A stretch of DNA of 62,203 nucleotides, taken from contig JAAUUW010000001.1 in the NCBI GenBank assembly GCA_012030735.1, positions 1-62,203 on the forward strand, given 5' to 3'. The notes beneath the pieces are model-generated. The model had not been told where the DNA came from. It saw only the letters and a program-made list of their open reading frames with translations, and did not search any database. A program made the translations under genes and the position numbers. Positions 1 through 62,203 of this stretch are shown one piece after another (position 1 is the first letter of the stretch; every line of letters starts with the position of its first letter). This stretch comes from Acaryochloridaceae cyanobacterium SU_2_1 (GTDB taxonomy: Bacteria > Cyanobacteriota > Cyanobacteriia > Thermosynechococcales > Thermosynechococcaceae).

Positions 1-33
1 CTGGTGCTTGAGAATTTCGGCTGGCTGAGACAT
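1..33 (-). CDS. N-terminal fragment of a gene cut by the window edge
   Basis: An ATG on the minus strand at 31-33 opens a frame that stays open to base 1 and reads MSQPAEILKHQ. It lies downstream of sufS in the same orientation, about 330 bases away. Eleven residues are too few to identify a family, and I see no strong ribosome binding site before it. It may be the start of a real gene or chance. Confidence 0.25.
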   Translation of the reverse strand, partial: MSQPAEILKHQ

Positions 34-361
34 AGTGGAAGACAGAATATCTAAGGTATGTAAGGTCTTGATTCTATATCTATCAAGCCTTACAGCCCTT
101 TTCTACCTTCTTAAGTCAGTGCCATTGGTTAAGAGATGGCTCTGTGATGAGTTAAGCACATGCTCCTCATGTCTTCATCAGTCACTTTTCGGCCTGTCCG
201 GTATATCTTGATGTCAAGCTAGCAAAGTATTTCAAAGCCTTCTTCGGCTTCAGTTGAACTCACCAGATTGGCGACATGATGAGTCTCTCAGGGAACGCCT
301 CTCCAGCTATGGGGGTAACCGCACAGAGGATGCTCAACCCTATTCCATTGACTGGTCCCCC
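34..361. other. Intergenic stretch downstream of sufS
   Basis: About 330 bases between the end of sufS and the left-edge fragment. I see no convincing gene, RNA or long hairpin. One plus-strand frame crosses from here into sufS but its second half only mirrors sufS and it lacks a recognisable product. Confidence 0.5.
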
Positions 362-1623
362 TTAGCCAAAAATGCTGCCAAAAAACTCTACTGCTTCCTT
401 AAGAGAGGTAATGAAAATGTCAATTTCTGCTTTGGTATTGTAGAAATAGAGGCTGGCTCTCGCTGTAGACTGCACTTTGAGGTATCGATGCAAGGGTTGT
501 GTGCAGTGATGTCCAGCCCGAATTGCGACTCCAGCTTGATCCAAGATAGTGGATAGATCGTGAGGGTGAACATCTCCAGCCGTAAAGGAGGCTAAAGCCG
601 CCCGACCTTCACCATCAGACTTAGGTTGAGGACCATAGACCTGCACCTCAGGAATGTCGCGCAGCCCCTTGAAAAGATAAGCTGTCAGTTCGGCTTCATA
701 GGCATGAATCTTGTCCATGCCGATACCAGTGAGGTAATCAATCGCTGCGCCTAAGCCCACAGCTTCGCCAATGGCAGGGGTTCCAGCTTCAAATTTATGG
801 GGCAAATCTGCATAGGTGGCGTGATCTAAAAATACATCAGCGATCATCTCACCACCCCTAAGAAAGGGGGCATATCCCGCATCAAATCTAGCTTGCCGTA
901 GAGGAAGCCAATGCCAGTGGGGGCACACATTTTATGCCCGGAAGCGACTAGCCAATCACAGTCCATTGCCTGAACATCAATGGGCATGTGAGGGATGCTC
1001 TGACAGGCATCGATGAGGACCTTGGCATTGTATTGATGGGCGATCGCAATGATCTCCTCCACCGGATTCACGCAACCCAAGGTATTAGACACATGAACAA
1101 CACTGACTAACTTGGTGCGATCATTCACCAAGGTTTTGTACTGCTCTAAGTCAAAAGCTTGATTTTCGTCTAGCTCCACAAACTTGAGGACGGCTCCAGT
1201 TTTCTGGGCCACCAATTGCCAGGGAATCAAATTGCTGTGATGCTCCATCACCGTCAAAATGATTTCATCTCCAGCCTTGAGAGTGTTCAATCCCCAACTG
1301 TAAGCCACCAGATTAATGCCTTCACTGGCATTGCGGGTATAGACAATCTCCTGACGGGAGGCCGCATTCACAAAGGCTGCCACCTTATCCCGTGCCCCTT
1401 CATAGGCATCCGTAGCCCGACCACTCAGGGTATGCACCCCCCGATGGACATTGGCATTATCCCGCTCATAATAAGCTTGCAGGGCTTCCAGCACCTGGGT
1501 CGGCTTCTGAGAGGTCGCCGCACTGTCCAAATACACTAAGGGGCTATCCTGAATTTGCTGATGCAAAATCGGAAAATCAGGACGAACCTGAAGGGCTAGG
1601 GATTTTTCTTGGATAGCAATCAT
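362..1623 (-). CDS. sufS: Cysteine desulfurase SufS (one frameshift)
   Basis: PLP-dependent desulfurase that takes sulfur from cysteine and feeds it to the SUF scaffold. Last gene of sufBCDS; it starts 28 bases after sufD ends. The ATG at 1623 gives [12 protein letters not shown]. The PLP lysine is in SGHKM (about residue 231) and the active-site cysteine in RAGHHCTQP (about residue 374). The frame breaks near 855-858: a run of four C (plus strand) needs five to read [18 protein letters not shown] without interruption. With that base restored the protein is 420 residues, the usual family length. Because the gene is normally essential and everything else is intact, I read the break as a probable sequence error, though a real pseudogene cannot be excluded here. 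Confidence 0.93.
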
Positions 1624-1651
1624 AGGTGCAGCGTCATTGAGGGTAAGGACT

Positions 1652-2968
1652 TTAACGAATTTCGGATAAAACAGCATCCAGCAACCTTTGGCGTTGTTGG
1701 GCAATCGGCAGTTGTTCGATAATTTCTGCCGCGAACCCTTCAACCAATAAATCGCATGCGCTGTCGCGATCTAACCCCCGGCTTTGTAAGTAAAAAACCT
1801 CTTCGTCATCAAGCTGACTGACGGTCGCACCGTGGGCGCATTTAACATCATCCGCAATAATTTCGAGTTGGGGCTTGGTATCCACCCTGGCTTTGGTCGA
1901 CAGCAACAAGTTGCGACTGAGCTGACTGGCATTGGTTTGCTGAGCCAGCTTGGGTACAAAAATCTTACCGTTAAAGACCGCCCGCGCCCGATCATCGACA
2001 ATGCATTTATGCAGTTGCTGGGCCGTACAGTGTGGCCCCGTAAAGGATAGATCCGAATGGGTATCCGCCACTTGCTGATCCACCGCTAAGGTTAATCCCT
2101 GTAACCTGGTATCCGTCTGTTCTCCTGTGGGGATAACCAGTGGATTATGCCGCGACATCTGTCCACCTAAGCTCAGGCTCGTCAAAGAATAGCAACTATC
2201 TCGATCCTGAGAGACGGCTGTTTTGCCAATATGGAAGGCGGTCTTGGCTTCTCGCTGAATCCGGTGATGGTGTACCTGGGCATTCTGTCCTACCCAAACT
2301 TCAGTCACTGCGTTGGTGAAATAAGTGTCTGCACCCACCGCCGCATATTCTTCAATCAGGGTGACCGCACTGTGATCTTCAGCAACAATCAGACCACGAG
2401 GATAAGTCACGGTCGGTTCCTCACCCGTTGTTAGAAACAGCAGATGAATCGGTGTTTCAATGATCTGATGCTTGGCAACCTGAATCACTACAACATCTTC
2501 AAAATTGGCAGTATTCAGTGCCGTGAACACCTCCGTCATCCCTTGCTGTTGACCGAGCTGTGCCAGTGGCGCTGCATCGACAAGGGTATGAATACTGAGG
2601 CCCACAGGTCGGTGATCAACTGCTGATAAAGCTGGGGCATAAAAGCCATTCACAAAGACCAACCGCAGGGGGGCATCTGCCAAAATCAGGGATTCAATGT
2701 CCTGAAGGTGTAGTGAAGCTTGAGCCGCAGGGGCAAAGGTGGTCTTGTAGAGGCCAGATAAATCTGTAAATCGCCAGTCTTCATCCCGATTGCTGGGTAG
2801 ACCGCGTTCTTGGACGATACTGAGGGCGCGATCTCGAATCTTACCCAACCAACTCGGGCCATCAGGCGATCTCTGCGCTAAAAGCTTTGCCAAATAGGCT
2901 TGCCGGTCTTGATCTGCCCCACTCATGGGCTTCTCAACAGTATCGGTGCTTGCAACATGTAAGGTCAT
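1652..2968 (-). CDS. sufD: Fe-S cluster assembly protein SufD
   Basis: Subunit of the SufBC2D scaffold on which new Fe-S clusters are built. The 438-residue product matches the SufB/SufD beta-helix family, with the family-type C-terminal stretch [19 protein letters not shown] near residues 370-390. Its ATG overlaps the TGA of sufC (bases 2965-2968), so the two are translationally coupled. SufD and SufB share a core fold; this one is the less conserved partner and sits in the usual position between sufC and sufS. No anomalies seen. Confidence 0.95.
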
Positions 2969-3756
2969 CGTGCCGCCACCTCCGCCACTTCCTCATCCTT
3001 CACCCAGTCATAGCCACGGGCTTCGAGTTCATGGGCCAGCTCTTTGCCCCCCGTGGTTAAAATCTTGCCCTCCGCCATCACATGGACAAAATCAGGCATG
3101 ATGTAGTCCAGCAACCGCTGATAGTGAGTAATCATCAATGTCGCATTCTCGGGCTTAGCTAGTTGATTAACACCATTCGCCACAATTTTGAGGGCGTCGA
3201 TATCCAGGCCCGAATCCGTTTCATCCAGAATGGCCAGGGTGGGTTCTAATAGAGCCATTTGCAAGATTTCATTGCGCTTCTTTTCACCCCCGGAAAACCC
3301 TTCATTAACGCTGCGCTCCAAAAAGGCTGGATCCATTTTCACCACATCCAGCCGTTCCCGCACTAGGTCATCAAAGTCAAAGACATCCAGTTCTTCTAGC
3401 CCTTCATGCTTGCGTTTAGAATTAAAAGAGACCCGCAGAAAATCTAGGTTGCTGACACCCGGAATCTCTAAGGGATATTGAAAGGCTAAAAACACCCCAG
3501 ACCGAGACCGTTCCTCCGGCTCCAGATCAAAGAGGTTCTGTCCTTTATAAACCACCTCGCCCCCCGTGACGGTATAGGCCGGATGACCTGCCAAAACCTT
3601 GGAAAACGTACTTTTTCCAGATCCATTGGGACCCATAATGGCATGAATTTCTCCGGCTTTAATCTCTAGGTTTAAGCCCTTGAGAATCGGTGTTCCATCC
3701 ACATCTGCCGTTAAATTGCGAACGGACAGAATCACATCACTCTTTTCCTTGATCAC
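2965..3756 (-). CDS. sufC: Fe-S assembly ATPase SufC
   Basis: Soluble ABC-type ATPase that drives conformational change of the SufB-SufD scaffold. The 263 residues contain Walker [10 protein letters not shown] (42-50), the ABC signature FSGGEKKR (near 154) and Walker [13 protein letters not shown], where the DETDSGLD form is typical of SufC rather than of transporters. It has no membrane segments and no adjacent permease. It lies between sufB and sufD: 45 bases after sufB, overlapping sufD by four. Confidence 0.97.
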
Positions 3757-3801
3757 ACCTGAACCTCTAACTCTGTCTATATGTTTGAACTTGAGGACAA
3801 A

Positions 3802-5247
3802 CTATCCCACACTTCCTTCTAACTTCAGGCTCAAGAGCCGATCAGCTTCCACAGCAAATTCCATGGGCAGTTGATTAAACACGTCCTTACAGAAGCCGCT
3901 AATCATCATGGATACCGCATCTTCCGTAGAAATGCCGCGCTGGGCAAAGTAAAAGAGCTGTTCTTCCCCAATCTTAGAAGTAGAGGCTTCATGCTCTACC
4001 TTGGTGCTGTTATTCTGCACTTGAATGTAAGGGAAGGTATTGGCCTCGGCGTTACTGCCAATCAGCATCGAGTCACATTGGGAGTAATTGCGAGAGCCAT
4101 CGGCCTTCGGACCCATACGAACTAAGCCGCGGTAGCTATTCTGAGACCGCCCTGCCGAAATGCCTTTAGAAATGATCGTACTACGGGTGTTTTTGCCCAC
4201 ATGAATCATTTTGGTACCGGTATCGGCCTGCTGCATATTATTGGTGAGGGCCACGGAGTAAAACTCACCGATGGAGTTATCCCCCACCAACACACAACTC
4301 GGATATTTCCAAGTGATGGCAGACCCTGTTTCCACCTGAGTCCAAGAGATCTTGGAGTTCTTACCGGCGCAGAGACCCCGCTTGGTGACAAAGTTATAAA
4401 TCCCGCCCTTGCCATTTTCGTCACCCGCGAACCAGTTCTGCACGGTGGAATATTTAATATCGGCATTGTCCAGCGCTACAAGCTCAACCACCGCCGCATG
4501 GAGTTGATTGGTATCGAACATGGGAGCAGTGCAGCCTTCTAGGTAGCTAACTTGACTGCCCTCTTCCGCAATAATCAGAGTGCGCTCAAACTGACCTGCC
4601 CCTTCGGTATTGATCCGAAAATAGGTGGATAGCTCCATGGGGCATTTCACACCCTTGGGAATATACACAAAAGACCCATCGCTAAATACAGCAGCGTTGA
4701 GCGCTGAGAAGAAATTATCATTAATGGGAACGACACTGCCCAGATATTTTTCCACTAACTCAGGATAATCGTGGAGAGCCTCGGAAATAGAGCAGAAAAT
4801 CACGCCTACCTTGGCTAAATCTTTGCGAAAGGTGGTGGCCACAGATACACTATCAAAAACCGCATCCACCGCCACATTACTGAGTCGCTTCTGTTCAGAA
4901 AGAGGAATGCCTAATTTTTCAAAGGTTTCTAAGAGGATTGGATCCACTTCATCCAGGCTTTGCTTTTTCTCTGCTGGGGCTTTGGGTGCAGAGTAATAGG
5001 TGATGTCCTGGTAATCAATAGCGGGATAGTTGACGTGGGGCCAGTTGGGCTCACTCATCTTCAGCCATTGACGATAGGCTTTTAGACGAAAATCAAGCAT
5101 GAACTCTGGCTCATTTTTTTTAGCTGAGATCAGACGAACAACGTCTTCGCTGAGTCCCTTTGGGATCGTCTCAACTTCAATATCCGTGACAAAGCCGTAT
5201 TTGTAGGGTTGATTAACCAGGTTTTCAACGGTGGCGGTGGCGGTCAT
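3802..5247 (-). CDS. sufB: Fe-S cluster assembly protein SufB
   Basis: Core scaffold subunit of the SUF system; first gene of the operon. The 481-residue protein contains the conserved blocks [20 protein letters not shown] (near 190-210), YLEGCTAP and the C-terminal [17 protein letters not shown], all characteristic of SufB. The ATG at 5247 begins [19 protein letters not shown], matching cyanobacterial SufB N termini. Its upstream region carries a SufR operator inside a plausible promoter, so expression is expected to rise when SufR loses its own cluster. Confidence 0.97.
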
Positions 5248-5289
5248 CAGCTATGTTCTCTGTAGGAATAGAGGCGGGCATGTATACTT

Positions 5290-5317
5290 TATGTAAAACA
5301 ACTCAGATGTTGTTCAA
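5290..5317 (-). promoter_or_regulatory. Candidate promoter of sufBCDS
   Basis: On the minus strand a TTGAAC (5312-5317) and a TACATA (5290-5295) are separated by 16 bases, a sigma70-like arrangement about 45 bases from the sufB start. The SufR operator at 5299-5312 fills the spacer, so bound repressor would block polymerase. Assignment of the -35 and -10 boxes is inference. Confidence 0.45.
5299..5312. promoter_or_regulatory. SufR operator, sufB-proximal copy (CAAC-N6-GTTG)
   Basis: The bases read CAAC TCAGAT GTTG, a perfect half-site pair with a six-base spacer; flanking bases extend it to ACAAC/GTTGT. This is the known cyanobacterial SufR recognition motif. It lies in the sufR-sufB divergent region, 40 bases centre to centre from a second copy, close to a whole number of helical turns. 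Confidence 0.85.
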
Positions 5318-5338
5318 TTTCATCTTAGATTACTTTAG

Positions 5339-5352
5339 CAACGATCATGTTG
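5339..5352. promoter_or_regulatory. SufR operator, sufR-proximal copy (CAAC-N6-GTTG)
   Basis: The bases read CAAC GATCAT GTTG, again a perfect CAAC-N6-GTTG. The spacer GATCAT differs from that of the other copy, which argues for selection on the half-sites only. The position overlaps the start of the candidate sufR -35 box, which fits autorepression. Confidence 0.85.
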
Positions 5353-5378
5353 TCAAAGTCAAGATCAAATGATGTAAT
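5350..5378 (+). promoter_or_regulatory. Candidate promoter of sufR
   Basis: TTGTCA at 5350-5355 and TGTAAT at 5373-5378 are 17 bases apart, close to sigma70 consensus, about 70 bases before the sufR start. The -35 box overlaps the second SufR operator. Inferred from sequence only. Confidence 0.5.
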
Positions 5379-5447
5379 GAGTTGATAATGGGGGCTTAGG
5401 TGCATTGCCTGATCAGCAATCCCTAGCTCATAAAAGTCATAGATTTC

Positions 5448-6109
5448 TTGGGTATCTCAGTTGTGACCATTGCCTCTTCCACGAAACAGGATATTCTGCA
5501 GCAATTGCTGAAGCGAGGACAGGCCAGCGCTCATGAACTGTCAGAGCAGCTTAAGATTACCCCTCAAGCAATTCGCCGCCACCTTAAAGATCTCGAAGCA
5601 GAGGGATTAATCTCCTTTGAAACAGTCCATGCCGGGATGGGCGCCCCCAACATGTCTATCAATTGAGCCGGATGGGGCGCGATCGCTTTCCCGATCACCA
5701 CGATAGCTTTGCCATTGATCTGCTCGATACCCTATCTGAAACCGTGGGCAAGGATCAAATGCGGGTTATTCTTCGCAAGCAATGGGAACGTAAAGCTTTA
5801 GAGTATCAGCAAAAACTGGGCCGAGGTTCTCTGGCGGAACGGGTTGCCCAGTTAGTCAAACTTCGGGCGGCAGAAGGCTATATGGCCGAATATTATCCCC
5901 TGCCCGAAGATACCGATCCCATGCAAGCGACTCGGTTTATCTTGACCGAATATAATTGTGCAATTTCCCAAGTCGCAGAAACTTTCCCCAGTATCTGTGA
6001 CAATGAACTGGAAATGTTTGCTGTTGCTCTCAAGGATTGCCAGGTGGAGCGAACGCATTGGTTGGTGAATGGAGAACATCGCTGCGGATATCTGATTGAG
6101 GCAGCGTAA
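5448..6109 (+). CDS. sufR: SUF operon repressor SufR (one frameshift)
   Basis: DeoR-type winged-helix regulator that carries a [4Fe-4S] cluster and represses sufBCDS when the cluster is present. The N-terminal HTH reads LKITPQAIRRHLKDLEAEGL. The C-terminal part has four cysteines spaced C-X12-C-X13-C-X14-C (near residues 163-205), the spacing known for cyanobacterial SufR. The frame breaks at 5644-5648: five C need six to give GAPQHVYQLSRMGRDRFPD. Restored length is 220 residues from TTG at 5448, or 215 from GTG at 5463; neither has a strong ribosome binding site. Divergent from sufB with two operators between them. Confidence 0.93.
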
Positions 6110-6148
6110 TTTGTCCTTATCTATATCTATGGGCGGACTTAGTGATTG

Positions 6149-6541
6149 ATGGCTGAACTTCCCCAGGCCTTGGGCAATTTGCTGACCCTAGAGGAGAATG
6201 CCCAGATTGATCAGACCTTGCTACCCAGTCGAGATCGCTTCTCCATCCGACTGACAACCTATTGCTGGCGTTACCTCCAAGGCGTGAGTGCCAGTTTAGA
6301 CCGATCCATCGAAACATTACAGCCCGATCAAATATTGGCCTGGGTAGAGGCCGATGATCAGCTCCACAACAATGCTCAGGTTGACCCCGAATTTATCGCT
6401 TGGTTCAGCCATTTATTAGCCTCCTCACTCAAACCCCTAAGAGCCATTGCTGAGCAGAGAGGCACCCCGATCAATCACTTAGCCCTAGAGCAAGTGATTG
6501 ATTGGTTTGTGCAAAACAGCTCCGCTGAGCATCAGCATTAA
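6149..6541 (+). CDS. Conserved hypothetical protein downstream of sufR
   Basis: 130 residues starting at ATG 6149 (a TTG sits just before it). The sequence MAELPQALGNLLTLEENAQ is mixed alpha-helical, acidic, has no signal peptide or membrane segment and no motif I can name. It follows sufR by 39 bases on the same strand and could be cotranscribed. I do not recognise the family; codon use resembles the neighbours. Confidence 0.65.
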   Translation: MAELPQALGNLLTLEENAQIDQTLLPSRDRFSIRLTTYCWRYLQGVSASLDRSIETLQPDQILAWVEADDQLHNNAQVDPEFIAWFSHLLASSLKPLRAIAEQRGTPINHLALEQVIDWFVQNSSAEHQH

Positions 6542-6660
6542 TGCCCCCCATCCCTGTGATCCCAGCAGCTCAGATCTTGGGGGAAGGCAAAATGATAGGA
6601 TATCCTCGCCAGCAGAATTAGTCTGATTCTCCCTCCGCTTATTGTTAAGGAAACTTCTCT

Positions 6661-8566
6661 ATGACCACCGCCACCTTTCCCATAGACCTGAAAGCCTATC
6701 AAAACATTACCTTAGATGCCAAGAATGCTACCTTGACCTCTCAACAACGAGATGCGCTCAAAGCTAATATTCAGCTCTGTCGAGATGCCATTGTCTTTTT
6801 ACGGCAACGGGTGCAGCCAGAGGGTCGGCGGACATACAGGCGGTCCTTACGATACTGTGCCTGAAGTTATGATTCTCGATGCCTTGTTTCGGAGCAATCC
6901 AGACCAGTTTGTGCCCATTTTCTTTGATGAAGCAGGCCACCGAGTCGCCACTCAATATCTGATGGCAGCCCTAGAGGGGTCCCTACCCATTGAGCAATTG
7001 ATGAGTTATCGGGCTGCCCATGCCAAATTACCAGGCCATCCCGAATTGGGTCTAACACCGGGCGTAAAATTTAGCTCTGGCCGGTTAGGTCATATGTGGC
7101 CCTATGTGAATGGTGTCGCCTTGGCTAATCCGGGCAAAACAGCCTTTTGTCTGGGATCAGATGGTTCCCAGCAAGAGGGTAATGATGCAGAAGCGGCTCG
7201 TCTTGCGGTTGCTCAGCACCTCAATGTCAAACTGCTGATCGATGATAATGATGTCACCATTGCCGGCAATCCTTCTAAATATCTACCTGGCTTTAGCGTC
7301 AAGAAAACGCTAGAGGGGCATGGCCTCAAAGTCTTGGAAGGCGATGGTGAAGATCTAGAGGGCCTGTATGTCCGTATCTGCGAAGCCATCAATACTCCCG
7401 GCCCTGTGGCGGTGATCAACAAACGAGCGATGTGTGTAGGGATCGAAGGGTTAGAAGGTTCTAACCACGGCCATGATGTTATTTCAGTTAAGGCCGCAAT
7501 TCAATATTTAGAAACGCGGGGTCATACCGCTGCGGTGGAAAACCTAAAAAGCATCGTCGCCCCTAAACAGGACTACAAATTTCTGGGAGCATCGGATCAA
7601 TACGATGCCAACCGCAATGTTTTTGGCGATGCCGTGGTTGAGGTGCTTGGCGAGATGAGCGAAGCGGACCGTAAGCAGAACGTGCTGGTGGTTGATAGCG
7701 ATCTAGAAGGCTCCTGTGGCTTACATAAGATTCGAGCGGCTCATCCTGAAGTCTTTATCAGTGGTGGAATTCAAGAGAGGGGAAATCTGTCGGCGGCAGC
7801 AGGTTTTGGGATGGCCAAGGGCAAGCAGGGTATTTTCGCTACCTTCAGTGCCTTTTTAGAGATGTGTATCTCTGAAATTACGATGGCGCGGTTGAATTAC
7901 TCCAATCTGCTCTGTCATTTCTCCCATTCTGGGATTGATGACATGGCCGATAACACCTGCCATTTCGGTATCAATAATATGTTTGCTGATAATGGTCTTG
8001 ATGATGGCTATGAAACTCGCCTCTATTTTCCTGCTGATGCCCATCAGATGCGGGCTTGTGTCAAGACAGTGTTCCATCAGCCCGGTTTACGCTTTATTTT
8101 TTCAACTCGTTCTAAGGTTCCCTTTTTGTTAGATGAGTCGGGGAACCCTTTGTATTCGGGTAGCTATACCTTTACTCCAGGCAAGGATGAGGTGATCCGA
8201 GAAGGTAGCGCTGGCTATATCGTCAGCTTCGGGGAATCTCTCTATCGCTGTTTAGATGCTGTTGAACGTTTACGGCAAGAGGGCATCGAAGTGGGTTTGA
8301 TCAATAAATCTACCCTGAACGTTGTTGATGAAGAGGTGCTGGCTAAGGTGGGTGCAGCTCCCTTTGTTCTGGTAGTGGAGTCCTTTAATCGTCGGACTGG
8401 CTTGGGTAGCCGTTTTGGTTCTTGGCTGTTGGAGCGGGGCTTGACGCCAAAGTTTGCCCATTTGGGTACCCATGAAGAGGGATGTGGTGGTCTCTGGGAG
8501 CAGTTTCCCTATCAGGGCATTGATCCCGTTGGGATTATTAATCAGGTGAAGGCCTTTGTGAGTTGA
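6661..8566 (+). CDS. Transketolase-family TPP enzyme (two frameshifts)
   Basis: A thiamine-diphosphate enzyme with transketolase architecture: N-terminal TPP domain with GSDGSQQEGND and LLIDDNDVTIAGNPSKY, a middle pyrimidine-binding domain (SGGIQERGNLSAAAGFGMAK) and a C-terminal transketolase domain. It lacks the KSGHPG block of the ordinary Calvin-cycle transketolase and reads VGGHTGGPYDTVPEV instead, so it is a separate subfamily whose substrate I cannot state. Two one-base losses near the N terminus interrupt the frame: T5 for T6 at 6796-6800 and G3 for G4 at 6822-6824; restoring both gives FFTATGAARGVGGHTGG and a 635-residue protein. The downstream part is intact. Confidence 0.8.
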
Positions 8567-8593
8567 ACCAATGTTTAACAAGGGTTTTTAGCG

Positions 8594-8643
8594 AACAGCC
8601 CCCAGGACTTCTCCCTATGCAGGAGTAAGAAATGGGGGCTGTT
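8594..8643. terminator. Hairpin between convergent genes
   Basis: AACAGCCCCC (8594-8603) pairs with GGGGGCTGTT (8634-8643); the 30-base loop itself holds a short CTCC/GGAG pairing. It lies between the ends of the transketolase-like gene and the binding-protein gene, so it may serve both strands. There is no clear T tract, so factor-independent termination is uncertain. Confidence 0.5.
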
Positions 8644-8715
8644 GGTTAGGGAGGGTAGGGACTTTGCCTACTTACTGGATGAAGCAAATCATCAGGTTCC
8701 TCGTTGGTTGAGCTG

Positions 8716-10038
8716 CTATTCGCTGGGTTCCACTTGGCCAATCACGTTTAATTTGCCATCGCTCTTAACGGTCCATACATCATAAATACCCAGCACATCA
8801 CCATTCTCGTCAATATCGACATTGCCACTGGCCCCCTGGTAATTAATTTCTTTATCTTCTTTGAGTAATTTGAGACCCTCGCAGACATCCGTAACTTCTT
8901 GGCCTGGGCTATTGGCAACGTCGCGAATTTTGTTGGCGATCGCATCTCCAGAGTTCGACTTGGCTGCTTGAGCTGACAAGACCAGCAAAGCCCCTGCATC
9001 CCAAGTTTGGGGCACATAGGCCGGGGGAGATTGGTTGTTATTTTTTGACTTCCATAACTTCGTTAAAGCGGCCAAAGCCGAACCATCAGCACCAGGGACA
9101 GTGCCAAGGGCGCCCTCAATAATAAACTTGCCATCGCTGGTTTTGCCCACTTGCGACGCAAATTCATCGGACTTCACCCCATCTGTGAGCATGACTTGCA
9201 CCCCAGTGGTGAGGCCCTGTTCGTAGGCCGACTTTAAGAGTAACGCCCCAGTCTCTGCATACAGAACAGCAATCACAGCTTGGGGCTTATTGGCAAAGGC
9301 TGCGGCCGCTTCACTATCGAAGGTCGTGCCCTTGGGATCATAGCGAGTGGGCTTAGCCTCGTTAATAACCGTCCCCCCCAGTTTTTTAAAGGCTTGCACA
9401 AACTCTCGCTCAAAACTCACACCATAGTCATTATTAATGACCACCGTTGACACCTTTTGAAATCCCTTTTCCTTTGCTAACTTCGCTAGGGCACGGGCTT
9501 GATAGGTATCAGGTGGGGCAGTTCTGGCCCAATATTGCGTCTCACCGTTTTTAAAGTCGCCCTTCTTGGCTCGGCCTGTAAATTCTGTGCTGGTACTCCC
9601 AGGAGAAACCAGCATCACCTTATTGCGTTTGCCGACATCTACAGCGGCTTGAGAAACGCTACTGGCAAAGGAGCCAACTACAGCCGCTACTTTTTTGACC
9701 TCAACTAGATTAGTCATGGCTAGACTGCCCTTGGTGGGATCAGTTTCATCGTCAGCGGCTGTGAGTTCTATGGGCTTGTCATTAACTCCGCCACAGGCAT
9801 TAACCGTCTCGACCAGCATGGGAACTGTGCTAATCATCGGCACCCCTAAGGGGGCTAAATCTCCCGTCGAGGGTAGCAGAGACCCTAACTTTAGCCCCCC
9901 CGTTTCTCCCCCAGAAGTCGATCCCTCTGGGCTGTTGCCACCGACTTGGCAGGCAGTCAATAAGATCATGGTCGAGGCCAAAGCTGTCAATCGACGCCAA
10001 GGCCGAGACTGAAGGGATGAGCATTTTGGTTTAAGCAT
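8716..10038 (-). CDS. ABC transporter substrate-binding lipoprotein, branched-chain amino acid type
   Basis: 440 residues of the Peripla_BP_6 (LivK/UrtA-like) family, which capture amino acids, urea or small amides outside the inner membrane. The N terminus has basic residues, a hydrophobic stretch and lipobox LLTAC with the lipidated cysteine at 30, followed by a Gly/Ser-rich linker. The mature part starts GGLKLGSLLPSTGDLAPLG, the typical first strand, and contains AVVGSFASSVSQAA. No permease or ATPase gene is adjacent, so its partners must lie elsewhere and the ligand is unknown. Confidence 0.88.
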   Translation of the reverse strand: MLKPKCSSLQSRPWRRLTALASTMILLTACQVGGNSPEGSTSGGETGGLKLGSLLPSTGDLAPLGVPMISTVPMLVETVNACGGVNDKPIELTAADDETDPTKGSLAMTNLVEVKKVAAVVGSFASSVSQAAVDVGKRNKVMLVSPGSTSTEFTGRAKKGDFKNGETQYWARTAPPDTYQARALAKLAKEKGFQKVSTVVINNDYGVSFEREFVQAFKKLGGTVINEAKPTRYDPKGTTFDSEAAAAFANKPQAVIAVLYAETGALLLKSAYEQGLTTGVQVMLTDGVKSDEFASQVGKTSDGKFIIEGALGTVPGADGSALAALTKLWKSKNNNQSPPAYVPQTWDAGALLVLSAQAAKSNSGDAIANKIRDVANSPGQEVTDVCEGLKLLKEDKEINYQGASGNVDIDENGDVLGIYDVWTVKSDGKLNVIGQVEPSE

Positions 10039-10909
10039 TTGAGCTGATGTCTCCTCAACCTATCTAGATAATTTTTATTGGTTAATTGGCATAGTAGATC
10101 GGTCTAGGATGCAAAGTCTAAATTTAGAGCAACTTGGTAGCCCCTCATACGTTTTTACCGGCTGCGGTAAGGCGCTACCCCCTGGCAAGGGATTTTAATC
10201 CATCACGAAAACCTTAAGGATTTCCTCATCTTTCACTGCGAGATTACGATCCCCTCATCTTGGTTTAGCCAAACCTTCCGTCCTTGAGAGGGTCTACTGT
10301 CCTTAGTCTTTGGCTCTTTCGGCCCTTTGAGGTTGTTTATTATTCTAAGTTTGATTACTGAGAGAAATATTGCTTTATATTACGCAAATAAAGCATCTAT
10401 AAAAAACATTGCAACTTGTTGATCTGATTGCTAGGGTGTGCATATAAATCTTCTTATTACCTGTCCATCTCACTTGGGAGAAGAAATACCATGCTAGACA
10501 AGCATTTTCACTACGTATAAAGTTGGCAACACCTTCCCAGTGATAGTTTGGCACCCAGATGCTGATCCGTTGCCTAAATCCTAAGATTTACATTCTGTAA
10601 CTATTTACTCAGAATTAACTTCACTAAGGTTTGTTGACCTGTCGAGTTCAAGCACCGACAGCATGCTTTAGACCTTGTTCTTGAGCTTCATTCTGGAGCT
10701 CTACGTGCTGTCCTTGCCGCAGATGCCGGACAGGCATTTAAGAGAGATTTGGGTCTTTATTAATTCGCTCACTGGGTTTTGGAAGTCTAAAACCAGCCCA
10801 GATTTATATCCATCAAGAGTTGAGAGGACTCAGAAAGTCGCTGTTCCTTAGAACGAAGCTTTCTTCTCTCTATGCTTTTGCGCAATTGCATTTCAGGGGG
10901 TCATGATCG
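10039..10909. other. Long intergenic region with possible structured RNA
   Basis: About 870 bases with no convincing gene on either strand, AT-rich around 10330-10400. The right half contains a long imperfect stem (10657-10665 GACAGCATG with 10704-10712 CGTGCTGTC, inner GAGCT/AGCTC) and a small hairpin ATGCC-GGACA-GGCAT at 10723-10737. These could belong to a leader or a small RNA, or be fortuitous. Confidence 0.4.
10657..10737. ncRNA. Possible structured RNA element upstream of the SDR gene
   Basis: Two consecutive stem-loops: an outer stem GACAGCATG/CGTGCTGTC with an inner GAGCT/AGCTC stem, then ATGCC/GGCAT around a five-base loop. It lies 170 bases before a plus-strand gene and no frame runs through it. 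Nothing known matches, and the orientation is undecided. Confidence 0.2.
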
Positions 10910-11731
10910 ATGAAGATACAAGGAAAGACTGCACTGATTACCGGGGCTTCCCGTGGTATAGGTCGGGCGATTGCCCTCCAACTTGCCCAACAAGGGATAG
11001 AAAAAGTGATCCTGGTGGCTCGGGATCGCCATCGCCTCGCTGAGGTGGCCGCAGAAATTGCCAATTATGGGCCTGAGGCTGTTGTCCTCCCCCTTGATTT
11101 AACGGAAACGGTCAAGGTTAATATTGCGATCGCCGCTACCTGGCGTCAGCATGGTCCCATCCATTTACTCATCAACTGTGCTGGGATTGCTCACCAAACT
11201 CCCTTCATTCAAGCCCGCCTACCTCAAGTTCAAGAAGAATTATCTCTCAACCTAATGGGCATTTATACCATGACCCATCTGGTGGCCCGCCGGATGGCAA
11301 GCAAACGAGAGGGCCATATCATCAATGTCTCCAGCCTCATGGGTAAAATTGGCGCACCAACAATGGCTACCTACTCAGCCACTAAGTTTGCCATTTTGGG
11401 TTTCACTCAAGCCCTGCGCAGCGAACTAGCTGCCTACAACATTAAAGTCACAGCCTTACTGCCCTCACTCACAGACACTGATATGGCCAAAAATACTCAA
11501 CGGTTTCGCTGGGTGGCCTCCATGACCCCAGAACGGGTCGCCCAAGTATTAGTCACCGGCCTAGAAAAGGAATCCCCTGAGATTTTGGTGGGATGGCAAA
11601 GTCATGTAGCCGTTTTTGTTAATCGCATCGCTCCCCGCATCCTAGAGGGCTGGCTGCGTATGACAGCCCCAACGGCAGCAGCTAAGTCGAACTTTTCTAA
11701 ACTTCCTCCGTTAGCCAAACAAGGGTCATAA
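10910..11731 (+). CDS. Short-chain dehydrogenase/reductase (SDR)
   Basis: 273-residue classical SDR using NAD(P)H. Visible motifs: cofactor loop TGASRGIG (11-18), NCAGIA (near 89-94), structural Asn 114, catalytic Ser 141/142, Tyr 155 and Lys 159 in YSATK. The arginine in VARDRHR after strand two suggests NADPH preference, an inference. It begins with ATG at 10910. It lies before pdhB on the same strand, separated by about 70 bases that hold a small hairpin. The substrate cannot be read from sequence; FabG-like or sterol/ketone reductase roles are possible. Confidence 0.85.
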   Translation: MKIQGKTALITGASRGIGRAIALQLAQQGIEKVILVARDRHRLAEVAAEIANYGPEAVVLPLDLTETVKVNIAIAATWRQHGPIHLLINCAGIAHQTPFIQARLPQVQEELSLNLMGIYTMTHLVARRMASKREGHIINVSSLMGKIGAPTMATYSATKFAILGFTQALRSELAAYNIKVTALLPSLTDTDMAKNTQRFRWVASMTPERVAQVLVTGLEKESPEILVGWQSHVAVFVNRIAPRILEGWLRMTAPTAAAKSNFSKLPPLAKQGS

Positions 11732-11751
11732 GGCCTTAGACCGTAGCACAG

Positions 11752-11766
11752 GAAAGCCCCGCTTTC
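11752..11766. terminator. Small hairpin between the SDR gene and pdhB
   Basis: GAAAGC-CCC-GCTTTC, a perfect six-base stem with a three-base loop, between the SDR stop and the pdhB start. No T tract follows on the plus strand, so this could be an attenuating or processing hairpin rather than a terminator. Confidence 0.3.
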
Positions 11767-11800
11767 TGCTAACGTATCCATAGTGTTTGGCTAAGACATT

Positions 11801-12787
11801 ATGGCTGAAGTATTTTTATTTAACGCGCTTCGCGACGCAATTGATGAAGAAATGGCCCGCGACAACACTGTCATGGTGATGGGCGAAGATGTGGGACATT
11901 ATGGTGGCTCTTATAAGGTGACAAAGGGCCTGTATGACAAATATGGAGAGCTAAGAGTCTTAGATACACCGATTGCTGAAAACAGCTTTACAGGTATGGC
12001 TGTGGGTGCTGCCATGACAGGCCTAAAGCCCATTATCGAAGGCATGAATATGGGCTTTTTGCTACTCGCCTTCAATCAAATTGCCAATAATGCAGGGATG
12101 CTGCCCTATACCTCAGGGGGTAATTTCACGATCCCGATGGTCATTCGTGGGCCTGGTGGTGTTGGTCGGCAGCTCGGTGCTGAGCATTCCCAACGATTAG
12201 AAGCCTATTTTCAAGCGGTACCAGGCCTTAAAATCGTGGCCTGTTCTACGCCTTATAACGCCAAAGGGTTACTCAAGGCTGCCATTCGAGATCCTAATCC
12301 AGTACTGTTCTTTGAACATGTGCTGCTCTATAACCTCAAGGAAGAATTGCCCGATCAGGAATATATATTGCCCCTTAACAAAGCAGAGGTGGTGCGCTCT
12401 GGCAAAGATGTCACAATTTTGACCTATTCTCGCATGCGCCAGCATGTGCTGCAAGCAACCAAAACCTTGACCCAACAAGGCTATGACCCCGAGGTGATAG
12501 ATTTAATTTCCCTCAAGCCCTTAGACTTTGAGACCATTGGCGAATCTGTTCGTAAAACTCATCGCGTGATTGTTGTGGAAGAATGCATGCGCACCGGTGG
12601 CATTGGGGCAGAGATTGTTGCCTCTATTAATGATCGGCTATTTGATGAATTAGATGGACCCGTGATCCGGTTATCCTCTCAAGATATTCCCACTCCCTAC
12701 AATGGCATGCTAGAGAGCTTGACGATTATCCAACCGGCCCAAATTGTCGAGACCGTTCAGCAAACAGTACCGCTCCAGGTCGCCTGA
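11801..12787 (+). CDS. pdhB: Pyruvate dehydrogenase E1 component, beta subunit
   Basis: Beta subunit of the TPP-dependent E1 that decarboxylates pyruvate and passes the acetyl group to lipoyl-E2. The 328 residues begin [19 protein letters not shown] and contain [29 protein letters not shown] and the C-terminal [14 protein letters not shown], all typical of cyanobacterial and plastid PdhB. The alpha subunit gene is not next to it, which is usual in cyanobacteria. It is followed by secD and secF on the same strand, an arrangement seen widely in the phylum. Confidence 0.95.
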
Positions 12788-12858
12788 CACACTAGGTCTT
12801 ATGCCTAGATTAGGAAGCTTCTATTATTCTCTCCTTTATCAGAGATAGGTCCCTCACA

Positions 12859-14292
12859 GTGATTAGACAACAAAGATTTCTGCTTGCCCTGATTGCCCTG
12901 ATTGTCTGCGGCGCATTAATAGTAGTGACTCCCATTGGTAAGCAATTTGGTTTTGGCAAAGTTAATTTGGGCCTTGATCTGCAAGGAGGGACTCAGTTGA
13001 CCCTCCAAGTCAAACCGACGGAGGAGGTCAAGAATATTGATGACCAGGTGATGGCTGCTGTGCAAAGCGTGGTGGCTAATCGCTTGGACCCGGAAGGGGT
13101 CTCTGAGATTTCTGTTCAAGCCACCAGTAATCAACAGATTCTGGTTCAGTTACCAGGGGTGAGTGATCCTAAGGAAGCGGCAAAGTTGCTGAGTCAAGTG
13201 GCAAAGCTTGATTTCCGACGCCCTAACAATGCGAAGGTTGCCCAGTTAAATGTGCGGCAGAGCGAGTTAAGGAAATTACTGGCCCAGCAAGAACAGACCG
13301 AAAAAGAAGGCAACAAAGAGGCGATTGAGAAACTAAATATAGATATTAAGCAAAAGGAACAGCAAGTTGCGGACTTGCGAAGCCAATATTATGAGAAGAC
13401 CAACCTAACCGGTGAAGATTTAAGAAATGCCGGTTATTCCCCTTCCCAAGGGCAGCCAGATCTATGGGATGTCACCCTCCAATTTGATCCCGATGGCGGT
13501 CGGAAATTTGCCGAATTGACTAAGAGCATTGCTGGCACTAGGCAACCCATGGGGATCTTTTTAGATGGCAAGGTCATTAGTGAAGCCACCGTTGAAGAGA
13601 AATTTAAGGAAAATGGGATTACGGGTGGCGCTGCTGTGATTACGGGGAACTTCACCCTAGAGAAGGCCCAATTACTGGCCAATCAACTGAAGGGTGGTTC
13701 CCTGCCAGTGCCAGTGACCATTGAAGAGATTCGGACTGTGGGTGCTTCCTTGGGCCAAGAAAGTATTCGCCAAAGTATCTATGCTGGGCTGGGTGGCTTA
13801 GTCTTGGTTCTAATTTTCATGGTCTATTATTATCGGTTGCCAGGGTTGATTGCCGATATAGCCCTTTGTATCTATGGGTTGTTGACCTTTGCAGCCTATG
13901 TGCTACTGGGGGTAACCCTTACTTTGCCGGGAGTAGCAGGTTTCATTCTCAGTATTGGGATGGCGGTGGATGCAAATATTCTTATTTTTGAGCGAACTCG
14001 GGAGGAGTTGCGCGACGGCAAGACACTTTACCGGTCTATTGAGTCAGGTTTCTATCGGGCCTTTTCCAGTATTCTAGATGGCAATGTGACGACCTTGATT
14101 GCCTGCGCTGCGCTCTACTGGCTGGGATCTGGTCTCGTGCGAGGCTTTGCCCTAACGCTAGGGATTGGGGTGGTGGTGAGTATGTTTACGGCACTGACCT
14201 GTAGCCGTACGCTGATGTTTACAGCAATTGGTTTTCCGAGTTTACGGAAGCCAGAATTATTTGACGCTAAAAGGGCTAAGGTTGTTTCATGA
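12859..14292 (+). CDS. secD: Protein translocase subunit SecD
   Basis: Membrane protein that with SecF uses the proton gradient to help pull proteins across the membrane after SecYEG. Starts at GTG 12859. It has one N-terminal membrane segment, then [18 protein letters not shown] (conserved D1 block), a large periplasmic domain and a C-terminal bundle of five membrane segments with [16 protein letters not shown] charged coiled-coil segment (about residues 130-185) is inserted in the periplasmic domain, making it longer there than E. coli-type P1 heads but in line with what cyanobacterial forms can carry. The stop overlaps the secF start by ATGA. Confidence 0.95.
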
Positions 14293-15281
14293 AGCTGAAT
14301 GTCAATAAGCAACGGGGTCTGTGGTGGTCGCTCTCGGGTGCTGTTATTTTGGCCGGTGTGATTGCCATGGCCTTATCTTGGAATGAATTTAAGGCTCCTC
14401 TGCGACCAGGTTTAGACTTTTTGGGCGGTACTCGGTTGCAATTGGAGCGGGATTGTCGTCAGCCAGGGAATTGTGACCTGCCCATTGATGTTGCTGACAT
14501 TCGCCAAGTTTTACAGGAGAAAAATCTAGGTGCCAATAATATCCAAATTTTGGGCAAGGAAAAACAAGCTGTTGCCATTCGCACTCCGCCCCTAGATGAA
14601 GCGAGTCGGAACGACCTTAAGGATGCCTTGACTAAGAAATTGGGCAAGCTTGATGCAAATAAGTCACAAATTGATACTGTTGGCCCCACCCTCGGTCGAC
14701 AGCTCTTCACCTCCGGTCTGTTGGCGCTGCTGCTATCTTTTCTGGGTATTGTCGTCTATTTGACCTTCCGATTTCAGCTAGACTTTGCTCTCTTTGCGGT
14801 TGTGGCCTTGTTCCATGATCTACTGGTGACAGTAGGTGTCTTTTCGATCTTGGGGCTTACCCAGGGGGTAGAGGTTGATAGCTTGTTTATTGTGGGGTTG
14901 CTGACCATCATTGGTTTTTCGGTCAACGACACCGTGGTTATCTATGATCGGGTCCGTGAGAACCTTAAGTTGACTCCCCATCTTTCTGTAGCTGAAACTG
15001 TTGATAATGCTGTGAATCAAACTCTAGGACGGTCTATTAATACGAGTTTGACCACAGCTTTGCCCTTAGTGGGTATTTTTGCCTTTGGAGGAGAAACCTT
15101 AAGGTATTTTGCCTTAACTTTGATGGTTGGCTTTGTAGCTGGGGTATACTCTAGTGTTTTCATTGCTAGCACCTTGCTGACTTGGTGGCGAGAGCGTCAA
15201 GGGCAGGGCAGAGGTGGGTATAATTCTACAGTCCTTAATTCCAATAGTGCGCTCTCTGATGCTAGCCCTGAAGAACTGTAA
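14289..15281 (+). CDS. secF: Protein translocase subunit SecF
   Basis: 330-residue partner of SecD. It has an N-terminal membrane segment, the motif [14 protein letters not shown], a short periplasmic domain and five C-terminal membrane segments including [17 protein letters not shown], the SecF signature. The ATG overlaps the secD TGA (bases 14289-14292), showing translational coupling. A Ser-rich tail follows the last helix. Confidence 0.95.
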
Positions 15282-15296
15282 CGGCTTCCTTTGGCT

Positions 15297-15728
15297 ATGA
15301 GTGAGCATCTAGGCCATTCACCCTTAAATGGGACTGTTCCAGATCCCAGCCAAGATCCTCGCTTCCAGGCTGAAGTACAACGGTTATATCAACTGACTCT
15401 TTATACCCGCTGGTTAGTGGTGGGGAGCTTATGGTTGACGGTGGGTTGCCTGAGTGTGTGGAGTTTGCGCAGTTCTATCCAACTATGGTTGGATCATTTT
15501 ACCTGGGCTGCGGTTAAATATACCTTGGCTTATAACCGGATAGCTGCCATTGGTTTAGGGCTATGTTTGGGTACGACCTTTGCCGTGCTGCTCTGGCAAA
15601 GCCGGATTATTTTATGGGGGCTGCCGAGCCAGGAGCAGTATCGTCTTACCCAACGGGTGATGATGATTCGTACCCAGGGTCAAAGCCATCCTCTATGGCG
15701 GTGGGTTTGTAAAGAGGCGAAGCATTAG
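15297..15728 (+). CDS. Small conserved membrane protein after secF
   Basis: 143 residues from ATG 15297, 15 bases after secF, so probably in the same transcript. Two hydrophobic segments (about residues 38-60 and 85-108) are separated by a stretch rich in aromatic residues; the N terminus carries acidic and proline residues and the C terminus is basic. No enzymatic motif. I do not recognise a named family, but position and hydrophobic pattern make it a credible gene. Confidence 0.7.
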   Translation: MSEHLGHSPLNGTVPDPSQDPRFQAEVQRLYQLTLYTRWLVVGSLWLTVGCLSVWSLRSSIQLWLDHFTWAAVKYTLAYNRIAAIGLGLCLGTTFAVLLWQSRIILWGLPSQEQYRLTQRVMMIRTQGQSHPLWRWVCKEAKH

Positions 15729-16385
15729 GTAGGGTGCTGGCCTTAGTGGTGCAGAAAGGTCCTGAACCCCTGATCTGTTAATGATCTTGGACTGTTTCTT
15801 GCAAACATCAAACTCTGTGACCTTGGAAAACACAATCCGATTGCTCATCGGCGTTGCTTTTTTGCGATGCATAAGCAGTTTTGGGCTTAGTGCGTGGAAA
15901 AGGGGCAAGGTCACTCATCCCTGCGCAGATCTCTGGCAGACCAGGTTGATCGATACAGTTTTGGTACTCAGGGATTGACGATGGATGCGGCCAGTACTGC
16001 CCCTTAAGGCGTGATAATTCCGCGGGATACTGCCAATAAAGGGTTCTAGTTCAGATTGAATGGAAATCAATGAAAGCCTTGCTAAGCATGGATTTCACAG
16101 TGCTACTCATGTCTCGGTGAGCCAATGCTCCGTCGAAGTTGATGGGATTTTACAGTGAGGAATTCCAGTCAAAAATATAAGTTGCCAAGAGTGATCTTAT
16201 TCCAGGAAATAGGGCCACCTAGATGGGCATACTTATATAAAGGGAGCCTTAAATTGATTAGGAAATATGGTAGCGGGATTTTTCTCTAAGCTAATTCAAC
16301 AGCAAAAAAAGACTTAGCCCTTAGGGTTTCAAGCTTCTATACTATGCTGCCAACAACCCTTAATTAACTTTTAATTATTGCTGAT
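15729..16385. other. Intergenic region before the c-di-GMP signalling gene
   Basis: About 650 bases. Short open frames exist on both strands around 15690-15980 but none has a ribosome binding site or a recognisable product. The last 200 bases are AT-rich and probably hold the promoter of the following gene. No tRNA or long hairpin seen. Confidence 0.45.
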
Positions 16386-18501
16386 ATGGCTATTATGATG
16401 CAACCAGCTAATACTCCGTTGATCTTAATTATCGATGATAACCTTACGAATCTAGAGGTGATGTGCGAAACATTGAGTGACGCTGGGTACGAAGTTGCGA
16501 TCGCACGTCTGGGGAACGAGCAATTCGGCAAATCCAACACAGCTCTCCCGACCTGATCCTTCTCGATATCATGATGCCTGAAATGGATGGCTATGAAACC
16601 TGCAAGATCATTAAAAATAATTCCATATCGGCTTCGATTCCGATCATCTTTATGACAGCCTTAGCGGATACTAGCAATAAGGTTAAGGGTTTTGAGCTAG
16701 GTGCAGTTGACTATATTACAAAACCCTTTCAAGAACCAGAACTACTGGCCAGAGTGAGAACACACCTCAATTTGAGACAAGCAGAACTGCAGTTGCGCCA
16801 AAGCGAAGCTCAGATGGAAAATATCCTTAACTCCTTAGAAGAAGTTGTATGGTCTGCAACCCTTGATTTTTCCCAGTTTATATTTCTGAATCCTGCCGTA
16901 AAAACATTTTTGGCTGCTCCGCCGATGAACTGATTGCTTCACCCCACCTCTGGTTCGACATGGTGCATCCCGAAGATAAAACCCGCCTGAAGCAAGCGCT
17001 TCAGCGACTAAGTGCACAATCTGCCATTGGCCTTGAATATAGAATTATTGACAGAACTGGAAACATAAGATGGCTTAAAATTCGAGCCCAAAGAAATAGT
17101 GCTTTGGCTAAGAACCAAGCGGATCGAATCGATGGAGTTGTACATGATATCAGCGATCAAAAGCGAGTTGAATATCATTTATCTTACGAAGCCTATCATG
17201 ACAACTTAACAGCATTAGCCAATCGCAATAGCTTCATTCGCCAAAGCAACCAGCTTCTACACGCCTTCAAAGAAAATCCAAGCGAAAGATTCGCGGTATT
17301 GTTTATCGACTTAGATCGGTTTAAACGGATTAACGATAGCCTTGGCCACTATGTTGGCGATCAACTATTACAACAAGTCGCCAAGCGGCTACAACAATGC
17401 CTGCGTCCCTTTGATCTCATTGCTCGAATTGGAGGAGATGAGTTCGCCATCCTACTGAAAAATCTTTCACAGCCGGAAGATCCCATCATTGTTGCAAAAC
17501 GTATTCACTCCCAACTGACCGAAGCAATTCGGATTGAAAATCAAATCTTTTTTGTATCTGTAAGTATAGGCATTGTAATTGCTAGTTTCCGCCACGCAAG
17601 TGCTGAAGAACTTCTACGAGATGCTGATATCGCCATGTATCAGGCCAAAAAAGAGGGAAAAGCTCGTTATCAACTCTTTAATGAGTCAATGCATATTGAT
17701 AGCGTCCGCCGACTCGATCTTGAACGCGATTTAAGGATAGCACTGAATAACCAAGAAATTACACTCCATTATCAGCCCATTGTAAATCTAGAAACTCAGG
17801 TTGTCACCGGATTCGAAGCCCTAGCTCGATGGACACACCCCCAAAAAGGATTTATTTCTCCGGCAGACTTCATTCCTATCGCTGAGGAAAGTGGCCTAAT
17901 AGTAGAATTAGGAGAGCAGATACTCCGGCAAGCATGCCATCAATTAAAACAATGGAACAGTTGTTTCCCAGAAGTATCGACTTATACCATGAGTGTCAAC
18001 CTCTCTGGCAAGCAACTTCAAAGTCTTAGTTTTATTGATACTCTGGATGAAATTTTAAATGCAAATAATATTTCTGGGCATCAATTAAAGCTGGAAATAA
18101 CCGAAAGTCTACTCATGGATAACCATGACTCTATATTAACCCTATTAAACAGCCTTTTAAAACGGGATATTACCCTTAGCCTAGATGATTTTGGAACAGG
18201 ATATTCTTCATTGAGCTATCTTCATCGTTTTCCCCTGAGTGAACTCAAGATTGATCGTTCTTTTGTTAGCCGTATTGAAGACGATATCCAAAGTCAAGAA
18301 ATTGTCAAAACTATCTTAAATTTAGCTAATACTCTCAACATGAGTGTTGTTGCCGAAGGAGTAGAGACGCTAGGACAACTGAAGTACCTCAAAATTCTAA
18401 AATGTAATAAAGCACAAGGGTACTTATTCTATAAGCCCTTATCCAAAACTGATGTTGATAAATTACTTGAAGATCACGCTAACCATTGGATGAGTGCATG
18501 A
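16386..18501 (+). CDS. Response regulator with PAS, GGDEF and EAL domains (two frameshifts)
   Basis: Bifunctional c-di-GMP enzyme under phosphorelay control. REC domain with phospho-Asp in DLILLDIMMPEMDG and ITKPF (residues 1-130), PAS domain with VHPEDKTRL (about 145-260), GGDEF domain with intact GGDEF and an RPFD inhibitory site five residues before it, then EAL with intact EALARW, DDFGTGYSS and KIDRSF. Both catalytic halves look active. A base is missing near 16504 (VAIA-TSGERAIRQI) and another near 16905-16911 in an A/T run (KT-FGCSADELIASP). Restored length is 705 residues. It lies 67 bases before a histidine kinase on the same strand, a likely partner. Confidence 0.88.
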
Positions 18502-18568
18502 TCAACCTATTGACAAAAATATTATTGAGGAAAAATACTAAAATAAGCACCAAAGATTGGATGTAAAT

Positions 18569-20247
18569 ATGCCTCGCAAAACTATAGATAAAGATGTTTT
18601 TGCTGAACGTTTATTGCAAGGAGTTTCAGAGGCAACACGTTCTCTTTTGATGATTCGAAACTATAAAGAATCGATTCAGTTAGCCCTTGAAATTTTAGGC
18701 GACGCAACTCTGGTTGACCGTGTTTATGTATTTAGACTTCATGCTCATTCTACGACCAATATCTTAGTTGCAAGTCAAAATTGGGAATGGGCTAAGGATA
18801 AAATGCTTGCTGAGATTAACAATCTTAACTTACAAAATCTTCCCTTTTTAGACATTTTCCCTCGTTGGCATCAAAAATTATCAGTGGGACAGTCTATTTC
18901 TGGAATGTTGATAATTTTCCTGAACAAGAACAAGAGATTCTCCAGCCACAAAACATTCTTTCGATTGTAGTTGCACCCATCATGATCCAAGATCATTGTT
19001 GGGGGTTTATGGGGTTTGATGACTGCCAAAATGGTCATGATTGGACCCGAAGTGAGGTCGCCGTTTTAGAAGCGACCGCCCATAGCTTTGGCGGAGCAAT
19101 TGCTCGTTTTGAGGCCGAAGAAAGTCTTAAAGAAACAAATAAGATCCTCACAAGGCAAGCTGAGGAACTACTAGCAGCTAAAGAGGTGGCTACTCAAGCG
19201 AATCGCGCTAAGAGCATGTTTTTGGCAAGTATGAGTCATGAGCTACGAACCCCTCTTAACGGAATCTTAGGTTATAGCCAGATTCTTCAGCGGTCCTCTG
19301 TCCCAGAATCAAACGAAGCGCGAGGTATTGAGGTTATTCAACAATGTGCAAACCATCTGCTTACTCTGATTAACGACATCCTAGACTTTACCAAAACTGA
19401 AGCTGATCAACTCACTATTTCACCTGTCTCAGTAAATTTATCTACATTTCTGAATGAAACTGCTGATATATGCCAAATACAATCAAATCAAAAAAAGATT
19501 ATTTTTAGAAGAGACTTTTCGCCAGAATTACCAGAAAAAGTCTCTGTAGATGCCCAACATCTTCGCCAAGTCCTCTTGAATCTTTTGAGTAATGCTATTA
19601 AGTTTACAGATGCTGGTCAAGTTACCTTATCGGTGATTGCAGAGAAAAACCTGTCAACTTCAGATACAAAGCATTTGGATAGTTCCGTTGCCAGCATTTA
19701 TTTTGCTGTTATCGATACTGGGGTTGGCATATCATCTCAAGACATAGAAAGAATCTTCAATGCCTTCGAACAAGTTGGCGATTTAGGCCGTAAAGCAGAT
19801 GGAACAGGATTAGGACTCTATATTAGTCAGCGAATAATATCTGCAATGGGCAGCTCTATTCAGGTTGAATCCCATGTGAAATCTGGCAGTATCTTTTCCT
19901 TTGTCCTCGATTTACCCATCATCGGCAACCAGCCGAGATCGCTTAATACTCTGGCAGGAGAAGCCTGCTTAATTGATGTCACAGAAAATAGCGTAGAGGT
20001 TAGTTTTTCTGATTCTGATCCATATTCAGCAGAAATAAATATACCCCCCACTGATACTTTAAAGTATTGTTTGCAGTTGGCTCAGTCAGGACGATTAAAA
20101 AAGTTGATTCAGTATGTTGAGTTAGCCTCTCAAATGCAACCAGAAAATGCCCAATTTCTGCAAAAAATCATTGACTTGGCATTAAAATATGATGTTGACG
20201 AAATTGAAGAATTGCTGAGTTTACACCTGAAGCCATCGCATTTATAG
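18569..20247 (+). CDS. GAF-domain sensor histidine kinase (one frameshift)
   Basis: Soluble hybrid-less histidine kinase of 559 residues after correction. N-terminal GAF-like domain (about 20-175), a coiled-coil linker, HisKA with the phospho-His in [17 protein letters not shown], and HATPase_c with N box [13 protein letters not shown]1 DTGVGI and G2 GTGLGLY. A tail of about 110 residues follows and has no REC or HPt signature that I can see. One A is missing at 18904-18905 (needed for [13 protein letters not shown]). ATG 18569 is chosen over the in-frame TTG at 18557. No membrane segments, so it probably senses a cytoplasmic signal; likely works with the preceding response regulator. Confidence 0.86.
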
Positions 20248-20461
20248 GTAAGGTTATTGGTCAAACAGCAAAAGATCAGTATAAATACCAATGAATTGTA
20301 TCTTTTTCTATGCTCTAAAAATAAATAATTTTTCCTAATTTATATAAATCTCATGAATGTATTTATTCTTGGAAAAATTATTTTGAGTAAATGTATTTTG
20401 CGAAAAATATTGACCATACTAAATTGTATGACATTCGCTAAAATATATTCTTGCAATAGAG

Positions 20462-20665
20462 ATGAATAAAGAAAACAAGGCCTGTGGTAATTGTTATCAC
20501 TTTGATGACCTGCACAATATGTGCCAAAAATTTACCGTTAGATATCCGTTTGGAAAGGTCTATCTGACGCGCTACCAAGACTCACAGATTTGTCGCACAG
20601 AGTATCTTCCCAGACCGATGACTTGGGACAGTAACCTTTCAGTCAACGTAGAGCTAAAAAACTAG
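20462..20665 (+). CDS. Small Cys-rich protein
   Basis: 67 residues beginning MNKENKACGNCYHFDDL. Four cysteines (CGNC pair, then C at about 21 and 44) suggest a small metal-binding or redox module, but the last spacing is loose. The gene starts at an ATG with a weak purine stretch before it and its AT content matches the AT-rich flank. It lies 214 bases after the kinase and ends 27 bases before a convergent gene. No family recognised. Confidence 0.5.
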   Translation: MNKENKACGNCYHFDDLHNMCQKFTVRYPFGKVYLTRYQDSQICRTEYLPRPMTWDSNLSVNVELKN

Positions 20666-20691
20666 TAAAAGATTCCCGTGGCTGCCCTCTC

Positions 20692-22398
20692 CTAGTTGCC
20701 AGTTAAGCGATAAGCTCTTTGTTTTTTGGAATTTGATGAATTCATCATAGGTGTGAGATAGAGGCTCAGTCGATGTCGCCGTTTTGAACGTAAAATACTG
20801 TTGAGAGAAACAGTGCTACGACTTCCCCAAACGGAAATATTTTTCTCTGCTAGCCCTAGGTTGTCGATAGTGACTGCGACAGCGGCATCAGAAATGATTC
20901 TTATGACCGTGGGAAGGGAGATAAAAGCAACGGGTGAATCAACTTCAATACTCATCTCATAATGGCCCTTGGCAACCCTTGTAAAGTCATGAAATGAATA
21001 GGTATCCTTGCCACATTGTTTATTCAGGTAAACGCTGCGGATATTTTCGACTTGTTGGTCACTGAATGTTTTAGGGAAAAGATCTGACTCTTCTCTATAG
21101 TAAGGCTGAAAACTTTGAATGGTGGGTTCCCAATAGGGATCTTCAGATGTATAGGCGAGTCCTATCTCTTGGCTGTCATCTACTATCAGGGTAGCTGGTT
21201 CTGAATAGCCATTGAAGTGATTTCCAATAGAACGACAATAGGCACCGTTATTGGGTAACAATAGCAAATCGCCTTCCTTTACCCCCCTTAGATCTGTTTC
21301 AGGAAGCAGCACGTCTCCCGCAAAGCAAAGAGGGCCAGCAACACTATCCAGCCCTGATTTGGGGAGCACTGTTCCATCAGCACGAAATATCTCTTGGGCA
21401 AACCCAGCCAGAGTCACCTTCAAAAGTTGATCAGAGCCAACATCTACAATTGCCCAGCCCTTGCCTCGGGTCGATTTACGGGTTACAACTCTTGTCAATA
21501 GTGCAGTAGCGTTACCAAACAAGGCATTCCCTGGTTCCATTTTATAGGTAAATTCAGGCCGAAATTTGCTTTTTAAAGCATCGCCTAATTCAGTAATGGA
21601 AGGGAACTGATCTTCCTCCTGAGTTGGGATGCCTAGTCCCCCTCCCAGGTTGAGATCTGTAATGATGTGATGGGTTAAGGCGTGGATCGTATCGCATAAT
21701 TCATGTAAGACATCTAGGCTTTCTTGAAACACCTCAACATTGTCCATTTGAGTTCCCACATGAACATGCAAGCCAGAGAATGGTAACTTTGTGGCGTTAA
21801 GAAAGGGTAGAACCTCCTCTGTGGGGAGTCCAAATTGACTTGTTAGGCTACCATGCGAAGTATGTTTTTGGTAATCTGCTTTAGCCCCATAGCTGTTATA
21901 GAGCGGGGGGTTAACTCGCAGAAATAATTTGCCAGAAAAGGGGATATTGCCTAACTGTGCTTCGAGGGCTGTCACCTTTGATATCGAGTCGATGATGACA
22001 TTGCCACCATCCTGAAGTAACGTGACGGCTAAGCTGAGATCGGGTGCTGGAGAATAGTAACTCAATTGAGAGGTTGGTATGCCAGCGAGACGAGCTAATT
22101 GAATCTCGCGAGATGATGCACAGTCAGCACCACATCCTTGCTCAGCAAGTATTTTGAAGGTTGCAAGGCATGGATTGACCTTAACGGGGAAATAGATATA
22201 TTTATTCTCTCCCAGAATGTTTTTAAATGCCTGGAGATTGCTGAGGATTTGAGCTCGATTTGTGATGTAAAGCGGTGTTGAATATTGACGTGCAATTTCA
22301 GCTAAATCAAGCTGCTGAAACCAATAAGACTTGGGAGGGCTAGATTGAAATTCTGTCTCTAGGTTGGCCTGATGACTTTTGGTTATTTGATTGATCAT
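20692..22398 (-). CDS. PLP-dependent decarboxylase (DapDC/OrnDC family) with extra C-terminal domain
   Basis: 568 residues of the alanine-racemase-fold decarboxylase family. PLP lysine lies in FPVKVNP (about residue 73), followed by HVHVGTQ, glycine loop LGGGLGIP, CFAGDVL holding the cross-subunit cysteine and GAYCRSIGNHFNG near the end of the core. Two signatures deviate: EPGN instead of EPGR and CFAGD instead of CESxD, so lysine synthesis from diaminopimelate is doubtful. After about residue 430 a further 130-140 residues (HYEMSIEVDSPVAFISLP and onward) have no counterpart in ordinary decarboxylases; a hot-dog-like fold is only a guess. Substrate unknown. Confidence 0.75.
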   Translation of the reverse strand: MINQITKSHQANLETEFQSSPPKSYWFQQLDLAEIARQYSTPLYITNRAQILSNLQAFKNILGENKYIYFPVKVNPCLATFKILAEQGCGADCASSREIQLARLAGIPTSQLSYYSPAPDLSLAVTLLQDGGNVIIDSISKVTALEAQLGNIPFSGKLFLRVNPPLYNSYGAKADYQKHTSHGSLTSQFGLPTEEVLPFLNATKLPFSGLHVHVGTQMDNVEVFQESLDVLHELCDTIHALTHHIITDLNLGGGLGIPTQEEDQFPSITELGDALKSKFRPEFTYKMEPGNALFGNATALLTRVVTRKSTRGKGWAIVDVGSDQLLKVTLAGFAQEIFRADGTVLPKSGLDSVAGPLCFAGDVLLPETDLRGVKEGDLLLLPNNGAYCRSIGNHFNGYSEPATLIVDDSQEIGLAYTSEDPYWEPTIQSFQPYYREESDLFPKTFSDQQVENIRSVYLNKQCGKDTYSFHDFTRVAKGHYEMSIEVDSPVAFISLPTVIRIISDAAVAVTIDNLGLAEKNISVWGSRSTVSLNSILRSKRRHRLSLYLTPMMNSSNSKKQRAYRLTGN

Positions 22399-22854
22399 TT
22401 GCCCGATACTTAGAAATTTACAGAGAGAATTAGACTGGCTATAGCAGTCACCGAATTTATTGCCTGAGATCTTGCACTACTCTCAATATGGGGTTGCTTT
22501 GGCAACCGAAATCTGGAAGAAATGGCCTTGAAAGACACTGGACTTTCATGAAAAACATGATTACACAAACTTAAGGGATCTGCTCAAGAAGATCGTGATG
22601 GAATTTAATCTAAGATGGAGAATAATCAGCACTTTCAGAGGTCTTGCTAAGCAATGGTCCTAGGGTTTGTCTTTCTTCACTATCCCTTAATGTAAATGCA
22701 TTCCCCAAAATATTAATGGTGAAGAAAAAAGATGGTGGAACGGAGTCTCACCACGCTACGCATGATCAAGGTTTTTCTTCGCTATATTCACCCATATTTC
22801 CAACGCAGCAATCGAGTGTTGGGCATTGACTCCCATCAGTTTCTCAAGCTGCGT
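22399..22854. other. Intergenic region between the decarboxylase and cobJ
   Basis: About 450 bases upstream of the minus-strand decarboxylase and downstream of the cobalamin operon. A perfect hairpin GGTTGC-TTTG-GCAACC sits at 22492-22507. Short plus-strand frames at 22640-22940 have no recognisable product and run into cobJ on the other strand. Confidence 0.45.
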
Positions 22855-24339
22855 CTAATGAATATCAGGTTGAGGAGGTACCCGATTTCTATAATGCCGT
22901 GGCGTATAAACCCATTGCTGCCCTTGACCTTGTGACATAATTCGAGTTTGACTGGAGCCAATCACAATCACGGTGCGCATATCGGCATCTGTACTTTTTA
23001 ACTGGCCTAGGGTTGTAATCACGACTCTTTGTCCCTCTCTACCGAGGTTGTGAGCTAAGAGGGTGGGTGTGTCAGCGGATCGCCATGGCAGCAATAATTC
23101 TCTGGCTTTGTCCAGTTGCCAGCTTCGGTCTTTGGAGACAGGGTTATAAAAGGCGATCGCAAAATCCGCCTGGGCAGCAGCAGTGATCCGTTGGGCAATC
23201 ACCTCCCAAGGTTTAAGGATATCTGAGAGAGAAATGACACAAAAATCATGGCCAAGGGGGGCACCCACTTGGGCAGCGGCGGCTTGCATCGCTGAAATGC
23301 CTGGACAGACTTGAATCTCGATTGACTCCCAGGCTGGCTTGGCTTTTTGCTCTAACACCTCAAAGACCGCCGCTGCCATCGCATAAATACCCGGATCACC
23401 TGAGGAAATAAGGGCCACATTGCCTCCTTGGGCTGCTAAATCTAAGGCAAACTCAGCCCGCTCTAGTTCACAACGATTATCCGAGGCATAGCGACGGGTA
23501 TGGGCTGGGCGCAATGGTTCCACCAAATTCAAGTAGGTTTGGTAACCCACCCAATCCGTGGCAAATTTCAGCCTCTCTTTAACTTCTGCAGACATCCAGG
23601 CAGCGGCCCCAGGACCAATACCCAGGATAGCCAGGTTTCCCCTAGATCCTTGAGATCTAGATTCTTGAGAGTGAAGGGCCTGCTCTACTCTTTGGGGGTC
23701 AAATCGATAGACCAAACAATCAGGAGCGGCAGGCTTGGCGGTTAGTTGGTCTGCGCTCTGTTGCGCGGTTTCAATCTGAAGGGTCAGTTTACCTGTGGGG
23801 GAAATGGGTAATTGGCTGTTGGTGAGCCAAGCTGCCTCCCCCTTGAGCTGGACCTCAGCTCCTGCCAATAACTCGGCAATAAAGGTCTTGGCATTCTCGG
23901 GGTTGACCAGTTGGTAACCCGGTGGCGGCGATAACAGAGCTGTGCCAAATCGCAGATCGCCCGTGGTGGTAATGGCGGGGGCAACCTGCAGGGCCTCTGC
24001 AATCTGGCGCGCTAGCTCATTGACCCCCTGCACCCCCCCTAATAAGGGCACAACGGCACTGCCATCGGTTGCGATCGCCAATACAGGAGGCTCTTGCCCC
24101 TTATCCCGGATTAGGGGGGCCAGAGTGCGAATCAAAATTCCTGCCGCACAGAGGCCAATGATCGGCCTACCAGCTTGAAAAAACTCGCGGACCGTTTCCC
24201 CAAAATTGTCATAGGTACAGGCAAGAGATGGCGTACGATGGGCTAATCCGTAAATCACCGCTGCAGGCAAGGCCGCCTGAATTTGATGGGCAATGGTTAG
24301 GCTCGCCTCAGTGAGGACAATGATCGCGGGCGAATTCAT
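22855..24339 (-). CDS. cobJ: Fusion of cobalt-precorrin-5A hydrolase (CbiG) and precorrin-3B C17-methyltransferase (CobJ)
   Basis: 494 residues. The first 220 form the CbiG-type hydrolase (IIGLCAAGILIRTLAPLI, LLGGVQGVNELA); the rest form an SAM-dependent corrin methyltransferase with ILGIGPGAAAWM, SSGDPGIYAMA and FYNPVSKDR, the CobJ/CbiH pattern. CobJ closes ring contraction; CbiG opens the ring-A lactone in the cobalt-first route. The fusion of the two is a known cyanobacterial arrangement. Its ATG overlaps the stop of cobI by four bases; it is the last gene of the cobGHIJ operon. Confidence 0.93.
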   Translation of the reverse strand: MNSPAIIVLTEASLTIAHQIQAALPAAVIYGLAHRTPSLACTYDNFGETVREFFQAGRPIIGLCAAGILIRTLAPLIRDKGQEPPVLAIATDGSAVVPLLGGVQGVNELARQIAEALQVAPAITTTGDLRFGTALLSPPPGYQLVNPENAKTFIAELLAGAEVQLKGEAAWLTNSQLPISPTGKLTLQIETAQQSADQLTAKPAAPDCLVYRFDPQRVEQALHSQESRSQGSRGNLAILGIGPGAAAWMSAEVKERLKFATDWVGYQTYLNLVEPLRPAHTRRYASDNRCELERAEFALDLAAQGGNVALISSGDPGIYAMAAAVFEVLEQKAKPAWESIEIQVCPGISAMQAAAAQVGAPLGHDFCVISLSDILKPWEVIAQRITAAAQADFAIAFYNPVSKDRSWQLDKARELLLPWRSADTPTLLAHNLGREGQRVVITTLGQLKSTDADMRTVIVIGSSQTRIMSQGQGQQWVYTPRHYRNRVPPQPDIH

Positions 24340-25040
24340 TGGGGTTGGGTTTGGCTGGGAATCAGAATTAAGGACCAGTAAGGAACCTCTTGAGCTTGAA
24401 CCTCAGTAATGGGAACAATACGCTGATTTGGCTGGCTGACTCGCTCAATATAGAGAGCTCGATCAAGTAACCCTAGCTGCTCAAGAATCTGATAGATTTT
24501 GGCAAAATGGCGACCCAGTTTAATGATCACAGCCGCATCCACGACTGCCAGGCGATCGCGTAGCGCTTCAGCCTCTAAGGTGGCAGGCATGATACTCAGC
24601 ACATCATTGCGGAAGGTAATCGGCGCACCCAGCATGGCGGCGCTAGCCAGAGTCGAAGAAATACCGGGCACCACCTCCGTTTCAAATCGGCCTGCTAAGC
24701 GCTGAAATAGATACATAAAGCTGCCATATAACATTGGCTCTCCTTCACAGAGTACTGCTACATCTCGCCCTGCTGTTAATTGATCCGCAATTTTGGCAGC
24801 AGCAATGTCGTAATGGGGCTGAGAAGATCGCTCGAGGCTAAAGGGCAAAGGCATGGGGATTTCGATTTGGTCGGCACGAATATAATCAGCCACAATCGCC
24901 CGAGCCAATACCTTGCCATTTTCTAAACTGGGATAGGCAATCACCGGCACAGTGGTTAAAATCCGGTGGGCCTTAAGCGTCAACAACTCTGGATCCCCCG
25001 GACCAATGCCCAAGCCATACAGCCGTCCTAACTTCGTCAT
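24336..25040 (-). CDS. cobI: Precorrin-2 C20-methyltransferase
   Basis: 234-residue SAM-dependent corrin methyltransferase that adds the C20 methyl to precorrin-2. Family motifs LYGLGIGPGDPELLTLKA (near 8-25), CEGEPMLYGSFMYL and VPGISSTLASAAMLG are all present, the last pair specific for CobI/CbiL. It overlaps cobH upstream and cobJ downstream by four bases each, so the operon is tightly coupled. Confidence 0.96.
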   Translation of the reverse strand: MTKLGRLYGLGIGPGDPELLTLKAHRILTTVPVIAYPSLENGKVLARAIVADYIRADQIEIPMPLPFSLERSSQPHYDIAAAKIADQLTAGRDVAVLCEGEPMLYGSFMYLFQRLAGRFETEVVPGISSTLASAAMLGAPITFRNDVLSIMPATLEAEALRDRLAVVDAAVIIKLGRHFAKIYQILEQLGLLDRALYIERVSQPNQRIVPITEVQAQEVPYWSLILIPSQTQPQ

Positions 25041-25666
25041 AGCTCGCTCTCCTTTGCTAAGGCATTCACTGCCGCTGCAGCTAGGGCACTTCCACCCCGT
25101 CGCCCATGGAGGGTGATGAAGGGTAGGCCGCGACTATGGGTGGCAAGCTCTGCCTTCGATTCTGCGGCTCCGACAAACCCCACTGGAAAGCCTAGGATCA
25201 AAGCTGGTTTGGGTGCACCTGCATCTAATAGTTCTAGCAGACGGAACAGGGCAGTGGGGGCATTGCCAATGGCGACCACCGCTCCTTGAAGATGAGGGTG
25301 CCATAGATCGAGTGCGGCGGCAGATCGGGTATTGTCAATTCGCTGAGCGATTTCTGGTACCTGAGGATGATTCAGGGTGCAAATAATGTTGTTATGGGCA
25401 GGTAAGCGCTTCTGAGTAATGCCATGGGCAACCATTTGGGTATCACAGAGTAGGGCCGCCCCTGCCGCTAGCGCCTCTCGCCCTACTTGAACAGCATGGG
25501 GTGATGCCGCTAGATCTTGAACAATATCTAGCATGCCACAAGCATGGATCAACCGCACTGCAACCCCTGCCAAGTCGGCAGGCAATAGGCTAAGGTTGGC
25601 TTCTTCACGAATGATGGCAAAGGACTGGCGATAAATATCATCGCCCTTACGGATATATTCCATCAT
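25037..25666 (-). CDS. cobH: Precorrin-8X methylmutase
   Basis: Moves the C11 methyl to C12 to form hydrogenobyrinate. I start it at ATG 25666, whose bases overlap the TGA of cobG, giving MMEYIRKGDDIYRQSFAII, the usual N terminus (209 residues). A longer frame reaching 25807 only mirrors cobG. Catalytic histidine region THSRGLPFITLHGRRGGS and the FPVGFVGAAESK block near the C terminus are conserved. Confidence 0.95.
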   Translation of the reverse strand: MMEYIRKGDDIYRQSFAIIREEANLSLLPADLAGVAVRLIHACGMLDIVQDLAASPHAVQVGREALAAGAALLCDTQMVAHGITQKRLPAHNNIICTLNHPQVPEIAQRIDNTRSAAALDLWHPHLQGAVVAIGNAPTALFRLLELLDAGAPKPALILGFPVGFVGAAESKAELATHSRGLPFITLHGRRGGSALAAAAVNALAKESEL

Positions 25667-27198
25667 CCTAGTGGGGGGGTGAGACTGGCCATGGAGGGGA
25701 GTGCTGTAGAGGGGTTGAACTGTGATGATAGGGGATGAATGCCATGGCGACGGACGAAGTCTGGCAAGGATTCTTGGGGGGAGCTGCGCTGTTCTTGATA
25801 GCAGCATAAGAGTCTGGTGAGCAGGGCGGGCAATTGATCAGCGCTGAGGGGAAGGCCATAGGTTTGCCCCTCGGACTCTGATATCCCCCCTAGGCATAAA
25901 TAATAGGCTTCGACCAGACTGCCCTCTTGCTCGATTTGGGTTCCCAAGAGGGTGATCTCAGCGGCACTGGGCTGAGCACAGCCCTTAGAGCAGCCGGTGA
26001 AATGGATATTCACCAGATTGTCGAGGTTTAAATTGTTTAAATGGCGTTGGAGATGGTCGACAACTTGTCTCGCATGGATCTGAGTCTGGGTTGCCGAACT
26101 GGAGCAACCTGGTTTGCCAGCACAGGCTACGATCCCATGCCCCACCCCATCCCTCGATAAGCCTAAGCTAGCTAAATGGGTTGCCAGCAGGGGCATCTGT
26201 TCAGTCTCAATATCCGGTAAAATCACAGACTGCCAAGGGGTTAAGCGGAGTTGGCCATTGCCAAATTCTGCAGCCAATTGGACCAACCCTAATAATTGAG
26301 CAGCGGTTAACTGTCCTAGGGGCAAGGCTACACCCCTATAGACCCGTCCAGATCCTCGCCTTTGGGCATGAACTCCTAAATAGCCTCCCCTCTGAGTGGG
26401 TCTAGGCATGGGGCCCTTTGCCAAGGGTTGTAGCGGCTGAGGCAGGCTGGCGTTAACTTTCTGTAAATAATAAGGCAAGCCCCAATCTTGTAAAAGATGC
26501 TTCATGCGCGGCTGAGGATGGCTGGGGGCAACCTGGTTAACATACTCTAAATAGTGCTTGGCTAGGGCTCCAATCACAGCTAAGCATTGACTGGGTTGAA
26601 TCAGCCAATCTGTTTCATACACCTGTCTCTGAGCCATAATTGCTAGGCGAAAATAGACTCCTGGTGGCAACTCTGCTGGGCTCTCCACTAAAACTGCTGA
26701 GAGAGAAATCTCGTTATAGCGATGCTCCCAGGCAGCCGCTGGCCGCAGGCCAATCCCCACTGCTCCGCCCCCATCGAGGCCAATACTAAATTTTGGTGGT
26801 AAGCCTGCCAGCTCTGGATGCCCTTGAATATAGGTATCTATTGCCTGTACCAAAGGACGGGTATCGATTAGCTCTTGGGGATCAATCCCGGCGGTGGGAC
26901 TTGTCATTAGGTTCCGTAAATGATCCATTCTGGGGTCAAGGGCGGCTAACCCCAGTGCTTGTAATGTCTGCAATGTTTCTCTGCTGGGTGGCGTTTGGAT
27001 GCCCCGCAGTTGAAGATTGGCTCGATTGGTGACTTGGAGGGTGGTGCAGTTCCATTGCTGAGCGAGGGTTGCGATCGCTTGTCCCTGTTCCAAATTGAGC
27101 CAGCCACCTGGCCTGCGAATGCGTATTAACAACCCATCTTGAGCAGGGGTACCGTAAAATAATCCCGGACAGAGATTGGGTTCAGCGAGCCAGTTCAC
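25663..27198 (-). CDS. cobG: Precorrin-3B synthase
   Basis: O2-using monooxygenase that forms the lactone of precorrin-3B before ring contraction; belongs to the nitrite/sulfite reductase family. The [4Fe-4S]/siroheme-type cysteines are in CAGKPGC and TGCSKGC, and the substrate-binding repeats LLIRIRRPGG and GYLGVHAQRRGSGR are present. I start at GTG 27198 because AGGAGAAAAGC precedes it and homologues begin at NWLAEP; a longer frame to 27306 adds a Cys/Gly-rich stretch that looks untranslated. First gene of the cobGHIJ run, divergent from cobL. Confidence 0.88.
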   Translation of the reverse strand: MNWLAEPNLCPGLFYGTPAQDGLLIRIRRPGGWLNLEQGQAIATLAQQWNCTTLQVTNRANLQLRGIQTPPSRETLQTLQALGLAALDPRMDHLRNLMTSPTAGIDPQELIDTRPLVQAIDTYIQGHPELAGLPPKFSIGLDGGGAVGIGLRPAAAWEHRYNEISLSAVLVESPAELPPGVYFRLAIMAQRQVYETDWLIQPSQCLAVIGALAKHYLEYVNQVAPSHPQPRMKHLLQDWGLPYYLQKVNASLPQPLQPLAKGPMPRPTQRGGYLGVHAQRRGSGRVYRGVALPLGQLTAAQLLGLVQLAAEFGNGQLRLTPWQSVILPDIETEQMPLLATHLASLGLSRDGVGHGIVACAGKPGCSSSATQTQIHARQVVDHLQRHLNNLNLDNLVNIHFTGCSKGCAQPSAAEITLLGTQIEQEGSLVEAYYLCLGGISESEGQTYGLPLSADQLPALLTRLLCCYQEQRSSPQESLPDFVRRHGIHPLSSQFNPSTALPSMASLTPPLG

Positions 27199-27349
27199 GC
27201 TTTTCTCCTTCTCTAGAAAACCCAGAGCAGCGGCGGTTCGATCCTTTTTTTCAGCAATAGGACAGCCTCGACCTCCCCCCACATTTAAGCCACAGCAGCA
27301 TAACATAGACGATGTGATCCCCCGCCCTTTCCCTATGCTTTCTTAAACT

Positions 27350-28618
27350 ATGAGCAACAGCAAGTTTGGGTCAAAATGGCTCTCGATCCTTGGCGTGGGT
27401 GAGGAAGGACTAGCGGCCCTCAGCCCTGGGGGGCGATTGCTGCTCTCGCAAGCGAATCTGGTGGTCGGCGGTAAACGCCACTTGGCCATGCTGCCTCCTG
27501 AGGATCCGCGGCCAACCCTTGCCTGGACCAGTCCGATTGCGACCACGGTGGCGCAAATTCTGGCTCGTCGGGGAGAGAAAGTTGCTATCCTCGCTAGCGG
27601 CGATCCGATGTGCTACGGCATTGGTGTCACCCTTAGCCGCCAGCTGCCCCTCTCAGAAATGATTATCTTGCCCACAGCCTCTGCCTTTAGTTTGGCCTGT
27701 GCGCGCTTAGGTTGGGCCTTAGCTGAGGTCGAAACCCTTAGCCTCTGTGGTCGTGATCCTGCTTTGCTGAATAGATTGCTTTATCCTGGTGCCAAAATTT
27801 TAGCCCTCAGTGCCAACAAATCCACAGTCGCTAAGGTTGCCTGTTGCTTAAGGGAGCAAGGCTATGGAGATAGCCAGATCACTGTTCTGGAACGGATGGG
27901 GGGTTCCCAGGAGCGGATCAGCACCGCCCCTGCCGCTCGTTGGACTTCCCCAGAGGATCTGGCAGATCTCAACACCCTGGCCCTTGCGATTCCTCCTGAT
28001 CTGCATCCCCATTGCAGGGCAACCCGGACCTCTGGTCTCCCCGATCTCGCCTATAGGCATGACGGCCAATTAACAAAACAGGAAGTACGTGCTATTACCC
28101 TAGCGGCCCTTAACCCCCTGCCTGGACAGCTTTTATGGGATGTGGGTGCTGGCTGCGGCTCCATTGGCATTGAATGGCTGCGCTGCGATCGCAGATCCCG
28201 TGCGATCGCCATTGAGCAGCAGCCTAGTCGTCAACAGTATATTGCCGAAAATGCCATAAACTTAGGCGTTCCCCATTTAGAAATCATCGCCGGAACTGCT
28301 CCCCTGGCCCTGCACAACCTACCGGAACCGGATGCCATTTTTATTGGGGGCGGACTCACCAAGCCAGATTTATTGGAAACCTGCTGGAAATCCTTGCGCA
28401 TAGGGGGGCGCTTGGTTGCCAATGCCGTCACCGTTGAAAGCGAACAGTTGTTATTGCAATGGCAAGCTCAAGTCGGAGGGACCTTAACCCGAATTAGTAT
28501 TCAACGAGCCACCCCCGTCGGCCAATTTTTAGGCTGGAAGGCCATGGCACCCGTTACCCAATGGGTCGTAGGCAAAGAGACAGAGTTGGGGCATAAAAAA
28601 GGTCATCCCATTGCCTAG
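27350..28618 (+). CDS. cobL: Precorrin-6Y C5,15-methyltransferase (decarboxylating)
   Basis: 422-residue bifunctional enzyme. The N-terminal CbiE half has ILGVGEEGL and SGDPMCYGIG; the C-terminal CbiT half has the SAM site WDVGAGCGSIGIEW. It methylates C5 and C15 and decarboxylates the ring-C acetate side chain. ATG 27350 is divergent from cobG across about 150 bases. A second, single-domain CbiT-like gene lies at 55871-56470. Confidence 0.95.
   Translation: MSNSKFGSKWLSILGVGEEGLAALSPGGRLLLSQANLVVGGKRHLAMLPPEDPRPTLAWTSPIATTVAQILARRGEKVAILASGDPMCYGIGVTLSRQLPLSEMIILPTASAFSLACARLGWALAEVETLSLCGRDPALLNRLLYPGAKILALSANKSTVAKVACCLREQGYGDSQITVLERMGGSQERISTAPAARWTSPEDLADLNTLALAIPPDLHPHCRATRTSGLPDLAYRHDGQLTKQEVRAITLAALNPLPGQLLWDVGAGCGSIGIEWLRCDRRSRAIAIEQQPSRQQYIAENAINLGVPHLEIIAGTAPLALHNLPEPDAIFIGGGLTKPDLLETCWKSLRIGGRLVANAVTVESEQLLLQWQAQVGGTLTRISIQRATPVGQFLGWKAMAPVTQWVVGKETELGHKKGHPIA
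28185..28209. repeat. Example of HIP1 palindromes (GCGATCGC), two adjacent copies
   Basis: Two HIP1 octamers at 28185-28192 and 28202-28209 within cobL. Others include 1040, 5679, 8936, 11126, 16497, 23153, 24071, 27071, 30028, 39375, 41769, 43188, 45762, 47774, 50991, 52382, 53651, 56204, 60722 and 61953. By chance about one copy would be expected in a window this size; about thirty are present. Confidence 0.9.
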
Positions 28619-28653
28619 GTTGCCGATCAAAAACTGACGGATTTCAGGAGATC

Positions 28654-29433
28654 TTAGCTGTGGCCATGCTGCCGCAGCCAGCCCAGCGCATCCTCCAGAT
28701 CGGCCACTTGTTGACCCTCAGGAACAGGTGGTCGCTGAACCATGACGACAGGTAGTCCTAGCTCTCGCGCCGCTCTAATCTTGGCATAGGTGGCTTCGCC
28801 GCCACTGTTTTTGCTGACGATTGCACCGATCTCATACTGTTGCAACAGCGATCGCTCCTCTACCAAGCTAAAGGGGCCTCGTTGTAGCAATAATCGGCCA
28901 GGGGGGATCGGCCTATTGGGATCGGGCGGCTCAATCATCCGCATCAAAAACCAAAGATCTTGGAGCGGGGCAAAGGTTGATAATTCTTGCCGACCAATCG
29001 TCAAGAAAATTCGCTCTGCTAAGCCTGGTAATACTGTCCTTGCTTCTTCATGACTGTCCACCTCAATCCAGTGATCTTTGAGTCCTCCCTGAGCGCTATT
29101 GTCCAAGGGCTGCCATGGAGGCCGAATCAACATCAGACGAGGAATACCGACTAAGCTGGCAGCCGCAGCAGCATGGTCAGAAATTTGGGCTGCAAAGGGA
29201 TGAGTAGCATCTAATAGCAAATCAATCTGCTGCTGTCGGAGAAAGCTGATCAGGCCGGTGGTGCCGCCAAAGCCACCTATTCTGGTATTGGCAATGGGCA
29301 ATATAGGCTGACGCGTTCGACCAGCCCAAGAGTTGATCACGGTGATGCCCGGTATCTGCGTCGCCCTAGTTGCTAGATCCCTTGCCTCGCCAGTGCCACC
29401 CAGAATTAAGACGTTTGTTTGATCGGTGATCAT
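28654..29433 (-). CDS. cobK: Precorrin-6A reductase
   Basis: 259-residue NADPH-dependent reductase of the corrin ring. N-terminal Rossmann loop LILGGTGEARDLA (8-20), DATHPFAAQISDHA (near 75-88) and C-terminal SKNSGGEATYAKI are CobK/CbiJ signatures. It converges on cobL with 35 bases between the two stops, and extends the cobalamin cluster of this window. Confidence 0.94.
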   Translation of the reverse strand: MITDQTNVLILGGTGEARDLATRATQIPGITVINSWAGRTRQPILPIANTRIGGFGGTTGLISFLRQQQIDLLLDATHPFAAQISDHAAAAASLVGIPRLMLIRPPWQPLDNSAQGGLKDHWIEVDSHEEARTVLPGLAERIFLTIGRQELSTFAPLQDLWFLMRMIEPPDPNRPIPPGRLLLQRGPFSLVEERSLLQQYEIGAIVSKNSGGEATYAKIRAARELGLPVVMVQRPPVPEGQQVADLEDALGWLRQHGHS

Positions 29434-29555
29434 GGTTTAGCGAGTTCACCTCTGCGGATTGATCAATCTTGCCTTAAGTCTACAATCCAGGTCCAATCTT
29501 CCCATCTCCCAGTTCCCATCCAATCCTCCTTAAAATAGACGCAGGAGTCTCTCTT

Positions 29556-29587
29556 TCTCAGGAACTAGTTTCTACTAGCCTCTGAGA
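29556..29587 (+). promoter_or_regulatory. Stem-loop in the leader of the next membrane-protein gene
   Basis: TCTCAG (29556-29561) pairs with CTGAGA (29582-29587) and the interior CTAG/CTAG can pair again, giving a nested hairpin about 55 bases before the start at 29641. Could be a leader structure or terminator; no T tract. Confidence 0.25.
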
Positions 29588-29640
29588 GATATCTTTCTGA
29601 TCCTCATCTTGCCCTCGTAAACAGAAATCTACTGAGATCC

Positions 29641-30297
29641 ATGATCCAAAAAATAGCTCTTGGTCTTCTATGGCTGGGTTTTGGCCTCTATGCCTTTCTC
29701 CTTGCCCCAGGCAATCAAGCCGATACGCTCAGCATATTGCAGCCCTTGATGACGGGCGATTGGCAGCGGATCAATCCCCTGATTGTGGCATTGTTCAACT
29801 TAATGGGGATTTGGCCGATGGTTTATGGTTGTTTGTTGTTTGCGGATGGCCGTGAGCAGAGGGTCCCAGCTTGGCCCTTTGCCAGTTTATCCTTTGGTAT
29901 TGGGGCCTTTGCGATTCTTCCCTATCTCGCGGTTCGCCAGCAGTCTGTGATGCCTCAGTCGGGTCAACTCAACCCCATCCTCAGGGTTTGGGATAGTCGA
30001 TGGCTGGGACTGGGGCTATTGGTGGCTGCGATCGCACTCCTAGGCTATGGTCTTCTTCAAGGAAATTGGGCTGAGTTTTGGGTGCAATGGCGAACCAATC
30101 GCTTCATTCATGTGATGAGTCTCGACTTTTGCCTGCTAAGCCTCATATTCCCTCTGCTCTTGCCCGCTGACTTAGCTCGCCGAGGGATGGATCTACCCCC
30201 ATTACTTTTTTTGGGGTTGGTGTTTATGCCCCTGCTAGGCCCTTTAATTTACTTATGTTTGCGTTTGCCCCTAGAGACCAACGCCACACTAACCTAA
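29641..30297 (+). CDS. Conserved polytopic membrane protein
   Basis: 218 residues with about six hydrophobic segments (near 5-20, 45-65, 75-95, 120-140, 155-175, 185-207) and few polar motifs. Such proteins occur in cyanobacteria and as nucleus-encoded plastid proteins of plants, without known function; that resemblance is from memory of the pattern. No signal cleavage site. It ends four bases inside the stop region of mtnA, which converges on it. Confidence 0.75.
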
Positions 30298-31367
30298 GGG
30301 TCAAGACTGCGATAATGGCTGAGTTTATCCTGTAACTCCTCTGGTTTAAAGACCCCATGTTCAGTAATGATCCCCGTAATTAAGGCTGCGGGAGTGACAT
30401 CAAAGGCTGGATTATAAAATTCCACCCCGCTGGGACAAATATCTGTACTACCAATTTGATAAATTTCCGCAGGATGACGTTCCTCAATGGGAATACTCTG
30501 CCCATTGGCTAAGTCAAAGTCAATGGTAGACAAGGGTGCAGCCACATAAAAGGGCAACTGATGGGCCTTGGCGCTCAAGGCCACACTATAAGTGCCAATT
30601 TTATTGGCAGCATCGCCATTGACGGCAATGCGATCGGCACCCACCACCACCAAATCGATCAAATCCTGCTGCATACAATGGGCTGCCATCCCATCGGTAA
30701 TCAAGGTAACGGGTATATTCTCTTGCACACATTCCCAACAGGTGAGTTTGGCACCCTGAAGTCGTGGTCGAGTCTCGTCGGCATAAACCCTCGCCAACCG
30801 GCCAGCAGACCAGGCCGAACGGACCACACCCAAGGCAGTGCCATAGCCTGCTGTCGCTAAGGCCCCAGCATTGCAATGAGTAAGAATGCATAGCTTTTCG
30901 GGATCTGGGGGTAGAACATTGAGACCATGCTCACCAATCGCTTGGCAGGTCTGCAAATCTTCAGTAGCGATCTCCTGGGCTGTGGCCAATAACTGCTCTT
31001 GCAATTGAGAGATTGGTCCCCAGGTTTGGTGGGCCACCCTTAGCATCCGAGTCACAGCCCAAAAGAGGTTAACTGCTGTAGGGCGAGTAGCCTTAAGCCG
31101 ATCTCCTACGACCTCTAAGTCTGCCAGGAATTGTTCCCGTTGATCCGTTTGAATTTCGCGACTGCCCAAGACCATGCCATAGGCCGCTGCCACCCCGATG
31201 GCTGGAGCACCACGCACAATCATGGTTTGGATGGCCACAGCCATATCCTCTGATCGACGGATCTCTACTACGGAAAATTGCTGCGGCAGACGGGTTTGAT
31301 CAATCAGTTGGACATGATCATCCCGCCAAATAACGGGATATACAGGATAATTTGCGGCAACAGTCAT
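30294..31367 (-). CDS. mtnA: S-methyl-5-thioribose-1-phosphate isomerase
   Basis: 357-residue aldose-ketose isomerase of the methionine salvage pathway, related to eIF2B. Catalytic cysteine lies in [19 protein letters not shown] and the catalytic aspartate in [20 protein letters not shown] terminus has [23 protein letters not shown], here ordinary for the family. It follows dxs on the same strand by 69 bases; the two may share a transcript. Some relatives act on ribose-1,5-bisphosphate, so the substrate assignment is by family similarity. Confidence 0.92.
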
Positions 31368-31436
31368 AGTTCAGAAATCAACAGCCAGAGGAAAACAAAC
31401 AGATGAAGAGGGATCTACCGATCTATCTCCTGATCT

Positions 31437-33345
31437 TTAGGAGACAAAGCTAGGGGCAGGGTTCTGCTTGAGCATTTCTAGCACGCGCTCCGACATTTGG
31501 GAAGGGGTTAGCCCTAGGGCGATCTTGGATTGATCCGGGGTGGCATGCTCAACCAACCGATCGGGAACGCCAATTCGAGTCACGGGTACCAACACCTGCT
31601 GCTCCATCAGGGATTCCAAAACAGCGGTACCAAACCCACCCGCAATACATCCCTCTTCAAAGGTGACAACCTGGCCAATCTGTTGAGCCAGAGGGATAAT
31701 CAGCTCGGTATCCAAGGGTTTGGCAAAGCGAGCATTAACCACCGTGGCCTTGATCCCATGCTCCGTCAGCATATCAGCCACTTGTATCGCTGGATATACC
31801 ATCGTGCCATAGGCCAGAAATAGCACATCCTCACCCTGGTGCAAGACCTCTGCTTTACCGATCGGGATGGCTTCCCAACCCTCTTCCATTAAGGCAACAC
31901 CATGACCACTACCCCTTGGGTAACGCATAGCAATCGGACCCTGGGTGTAATTAATCCCCGTCACCAACATTTGCTGCATTTCCGCCTCATCCTTGGGGGC
32001 CATGAGCACCATGTTGGGTAGGCATCGTAGATAGGCAATGTCATACATGCCTTGGTGGGTGGGACCATCGGCACCGACAATTCCGGCTCGATCTAAACAG
32101 AAAAATACCGGCAAGCTCTGGATGCAAATATCGTGAATAATCTGATCGTAGGCCCGTTGTAAAAAGGTGGAATAGATGGCTACCACAGGGCGCATTTGCT
32201 CACAGGCCATTCCTGCCGCTAGGGTGGTGGCATGTTGCTCAGCGATGCCGACGTCAATATATTGCTTAGGTAATTTGGCCTGCAGTTTATCTAATCCCGT
32301 GCCTGTAGCCATAGCTGCAGTAATGCCAATCACCTTAGGATTGTTTTCAGCCAACTGAATTAAGGTTTCGGCAAAGACCTTCGCATAACTAGGTGGCTTA
32401 GGCTTGTTTGAGGGGGGGGCTTTGCCCGTTTCTAAGTTGAAGGGATTTTGGGCATGGTAGCCAACTTGGTCTTGCTCTGCTATCGCATAGCCCTTACCTT
32501 TGGTTGTGGAGACATGCACAAGTACAGGCCCTTCATGCTTATGGGCCTCCTTAAACGTGGCAATTAACTCCTCTAGGTTATGGCCATCTACGGGTCCCAT
32601 ATAAGTAAAGCCGAGTTCTTCAAAAACTGCGCCTACCTTAGAAACTGCCAATCGCTTCATGCCGCCCTTGAGGCGCATTAGCTCTGGCGTAATGGATTCG
32701 TTAAAAGGCAACTGTCTGAGCTGTTCTTCGAAGTTATCGGAGAGGAACTGAATGGGAGGGCTCAGCCGCATTTTATTTAGATAACGAGACATCGCGCCCA
32801 CATTGGGTGAGATGGACATATCGTTATCATTAAGAACCACTAATAAACGGGTATGGGGAAGGTGGCCGGCATGGTTAATGGCTTCCAAGGCCATGCCCCC
32901 AGTCATGGCCCCATCACCAATGACTGCAACACTTTTGAAGTTTTCTCCCTTTGCATCACGAGCCAAGGCCATGCCTAAGGCCGCAGAGATACTTGTGGAG
33001 GCATGTCCAGCACCAAAATGATCAAAGTTAACTTTCCTTGCGGTTCAGGTAGCCCGCAATGCCATCTTTCTGGCGTAGGGTGTGGAAACGGTGATAGCGA
33101 CCAGTAATCAGCTTATGAGGATAGGCCTGATGACCCACATCCCAAATCACTTTATCGTGATCTAAGTCCAAGGTTTGATAAAGGCCAAGGGTTAGTTCCA
33201 CCACTCCTAAGCCCGGCCCCAAATGTCCGCCACTGGCGGCAACGGTGTCTAAGTGCTTTTGGCGGATTTCGGCGGCAATCTGCTTCAGCTCTGCAATGGA
33301 TAAGCCGTGCAACTGGTTAGGGTGGGTAATGTCACTCAGATGCAT
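31437..33345 (-). CDS. dxs: 1-deoxy-D-xylulose-5-phosphate synthase (one frameshift)
   Basis: TPP enzyme that condenses pyruvate and glyceraldehyde-3-phosphate at the entry of the MEP isoprenoid pathway, also feeding thiamine and pyridoxal synthesis in many bacteria. Motifs: [35 protein letters not shown] and [18 protein letters not shown]. Near 33025-33033 an extra base (AGTTAAC for AGTAAC) breaks [19 protein letters not shown]; removing it gives 635 residues, the family length. As the gene is normally essential in cyanobacteria, I take the break as an artefact. Confidence 0.94.
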
Positions 33346-33490
33346 GCGCAGGGATCTCCTCTGATCACTGTTGATTTAGCTATCCTCTACTGTAGTCGAT
33401 CTCAGGGCACGGCGTTGATTTCAATTCCGGCAGAGATTTAGCTGCTTGTTATAGGCGCTAATGGAGTGGATAAATTGAGGCAATACTCCT

Positions 33491-34048
33491 TCATTCAATC
33501 CCTAGCAGGCGGTGATATCGTTGCCACCAGAGATTAAGGGGTACATATATGACAGGAGTCCATAGACTACTGAGAATGGCGGAACTAAGAGCTGTTTGGC
33601 GCAGATGCAGCCAGACATCGCTAAGGGGATGGAGAGCCGCTAACCCAAATTGCAAGGCTGTGACGGTCTCCACCAATAAAGCCATCCCAAAGACGATCAG
33701 CGCCCTAGAAATAAAGTCCTCTTCGATCAAGCCAGTCGGATTCATTCGTCCAACTAGGAAGCCCACCAGTGCCAGCCCCACCATATGGGTAGGTTGCGGT
33801 GCTGTTAGGCTATCTTGGAGTAGCCCTAGGCAAATACCTGACAGCAGTCCTTGCCAAGGCGTACGCCTCATACTCCAGGCCACCACCCAGATTAATAGCC
33901 AATTGGGACCAATCCCCGACAAGGTCATCCCCGGTAACCGTACTAGCAGCATTAGAGTACAGAACAGGACAGAACTAAGGATAATGGTTGCGTTAATGAG
34001 ATGTAGGGAGAAAGAGGACTGTCTTCTGCGGGTTAGAGGTCTGATCAT
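33491..34048 (-). CDS. mreD: Rod-shape protein MreD
   Basis: 185-residue membrane protein with about five membrane segments, part of the MreBCD elongasome that directs wall growth. MreD sequences are poorly conserved; the call rests on hydrophobic pattern, size and position directly after mreC. It overlaps the end of mreC by 56 bases, longer than usual. Confidence 0.85.
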   Translation of the reverse strand: MIRPLTRRRQSSFSLHLINATIILSSVLFCTLMLLVRLPGMTLSGIGPNWLLIWVVAWSMRRTPWQGLLSGICLGLLQDSLTAPQPTHMVGLALVGFLVGRMNPTGLIEEDFISRALIVFGMALLVETVTALQFGLAALHPLSDVWLHLRQTALSSAILSSLWTPVIYVPLNLWWQRYHRLLGIE

Positions 34049-34778
34049 GTAAATAAACGCTTACCCATTCCAATTGGCCAATGGGAGCAGTTAACTCAAC
34101 AATGGCTTGGGGATTATAATTCTGTTCTAGTTTAAGGGACTTTACCCGCCCAATTGGTAAGCCAGAGGGGAATAAGCGGCTGAGAGTAGAGGTGACAATG
34201 GCATCGCCAACTTTGATATCTGGATCTTTCTCAAAGAATGTAATCACCGCTGTTGTACCAGATTGGCCCTGAAAAATTCCCATATGTCGGCTGCGGTTCA
34301 CGGTTACCCCAATCCGGCTGGTGGGATCGCTGATGAGTAGCACGCGGCTGGTCCGTTGAGATGTCTCTATGATACGCCCGACTAGCCCTCCAGGTGCCTG
34401 CACCACTGCGCCTTTTTCAATGCCGTCTACTTGACCTTTGCCTAGGGTAATCTGCTGCCACCAGTTATCACCACTACGGGCAATGATCGGTGCTGTGATC
34501 GCTTTTTCTGTCTGGATGTCCTTTTGTCCCAGCAGACTCTCGAATTCTTGGTTACGCGCCTTCAAATCTTGCATTTGTTGCTGAAGCTGCCAAGTTTGCG
34601 CATCCACCAACTGCTGTTGTTTAGCACTGTCTGTTTGTAGTGGAACAGTAATCAATCGGAAAAATTCTAATAGCCCAACCCCCTGGGTGCGGCTAACCCC
34701 CCAAGCGCCTGCTAAACATAAGAGGGCTAGAATTAGTCCCAAGCGATACCGTTCCCACCAGCGATATAGAAATGACAT
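33993..34778 (-). CDS. mreC: Rod-shape protein MreC
   Basis: 261 residues: a short cytoplasmic end, one membrane segment (about 12-30), a coiled coil (60-85) and the beta-rich periplasmic domain with ITLGKGQVDGIEKGAVV and LLISDPTSRIGV. It links the cytoplasmic MreB filament to wall synthases. It lies 46 bases after mreB. The last 18 residues are read in overlap with mreD, so the exact C terminus is less sure. Confidence 0.92.
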   Translation of the reverse strand: MSFLYRWWERYRLGLILALLCLAGAWGVSRTQGVGLLEFFRLITVPLQTDSAKQQQLVDAQTWQLQQQMQDLKARNQEFESLLGQKDIQTEKAITAPIIARSGDNWWQQITLGKGQVDGIEKGAVVQAPGGLVGRIIETSQRTSRVLLISDPTSRIGVTVNRSRHMGIFQGQSGTTAVITFFEKDPDIKVGDAIVTSTLSRLFPSGLPIGRVKSLKLEQNYNPQAIVELTAPIGQLEWVSVYLHDQTSNPQKTVLFLPTSH

Positions 34779-34824
34779 TGTATATCACCGTAATCTGGGT
34801 AATAGGTTCAAGGTTAGCTCTTCC

Positions 34825-35856
34825 TTAGGTAGGCTGATTAGTAAATACCCGAGAAAACTGCTGAAAATTCTCCAAAACTTGTCCAGCCCCGAGCACAACA
34901 CAACAGAGGGGATCTGCCGCAATATGGACCACAATTCCTGTCTCATGGCTAATCAGCTTATCCAAACCCTTGAGTAGCGCACCGCCACCTGCCAACATAA
35001 TGCCGCGATCGACAATATCCGCTGCTAGCTCTGGTGGCATTCGCTCGAGACTCCGCTTGACGGCCTCTACAATCGCTGAAAGAGGTTCGGTCATGCTCTC
35101 ACGAATTTCCGGTCCCTTTACCAAAACAGTCCGAGGCAGACCCGATAATAGGTGAAGCCCACGAACTTCCATATTCACATCATCATTATCATTGGTGGGA
35201 TAGGCAGAACCAATCCGAATCTTAATGTCTTCTGCTGTCCGCTCCCCAATCACCAAGTTATGAACTTTCTTCATATATTGGGTGATTGACTCCGTTAGCT
35301 CATCCCCTGCCACCCGCACCGATTCACTAATCACACTGCCCTGCAAGCTCAGGACTGCGACCTCTGTGGTGCCTCCACCAATATCAATAATCATGTTGCC
35401 AGTGGGTTCCTCAACGGGCAACCCAGCCCCAATAGCCGCAGCAACAGGTTCATCGAGCAGATACACTTCGCGAGCGCCGGCTTGGGTGGCTGCCTCCATC
35501 ACTGCCCGCCGTTCAACACCCGTTACCCCACTCGGGATCCCAACCACCACTCGAGGTGAAACTAAACTCTTGCCACCATGGACCCTTCGAATAAAATGCT
35601 GCAGCATCAACTCAGCCTTTTCGAAGTCGGCGATCACGCCATCTCGCAACGGACGAATCGCCGTTACATTACCTGGGGTTCGACCCAGCATCATTTTCGC
35701 TTCAGCACCCACCGCCAATATCTGCTTCGTCACTTGATCGACAGCAACAACGGAGGGTTCTTGGAGTACAATACCCTTCCCTGATACATAGGCAAGTGTA
35801 TTCGCTGTGCCTAGGTCGATGCCAATATCTCGAGAAATGCGACTGAAGAGGCCCAC
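34825..35856 (-). CDS. mreB: Rod-shape determining actin MreB
   Basis: 343-residue bacterial actin. ATP-binding phosphate loops IGIDLGTANTLAY (12-24) and IDIGGGTTEVAVLSL (near 165-179), and adenosine motif GIMLAGGGALLKGLD, are intact. It polymerises under the membrane and steers lateral wall growth. First gene of mreBCD. The 137-base upstream gap contains a TATAAT on the minus strand near 35937-35942, possibly a -10 box. Confidence 0.97.
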   Translation of the reverse strand: MGLFSRISRDIGIDLGTANTLAYVSGKGIVLQEPSVVAVDQVTKQILAVGAEAKMMLGRTPGNVTAIRPLRDGVIADFEKAELMLQHFIRRVHGGKSLVSPRVVVGIPSGVTGVERRAVMEAATQAGAREVYLLDEPVAAAIGAGLPVEEPTGNMIIDIGGGTTEVAVLSLQGSVISESVRVAGDELTESITQYMKKVHNLVIGERTAEDIKIRIGSAYPTNDNDDVNMEVRGLHLLSGLPRTVLVKGPEIRESMTEPLSAIVEAVKRSLERMPPELAADIVDRGIMLAGGGALLKGLDKLISHETGIVVHIAADPLCCVVLGAGQVLENFQQFSRVFTNQPT

Positions 35857-35993
35857 TAGATTTAAATCCTTTGAGAAGCGTTAGTCTATATTATCTTTGA
35901 AAACTTAAAAATAACAGTCTAATCGAGGTGGATCATATTATATTTTCACTATTCCGTCTAGATCTTCAAACTTGACGCCCAAAAACAGTGAAA

Positions 35994-36920
35994 TTAGCCT
36001 CTGAGCTGGCCTAGTTTTAGATTGAGGATAGAGAGAATTAAAATCATCAAAAACAGCACCAATCCTATTGCACAACCATAGCTATAGCCCTTGCCGATTT
36101 CCGAGAAAGCTTGTTCATAGAGATCCATGACGATGGTTTTTGTGCTCCCCAAGACGCCTCCACCGGGAGTCATGATGTAGACCTCTTCAAAGACTTTGGC
36201 TGCTGAAATTGCCGAAATCACAGCCACTAGCATTAAATAGGGTTTCATCAGGGGGATCGTAATATCCCAATGTTTTTGCCATCCATCTGCTCCATCAATG
36301 GCAGCAGCCTCATACAGATCTTGGGGAATTCCTTGTAAGCCTGCTAGATAAATCACCATATAGTAGCCTAACCCTTTCCAGACCGTCACTGCCATCACAC
36401 TAAAGAGGGCAAGATTGGGATCTGTCAACCAACCAATGGCCCCTGGCGTTGTCCCTCCCCCTAAGATTGTGATTAGCTTAGCGAGTAAAGGGTTCTGGGC
36501 CAAGAAAAGAATGCCTTGATTGAGCAAACCTTGTTCATCGTAAAGCCATTTCCAAGCAATGCCAGCGACCACCATGGAAATCACCACTGGTGTGTAATAA
36601 GCAGCCCGAAACCAATGGATGCCCCTCAATTTTTGATTTACTAATATCGCTAATCCTAAGGGGGCAATCACCAAGATCGGCACAACGCAGAAAAGATAGA
36701 CAAGGGTATTTCGCAAGCTTTGCCAAAAGACCTCATCTTGCCAAAGGGCCTGAAAATTTTCTAAGCCAATCCATTCAGGTGTTTGGGTCAAATTTTCAAA
36801 TCGCGTGAAGCTGAGATAAAAGGCTTGTAGGGCTGGCCAAAAAACGCTCAAGGTTAAAAGAGAGAGCGCTGGAAACAAAAAAAGATAGGGTGTCAGTCGT
36901 TGACGAGAGAGAGGCTGCAT
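35994..36920 (-). CDS. Sugar-type ABC transporter permease (UgpA/MalF family)
   Basis: 308 residues with six membrane segments and the inner-loop EAA motif EAAAIDGADGWQKHWDITIP that docks the ATPase. The N-terminal stretch YLFLFPALSLLTLSVFWPAL is typical of carbohydrate CUT1 permeases. Partners (second permease, binding protein, ATPase) are not adjacent, so sugar and glycerol-phosphate uptake are both possible. Sits between mreB upstream and a hypothetical gene. Confidence 0.88.
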   Translation of the reverse strand: MQPLSRQRLTPYLFLFPALSLLTLSVFWPALQAFYLSFTRFENLTQTPEWIGLENFQALWQDEVFWQSLRNTLVYLFCVVPILVIAPLGLAILVNQKLRGIHWFRAAYYTPVVISMVVAGIAWKWLYDEQGLLNQGILFLAQNPLLAKLITILGGGTTPGAIGWLTDPNLALFSVMAVTVWKGLGYYMVIYLAGLQGIPQDLYEAAAIDGADGWQKHWDITIPLMKPYLMLVAVISAISAAKVFEEVYIMTPGGGVLGSTKTIVMDLYEQAFSEIGKGYSYGCAIGLVLFLMILILSILNLKLGQLRG

Positions 36921-36959
36921 GGATTGGCTGGGGTGAGATTTTAGGCGGCAAGGTTCAAT

Positions 36960-37355
36960 TTAAGGATGCTCAATACCATTAAAGAGGTAGAAAAGTTGTT
37001 GGCAAATATCCTTGAACTTGGCTTGGAATCCTGAGGGGGGAGGGGTTGGCCCTAGACAGATCCAATCCCCCACCGTTGAGAATCGCCAGCGCTGGTTGCC
37101 AAAGAGGCCAAAGCAGGTGGCTTCAATACCAATTAATCGTTGATCATGGAATCGAAGTTGGAGGAGGGTATTCCCGGCGGGTAGGTTAAAGCCCAGATCA
37201 ATAGAGTCTGGATCAACCCATTCTTGGGTGTCAGCATCGTTTGTCCAGGGATATAAATTGGCTTTGCTGCCTGGAAAATGCTGATTGAATAGACTAACTA
37301 TCGCAGCAATTTTAGTCGCGGATTCAGGGGTAGTGGCTTGTTCAGCCGCATTCAT
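36960..37355 (-). CDS. Conserved hypothetical protein
   Basis: 131 residues, mixed alpha/beta, no signal peptide or membrane segment. A Trp/Phe-rich middle (IGIEATCFGLFGNQRWRFSTV) and a helical C terminus are visible. It ends 40 bases before the sugar permease gene on the same strand and could be cotranscribed. I cannot assign a function. Confidence 0.6.
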   Translation of the reverse strand: MNAAEQATTPESATKIAAIVSLFNQHFPGSKANLYPWTNDADTQEWVDPDSIDLGFNLPAGNTLLQLRFHDQRLIGIEATCFGLFGNQRWRFSTVGDWICLGPTPPPSGFQAKFKDICQQLFYLFNGIEHP

Positions 37356-37707
37356 GGAACCACTCCTTCATGATCACCCTTAGTTTCTGAGTCACACCCA
37401 ACTTCAACTGAGGATAACTGAATCTAGGATATTCTGCTTTATTTTTTTGTTCCTTGGCTGACCTCTATATCGAAACCGACTTCTATGTCAAAGATAAAGG
37501 GATGATTTTGTCGCAGGGGGAAGGGGATATTGTGATATCTAGGCTAGGAGTTGACTTTGATGCAATCTGATGGGCTGAAAAATGCTATGTTGTCGCTGAT
37601 ATGAGTATAAATCTTGCTCTCCATGAGCGAAGAGCTGCGCTGTTCTAAATCTTCCTTGGCCTAGTCGATGTCTAATTGTTCTCTTATTTTTTTGTTTTAT
37701 CGTACCT
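37356..37707. other. Divergent promoter region of carA
   Basis: About 350 bases between the hypothetical minus-strand gene and carA. AT-rich near 37430-37450 and 37680-37700, where promoter elements are likely. No gene or strong hairpin seen. Confidence 0.45.
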
Positions 37708-38877
37708 ATGCTCTGTTTTGATACCCAGCCTGCTCTGTTAGTCCTAGCTGATGGGAGTACTTTTCGTGGTTGGTCTTTTGGGGCGGTGGGCACTGCTTTT
37801 GGAGAAGTGGTGTTTAATACAGGAATGACTGGGTATCAAGAAGTTCTCACTGATCCCAGCTATTGTGGTCAGTTGGTCGCCTTTACCTATCCAGAATTAG
37901 GCAATACTGGGATCAATGCCGAGGATGAGGAGTCTGAGGGGCCGCAGGTTAGGGGTGCGATCTCACGAAACCTCTGTACCCACCCTAGCAATTGGCGCTC
38001 TCAACAAACCTTATCCGCCTATTTGCAGCACCATCAGATTCCTGGGATTTATGGCATCGATACCCGTGCCTTAACCCGAAAACTCCGATCCGCCGGAGCG
38101 ATGAATGGAGGCATCTCCTCCGAGATTCTAGACCCACAGATCCTACTGGAAAAAATACAAGAAACTCCCTCAATGACAGGCCTCAACTTGGCCCAACGGG
38201 TGACGACAAAAACAGCCTATGAATGGGTAGAACCCACTTCTAATACCTGGGAATTTTCGCTGACTACTCACCCAGAGGCCCCATCCTTGCGGGTAGTGGC
38301 CATCGACTTTGGGATCAAGCGTAATATTCTCAGACGCTTAGCCAGCTATGGTTGCCAGGTGATTGTTGTGCCAGCCAATACCAGTGCCGAAGCAATTCTG
38401 GCCTATCAGCCCGATGGTATCTTTTTATCAAACGGACCGGGCGACCCAGCCGCTGTTACCGAGGGGATTGCCACTACAAAGGCCTTGCTTGATTATCAAA
38501 AGCCAATGTTTGGAATTTGTCTAGGCCATCAGTTATTGGGCTTATCCTTAGGTGTAGATACCTTTAAGCTTAAATTTGGTCATCGCGGTTTAAATCAACC
38601 GGCAGGAGGGCAACAGCAAGTAGAAATCACCAGCCAAAATCATGGTTTTGCTCTGCAGGCGGAGTCCATCGACCAGACGGCTATCGAGGTCACCCATCTC
38701 AATCTCAATGATCAGACCATTGCGGGTTTACAGCATAAAACCTTACCCCTCTTCTCTGTGCAATACCATCCAGAGGCCAGCCCCGGTCCTCATGATGCCG
38801 ATTATCTATTTGCCAAATTTGTCAGCATGATGCGAGCTGAGCAAGGCAAGGCCTCGACTCGCAAAACCAAGACTTAG
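37708..38877 (+). CDS. carA: Carbamoyl-phosphate synthase small chain
   Basis: 389-residue glutamine amidotransferase subunit that delivers ammonia to CarB for arginine and pyrimidine synthesis. The N-terminal domain contains [19 protein letters not shown]; the class I amidotransferase has nucleophile Cys 271 in FGICLGHQ and His 354/Glu 356 in [13 protein letters not shown] 37708 matches the usual N terminus. carB is not in the window. Confidence 0.97.
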
Positions 38878-38898
38878 GTAAATCAGAGGTCTATAGAC

Positions 38899-39741
38899 AT
38901 GACTAGTCCTCACCAACCGACAAACTTGACCCTAGCCCTTGAGCGTCGGGGCCAAGGATTTCCTGTGCTATGTCTCCATGGTCATCCAGGGTCAAAACAG
39001 TGTATGGGCATGTTTACGGATTTTTTAGCCCAGGATTTTCTGACGATAGCGCCGGATTTGCGAGGCTATGGCCATAGTCAAGTCCGATCGGCCTTTGCCA
39101 TGGCTGATCATTTAGAAGATCTGGTTGAAAGTTTAGACCAAGAAAAGATTTCTCGCTGTCTGATCTTGGGCTGGTCTCTCGGTGGAATTTTGGCCTTAGA
39201 AATGGCCTTGCGGCATCCTCAGCGAGTCAGCGGCTTAATTTTAATCGCAACAGCAGCCTTTCCCCGTAGTGACCATCCCCCTATTTCCTGGCAAGACAAT
39301 CTTTATACTGGGCTGGCAGGGCTTATCAACTGGGTGGTGCCTGGTTGGCGCTGGAATATTCGCACCTGGGGGCAGCGATCGCTATTTCGCTATTTGCTGG
39401 GTCAGCAGACCCCCGCAGCCTACCACTACTTAGCAAAGGCCGCTGTCCCTGCCTACTTAAAAACCTCTCGCTATGCTCAGCAAGCGCTGAATCAAGCCAT
39501 TCAGATGGGCTATAACCAGGAGAATGAGCTAGCAAAGATTACGGTTCCCTGCTTAGTCCTCGCTGGGGCCTTAGATCGACATATTATACCAGCCGCCAGC
39601 AAGGCGACAGCCCAAGGGCTTTCCCAAAGTCGCTGGATTTGCTATGAAAATACTGCCCATTTATTTCCATGGGAAATCCCAGATCGGGTGCAAGGGGATA
39701 TTGAAAATTGGCTGGAAGATTATCCTGATGTCTGCCAATAG
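38899..39741 (+). CDS. Alpha/beta hydrolase
   Basis: 280-residue alpha/beta-fold hydrolase. Oxyanion loop LHGHPGS (near 27-33), nucleophile elbow GWSLGG (Ser near 98), acid Asp in AGALDRHIIP and His in NTAHLFPWE near the C terminus make a complete triad. It begins 22 bases after carA, so it may be expressed with it. Esterase, haloperoxidase-like or proline-iminopeptidase-like roles are all possible. Confidence 0.85.
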   Translation: MTSPHQPTNLTLALERRGQGFPVLCLHGHPGSKQCMGMFTDFLAQDFLTIAPDLRGYGHSQVRSAFAMADHLEDLVESLDQEKISRCLILGWSLGGILALEMALRHPQRVSGLILIATAAFPRSDHPPISWQDNLYTGLAGLINWVVPGWRWNIRTWGQRSLFRYLLGQQTPAAYHYLAKAAVPAYLKTSRYAQQALNQAIQMGYNQENELAKITVPCLVLAGALDRHIIPAASKATAQGLSQSRWICYENTAHLFPWEIPDRVQGDIENWLEDYPDVCQ

Positions 39742-39766
39742 GACACTTAGAAAAACTCCTGAACCT

Positions 39767-40075
39767 CTATCTGAGCTGGGGATTAATTTGAATTGGAATG
39801 GATTTAACGTCTACATCTGGCTCATTGCAAACCGTTAATTGGGTTGGCTTACAGCGCTCAACGGTGACATCAATGCCTTGAGCTTGTTCTGACTCTAGGT
39901 CTTCTATATACCCAGGCAGCGCTGTCTCGGCTTCTTTTTGGCTGAGAAAGGGACCAAAAAAGTAAAGGCACTCTGGGGAGGATGTTGTAATCTTGACCCA
40001 CCAGGCAAGCCCCAGCCGATTATAGAATTCAGCAAAGCGGCTCGATAAATCAGTCGATGTATCTTTGGATGTCAT
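39767..40075 (-). CDS. DUF1816 family protein
   Basis: 102 residues with the DUF1816 pattern: LGLAWWVKITTSSPECLYFF, then FGPFLSQKEAETALPGYIED and a C-terminal VERCKPTQL. This small domain is specific to cyanobacteria and is remotely related to phycobilisome linker CpcD domains. It is soluble, with no signal peptide. Convergent with the hydrolase gene. Confidence 0.8.
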   Translation of the reverse strand: MTSKDTSTDLSSRFAEFYNRLGLAWWVKITTSSPECLYFFGPFLSQKEAETALPGYIEDLESEQAQGIDVTVERCKPTQLTVCNEPDVDVKSIPIQINPQLR

Positions 40076-40179
40076 AGCCCCAATTTATTCCTCCGCAATG
40101 CATGATTCATTTGATGCAAACCATTTGTAGTAAACAGCATAAAACAGACTTACTTTATATTTTGTAATATTTGAATGGT

Positions 40180-41139
40180 TTATGGGTGTAAATGCAAAGT
40201 GTCCACCCATCGTTGTCGATAGACTTCGTAGAGAGCCATACTGGCTGCCACAGCAGCATTCAGGCTAGCTGTATGGCCCTGCAAGGGAATAGAGACCATT
40301 TGATCGCAATGATGTTGGGTTGAAACAGCCAATCCTGCTCCTTCGGCACCAATGACAAGCACTGTTGGTTCAGTGAACCGAACGGTATGGAGGGGCTGTC
40401 CAGCAGAGGTAGTGAGTCCGTAGATCCAAAAGCCTGCTGCTTTGAGTTGTTCTAAGCCTTGGTTAAGGTTGACGACTCGGGCCACCGCCAAAGAGTCTAG
40501 GGCACCGACGGCGACCTTGGCGACCACAGAGGTAATGCCTGCGGCACGACGCTGGGGAACCACTACGCCCTGGGCACCAATGGCTTCCGCTGTGCGGATG
40601 ATAGACCCTAAGTTTTGGGGATCAGTAATACTATCAACGGCGAGGATGACTGGTTTTGGGGTTGCACCTTGGGCTTGCTCGATCAGGGTTGCTAAGTCTA
40701 GGTATTCGTAGGCGGCAACTTGAGCGGCAATGCCTTGATGGTTGGCCTGTTTGGTAAGTTGACTGAGGCGACGGTGATCCACTTCGTCAATGGTGGCACC
40801 TAAGCCTTTGGCTTGATTGAGTAAGCTGTGAAAGCGGGGATCATAGCGCAGTCGAGACAATACCCAGATACGGTTGAGGGAACGTTGATGTTCTAAAGCA
40901 GAGAGAACGGCCTGACGCCCATAGATTAAATCTGAATTGGCAGAGTCTAGGGAGGGCGTTACGGTCTGTGGGAGTCTGATAGCTTGGGGATTGGTCTGGG
41001 TGCTGACCTGAGTGAACGCCCGGGCCTGACCAGACCGTTGGCGTTTGATGGGGGGAGCTGGCCGTTGCGATGGAGTGTTGCCCTCTTTCTCTATTTTGAA
41101 TTTTGATTGTTTAAATTTTGATTGCCGCGCTTTAACCAT
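40180..41139 (-). CDS. rlmB: TrmH-family rRNA 2'-O-methyltransferase (RlmB-like)
   Basis: SpoU/TrmH methyltransferase with a C-terminal trefoil knot; RlmB methylates G2251 of 23S rRNA. Motif 1 [18 protein letters not shown], motif 2 GAEGAGL and motif 3 [15 protein letters not shown] are complete. A small substrate-binding domain starts at [14 protein letters not shown] (near 70). The first 65 residues are a basic low-complexity tail with a direct repeat [10 protein letters not shown]. It sits beside mini-RNase III, an association also seen in Firmicutes. Confidence 0.9.
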
Positions 41140-41224
41140 AGGAAATTAATGGGTTGAATAGGATGAATGGTTTGACACACAGAGGGGAAAAGCGGTTATT
41201 TTGAGAGCCATCAGCGATGAAACA

Positions 41225-41716
41225 CTAGCAGATAATCTGCCCGAGGAGAAGGTTTAAACGCTGAGGGTTGGTGAGATATAAATAGCCAATCAGTGTTTCT
41301 AGCCCTGTTGCTTGTTGATAAGTTTCTAAAGCAACTCGTTTCGGCTTACCTGTGGCTGCATTTCTGCCTTGTTTCACGATTGTTTGTTCTGCTGGGGTGA
41401 GATGAGGGATCCATTGATGGGCAAGGGCTGCTTGAGTTTCAGCACGGACATAGGAGACGACTTGCTGGTGGTATTGATGGGATCGGCGGGGGGGGAGCAG
41501 ACATTGTTGGCGGATGTAGAGTTCGTAAACTGCATCTCCTAAATAGGCGAGGGCTGCAGGAGCAAGGGTCCGCACATCAACTGCAGCTAGGGCAGGATCA
41601 GGAGGAAATTCAGGAAGGGGGTGAGAGGCAATCACGATGGTCTCAAGAATCTGAGAAAACACTGTAGGGCTAGAGATGCGCACGAGACGAACCTGCTGAT
41701 ACCCTGTGGGGATCAA
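41225..41716 (-). CDS. mrnC: Mini-ribonuclease III
   Basis: 163-residue RNase III catalytic domain without an RNA-binding domain, used in 23S rRNA maturation. The signature LAYLGDAVYELYIRQQ has the metal-binding Asp and Glu, and KQGRNAATGKPKR and VALETYQQATGLETLIGYLYL complete the family pattern. The first 35 residues are not typical and the true start may lie slightly downstream. It lies upstream of rlmB on the same strand. Confidence 0.9.
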   Translation of the reverse strand: MIPTGYQQVRLVRISSPTVFSQILETIVIASHPLPEFPPDPALAAVDVRTLAPAALAYLGDAVYELYIRQQCLLPPRRSHQYHQQVVSYVRAETQAALAHQWIPHLTPAEQTIVKQGRNAATGKPKRVALETYQQATGLETLIGYLYLTNPQRLNLLLGQIIC

Positions 41717-41752
41717 GACCCGTTGTCAGGGTTGACATCAACGCTAGAGTGG

Positions 41753-42118
41753 CTACTCTTTGAGATTTGCGATCGCAGTATCCACATTGGGTTGCAAGGA
41801 CAGAAAGCTCTCCAGGCGCACTAGCTTCACAGTCTGAGTCACCCTGGGGTTAGAGACAATCTGAAAGGATGCACCAGAATTCTGAGTTCGTTTGGCGAGC
41901 TGAACCAAGGCTCCCAATCCTGAACTATCGATGAAATCAATTTTAGATAGATCCAAAATCACATTCAAGGGAGGCTCGTCAAAATGCTGGCTCATGACTT
42001 TGCGAAAGACAGGTTCGGAAAAAGCATCAAGCAAGCCAGTGAGGCGAAATAGCTGGTAATTTTCCCTGACATCTCGGGTGCCTCTTAAGCTAACGGTCAG
42101 GGCTAGCTGTTCAGGAAT
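41753..42118 (-). CDS. STAS-domain protein (anti-sigma factor antagonist type), apparent ATT start
   Basis: 121 residues. The reading IPEQLALTVSLRGTRD followed by ENYQLFRLTGLLDAFSEP and LDLSKIDFIDSSGLGALVQL is the STAS pattern, with the phosphorylatable Ser in DSSGLG. The frame is closed by TAG at 42128-42130, and no ATG, GTG or TTG lies before the conserved part. The AGGAGG at 42124-42129 is five bases from ATT (42116-42118), so ATT is the most likely start; starting at 42034 would delete a beta strand. A misread start codon is the alternative. It sits between mini-RNase III and a hypothetical gene. Confidence 0.8.
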   Translation of the reverse strand: MPEQLALTVSLRGTRDVRENYQLFRLTGLLDAFSEPVFRKVMSQHFDEPPLNVILDLSKIDFIDSSGLGALVQLAKRTQNSGASFQIVSNPRVTQTVKLVRLESFLSLQPNVDTAIANLKE

Positions 42119-42123
42119 AACGT

Positions 42124-42129
42124 CCTCCT
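42124..42129 (-). promoter_or_regulatory. Strong ribosome binding site before the ATT start
   Basis: AGGAGG on the minus strand, a perfect anti-16S match, five bases before ATT. It is the strongest such site I noticed in the window and decides the start of the STAS gene. Confidence 0.7.
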
Positions 42130-42373
42130 AGGGTTTTTACCAAAATTACGGATGATTTGCTGAGCGTTTAGTATAGGGCTTTTACGCGGTTTTTGTCCAC
42201 TACAGCCCAGACTAAAACTTAAGGCTAAAGCGAGTATAGACAAGATCAAGCTTAACCCTGCATAACCACTCCATCATGACACAGCCACGCAGATTGCTGT
42301 CCCCCCCCCTCAGGAGAGACTACCCTTGGTCTAACTTGTTCAGAATCGAACTTCTCAGGACAGCAAGGAGGGA

Positions 42374-43198
42374 TCATCCGCTCGTTTTTGCTATTTCCGT
42401 AAGTTTCTGATATAGGTCCGATTGCTCTGGTTCCGGAATAAATTTATGAATAGGATGGAATTTTAATGAATCCATGCCAGAGGTCTGATCCATCAAGGAG
42501 AAGTCTGCACCTTCATAAACATAGTCGCTGGTCACAGGATCGGCGAATTCAGGGTTGAAGGTCGAATCTGCTTGCCAATCAAAGAAGGGAGTCGAATTAG
42601 CTCCATAATCAGAGCTAATCTGGCCATTGTTATCGATGGGGGGTGATGAGGCAGAATTTGAGGTATTTAAATTCCCTAGCTCCTCAGTTTCAGATGTGGT
42701 GGAGAACCCAGAGGGTAGCCCCTTACCCTCCTGGAATGGCGATCCATTCCCCTGAACAACACCCCTGGCCCGCGCTGAGTCCAGGGGAGACTTGTTTTGA
42801 TCCCAAGCTGCTGCCTGAGAGAGGGCAGGATCGATGGGCAAGGGCAAGGGATTGCTGAAGTGAATATGGGGCAAATTATGGCAAACTAGCGCTTCAAACT
42901 CCAGATTAAAGTGACAACAAGGCTGACCACGCCGGTGCCAGGCCGCCAATAGTTGATCCACGCAAGTGGTTTTGTACCGGCCCTGGTAAAGGGACTCGAT
43001 CAAGGCTAATCGCACCCAGTTGTTAGAATAGATTGTGATCCAATGATCAAGGAGTTCCTCCTGGGTTTGCTCCACTATTTCGTGGCAATAGTAGGTTAGC
43101 AAGTCAGCAAGAGGCGTGATCAGAGGGGTTGAAGAGGATTCCGGCATGGGAACTGGCCTAGCAATAATTGAAAAGCATGAAAATTCTGCGATCGCCAT
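42374..43198 (-). CDS. Conserved hypothetical protein with disordered C-terminal half
   Basis: 274 residues. A folded N-terminal domain (about 25-120; LADLLTYYCHEIVEQTQEEL and YSNNWVRLALIESLYQGRYK) is helical and resembles cyanobacterial-only proteins I cannot name. From about 130 on the chain is rich in Ser, Asn, Pro and acidic residues and probably disordered. The start may be Met 18 (43147) rather than 43198. No membrane segment or signal peptide. Confidence 0.6.
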   Translation of the reverse strand: MAIAEFSCFSIIARPVPMPESSSTPLITPLADLLTYYCHEIVEQTQEELLDHWITIYSNNWVRLALIESLYQGRYKTTCVDQLLAAWHRRGQPCCHFNLEFEALVCHNLPHIHFSNPLPLPIDPALSQAAAWDQNKSPLDSARARGVVQGNGSPFQEGKGLPSGFSTTSETEELGNLNTSNSASSPPIDNNGQISSDYGANSTPFFDWQADSTFNPEFADPVTSDYVYEGADFSLMDQTSGMDSLKFHPIHKFIPEPEQSDLYQKLTEIAKTSG

Positions 43199-43387
43199 GC
43201 ATCAGAATATCAATCATGATTGTGATCATCTTAACGCTATCTGCTCAACGGTAAAGAGGAGGGGTTGCATTGTGAAAAACTGCCAGGCATGACCCCTAGC
43301 TCCTTCAACTCAGATCGTTATTGCGATCCAATCTCCCCGAGTTTGTATGATACGGTTTGAGCCAAGCATTGTACTTTTGATAAAACT

Positions 43388-44512
43388 ATGCGCGCTGAAC
43401 TAACGACTACAAGTCCTTTGGGGATTGCAATTCTGGGTACAGGATTTGGGCAAAAAGTCCATATTCCAGCTTTTCAAGCCCATCATGATACAGAGTTACG
43501 AGTGGTCTATCACCGAGACTTACAGCGGGCAAAGGCGATTGCCCAGGCTCATGATATCCCTACCGCCTCCGACTCCCTTGATGAAATTCTAGCCCGCCCC
43601 GATATTCATGGGGTCAGCCTCTCTACTCCTCCCTTTCTCCATGCCCAGATGGCAACCAAGATTCTTAAGGCTGGTAAGCATCTGTTTTTAGAAAAGCCAA
43701 TGGCGCTGAACGCCACTGAAGCCAAAGCCCTAGATCAACTCATTCAAGCCCAAGGGCTGCAAGGGACCATTAATTTTGAATTTCGCTATGTACCCGCTTG
43801 GATGCATCTTAAAACTTTGCTGAATAACAATTATATTGGTCAGCCTCGGTTGGTAAAACTTGATTGGCTCGTGTCAGGACGGGCAGATCCTAACTTACCT
43901 TGGAGTTGGCATGGTAGCAAAGACCTAGGCGGTGGTTCTTTAGGTGCCTTAGGATCCCATAGCTTCGACTATATTGCTTGGTTACTGGGACCTATTCGGC
44001 GGTTAACGGCCCGCTTGATCACCACTATCCCTAAGCGACCCGATCCTCTGGGCAACCTTAAAATCATGGATGCCGATGATACCTGCGCCTTAACCTTAGA
44101 GCTGGTCAGTGGCGCTTGCTGCCAAGTGACTATCAGTGCAACGACCTATGCAGGACGGGGACATTGGCTAGAAATCTACGGAGATCGTGGCACCTTGGTG
44201 CTAGGGAGCGACCATCCTAAGGACTATATTCATGGGTTTCAGCTATGGGGATCTCCAGGAGGACAACCCTTAGAGAACCTCAGCATTCCAGATCATCTTC
44301 AGTTTCCTAAAACCTATGCTGATGGCCGTATTGCCCCGACGATTCGTGTTATTGATCACTGGGTTCAGCAGATTCGCCAGGGTCAGACCTCCGCTCCTTC
44401 CTTTAAGGAAGGGGTCTATGCCCAATTACTCATGGATTTAGCCCATCAGTCCCATGAAATGGGCCTTTGGGTAGAGGTCCCGGATCTAGATAGCTTTCTG
44501 GCTGAGCTTTAA
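43388..44512 (+). CDS. Gfo/Idh/MocA family oxidoreductase
   Basis: 374 residues: N-terminal NAD(P)-binding Rossmann domain (AILGTGFGQKVHIPAFQAH, near 14-33), with EKPMALNATEA carrying the conserved Lys, and a C-terminal dimerisation domain. The family oxidises or reduces sugars, inositol or biliverdin-like substrates. Its neighbour on the other strand is an acylglucosamine epimerase-like gene, hinting at sugar metabolism. Biliverdin reductase BvdR is shorter and less similar in its C-terminal region, so I leave the substrate open. Confidence 0.85.
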   Translation: MRAELTTTSPLGIAILGTGFGQKVHIPAFQAHHDTELRVVYHRDLQRAKAIAQAHDIPTASDSLDEILARPDIHGVSLSTPPFLHAQMATKILKAGKHLFLEKPMALNATEAKALDQLIQAQGLQGTINFEFRYVPAWMHLKTLLNNNYIGQPRLVKLDWLVSGRADPNLPWSWHGSKDLGGGSLGALGSHSFDYIAWLLGPIRRLTARLITTIPKRPDPLGNLKIMDADDTCALTLELVSGACCQVTISATTYAGRGHWLEIYGDRGTLVLGSDHPKDYIHGFQLWGSPGGQPLENLSIPDHLQFPKTYADGRIAPTIRVIDHWVQQIRQGQTSAPSFKEGVYAQLLMDLAHQSHEMGLWVEVPDLDSFLAEL

Positions 44513-44538
44513 ACTTTGCTGCTGGCCCCCATCGTGCC

Positions 44539-45732
44539 TTAATCCTGGTGATTGTCTTGGTGACTGAGGGCCTCAAATTGCTGCCAACAAAGATAGAGGG
44601 CACGGGGCACATGAAAACAGCCCTTCCATTTGCCGCCCTTAAGGGTGAGGTGAGGCTGTCCACTGCGATTTAAGTAGCCAAACCATTCCCCATACTCTGG
44701 ATCAGGAAAATGGCTCCAAGTATAGTCATGTACCCTTTGGTACCAGTGCCAGCAGGTGGCTTTCCCCGTCAGTCGATAGCCCATGGCTAAGGCCACCAAG
44801 GTTTCTAGGTGAACCCACCATAGTTTTTGATCCCATTCTAATTGCTGAGGAGGATGGCCTTGGCTATCTAAAAAGTAAAATAACCCTCCATAGTCTTCAT
44901 CCCAGCTAAATTCCAGGGTGTTGAGGACAATCTCCACAGCTTGCTCAATCAACTCGGGGTCAGCCCATCGTTGGCCAATCTCCATCAAGAACCACATGGC
45001 TTCAATTCCATGTCCAGGATTGATCAGTCTGCCCTCAAAGCAATCTACAAAGTTGCCATCGGGTGCAACGGCCTCCTGTAATATGCCTCGCTCGGTATCC
45101 AAGAAATCTTCTCTGACTTCCTGAACGGTCTGAAGGAGGATTTGATTCAGTTGGTCTGGGTCTAATAGCCATGCCATTTCTAGGGATAGGTTGGCTAAGA
45201 TCATGGGAACTGCTAAGGATTTGAGGGGACGAGTTCCTGGATAGGTTTTGTTATATTTTCCCTTGGGCTGATCTTGGCGGCGGAGGACATTGTGATAAGC
45301 CTGGAGGGCAACATCCTTGGCCCAGTCCTGCTGGGTGGCGTAGGCATATTGGCTAAAAGCCATTGCTGCAAAGCAGTCAGAGAAAATGTTATAGGGCTGG
45401 ACTAAGGGTTGGCCGGCACGATTGAGGGCAAAGTACCAGTTACCCTCTGGATCACGACCTTTTTGAGCGAGAAATTCTGCTCCATGGCCAGCTATTGCTA
45501 GCCATTCTGCGTTTGGCTCTTCTATTTGGTTATAGAGAGAGGAGAAGGTCCAGACTTGGCGGTTTTGTAGCCAAATAAATTTGTCCGTGTCATAGACTTG
45601 GCCTTGACGATCAAGACAGGTAAAGTATCCACCTTGTTCATGATCTATGGCATGGGTTTGCCAGAAGGGTAAAACATCTTCAAGAAGGGTGTTTTTGTAC
45701 TGTTCGGCAAGGCCTAGAAAGGTCTGGTTCAT
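44539..45732 (-). CDS. N-acylglucosamine 2-epimerase family protein
   Basis: 397-residue (alpha/alpha)6 barrel of the AGE/renin-binding-protein family, which interconverts N-acetylglucosamine and N-acetylmannosamine or similar sugars. Visible family features are [53 protein letters not shown] and [19 protein letters not shown]. It begins with ATG 45732. Converges on the Gfo/Idh/MocA gene with 26 bases between the stops. Related isomerases such as cellobiose 2-epimerase have slightly different residues; I favour AGE. Confidence 0.86.
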
Positions 45733-45821
45733 GAGGATTTTTTAGAGGCGGGTGAAGAGGTGCGATCGCATCCTTACTTGCCTAGTTTTTGCTAAACCAA
45801 GCTTGCCTTTGAGAGTCTTTT

Positions 45822-46139
45822 TCATGTGGTTGCCGCTGGCGATGATTCAGTCTCCTCTGCCTCACAGCGATAAATCCAGGCACCGAATCGTTGGGCATAG
45901 AAGGCCAGAATCTGATCGAGTTGGGCGAGTTCAGCGGCGACCAAGTTTTGGGGATGGCGAATGCGCAACCAACCCACTTGGCTGAGGCTGTAGTCAAAAA
46001 CTTGGGCCTCTTGGGGCAAGAGTTCCGTTTCAACCTGATCGAGCTGCCTCAAATGGGCTGCGATCTCACGATAAACCGCTAGGGGCAAACCGGGGCATTG
46101 CAGATCATATTCTCTAACGTCTAAGGCCATTGGGATCAA
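45822..46139 (-). CDS. Conserved hypothetical protein
   Basis: 105 residues (or 102 from Met 4). Mixed alpha/beta, acidic, no signal peptide. The stretch VREYDLQCPGLPLAVYREIA and a Trp/Leu-rich core suggest a folded small protein; the C-terminal Thr/Ser tail is disordered. It lies between the epimerase and the LuxR-type gene on the same strand. No family recognised, but the position and codon use are gene-like. Confidence 0.6.
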   Translation of the reverse strand: MIPMALDVREYDLQCPGLPLAVYREIAAHLRQLDQVETELLPQEAQVFDYSLSQVGWLRIRHPQNLVAAELAQLDQILAFYAQRFGAWIYRCEAEETESSPAATT

Positions 46140-46204
46140 GGTTAGGACAGAGAAAGGAGCGGAAGGGGCCTAAGGTTATAACTGGCGGCCCTTCGAGTGA
46201 AGTC

Positions 46205-46477
46205 TTAGAGCTGAGCTTGATTAGGATTGGGTAATGAGCAGCAGTTGACATCATTAAGGCAGACTTTTCCCCACTGCAAGGCCCATCGCACCAAGGCAAC
46301 CCGATTATCCGTACCTGTTTTGGTTAAAATATTACTGATATGGTTATCTACGGTTCGCTTACTGATATCTAGCCGCTGAGAGATTTCTTCATTCTTTAAT
46401 CCAGAGGCAACCAAGTCAATCACTTGCAATTCCCGGTCAGAAAGCGGATAGTTCGCTTGCAGCTCGCCACTCTTCAT
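46205..46477 (-). CDS. pedR: LuxR-type DNA-binding regulator, PedR-like
   Basis: 90 residues consisting almost only of a GerE/LuxR HTH: LSDRELQVIDLVASGLKNEE and LDISKRTVDNHISNILTKTG. No receiver domain. Size and C-terminal cysteines (73, 79, 80) match PedR, the small cyanobacterial regulator that responds to photosynthetic electron transport through thioredoxin and a C-terminal cysteine. Assignment rests on that resemblance; other short LuxR proteins exist. Confidence 0.75.
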   Translation of the reverse strand: MKSGELQANYPLSDRELQVIDLVASGLKNEEISQRLDISKRTVDNHISNILTKTGTDNRVALVRWALQWGKVCLNDVNCCSLPNPNQAQL

Positions 46478-46681
46478 GCGCTCTTAGGTGCCCCTGCATA
46501 AATACTTATAGATATCCTCATTGTAAAGATTTCTAGGTCATAATGCACCCTTGCTTGGTATAGATTTATCTCTATTGTTGATCAGTAACGCTGCAGAGGG
46601 GGTTTGCTCTCTTCTGTGGTGTCCTCTGTCTGGCTCCTTAAATTGTGCAACCTATTTTATTTGCTCGGAGATTGAAGGGGA

Positions 46682-48316
46682 TCATTTTGAGCTGGTCATG
46701 TTTTGGTCAAGGCTGAGGGGAGCGATGGTTGCTAAGGTTAACTGGGGCTGATCCTCTAGCAGTTGGCGCATATTCCACTCGTTTTTAAATAGCAGCACGG
46801 GCCTATTGCAACTATCCTTAACTGTGATCGCATTGAAGATGCGGCCCACAGCCTCTAGAGCTGACCAGCCCTCTTCCACCCAGCGAGCGACACTATAGGG
46901 CAGCATCTCTAAACGAGTTTCTACCCCATATTCGTTTTGGAGCCGAAATTGAACGACCTCGAATTGTAGTTGGCCAACGGCGGCTAGGATGGGATCACGC
47001 TTGATGTCATCCGTTGAATACATGATCTGAACAGCACCCTCCTCTCGTAACTCAGAAACCCCTTTTTGAAACTGCTTGAATTTGGAAGGGTTGGGGTTTT
47101 TGAGATAGGCAAACAATTCCGGCGAAAAACAAGGAATGCCTTCATAGAAAAGGTCTGACCCTGAAAAATTGTATCCCCGATGGCAAATACCCCCGGATTA
47201 TTCAGGCCAATAATATCTCCGGGATAGGCTTGATCTAGAGACTCTCTGCCCTGGGCAAATAACTTTTGAGGACGCGATAACCGAATGGTTTTGCCCGTCC
47301 GTGCATGGCTAACGGCCATGTCTTTTTCAAATTTGCCCGAGCAAACCCGAACAAAGGCGACGCGATCGCGATGTTTAGGATCCATATTCGCCTGTAATTT
47401 GAACACAAACCCTGAGAATTCTGGATAGGTGGGGTCAATTTTGCCAAGACTACTGGTGTAGGATCCTGGCTTGAGAGCATAGTCAAGAAAGGCCTCTAAA
47501 AAGAGCTCCACCCCAAAATTAGTCATGGCACTGCCAAAAAAGATCGGAGTCATGTTGCCCCGATGCACCTGTTCTAGATCCAGAGGCGCACCCAGTTCCT
47601 CAAGCAGCTCTATTTCATCCTGGAGTTGAAGAAACAGATCTTGATCGAGGAGGGCTTCTAAGCGCGGATCCTCTAATTCCTATCCTGGTTGGTAAATTTG
47701 CTTCCCGCTTACCATGCTCACTCCGCTGAAACAGATGGACCTGGCGGGATCGCCGGTCAAAAACACCCTGAAAGCGATCGCCCATGCCAATCGGCCAATT
47801 GACCGCATAGGTTTGTAGCTTGAGCTCCTGTTCAATTTCATCCATGAGGGCCAAGGGATCGCGGCCCGGACGGTCGAGCTTATTAATAAAGGTAAAAATA
47901 GGGAGCGATCGCAATTGGCACACTTCAAACAACTTTCGAGTTTGTGGCTCTAGCCCCTTCGCGGCATCCACCAACATCACCGCATTATCAGCCGCTGCCA
48001 AGGTGCGATAGGTATCTTCACTAAAATCTTGGTGGCCCGGTGTATCCAGCAGGTTAATCTGACAGTCTTGATAGGTAAACTGCAACACCGTCGAAGTAAT
48101 CGAAATACCCCGCTGTTGCTCCATAGCCATCCAGTCCGAAGTGGCATGGCGCTGGGCACGTCGGCCTTGACAGCCCCTGCTTCATGAATCGCCCCCCCCA
48201 TAGAGGAGTAGCTTTTCTGTTAAAGTCGTTTTACCCGCATCAGGGTGAGAAATAATAGCAAAGTTGCGACGCTGCTCAACAGCCTGAGCCAATTCAGTTT
48301 GCAATTCACTCGACAT
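46682..48316 (-). CDS. prfC: Peptide chain release factor 3 (four compensating frameshifts)
   Basis: GTPase RF3 that removes RF1/RF2 from the ribosome. N terminus [21 protein letters not shown]1 [17 protein letters not shown]2 RGISITST, G3 DTPGHQDF and G4 NKLDR are present, and the C-terminal RF3 domain reads to the stop. Four indels interrupt it: an extra G at 48192-48199 (run of eight), a missing base at 48163-48164, an extra base near 47679, and a missing T near 47145-47150. They sum to zero; corrected length is 544 residues. No nonsense codon remains once corrected. Confidence 0.9.
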
Positions 48317-48419
48317 GTTAGCAACTTCCAATGAGGGCTTTCCCAGACATCTCATTATAGGCCAGACATCCTTAAGCCCATGAGGATACGATATCCCTCG
48401 GGAAAATGCTAAGAGTCTT

Positions 48420-49658
48420 TTACAAAGCTTCTAGAGGGAGCTGGGCAGAAAAAATATCTGGATTGACCCATTCTGCCTGCATCAGAGGAGATCGAGAGGG
48501 TTCTGGTTGGGGGATTACTGGAGGAGTGACAGATTGGTGAATTATTTTTAGAAGTTGCTGGTCATTAAAGGGCTGGGGCAAATAAGCCGTTGCGCCCGAC
48601 AAATGGGTACGGATTCGATCTCCAAGGCGATCATTCTCAGTGGTCATAATAATCGGCAAATCACGCAAAGCATCTCGTCGACGCACCATCCGACATAACT
48701 GATACCCATCCAAGCGAGGCAAATCTGCATCGATCACGGCCAATACCGGCGAGCGTTTCATCAAGGCCGGAATCGCTCGAATCGGATCACTGAGATGAAG
48801 AACCTCAAAACCTTCAGGTTCAATAATACTGGCTAAGTAACGCTGGGTGGCGGGTTTGTTATTAACGCAAAAAATCTGAGGACGATGAAACTGTCGGAGT
48901 TCGGTGGCAGAACGAGCGCTGATCGCGCCTAGCTTTAGCAACGGGTGAAGCAGGACAGCCAAATGATCCACCTTCATATCCAGGGTCTGGGCGATTTGAT
49001 AAAGGGACTGTCCTCGAGTCAATTGCTCAGCCATCTCTTGGATATTCGATAAGGTATCTGAGATATAACCCGCAGATTCAAAGAATTTATCCCCATTGAT
49101 CATATAGAGCTTAGAAAGGGGCGAAGGAATTTCTGATTTGAGTAAGGCCCATTGTTGAATATTTCCCTCGATCGGCAGTACTAAGTTCCATAAAGAGGTA
49201 GACATCAAAATCGGATCAAGGCTTACAGGCTGTTCAACATAATATATGGCTTGAGAAATTGCTAATCCATGAATGAGTGCTTCTTGAGTAACGATGGTTA
49301 GTAAAGACTGCAGTTGCTTCAGGCTAATATAACCCGACTCCCATAGGGAGCAGAGAAAGGCATAGTGGGCCTGGCCAGCTTGGGGTTGTAATCCTTGATA
49401 GGCAGGCAAACAGGATTGCAGTAAATAAGCCAAGCACTGCTGACTGCCCTCTGTACTTTCAGCAAAATTAATACAGCCTTGACTAAAATAAATTCGCCAA
49501 CCGACGGCTCGGTTAATGGGGTCATGGATAACGACTTGGCCCGCAGGATAAGCCCGAATAATATCTCGAAGGATCTCGACGGTTTTTTTCCCATACCTAG
49601 AATGGGATTTCTCTGTATGAGCTTGCCCTTGAAGGTAGCGATGATTGGCCTTGAGCAT
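48420..49658 (-). CDS. PatA-like response regulator with N-terminal DUF4388-type domain
   Basis: 412 residues. An N-terminal DUF4388-like region ([32 protein letters not shown]) and a helical middle precede a C-terminal receiver. Phospho-acceptor Asp lies in [12 protein letters not shown] and the switch Thr in IMTTEND, but the conserved Lys of the KPF motif is replaced by Gln in YLPQPF. PatA-type proteins take part in heterocyst patterning and phototaxis (PixG, TaxP1). No histidine kinase is next to it. The start ATG at 49658 is the first convincing one. Confidence 0.85.
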
Positions 49659-50279
49659 TCTTCCCCCAAAAGATAAAGACTGATCTGCCTCACTAATATT
49701 CTTTGCTTAGTATTTAGCCCAAGCAAATTGAAAAGGATCTAACGTCTATTCAGCAAGCCGTAACAACATCTAAAATAAGCGGCTGAAGTCGGCGAAGATT
49801 CATAACACTAAACTAGAACTGGACTAAGGATGGGTCAGAAGCACTATTTACTAGGGAACTCTGGCCAAAAGGAACGCTTGCACTTGACGTTATCGAAACT
49901 GAGTCTATGACCTTGATGCCTCTATGACTCTGATATAGATATAGAGACTGTCAGGGTCTGAGTTAATCATAATCTAGATATAGTAATCCCAAGATCAGCC
50001 TCAGTACGATCACCGAAGTCTTAATTTCTTTATCCTTTCTTAGTACTCCTATCTAGAGCCTCAATAGGCCAGTAACAGCAATTCCTGTGATGTACAGGTA
50101 CAGATACTATAGATGATTTTTAAAACTCTTAACGGGGCTAAATACATTGTCAAGATCTGGGTCGGGGTAAAAATGGACTATGACTTAGATGTTGCAGAAG
50201 AGGAAATAGGCGAGTAACTCGCTCAAGAAGTGATGGACTTTACAAATGCGAAATAATAGATTGTCTCCTCTCTCTGTGT
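49659..50279. other. Divergent region between the PatA-like gene and rarA
   Basis: About 620 bases. A plausible small frame is at 50113-50217; otherwise no gene, tRNA or long hairpin seen. Promoters of both flanking genes must lie here. Confidence 0.45.
50113..50217 (+). CDS. Possible 34-residue small protein
   Basis: Opens with ATG and reads MIFKTLNGAKYIVKIWVGV, then an acidic end DLDVAEEEIGE. It lies 62 bases before rarA. There is no ribosome binding site I can point to and no recognisable family, so it may be chance or a decayed gene. Confidence 0.2.
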   Translation: MIFKTLNGAKYIVKIWVGVKMDYDLDVAEEEIGE

Positions 50280-52472
50280 ATGGATTTATTTGAGCATCAG
50301 CGACAGCAGCTTATTGAGGCTGAAGCACCTCTGGCGGCACGCCTACGACCGCGAACCTTAGATGAATTTATCGGTCAAGCAGCTATTGTGGGTCCCGGTC
50401 GATTACTGCGACGGGCCATTCAAGCCGACCAACTTTCTTCTCTAATTTTTTATGGTCCTCCTGGGACGGGTAAAACTACCCTGGCCAGCATTATTGCCAA
50501 TACGACACTGGCGCATTTTATTTCAATCAATGCTGTACTAGCGGGTGTCAAAGACATTCGCGCAGCAGTGGATGCGGCCCAAACCCTGCTAGGTCAGCGC
50601 AGTCAACGCACGATTCTCTTTGTTGATGAAGTTCACCGGTTCAATAAGTCTCAGCAAGATGCTCTTTTGCCCTGGGTTGAAAATGGAACATTGATTTTAA
50701 TTGGGGCAACCACAGAGAATCCCTATTTTGAGGTCAACAAGGCGCTCGTTAGTCGATCGCGCATTTTCCAGCTTAAGCCTTTAACCGAAAACGATTTAGA
50801 ACAGGTTGCCCATCGAGCTTTAAGGGATAAAGAACAGGGGTATGGACAAAAAGAGATTGAGCTAGTTGCTGATGCAATGGCGCATTTAATTAATGTTGCC
50901 AATGGCGATGCTCGTGCGCTGCTTAATGCCCTAGAGCTAGCAGTGGAAACAACAGAGCCAGATCCAGAGGGGAAGATTCAGATTACCTTGGCGATCGCAG
51001 AAGCCTCTATTCAACGACGCGCCATTCTATACGACAAAGAAGGCGATGCTCATTTTGATACCATCAGCGCCTTCATCAAAAGCATGCGCGGGTCTGATCC
51101 TGATGCAGCGCTCTACTGGTTAGCCCGTATGGTTTATGCCGGGGAGGATCCGCATTATATCCTGCGCCGGATGGTGATTTTTGCCAGCGAAGATGTGGGT
51201 CTTGCTGATCCGCAGGCGGTGGGGGTGGTGATGGCCTGCGCTCAAGCTTTTGATCGTGTGGGTTTACCGGAGGGGCAGTATCCCTTAGCTCAATCGGCTT
51301 TATATCTAGCAGCAGCTCCAAAATCTAATAGTGTGTTGGGCTATTTTGATGCGCTCTCGGCGGTGGAGAAAGAGCGAGAGATGGAGGTGCCCAATCCACT
51401 CAAAGATGGCAGTCGCGATGTCCGAAGGTCGGTCGGAGGCCAGGGCGCGAACTACAAATATCCCCATGCCTACCGCGATCACTGGGTTGCCCAGCAGTAC
51501 TTGCCTGACAACCTCCAGGGGCAGGTGTTCTATCTGCCCTCTGATCAAGGCTGGGAAGCTGGAATTGCAGCGCAGGTTCTACGACGGCGAGAGGCTCAGC
51601 TTGATCCGGGGGAGTCAATGTCGGACTTGGTGAGCTATGGCCCCGTCAATCATGCTCAGGAACGGTGGCTGCAAAGAACGATTGGACAGGCGGGAGACCA
51701 TGCGGCAGAGGTGCGCGATCGCATCTTCAGCCTCACAAAACTCCAGCGTCACCATGTGGTCTTGGATTTACAGGCCAGAACCGGACTGCTCACCTGGGAA
51801 GCGTTGCGCCAAGTTCCGGAAGGCAGCGTCTATGCCTGTGTTGACAGTGAGCAAGCCGCCCAAGATTTGAAAACACAGGCCAGTCAATTATCTGAGCTAC
51901 AGCGGCCGATCCTTGTTCAGGCCGATCTGTTGAATCTGAAGTCTGCGCTGGCAGATCAAGCCTTCGATGCTATTTTGGGTCGCAATATTTTGATGGGTCA
52001 TAGGCAGCAATCGGAAATTGCAGCACAGTTGGTTTCTCTGCTACAACCCACGGGCCGGATCATTCTGGCGGAGAACGTTCCCAGTCAGAGTCAGCGTCTT
52101 TATGAGCTGGTGGATTTGCCCAAGGAACCGGGGCTATACGATCGGTGGGTGGCGGCGGAAGAGAGTCTCTATAATGTGGGTGATTTGGCGGCTACTCCTG
52201 AGGGGTTAGAGCAAGTTTTTAATGCCTTGGATTTTCAGGTCACGATTGATCTAGAAGAAAGCAGCTTTGAGCTGTATGTGACGCCGAAGTTGCTGGAGCG
52301 GTGGTTTTCTTCGAGGGCTGAGCGGCTGTCCTATCGAGATCGGTTGCTGGAGCATTTATCTGAGGGGGAAGTGGGGGAGGTGCGATCGCAAATGACCCAA
52401 CAGCTCCTCCACCAAACCGTCACTTGGAATACTCAGATTGCCTATATTTCTGCTGTTTATGCAGCAAAGTAG
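50280..52472 (+). CDS. rarA: RarA-type AAA+ ATPase fused to a methyltransferase-like domain
   Basis: 730 residues. The first 430 are RarA/MgsA: Walker A YGPPGTGKTT (58-67), Walker B ILFVDEVHRFNKSQQDALL, sensor 1 LIGATTENPYFEVNKALVSR and the helical collar. RarA acts at stalled replication forks. From about 440 to 730 comes an additional Rossmann-like domain (HHVVLDLQARTGLLTWEAL) resembling SAM-dependent methyltransferases, but with the glycine loop altered. The fusion is known in cyanobacteria; the function of the second half is not. Codon use is continuous across the junction. Confidence 0.9.
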   Translation: MDLFEHQRQQLIEAEAPLAARLRPRTLDEFIGQAAIVGPGRLLRRAIQADQLSSLIFYGPPGTGKTTLASIIANTTLAHFISINAVLAGVKDIRAAVDAAQTLLGQRSQRTILFVDEVHRFNKSQQDALLPWVENGTLILIGATTENPYFEVNKALVSRSRIFQLKPLTENDLEQVAHRALRDKEQGYGQKEIELVADAMAHLINVANGDARALLNALELAVETTEPDPEGKIQITLAIAEASIQRRAILYDKEGDAHFDTISAFIKSMRGSDPDAALYWLARMVYAGEDPHYILRRMVIFASEDVGLADPQAVGVVMACAQAFDRVGLPEGQYPLAQSALYLAAAPKSNSVLGYFDALSAVEKEREMEVPNPLKDGSRDVRRSVGGQGANYKYPHAYRDHWVAQQYLPDNLQGQVFYLPSDQGWEAGIAAQVLRRREAQLDPGESMSDLVSYGPVNHAQERWLQRTIGQAGDHAAEVRDRIFSLTKLQRHHVVLDLQARTGLLTWEALRQVPEGSVYACVDSEQAAQDLKTQASQLSELQRPILVQADLLNLKSALADQAFDAILGRNILMGHRQQSEIAAQLVSLLQPTGRIILAENVPSQSQRLYELVDLPKEPGLYDRWVAAEESLYNVGDLAATPEGLEQVFNALDFQVTIDLEESSFELYVTPKLLERWFSSRAERLSYRDRLLEHLSEGEVGEVRSQMTQQLLHQTVTWNTQIAYISAVYAAK

Positions 52473-52517
52473 AATAATAGGGCACCGACTCAACATCAAT
52501 CTGGTTGGGTGTTTGAT

Positions 52518-52547
52518 TCTAGGGGCGAGTTATCGATGGCCCCTAGA
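52518..52547. terminator. Hairpin between convergent rarA and COP23 genes
   Basis: TCTAGGGGC (52518-52526) pairs perfectly with GCCCCTAGA (52539-52547) around a 12-base loop. It lies 46 bases after the rarA stop and before the end of the COP23 gene, so it could end transcription from either side. No T tract. Confidence 0.5.
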
Positions 52548-52660
52548 AATTCGAAAGCAAAACCGACCAATCCATTGCCTCTAGGTATTTTCCTAAGTTC
52601 AGTTGATCCCCCGCTGTTTTTAGATCTTCGGTGATGCCTTTACCCCAGATCTTTGAGTGA

Positions 52661-53320
52661 CTAGGGAGAGGGAGTCACCTCTTCAAGAGCAGAGGTTTCA
52701 GGTCCAGAGACAGGCACCCTCTCATTCAATAAGCGTTCGACATCAATGACCTCTTTTGTCTGAGGTCCACGGCGAATACTAGTTTTATAATTAAATAACT
52801 GGCGCAATACCTGCGTGGGCTGATCTCTAGCTTCAAGCGTAATGAGTAAGCCTTGATCAATGCAATCGCCAGATTTGCCAGAAACGCAAATCACATTATA
52901 GTTATTCAAATTTCCTGTAGAGATGAATTGAAGCAATTTTTGATCAGAGAAAGTTTGGAATCGTTGCGTTACCGTGGAACAGCGCACGGCAGGTGACCAT
53001 CGCGCCCCAAAATAGTTACTTTCCCAAACAATCAGCTCAATCATGCCGCGCTCTGTATGGGCTACGGTTGATAACTTATTTGCCTCGCTTTTACATTCGT
53101 ACCGAATTTTAGGCTTGATGGGTTGATCTGGCGAAAGACCTGGCTGCAGCTGAGGAGAGGTTGCACTTCTCCCCGGCACAGTCGTAGGCAAAATAGGTGT
53201 GATTTGTTCGGCTGTACTGAAAGGTTCAGCCGAGACAGAGGAGATATTGACCGCTTGAGTTATGCCTGCAATGAGCAAGGAGGACGCGAACAGAACTCTA
53301 GAGAAATAATTCATTGTCAT
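52661..53320 (-). CDS. COP23-domain secreted protein
   Basis: 219 residues. A signal peptide (about 1-31, cut near VSA) is followed by a Pro/Gln-rich linker and a COP23-like domain: RYECKSEANKLSTVAHTERG, ELIVWESNYFGARWSP and VRCSTVTQRFQ, with a cysteine set probably forming disulfides. COP23 was found as a circadian-oscillating cyanobacterial membrane protein; role unknown. It precedes nothing on its strand but the neighbouring kinase lies upstream. Confidence 0.82.
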   Translation of the reverse strand: MTMNYFSRVLFASSLLIAGITQAVNISSVSAEPFSTAEQITPILPTTVPGRSATSPQLQPGLSPDQPIKPKIRYECKSEANKLSTVAHTERGMIELIVWESNYFGARWSPAVRCSTVTQRFQTFSDQKLLQFISTGNLNNYNVICVSGKSGDCIDQGLLITLEARDQPTQVLRQLFNYKTSIRRGPQTKEVIDVERLLNERVPVSGPETSALEEVTPSP

Positions 53321-53418
53321 ACCTTTTTGTTATCACTAAAAAATCACTGACAGATCAAGCGCTAGTGTTTGAGCAGCAAACACATCATCAAAGGGCTGAT
53401 GGGTGTCGACCAAAGACC

Positions 53419-55398
53419 TTACTGTGTGCATAAGGGGCCTGGGCAAACATTCACAACTTCCTTCTGAGGGGGAGGCGGGGGTTGATAAGCTGGGGCTGGT
53501 TGCTGATAAGCTGGGGGTTGGTAGGCTGGGGCTGGTTGCTGATAAGCCGGGGCTGGTTCATAAACGGGACTATCGGGTGTAGAACTCCAGGTTGGGGCGG
53601 CTGCGGTTTGGGAGGGTGGTTGCCACTCTGGTTGGGGCGCTGGCCGATTGGCGATCGCAACTTCTGCCTCTTTTTGAACTTGATCGGCTACTTTCTTCCA
53701 ATATTCTGGGGCTTTGATTTGCTTAGTGGTTGCGATCGCATCCTCAGCCCGTCCTTCTTTCAAGGCTTTTTTGGCTGTGTCTATCTTTTTCTGATTGGCA
53801 TTATGTTTGTCTTGCCATTTTTTCGCTTCCAAAGTAGCTTGGGGTTTAATCAGACTCGACTGAGGAATGTGCTCCACCGAGGCCATCGCCTGTTTTAAAT
53901 TACCGTTGACCTCGTAATCACGTCGAGCATTTTGAAGCAAACGGGTTGACCAGTCACTTAATTTCTCTTGAGCCTGAAAATGATAGGTGCTTTGATCAGA
54001 AACCTTGGCCACCATTTGCACCGCATCTCCAAACTTCTTTTGAGCTGCCATTTGGTTAGCCTGCTCTAAATAGCACTTAGACAAAGGATTGAGTAACTGT
54101 TGACGAGAAGAAGTAAGGCTAGCGAGGGCTGATTCTCCCTTGTTAATACATTCAGAATATTTTTGTTGTCCATAGAGTTGATTCAGTTCGGCGGTCATGC
54201 GCCCCAGCTCGTTTGGCCTTTCTAACAGAAAAAATACCCCAGCTCCAGCACCTAAAAGAATTGTGGTGGGGAGCAACAGCCTCAGCGCAGTCCGCCGCCA
54301 TCGGGGCTGATGCTCTGCGCCATCGGCAGGGACCCGCAGTGTTTCTTGCTCTAACTGGACAGCCGTCTGAACATCAGTCTTCTTCAGCGCTGCTGCACTG
54401 GGGTCTGGCCAAGAATCTTGAACCTGGAAGATAGTAGCTAGTTCAGGTTTAGTCCCTTGCGAGTCATTTTTCACTGAAACAGCAACCGCTGGATCTGAGA
54501 TAGCAGGAGCAGCAACTTTAGCCTGGCTGATCTGCACTTGAGTGTCAGTTCCTGCTATTTCTGGAGCAGATTGAAGGGTTAATTTCGCTAAATCCGCTAA
54601 GACATCTGCTGCTGATTGATAGCGTTTACGGTAATCCCGCTGCACCATCTTGCTCAAAATCTCAGCTAGGACAGGATTAACCTCGGCATGATCTTCCCAG
54701 ATGATTTCATCTTCGAGGCTGCGCTCAAAAGTAATGGGCCTAATTCCTGTTAAACCATAGATGCCAATGGCACCCAGCGCATAAATATCGCTACTAAAAT
54801 GAGGCTTGCCTCGGATTTGCTCATCAGGCATATATCCTGGGGTGCCGACGGCAATGGTTGTCTCCACCAATTGAGTTTTACCTTGGTTGCGGCTAATTTC
54901 TTTCACTGCACCAAAGTCCAACAAAAAAACAGCTTGATCGGGCAATCGTCGAATTAAGTTGTCGGGCTTAATATCCCGATGAATGACACCTAGGCCATGG
55001 ACAAACTGAAGAATCTTTAAGCATTCCTCAAGAAAGGCTTGAACCTTAGATTGGGGCCAGCGCTTATCGTGACTGAGTTCTTTAGAGATGGAGGTTCCAT
55101 CAATGAATTCTTGTACTAAGAAGAAGTCTTGGTCTGATTCAAAATATGACAACAGATTAGGAATACGAGGATGGTTACCCAAACTGCCTAAAATTCTAGC
55201 TTCTTGCTCAAATAATCGTCGCGCAATTTTGAGAAAGGCTGGATCATTGGAATCAGGCTTGAGCTGCTTGATAACACATTTAGAACTTTCTGAAAGATAG
55301 GTGTCTTGGGCTAGATAAGTAGTCCCAAAGGCACCCTTCGCTAAAGTGTCCAGTACATGATATCTATATGCAATAACTTTGTCTGACATTTTAGCCAT
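53419..55398 (-). CDS. Membrane-anchored Ser/Thr protein kinase
   Basis: 659 residues. The eukaryotic-type kinase domain (about 10-275) has the P loop LAKGAFGTTY, VAIK-type Lys in CVIKQLKP, HRDIKPDN and DFGAVKE. A hydrophobic segment (about 369-392) anchors it, followed by a helical region with repeats. The last 70 residues are Pro/Gln/Tyr-rich with imperfect PAYQQPAPAYQPP units, ending VNVCPGPLCTQ. An outside C-terminal sensor and an inside kinase are expected. Target proteins cannot be read from the sequence. Confidence 0.92.
   Translation of the reverse strand: MAKMSDKVIAYRYHVLDTLAKGAFGTTYLAQDTYLSESSKCVIKQLKPDSNDPAFLKIARRLFEQEARILGSLGNHPRIPNLLSYFESDQDFFLVQEFIDGTSISKELSHDKRWPQSKVQAFLEECLKILQFVHGLGVIHRDIKPDNLIRRLPDQAVFLLDFGAVKEISRNQGKTQLVETTIAVGTPGYMPDEQIRGKPHFSSDIYALGAIGIYGLTGIRPITFERSLEDEIIWEDHAEVNPVLAEILSKMVQRDYRKRYQSAADVLADLAKLTLQSAPEIAGTDTQVQISQAKVAAPAISDPAVAVSVKNDSQGTKPELATIFQVQDSWPDPSAAALKKTDVQTAVQLEQETLRVPADGAEHQPRWRRTALRLLLPTTILLGAGAGVFFLLERPNELGRMTAELNQLYGQQKYSECINKGESALASLTSSRQQLLNPLSKCYLEQANQMAAQKKFGDAVQMVAKVSDQSTYHFQAQEKLSDWSTRLLQNARRDYEVNGNLKQAMASVEHIPQSSLIKPQATLEAKKWQDKHNANQKKIDTAKKALKEGRAEDAIATTKQIKAPEYWKKVADQVQKEAEVAIANRPAPQPEWQPPSQTAAAPTWSSTPDSPVYEPAPAYQQPAPAYQPPAYQQPAPAYQPPPPPQKEVVNVCPGPLCTQ
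53484..53560 (-). repeat. Imperfect Pro-rich repeat inside the kinase gene
   Basis: Units of about 21-39 bases (AGCTGGGGCTGGTTGCTGAT and variants) repeated three to four times, encoding PAYQQP/APAYQPP. They could vary in copy number by slippage. Confidence 0.7.
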
Positions 55399-55870
55399 TA
55401 ACCCAATACCTTACGCCCCATGAGCTGATTCTTTTCTAAATTTGGAACCATTTTATACCCATTGTCTTTTATGCTACTAAGCGATGTGTTAAACGTCCAG
55501 TTAAAATCAAGCTTGCTGAACTTAATCTTAAGCATATATAAATATTTTTATAATTATTGCTGACAACAGGCTTAGTGTCTCTGAAATGCTTTTCTAATAG
55601 TAGAGTGTCGATAAATATAGATTTCGCTGCAAGTTCAATAAATTATGCATTTTTTACACAAAACTTAAATATCTGCGATCAGCTCACCACTCTCACTGAC
55701 AAGTTATGACTCTATTTAGAATAGAGCTTTAGAAATCATGTTGTCAGCCTTAGATGATTTTATCGCTGTCAGGAACTGAGGATCCTTTGACTTCGATTGA
55801 GGGAGAAATTTTTGCGGCCAACAATTTATTTTTCTTGATCACGTAAACACCCTAAAATTTGGCGTTCTCC
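55399..55870. other. AT-rich intergenic region upstream of the kinase
   Basis: About 470 bases between the kinase start and the end of cbiT, both on the minus strand. AT-rich at 55440-55660, consistent with a promoter for the kinase. No gene or known RNA seen. Confidence 0.45.
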
Positions 55871-56470
55871 CTAGAGTTTCTCGCCACTGAGGATAAAGAT
55901 GGGATCGACGGCGGCAAAGGTCTGGCGTCGGCCTCGATTCTCGAGGCGATTGATCACAGATTGCACCACTTCAATATTCCGAACATGGAGTTTGGCAAAG
56001 GTTTCGGAAATGATGTAGAGACTTTCTAAGCTTGAGGCTGTGGCAACGATTCGGCCAGTGGTATCTAAATAGTCCCAAGCGCTGGTTAGAATGGCTTGGA
56101 TCGGGTGGCCGCCTTCGATGCAAATGCGGTTGGGAAGGTGATCTATCTTTTTGAGGCAGTTTGGTGCGCTCCCTTGAATAATCAAGACATTCTTCACGGC
56201 AAAGCGATCGCAATTGCTTTGAATTAAATTGACCACTTCTTCATCTCGCTCAATCGCCACAATCTGCCCTTGAGGACACAGTAATCCAGTCTCTACAGGA
56301 ATGGTGCCAGTTCCAGCGCCAATATCCCACAAGACCGTATTGGGTAACAGCCGTAATTGCGAAATCAACAGCAACCGCGTATCTCGCTGGGTCATGGGGA
56401 TGCCAGGGAGCCGTTCAAACAACTCATCAGGAACGCCAGGACTAATATAGGGCCAGAGGGGAGAAGACAT
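55871..56470 (-). CDS. cbiT: Cobalt-precorrin-6B C15-methyltransferase (CbiT-like)
   Basis: 199 residues, single-domain SAM methyltransferase. The stretch GIPMTQRDTRLLLISQLRL, SAM loop WDIGAGTGTIPVE (near 50-61), AIERDEEVV and IEGGHPIQAI are CbiT signatures. The same reaction is already encoded by the C-terminal half of cobL in this window. It is about 27 kb away from the other cobalamin genes, so it may have a distinct role or be a paralogue of looser function. Confidence 0.85.
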   Translation of the reverse strand: MSSPLWPYISPGVPDELFERLPGIPMTQRDTRLLLISQLRLLPNTVLWDIGAGTGTIPVETGLLCPQGQIVAIERDEEVVNLIQSNCDRFAVKNVLIIQGSAPNCLKKIDHLPNRICIEGGHPIQAILTSAWDYLDTTGRIVATASSLESLYIISETFAKLHVRNIEVVQSVINRLENRGRRQTFAAVDPIFILSGEKL

Positions 56471-56630
56471 AAATTTTTGGCGATGCTGATAGGTAAGGAT
56501 TTAGGTCTGAGGCTTTAGTGGTGCGGAAAAGCCGTAAAAGGCTTCCCAGTAGGGAATACTGCAATTCATCAGAAGGGACAAAGAGGAGCATTCAATGTGA
56601 TGCTTAATTTCCCCAACACAAAGCAAAACC

Positions 56631-56771
56631 ATGTCACCCCCTCAACTCTATCGTCAACTGCAAACTCAACTGCTGTCAATGGATCACCCCCAACTGGTTT
56701 CGGGCTTTGATCTTGTTGACCTGAAATATTGCCTGTTAAACCTATGTTGGGCATTGAAGGGCCACAAGTAA
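56631..56771 (+). pseudogene. Short frame before the transposase remnant
   Basis: 46 residues starting MSPPQLYRQLQTQLLSM. It overlaps the start of the next frame in another phase. It looks like decayed coding DNA, maybe part of the same insertion element, but I cannot identify it. Confidence 0.25.
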
Positions 56772-56986
56772 CAATAGAAATGACCATAGACATCAGCCCT
56801 TCGATGCTTACCAGTGAAGAGAACACCCAACAAAGCCTGAAGGAAGGGAGGTGTCTGGCAAGGGCAGCGGCCCTGAAGTATTTAGAGACAGACGGGAGTG
56901 CCATTGAGATAGCTGGAGAAGTGATGTGCACGAAAGGAGAGCAACCCAAAGGGTATCAAAGCCCCTACGGAAAAGTGCTTCCCTGA
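56744..56986 (+). pseudogene. Fragment resembling the N terminus of an ISKra4-type transposase
   Basis: 80 residues from ATG 56744. The stretch VTIEMTIDISPSMLTSEEN, then ALKYLETDGSAIEIAG and PKGYQSPYGKV, follows the opening of cyanobacterial ISKra4-family transposases (a DTDG-like step then a YxTPYG step). The rest of the transposase (about 350 residues) is absent, the frame ends 5 residues after. It lies beside a tRNA gene, a frequent insertion location. Confidence 0.4.
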
Positions 56987-57112
56987 ACGTCTATCTGACT
57001 CAGCCAATAGGGGTAGCTGAAGAGAGCCCAGAGGTTGATAGGATAGCGGCCACACACTATATCGAGATCACGATCCGTGGTTTTTGGCGTGCTTGCTGAA
57101 CACTAGAAACAA

Positions 57113-57186
57113 TCGGGATGACAGGATTCGAACCTGCGGCATCCTGCTCCCAAAGCAGGCGCGCTACCAAGCTGCGCTACATCCCG
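57113..57186 (-). tRNA. tRNA-Pro (anticodon TGG)
   Basis: Complete cloverleaf on the minus strand: acceptor CGGGATG/CATCCCG, D arm GCGC-GCGC, anticodon stem CCTGC/GCAGG around TTTGGGA with anticodon TGG, variable region, T arm GCAGG/CCTGT with TTCGAAT, discriminator A. No encoded CCA, as is usual in cyanobacteria. It lies 50 bases downstream of the end of mnmG. Confidence 0.97.
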
Positions 57187-57236
57187 TTTATGCCTACGCT
57201 GGGGTAAGGCTTTTACATGGTATCACAGGCGTAAGG

Positions 57237-59198
57237 CTAGCTTGTGGTTCTGCCCAAGTCTTTGTTGGTCAAAACAGACCGAGTAGCATCCCTGGCTGTT
57301 ATCGATAGGCGGGTCAATGTTTCTAAGTACAGTAATAGGGCATTGATATCGGCAGGGTTGACCCCACCAATTCGGGAGGCTTGGCCGAGGGTTAAGGGTT
57401 GGACCTGGGCGAGTTTTTCTCGGGCTTCCATAGACAGAGTTTTGATGCCTGCATAGTCAAGATCTTGGGGTAACTTCCGGTATTCTTGGCGGGCAACTTG
57501 ATCGATCTGTCGCTGTTGCCGTTGAATATAGCCCGCATACTTAATTTCAATTTCAACCCCTTCCTTCTCTGCCTGATTGAGGCTCACTATGCCGAGGCCG
57601 CATTGCTCTAAATGACTATAGTGAACCTGAGGGCGCCGCAGGAAGTCTGCCAGTGAAACGGCACCTTTAATCCCTTGACCTGTCGCTGTGATCAGGGTCT
57701 GACCTGCAGCTTCTTGTTCCTTAATTCGTGTGTTTTGCAGTCGTTGAATTTCTGTTTGTATCCGGGCTTGTTTGTCTGTAAATAATTGCCAGCGGCGATC
57801 ATCAATTAAACCGACCTCACGACCTAAGGGCGTGAGCCGCCGATCGGCATTGTCCGAGCGCAAGAGCAATCGGTACTCTGAACGACCAGTTAACATCCGA
57901 TAGGGTTCGCGTAGATCCTTGGTGCATAGATCATCAATTAACGTCCCAATATAGCTTTCAGACCGAGCAAAGATGATCATCTCTTGCTGTTTGACAAAAC
58001 GGGCGGCATTAATTCCAGCGACAATGCCTTGGGCTGCGGCTTCTTCATAGCCAGTGGTGCCATTGATTTGACCAGCACAAAATAGCCCTTCGATGCGCTT
58101 GGTCATCAGGGTGGGATAACATTGGGTGGCCGGTAAATAGTCATATTCCACCGCATAGGCTGGCCGCAACATAGCGCATTGTTCCAGGCCGGGTAGGGAG
58201 CGTAGCAGTTGCAGCTGTAAGCTCTCAGGTAAGCCTGTGGAGAAGCCTTGAATATAAAGCTCAGGAATATCTCGGCCTTCGGGTTCGATAAAAATCTGAT
58301 GGCTTGCCTTATCGGCGAAGCGCACAATTTTATCTTCGATGCTGGGACAGTAACGGGGACCCTTGGCGTCTACCCAACCCCCATAGACCGGGGAAAGGTG
58401 CAAGTTATCTTGGATCAACTGATGGGTCGCAGGGGTAGTGTGGGTAATGTAGCAGTTCATTTGCTCTCGCTCGACCCACAGGGCTGGATCAAAACTGAAC
58501 CAGCGCACCTGCTCATCGGGTGGTTGAGGCTCCATGGCGCTATAGTTTACGGACCGCTTATCGACTCTTGCCGGGGTGCCTGTTTTTAAGCGACCTGTTT
58601 CAAACCCCAAGCGATTAAGGGTGGCCGTTAGTCCTTCGGCGGCAAATTCTCCAGCCCGACCCGCAGGCATGGATTTATTGCCTACCCAAATGCGGCCTCC
58701 TAAGAAGGTTCCTGTTGTGAGGATGACGGTTTGGCAACGGAAGGCCACCCCAAAGTAGGTTTCTACCCCCACCACTTGATTTTGGTTGCCCAAAACTAAA
58801 TCGGTTACCATCCCTTCTCTTACGGTTAGGTGGGGCTGGTTCTCGACGATGGTTTTCATGACGGCAGCATATTCGCGCTTGTCTGTTTGGGCGCGTAAAG
58901 CCCAGACTGCGGGTCCGCGAGAATTATTGAGTAAGCGCTTTTGTAAATAGGTGCGATCGGCCATTTTGCCGATTTCACCTCCAAGGGCGTCGACTTCATG
59001 GGTTAATTGTGATTTAGCTGGAGCCCCTACGGCTGGGTTGCAGGGTTGCCAGGCAATTTTGTCTAAGTTGAGGGTGAGCAGTAGGGTGTGACAGCCGAGG
59101 CGGGCTGTCGCTAAGGCAGCTTCACAACCCGCATGTCCTGCGCCGACGACAATGACATCGAATTCGTCTAGAAATTCTACTCTGTTGGTAAGGGTCAT
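57237..59198 (-). CDS. mnmG: tRNA uridine 5-carboxymethylaminomethyl modification enzyme MnmG
   Basis: 653-residue FAD protein (GidA) that with MnmE modifies the wobble U34 of several tRNAs. FAD loop [19 protein letters not shown] (17-35), [25 protein letters not shown] and [19 protein letters not shown] are conserved, and the C-terminal helical domain ends at 57237. The start is ATG 59198. Normal length, no anomaly. Confidence 0.97.
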
Positions 59199-59570
59199 GG
59201 TGTGGGGGACATACTATGGTTGGTGGACTGAATAGAGTTTGCTTCTACTCCCTATTGCGTTGCTGAAGCTAGCACTGAATCCAAGGTCTATATCACGATT
59301 TTAGTCGTTATTATTCACTAGCACAGAGGGACATGAGATTGTAAGCATTGGGGGTTCTATTTTTATAAGTGAGATGGTGTATGTGCCTGGGCTTGAAAGC
59401 TACTTTTGTCTAGGCGGCAATGTCTAATGCTAAGGGGGTAATGACCGATCCAAGGGAGAACAGTTCTATTCTTACAATGGGGAATATCCAGTTCGACTTT
59501 GGCCTCCGATGATAGGACATTGTGATCTGGGTAGGATGTTGCTGATCTAAGAGGGAGAAGGTTTAGCGAG
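59199..59570. other. Divergent intergenic region before clpB
   Basis: About 370 bases between the starts of mnmG and clpB. I looked for a CIRCE inverted repeat (TTAGCACTC-N9-GAGTGCTAA) and found none. AGGGAGAAGG just before the clpB ATG can serve as a ribosome binding site. Confidence 0.5.
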
Positions 59571-62203
59571 ATGCAACCCACCAATCGTGATCAATTTACT
59601 GAAAAGGCTTGGGCGGCGATTGTGCGTACGCCTGAGCTGGCAAAGGAGGCTCAACAACAGCAAATCGAGAGTGAACATTTGCTGCAAGCCTTGCTAGAGG
59701 GCGACGGTTTGGCGGTGCAAATTTTTAATAAGGCGGGGGTAGATGTGGTGCGTCTGCGCGATCGCACCTCTGCTTTCATCAATAGCCAAGCCAAGCTCAC
59801 GACACCAAGCATGTTCTGTTCTTTTGGGGCGCAGTCTAGATACCTTGCTGGATCGGTCTGAGGCACTGCGCAAGGATTATGGTGATGAGTTTATTTCTAT
59901 TGAGCATTTGGTTCTAGCCTATGGGCAGGATGACCGGTTTGGCCAAATTTTCCTGCGGGAATTGGGTTTAGTCGAGTCTCAGCTCAAAAAAATAGTAGAA
60001 GATATGCGAGGGAGTCATAAAGTGACCGATCAGAACCCAGAGGGCAAGTATGAATCCCTAGATAAATATGGCCGAGATCTGACGGAATTAGCTCGCCTGG
60101 GCAAGCTTGATCCTGTGATTGGCCGGGATGATGAGATTCGGCGGACGATTCAAATTCTGTCGCGGCGCACCAAAAATAACCCCGTTTTAATTGGGGAGCC
60201 GGGAGTGGGCAAAACTGCGATTGCAGAGGGCCTAGCCCAGCGAATTGTGGCACGGGATGTACCTGATTCTTTGCGCGATCGCAAGCTGATCGCTCTCGAC
60301 ATGGGATCTCTGATCGCTGGGGCAAAATATCGGGGTGAATTTGAAGAGCGCCTCAAGGCCGTCCTCAAGGAGGTCACCGATTCCGGTGGCTTGATCATTT
60401 TATTTATTGATGAAATTCATACTGTGGTTGGGGCAGGGGCCAGCCAAGGGGCGATGGATGCGGGCAATCTGCTCAAGCCGATGCTAGCCAGGGGCGAGTT
60501 GCGATGTATTGGGGCCACCACCCTGGATGAATACCGCAAATATATCGAAAAAGATGCTGCCCTAGAACGGCGCTTTCAGCAGGTCTATATTGATCAGCCC
60601 AATATTCCTGATACGGTGTCGATTTTGCGAGGTTTAAAGGAACGGTACGAGGTTCATCACGGCGTCAAAATTGCTGATAATGCCTTGGTGGCGGCGGCAA
60701 CTCTATCAACGCGCTATATTAGCGATCGCTTTTTGCCCGATAAGGCCATCGATCTGATGGATGAAGCTGCCGCCAAATTAAAAATGGAGATTACCTCCAA
60801 ACCCGAAGAACTCGATGAGATCGATCGCAAGGTGTTGCAGCTCGAGATGGAGCGGCTTTCCCTAGAGAAGGAAAACGATCGGGCCTCCCTAGAACGTCTA
60901 GAGCGCTTGGAACAAGAGCTGGCCAGCTGGCAAGAGGATCAAAAAAGCCTCAATGCCCAATGGCAGTCTGAGAAACAGATCATTGATGACATCAAAACCA
61001 TCAAAGAAGAAATTGATCGCGTCAATATCGAAATTCAGCAGGCTGAACGCAATTATGATCTCAACCAAGCTGCCGAGCTTAAATATGGAAAATTGACCAA
61101 TTTGCAGCGCCAACTTGAGGAGGCGGAAACCAAGTTGGCCCAACAGCAAACCAGTAGTAACCCCTTGCTGCGCGAAGAGGTGACCGAGGCGGATATTGCC
61201 GAAATTATTTCTAAATGGACCGGCATTCCGATCAGCAAGCTGGTGGAATCGGAAATGGCTAAGCTCTTGCACCTAGAGGAGGAATTACACCAACGGGTGA
61301 TTGGTCAAGAGGAAGCCGTCACCGCTGTTGCTGACGCGATTCAACGATCGCGGGCTGGCCTGGCTGATCCGAATCGACCCATTGCTAGCTTTATCTTCTT
61401 GGGGCCAACGGGCGTGGGCAAGACAGAACTGGCTAAGGCCCTAGCCGCCTACCTCTTCGACACGGAGGAGGCAATGGTGCGCATTGACATGTCGGAATAT
61501 ATGGAAAAGCACACGGTTTCCCGCCTGATTGGGGCACCGCCGGGCTATGTTGGCTACGATGAAGGCGGCCAACTCACCGAAGCTGTGCGTCGCCGACCCT
61601 ATACGGTGATTCTGTTTGATGAAATTGAAAAAGCCCATCCTGATGTCTTTAACATCATGTTGCAAATTTTGGATGATGGCCGAGTCACGGATTCCCAATG
61701 GACGCACTGTAGATTTTAAGAATAGCGTGATCATTATGACCAGTAATATTGGTTCCCAATATATTTTGGATATTGCGGGAGATGACAGTCGCCATCTTGA
61801 AATGCAAACGCGGGTTATGGAAGCGATGCGCGCCAGCTTTAAGCCCGAGTTTCTCAATCGTATTGATGAGATGATTATTTTCCGTAGCCTGCGGAAGGAT
61901 CAGCTACGGCAGATTGTCCAATTGCAGGTGCAGCGACTAGAAGGACAGTTGCGCGATCGCAAAATGACCTTAACCCTATCCGATACAGCCTTAGACTTCT
62001 TGGTAGAGGTGGGTTATGACCCTGTCTATGGCGCCCGTCCCCTGAAACGCGCCATTCAGCGAGAGCTAGAAACCCAACTCGCTAAGGCTATTCTGCGCGG
62101 AGAGTATGGTGAAGGAGATAGGATCGAAGCGACCGTCGAAAACGAGCGGCTAACCTTTAAGCAGCTTTCCCAAGACAACTTAGCTGTGGACCCCTTAGCC
62201 TCC
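59571..62203 (+). CDS. clpB: ATP-dependent disaggregase ClpB, 3' end beyond the window (two frameshifts)
   Basis: HSP100 chaperone that extracts proteins from aggregates. N domain [23 protein letters not shown]1 Walker A GEPGVGKT and [20 protein letters not shown], a charged coiled-coil middle domain, NBD2 Walker [13 protein letters not shown] and C-terminal substrate-binding region [12 protein letters not shown]. Frame is lost at about 59811 (an extra A, before [15 protein letters not shown]) and at 61699 (an extra T in [14 protein letters not shown]). Read through, it is near-complete at the right edge; the stop lies beyond. The N terminus resembles the constitutive ClpB2 type, a tentative remark. 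Confidence 0.92.

Follow-up and report, generated by a model that had tools for sequence, protein, structure and literature searches.

A rare DapDC-like PLP decarboxylase of cyanobacteria with a private C-terminal domain and a linked Cys-rich protein gene, probably not a diaminopimelate decarboxylase

The decarboxylase gene and its neighbors

The window, a stretch of 62,203 nucleotides from Acaryochloridaceae cyanobacterium SU_2_1, carries on its reverse strand a reading frame for 568 aa whose limits, strand, and ATG start were given correctly in an earlier note on this DNA. The gene, its parts, and the features next to it are as follows.

16398..18501 (+): gene for a response regulator with PAS, GGDEF, and EAL domains; the frame changes twice in the window; belongs to a cassette common to four of five carriers
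18557..20247 (+): GAF-HisKA-HATPase histidine kinase gene; one frameshift in the window; belongs to the cassette common to four of five carriers
20462..20665 (+): gene for a small Cys-rich protein of 67 aa (CGNCYHFDDLHNMCQKF...RTEYLPRP); convergent with the decarboxylase gene, which it adjoins in all five carriers
20692..22398 (-): two-domain PLP-dependent decarboxylase (alanine-racemase-fold, DapDC-like); 568 aa as read, ATG start
20692..20727 (-): frame-shifted C-terminus (KKQRAYRLTGN), where the relatives have SKNxELIAYWQLGEGxGxGNxLxV
20728..21066 (-): conserved C-terminal domain, residues 445-557; dN/dS ~0.24-0.33; private to the family
21067..21168 (-): variable charged linker, residues 411-444; dN/dS ~0.3-0.65; length differs by 4 aa among members
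21169..22323 (-): catalytic core, residues 26-410, with PLP Lys73, His213, GGG252-254, EPGN288-291, the Lys327/Ala331 helix, CFAGD358-362, and GAY385-387

The core matches the Pfam profiles PF02784 (E 2.4e-27) and PF00278 (E 2.4e-11), and in a search of PDB sequences the nearest solved structures are DapDCs [2P3E, E 5.7e-37; 1TWI, E 3.6e-35]. These matches bear out the fold and the PLP lysine that had been assigned to the protein, those of the DapDC/OrnDC family. The best PDB match spans residues 27-409, and PDB matches end by about residue 420. The residues beyond the core, first put at about 130, number about 150.

The C-terminus of the window protein requires comment. Compared with the four relatives, whose sequences finish with ELIAYWQLGEGxGxGNxLxV, the window protein is read in a different frame over its last ~10 residues (KQRAYRLTGN); hence, the natural protein would be about 585 aa long. 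An A-run is longer by one A, and a single base is added soon after (gcttaactgg vs gcctactgg); the two changes lead to an early stop and disrupt the C-terminal ~20 residues. The linked kinase and response regulator-GGDEF-EAL genes are also broken in the window, and they are intact in three other carriers (L027, L029, and L030, named below). Moreover, the housekeeping lysA of the window genome (G000 contig C91, L061:617-1984) is interrupted at an A-run that is one A too short (CAAAAACTG). This break is probably an assembly error, which serves as a warning about the other frameshifts in this genome and makes assembly error a likely cause of some of those in the window. The window copy of the decarboxylase gene may thus be decaying or mis-assembled.

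Distribution and phylogeny

In 58 related genomes, a search turned up two close relatives, at 83% and 66% identity, together with ordinary LysA. For the two-domain architecture a profile search had been proposed; using a tail-specific profile, we found it in five of ~390 cyanobacterial genomes, window included, while a sixth match was weak and contained internal stops. Two more cyanobacterial samplings yielded no further tail relatives. Across ~85,000 species, a scan brought up only four relatives, which match the other four carriers by coordinates: MS004 bin-004_47 (L027), Lyngbya confervoides (L028), Tildeniella torsiva (L029), and Nodosilinea LEGE 07298 (L030). The gene is rare among cyanobacteria, and its carriers are taxonomically scattered.

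In a maximum-likelihood tree of the cores, the five members form a branch of their own (support 100/100, length ~3.6-3.8). Cyanobacterial LysA is a separate group (100/100), and the FigC-like, NspC, and BtrK/SbnH/PEP1-like groups also stand apart. The tree supports the family branch itself, not its place among the DapDC-like groups. A second core tree left out the row LysA_L012, which was in the wrong reading frame.

Other cyanobacterial paralogs of the DapDC type were encountered. In two LysA-like proteins [L066:369-1670(+) and L067:363-1745(+)], the PLP Lys aligns with Val (FASVTNGN) and CESGD with TYSRD, and these proteins are candidate PLP-free pseudoenzymes of the DapDC fold. Another DapDC-like paralog [L062:421-1878(-) and L068:3-1205(+)] has EPGD, lacks the active-site Cys motif (TGNINEALD), and occupies its own long branch.

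Active-site and substrate-pocket residues

The full residue set of alanine-racemase-fold PLP decarboxylases is kept in the window protein: PLP Lys73 (in VKVNP), His213 (in HVGT), GGG 252-254, Glu288 of EPG, Cys358, and the Tyr of GAY 385-387. Two departures from the DapDC signatures had been reported, EPGR to EPGN (residues 288-291) and CESxD to CFAGD (residues 358-362). Both are confirmed, and neither varies among the five known members, the CES Glu being replaced by Phe359 in each. EPGR is present in every cyanobacterial LysA matched by the same scan and CESGD in every one aligned, so that EPGN and CFAGD are not due to chance. DapDCs with both substitutions were also looked for, a finding that the earlier note would have counted against its own reading, and none was seen among the LysAs matched or aligned.

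Further changes in the pocket had escaped the earlier note. The Arg and the Tyr of the DapDC specificity helix, both carried by the aligned LysAs, are Lys327 and Ala331 in all five members, and the helix reads QLLKVTLAG in the family where LysA has ...xRPxxY.... We take the CESxD Glu and the helix Arg and Tyr to be the positions that hold the distal end of DAP in DapDC structures, with the Arg and Tyr presumably clamping its distal carboxylate.

Both altered motifs had been proposed to contact the substrate. For the EPGR Arg this needs correction, as it is part of the PLP-phosphate pocket (PMC12599289); the change to EPGN therefore concerns the cofactor more than the substrate, and loss of the Arg could weaken PLP binding. 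In CASDC, the equivalent of this Arg is Glu and the phosphate is contacted via the backbone, and the Cys motif of the solved carboxyspermidine decarboxylase is CLAGD (PMC11866407). Two cyanobacterial NspC proteins carry EPGG/CLSGD and EPGS/CLAGD. Hence, the paired substitutions have precedent in working enzymes.

Comparison with LysA

The family shares with LysA (TIGR01048) the alanine-racemase-fold barrel and beta-domain, the PLP Lys, His, GGG, EPG Glu, Cys, and GAY residues, and 25-30% identity over residues 26-410. It differs by lacking the EPGR Arg, the CES Glu, and the helix Arg and Tyr, by having QFG where LysA has KFG, and by its additional 150-aa tail and separate branch. The difference is also seen in profile scores. 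Against the TIGR01048 lysA equivalog cut-off of 297.9 bits, the window protein scores 221.7 and two relatives 229.9 and 215.3, so that all three members fall under it, whereas the genuine cyanobacterial LysA tested reaches 483.7 bits. A separate housekeeping LysA is present in all three carriers checked (the window genome, G009, and G012), and its frame is uninterrupted in the latter two. The score below the cut-off, the long branch, the lost pocket residues, and the separate lysA together argue that the decarboxylase is probably not a DAP decarboxylase, and the proposal of a new, non-DAP substrate is well supported by the same evidence.

The C-terminal domain

Residues 445-557 carry the signature VAFISxPTVxRIxSDAAVAVxID. 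Their dN/dS (0.24-0.33) lies above that of the core (0.15-0.18), while the linker at residues 411-444 varies from ~0.3 to 0.65. The hydropathy-charge balance of this segment is that of a folded protein, and the linker differs in this respect. By these measures the tail is a constrained segment of folded-type composition, its fold itself being only putative; the disorder that would have spoken against a second domain did not appear.

The tail has no significant match in Pfam, NCBIfam, PHROGs, or PDB sequences and none in plasmid sequences, and of 17 stretches in IMG/VR that fit a pattern, none was confirmed. PADLOC gave no match with the full-length decarboxylase and the 67-aa protein. Structure prediction and a structural search, proposed earlier as a check, were carried out and brought little: the AlphaFold models, built on an alignment of five similar sequences, have a pLDDT of 45 (full-length) and 44 (tail-only), and Foldseek with a tail model of this quality (pLDDT 44-45) returned nothing below E 0.5. 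Models of this pLDDT display a weak alpha-beta-beta-alpha-beta-beta pattern. When the tail was compared with FcoT and 4HBT by hhalign, the result was no better than with shuffled columns; the positive control, FcoT against 4HBT, also failed, which leaves a hotdog reading of the tail unproven rather than disproved. Our guess is that the tail most likely aids substrate binding or delivery, or sets the oligomer.

PF10862 is essentially absent from a cyanobacterial sample, though one instance occurs in Halotia. A Halotia branconii plasmid carries an isonitrile-lipopeptide-like cluster (L079:4796-18375; ligase, TauD, FcoT, ACP, NRPS), which lies near a TonB-dependent siderophore receptor.

A small partner gene and an apparently mobile module

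The decarboxylase gene had been described as isolated. No biosynthetic neighbors name a pathway. The isolation is not complete, since the conserved gene for the 67-aa protein, with its motif C-x2-C-x-H...C...C, adjoins it convergently in all five carriers. Among 291 Cyanobacteria, good matches to this protein occur only in the five carriers; the additional matches are one divergent copy in G012 and one weak match with internal stops. The GAF-HisKA kinase and receiver-PAS-GGDEF-EAL genes lie nearby in four of the five carriers, while cobalamin genes are neighbors in the window alone. Carrier protein, ligase, or NRPS/PKS genes were not seen in the neighborhoods listed for the five loci.

The divergent second copy of the Cys-rich protein (CGTCRHYDDIHNMC) in G012 (contig C80, L124:6400-7100) has no decarboxylase nearby and is flanked by a histidine kinase gene on one side and a GGDEF-EAL gene on the other. 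This placement hints at a possible association of the small protein with the signaling genes.

The gene of L027, whose host belongs to the same family as the window organism, is 92% identical to those of L029 and L030, from another family, and 82% identical to that of the window. Transposase-like genes flank L027 and L030. The GC content of the module is 42-44%, about 10 points lower than that of the adjoining cob genes in the window (~53%). The gene relationships that contradict host taxonomy, the transposase-like flanks, and the low GC content point to horizontal transfer of the decarboxylase gene, apparently within a mobile module.

Proposed function and alternatives

We consider it rather likely that the family is a catalytically competent, non-housekeeping, non-DAP PLP decarboxylase of DapDC-like lineage, which has a private tail and moves with the 67-aa gene. 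Judged from sequence, the enzyme would most likely remove the alpha-carboxyl group of some amino acid that is not meso-DAP, in a PLP-dependent reaction. Given the conserved residues, the amino group of the substrate would displace Lys73 from PLP, Glu288 would hold the PLP pyridine nitrogen, and the alpha-carboxylate would depart as CO2. Cys358 would be supplied by the partner subunit of a dimer, as in the relatives. With Phe359 in place of the CES Glu, Lys327 in place of the Arg, and Ala331 in place of the Tyr, the distal clamp on meso-DAP would be gone, so the substrate would be an amino acid that does not carry the D-stereocentre of DAP at its far end. The distal group, met by Lys327, is perhaps neutral or singly anionic and possibly bulky, and the tail might act in binding, delivery, or assembly.

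This fold is known to have been diverted to other substrates, since FigC, SbnH, AcsE, MccE, BtrK, and DapDC form a clade that is not involved in polyamine synthesis (PMC7857480). FigC/FslC (N-citrylornithine decarboxylase) and the related siderophore decarboxylases share with the window family a DapDC-like lineage turned to other substrates; in contrast to it, they keep ELGR and a CMxxD motif, have no tail, and form a separate supported branch.

A bolder version adds the small protein. Here, the decarboxylase and the 67-aa Cys-rich protein, as a metal/Fe-S partner or as the substrate, would constitute a two-component system with a previously unrecognized decarboxylase activity and a new domain, regulated by the kinase and the c-di-GMP regulator and mobile between cyanobacterial families. 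We regard this extension as tentative and would rather bet against it.

The best-surviving alternative, although an unlikely one, is that the substrate is bound through a thioester to a carrier protein or CoA, as in BtrK and VinO, and that the tail is an acyl- or carrier-binding domain, for example, a hotdog. BtrK decarboxylates glutamyl-ACP (PMC7857480), its substrate being L-glutamyl-BtrI ACP, and VinO is a described precedent for the carrier-bound mode (PMC11284099). The window family shares with BtrK and SbnH the fold, QFG, and, probably, a substrate other than DAP, and with BtrK also GTQ and GPLC. The weak secondary-structure pattern of the tail is compatible with a hotdog, and to the eye the family C-terminus, AYWQLGEGxGxGNxLxV, looks like that of FcoT/SAV606. 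However, the tree joins BtrK to SbnH and a PEP1-like protein (93/97) to the exclusion of the window family, and BtrK and SbnH have ESGR/ECGR and CTPxD motifs and no such tail. The FcoT hallmark ESxYIxxTGHxNxVE is missing from the tail, the comparison with FcoT/4HBT stayed at the shuffled level, albeit with the failed control, and no carrier protein, ligase, or NRPS/PKS gene adjoins. Thus, the carrier-bound substrate suggested earlier found no positive evidence, in so far as a low-power test of the tail can tell.

A degenerating or non-enzymatic copy, be it a pseudoenzyme or a selfish gene carried along by a mobile regulatory cassette, would account for the IS neighbors and for the frameshifts that each of the three large cassette genes has in the window. 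We think it quite improbable: four intact full-length copies exist in other genomes, core and tail are under strong purifying selection, and all catalytic residues are conserved.

Slimmer still is the chance of a carboxyspermidine/carboxynorspermidine-type or other polyamine decarboxylase converged on EPGx and C[L]AGD. The EPGE/CLAGD-type pair of the solved CASDC (PMC11866407) and the motif pairs of the two cyanobacterial NspC proteins combine, like the window family, a non-Arg residue after EPG with C[L]AGD. Yet the TIGR01047 (nspC) scores, 39-48 bits, fall far short of the cut-off at 409, the core tree places NspC on a remote branch, the specificity-helix Asp of CASDC is unmatched, and NspC has lost GAY, intact here, and has no tail.

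Least probable of all is a second, divergent DAP decarboxylase, as an isozyme or a stand-in for a damaged lysA: the nearest solved structures are DapDCs and the lysA of the window genome is frameshifted, but the CES Glu and the helix Arg and Tyr are missing, the score lies under the lysA cut-off, G009 and G012 retain an uninterrupted lysA frame, and the window genome has its lysA break at a single base of an A-run, as is typical of assembly error.

Implications

The preferred reading, a decarboxylase acting on an amino acid other than meso-DAP, has a practical side. FigC is annotated in GenBank as a DAP decarboxylase (PMC7857480), and annotation pipelines may in the same way label such genes "diaminopimelate decarboxylase" on fold similarity alone. 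If this reading is true, the family would represent another substrate diversion of the fold, equipped with a domain missing from all libraries searched here, and the tiny partner gene would offer a handle on its function.

Follow-up and report, generated by a model that had tools for sequence, protein, structure and literature searches.

The minus strand of the 62,203 nucleotide stretch analysed here (the window; contig JAAUUW010000001.1 of Acaryochloridaceae cyanobacterium SU_2_1) harbors a gene encoding a STAS-domain protein, and the question that it raises is where its translation begins. When only the usual start codons ATG, GTG and TTG are allowed, the open reading frame opens at the TTG at 42034 and encodes 93 amino acids, compared to 121 codons when it is read from an ATT located further upstream, in the context TAGGAGG-ACGTT-ATT-CCT-GAA. 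A reading made from the sequence alone had placed the start at this ATT, on the basis of a perfect AGGAGG five bases before it, a TAG that closes the frame just upstream and a conserved N-terminal strand coded ahead of the first usual start. The AGGAGG and the TAG, which overlap, are found on the minus strand as described (Table 1), and comparison with orthologs indicates that translation almost certainly starts at ATT.

Table 1. Features of the STAS gene and its start region in the window.
Feature	Position	Strand	Basis or remark
Gene for a STAS-domain anti-sigma factor antagonist (ortholog of ssr1600)	41753..42118	minus	121 codons from ATT + stop
First usual start TTG, codon 29 (residue 28) of the STAS frame	42032..42034	minus	ORF list
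ATT start codon	42116..42118	minus	ATH in 237/238 distinct orthologs, CTG in 1
Di-pyrimidine TT at -2/-1	42119..42120	minus	YY in 232/238 orthologs
5-base spacer between AGGAGG and ATT	42119..42123	minus	sequence
Shine-Dalgarno AGGAGG, 5 nt before ATT	42124..42129	minus	sequence and ortholog conservation
In-frame TAG closing the STAS frame upstream, overlaps the Shine-Dalgarno	42128..42130	minus	sequence
-10-like TATACT	42170..42175	minus	consensus match, putative
-35-like TGGACA	42194..42199	minus	consensus match, putative

The translated product scores 62.7 bits against the anti-sigma factor antagonist model TIGR00377 (cut-off: 53.45) and matches the Pfam STAS domain (e-value: 1.4e-16). Its AlphaFold2 model (mean pLDDT: 91.8) contains strands at residues 10-16 and 21-29, where residue 1 is the one that follows ATT. 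In a Foldseek comparison of the model, the five top-ranking chains have TM-scores of 0.79-0.84 and belong without exception to SpoIIAB/SpoIIAA complexes (top hits: 1tid and 1th8). Furthermore, the phosphorylation-site motif D63 S64 S65 G66 is invariant in 36 rows. The STAS fold and the D-S-S-G site are shared with SpoIIAA and RsbV of Bacillus, and the window gene is a SpoIIAA-like anti-sigma factor antagonist and an ortholog of Ssr1600 of Synechocystis; by analogy with the latter, its product would be expected to bind to, and be phosphorylated by, an anti-sigma kinase. In the model, a protein started at TTG 42034 would lack strand 10-16 and the greater part of strand 21-29, and the N-terminal strand is thus coded upstream of the first usual start, as had been proposed.

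Upstream of the gene, the putative promoter boxes suggest a leader of about 45 nt, and a TATAMT or TATATT motif is located at most 150 nt upstream in 137/208 distinct orthologs, 125 of these at 30-59 nt. No Rfam match at an e-value of 1 or better is found in positions 41700-42450. A 48-codon open reading frame with a TTG opening (42103-42249, minus strand) overlaps both the promoter-like boxes and the STAS start, and its product resembles a small lipoprotein leader (L-S-F-S-L-G-C-S-G); since the DNA upstream of the STAS gene is not conserved among the orthologs, it has probably arisen by chance. The STAS gene is adjoined by a ribonuclease III-domain gene (41225-41716, minus strand), presumably mini-III like, which opens at a TTG with 54 residues ahead of the domain match and may have its true start farther downstream. 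A short tandem repeat with a unit of 36 bases (2.1 copies) is also present in the window at 53476-53558.

Orthologs were sought in 58 relatives, 56 of which have an ortholog-level match (G003 and G005 have paralog-level matches only), and in a phylum-wide sample of 386 genomes, 185 of which match at an e-value of 1e-20 or better, with one match at this level per matching genome. Together the two sets hold 221 genomes with an ortholog, of which 20 are in both and 218 were read, while in G291, G260 and G252 the ortholog was matched without a locus and stands outside the start codon counts. Among the 20 rows listed for the 201/386 genomes without a match, one (G154) is of the same class. Extra sources comprised titled genome contigs (33 loci) and 33 picocyanobacterial genomes, 30 of which have the locus. 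The codon directly before the conserved N-terminus is ATT in 173, ATC in 27, ATA in 17 and CTG in one of 221 loci, with three register exceptions, and merging of 13 loci of identical coding sequence leaves 208 distinct orthologs. The 30 further loci from the picocyanobacterial search read ATA (15), ATC (10) and ATT (5). When both groups of loci are combined and identical coding sequences merged, 238 distinct cyanobacterial orthologs, a number of related sequences rather than of independent events, are obtained with the window included, and these start with ATT (169), ATC (36), ATA (32) and CTG (1). The alignment of orthologous starts therefore bears out the ATT of the window, and ATG, GTG or TTG is found at the start position in 0/238.

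Four congeners (L002-L005) carry TAG-GAG-G..-ATT at the same place as the window, and together with the 236 further distinct orthologs with ATH they rule out a read error or an artefact of the metagenome-assembled genome. The proposed start is thus strongly supported, but it is not a local peculiarity of one genome, being conserved across the class. The three register exceptions (L119, L162 and L167; placed by eye) have their ATT one to three codons upstream of the fixed register; the additional codons separate it from the conserved N-terminus, and the Shine-Dalgarno sequence is moved along. Both loci from records titled Gloeobacterales (L079 and L082) have ATT; Gloeobacter-type lineages branch early among the cyanobacteria. 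The ATC and ATA codons are found mainly in the picocyanobacteria (47/68 rows, in the single family code f2), in which the Shine-Dalgarno sequence is weaker. The set includes small genomes that we take, judging by their size and sequence, to be Prochlorococcus and relatives, and the Prochlorococcus-like rows contain two adjacent candidate start codons, mostly ATC ATA, either of which could be the start. In the CTG lineage (L182), an in-frame ATG is located ten codons upstream.

The position of the ATH codon is also marked by features that are independent of the codon itself. AGGAGG is found exactly 5 nt before the start in 147/208 distinct orthologs, and a Shine-Dalgarno core is absent by the same rule in 3/208. 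Across 205 rows (the three register-shifted rows were left out), the information content amounts to about 0.10 bits per base between -60 and -21 and peaks at the Shine-Dalgarno sequence, while from the start codon onwards a coding pattern is observed, with means of 1.30, 1.42 and 0.51 bits at the first, second and third codon position, respectively. Pyrimidines occupy both -2 and -1 in 232/238 orthologs, and a di-pyrimidine at these positions has been suggested as a cyanobacterial initiation signal in the available text of PMC5622118. In 210/238 orthologs the start codon is followed by a codon for A, P, S, T or V, residues which are said in a source seen in part (PMC13339759) to permit removal of the initiator methionine.

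Three groups of control loci were read in the same way. The infC gene has a usual start in frame ahead of its conserved domain in 30/30 loci read (56 genomes have a match), and in 17/20 STAS paralog loci a usual start precedes the matched stretch, while in the other three an ATG lies within the stretch. A usual start is likewise present in 20/20 HATPase kinase loci; the 20 paralog and 20 kinase loci were hand-picked from longer lists, the kinases from 19/24 genomes. Because the infC, STAS paralog and kinase controls show usual starts, the ATH starts are not produced by the reading procedure itself. One infC locus (L244 of G006) starts with a TTG that is not aligned with the GTG of its congeners; in this locus that GTG is out of frame with the rest of the gene, beside a run of A, which is probably an assembly slip.

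Three other accounts of the start region were weighed against initiation at ATT. Translation from a usual codon further downstream (TTG or GTG at L-T-V-S-L; TTG 42034 in the window) would agree with the TTG stated for ssr1600 in the sections of Kurkela et al. consulted (PMC12329169), but it would leave unused six preceding codons that are conserved as protein, with residue 3 being E or D in 237/238 orthologs, and would place the Shine-Dalgarno sequence 23 nt away. Moreover, no usual start is found within the first 10 codons downstream in 116/238 orthologs, nor before codon index 22 in 101/238, and the TTG form of the window protein would lack strand 1 in the model; we consider a downstream start very improbable. 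It is extremely improbable that translation enters the STAS frame by a shift, close to the AGGAGG, from an out-of-frame open reading frame upstream. The 48-codon frame does overlap the start in the window, and an out-of-frame reading frame with a usual start is open over the STAS start in 157/208 orthologs, but this frame is ATG-started in only 59/208, where it is divided between both frames, the upstream DNA is not conserved, and the -10-like box of the window, with its putative leader of about 45 nt, falls inside the frame.

The ATH codon could, alternatively, encode an isoleucine within a longer protein that begins at a usual start further upstream, as the interchange of T, C and A is expected of a conserved isoleucine and the longer form is possible in 80/238 orthologs, in which an in-frame usual start is present upstream or the fetched DNA ends before a stop. 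The remaining 158/238, however, reach an in-frame stop first, with no usual start between, and there is little conservation upstream of -12. Codon changes were counted on a FastTree phylogeny of the 238 orthologs (coding sequence from the ninth codon past the start onwards), which is approximate, although the contrast is large: the start codon changes 17 times, versus 50 times at a conserved internal isoleucine in the same 234 rows and 54, 66 and 50 times at the third bases of T7, V8 (not valine in 16 rows) and G12, respectively. The internal isoleucine and G12 lie inside the columns from which the tree was built, which should lower their counts. A third-base G is found at T7, V8 and G12 in 36, 62 and 20 of the 238 orthologs, and at the start codon only in the single CTG. 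The probability of an internal isoleucine is, on these observations, negligible, and initiation at ATH is the reading that we retain.

The Synechocystis member of the family is described by Kurkela et al. (2025), according to whose text, as far as it was available (PMC12329169), Ssr1600 is the anti-SigC antagonist of Synechocystis and in its unphosphorylated form binds the anti-sigma factor Slr1861, thereby freeing SigC. The same source states that the TTG initiation codon of ssr1600 was changed to ATG in an overexpression strain, that cells with an excess of Ssr1600 grow more slowly in high CO2, and that the protein is reduced to traces in suppressors of the rpoZ mutant, its near-loss rescuing the mutant. 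From these effects it follows that the dosage of Ssr1600 matters. Of 20 residues numbered for Ssr1600 in PMC12329169, 19 or all are in place in four Synechocystis-like genomes when counted from codon 7 of the ATH-started frame (L149: 19/20; L164: 20/20; L165: 20/20; L171: 19/20). The window gene falls in the same set of best matches as these loci, and the two form one ortholog group. Since the numbering from codon 7 fits the stated TTG, the conserved ATT would lie six codons upstream of that TTG, and by this evidence the published start of ssr1600 appears to be placed six codons too far downstream. A TTG is present at the published place in L149 and L171 and absent in L164 and L165. The accessible part of the paper (PMC12329169) describes binding of Slr1861 by recombinant Ssr1600, numbered from the TTG, and phosphorylation of this protein by Slr1861, and the first six residues may therefore not be essential.

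HATPase_c_2 matches, representing potential kinase partners, are found in 24/24 genomes searched. In Bacillus, SpoIIAA shares an operon with its kinase, according to the portion of PMC12329169 that was available, whereas the best kinase match in the genome of the window is on another contig than the STAS gene (G000:C8). Two genomes of 1.7 Mb (G029 and G208) have a single HATPase_c_2 match and one ortholog-level match each, which suggests a minimal pair of kinase and antagonist, and their kinase resembles one that the majority of the remaining loci read contain (L-G-L-[HQ]-E-A-[LI]-[VI]-N-A). The identification of the kinases that are retained even in the small genomes as Slr1861 was rejected, as the residue numbering of Slr1861 fits 0-4/16 in L304-L319 and L323; the best fit is to another kinase, L321 (7/16).

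The sequence-only reading had compared the start with that of infC. This comparison holds for the type of start codon, as infC of Escherichia coli also starts with ATT, of the class discriminated against by IF3 (PMC5472188, in the part available), but it does not extend to autoregulation: infC encodes IF3, which controls its own synthesis, while the product here is an anti-sigma factor antagonist, the infC gene of the same genome is located elsewhere (G000:C199), and cyanobacterial infC has the usual starts described above. A closer precedent is sigR of Streptomyces, which, in the available text of PMC5472188, has a GTC start with a conserved AGGAGGTG and is repressed by IF3, and for which replacement of the start by ATG, GTG or TTG leads to an excess of SigR and breaks the balance with RsrA. 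Both systems combine a regulator of sigma switching with a non-canonical start, a strong conserved AGGAGG, misannotation and a partner balance that matters, and in both a minority carries another non-canonical codon (GTT in 2/34 for sigR; PMC5472188, same portion). They differ in that sigR encodes the sigma factor itself and has GUC within Streptomyces, whereas the gene studied here encodes an antagonist and has AUU, AUC or AUA class-wide, with IF3 control suggested by analogy.

The strong ribosome site, the codon class and its conservation point to an ancient, deliberately weak AUH translation start across the class. In the mechanism that we propose, the AUU would be positioned by the strong Shine-Dalgarno sequence and the di-pyrimidine, and belongs, with AUC and AUA, to the class of start codons at which IF3 destabilises initiation. 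A strong ribosome site combined with a weak codon would give a low, IF3-sensitive synthesis of the antagonist, of which the low level is plausible, and the antagonist would be kept scarce relative to its kinase partner, such that phosphorylation rather than an excess of protein decides the SigC switch. The place and conservation of the start come from comparison, and the function of Ssr1600 and the discrimination by IF3 in E. coli and Streptomyces from the papers; IF3 sensitivity and a role of dosage in cyanobacteria would follow by analogy. In agreement with discrimination by IF3, a codon other than ATG, GTG or TTG stands at the start in 238/238 distinct orthologs, as judged by conservation. 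We regard the ATT start together with this mechanism of dosage and IF3 as reasonably probable.

It is also quite possible, if the less probable account, that the AUH codon is a true start that merely fixes a low rate, with its conservation reflecting dosage alone and without the level of IF3 or the state of the ribosomes being a signal. All of the sequence evidence fits this equally well, and the available portion of the Streptomyces study shows no condition under which sigR is induced by relief of its start (PMC5472188). Against it, AUU, AUC, AUA and the one CUG are codons against which IF3 is said to discriminate, but they are equally the set of weak starts. At the other extreme, initiation fidelity could be wired into sigma choice, with the AUH start making the antagonist of the SigC switch a read-out of IF3 relative to free 30S subunits; the capacity for translation or the growth rate would then feed directly into the choice of RNA polymerase holoenzyme, a proposal that we hold to be rather unlikely. 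If it is true, selection would have kept the start non-canonical since before the split of the Gloeobacter-type lineages, in contrast to infC, which has a usual start in this clade.

Leader structure could add control at the Shine-Dalgarno sequence: in 207 folded leaders the predicted mean unpaired fraction, calculated without a shuffled control, is lower at the Shine-Dalgarno sequence (0.39) than in the leader (0.53), in the coding part (0.49) or at the start (0.63). Pairing of AGGA with a TCCT near the second codon of the window gene was dropped as a candidate, as many orthologs have GCT or TCT as their second codon. Besides infC, another, divergent IF3-like gene is carried by 13/58 genomes (e-values of about 5e-47 to 6e-38; G040:C3, G012:C44, G004:C216, G002:C1, G055:C254, G030:C174, G056:C496, G046:C1, G043:C12, G015:C2, G036:C1, G035:C28 and G053:C1), partial copies are found in G001 and G003, and a divergent IF3-like gene is the only match in G014. 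A second IF3 with other start codon preferences, if such it is, would bear on the ATT start.

Starts of this kind have been described in cyanobacteria. Eight Nostoc genes were revised to ATA or ATT starts in the accessible text of PMC8557916, which cites Sato and Tajima (2012) for ATT and ATA starts. Among the matches listed in a search of open-licence PMC papers, none reports an ATT start for an ssr1600-type gene, and an earlier detection is possible. The device is of a known kind in a new gene, in which the start is unusually old, general and deeply conserved.

A class of start codons that gene prediction mostly omits is conserved across the cyanobacteria in a regulator that controls growth, and annotations that admit ATG, GTG and TTG alone are therefore likely to give it a wrong N-terminus. 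The Ssr1600 construct in which TTG was changed to ATG would bypass the weak start and, in addition, the first residues. Synechocystis strains and an Ssr1600 antiserum exist, according to the consulted sections of PMC12329169. If control by IF3 holds true, the AUH start would couple sigma switching in Synechocystis directly to the initiation of translation.
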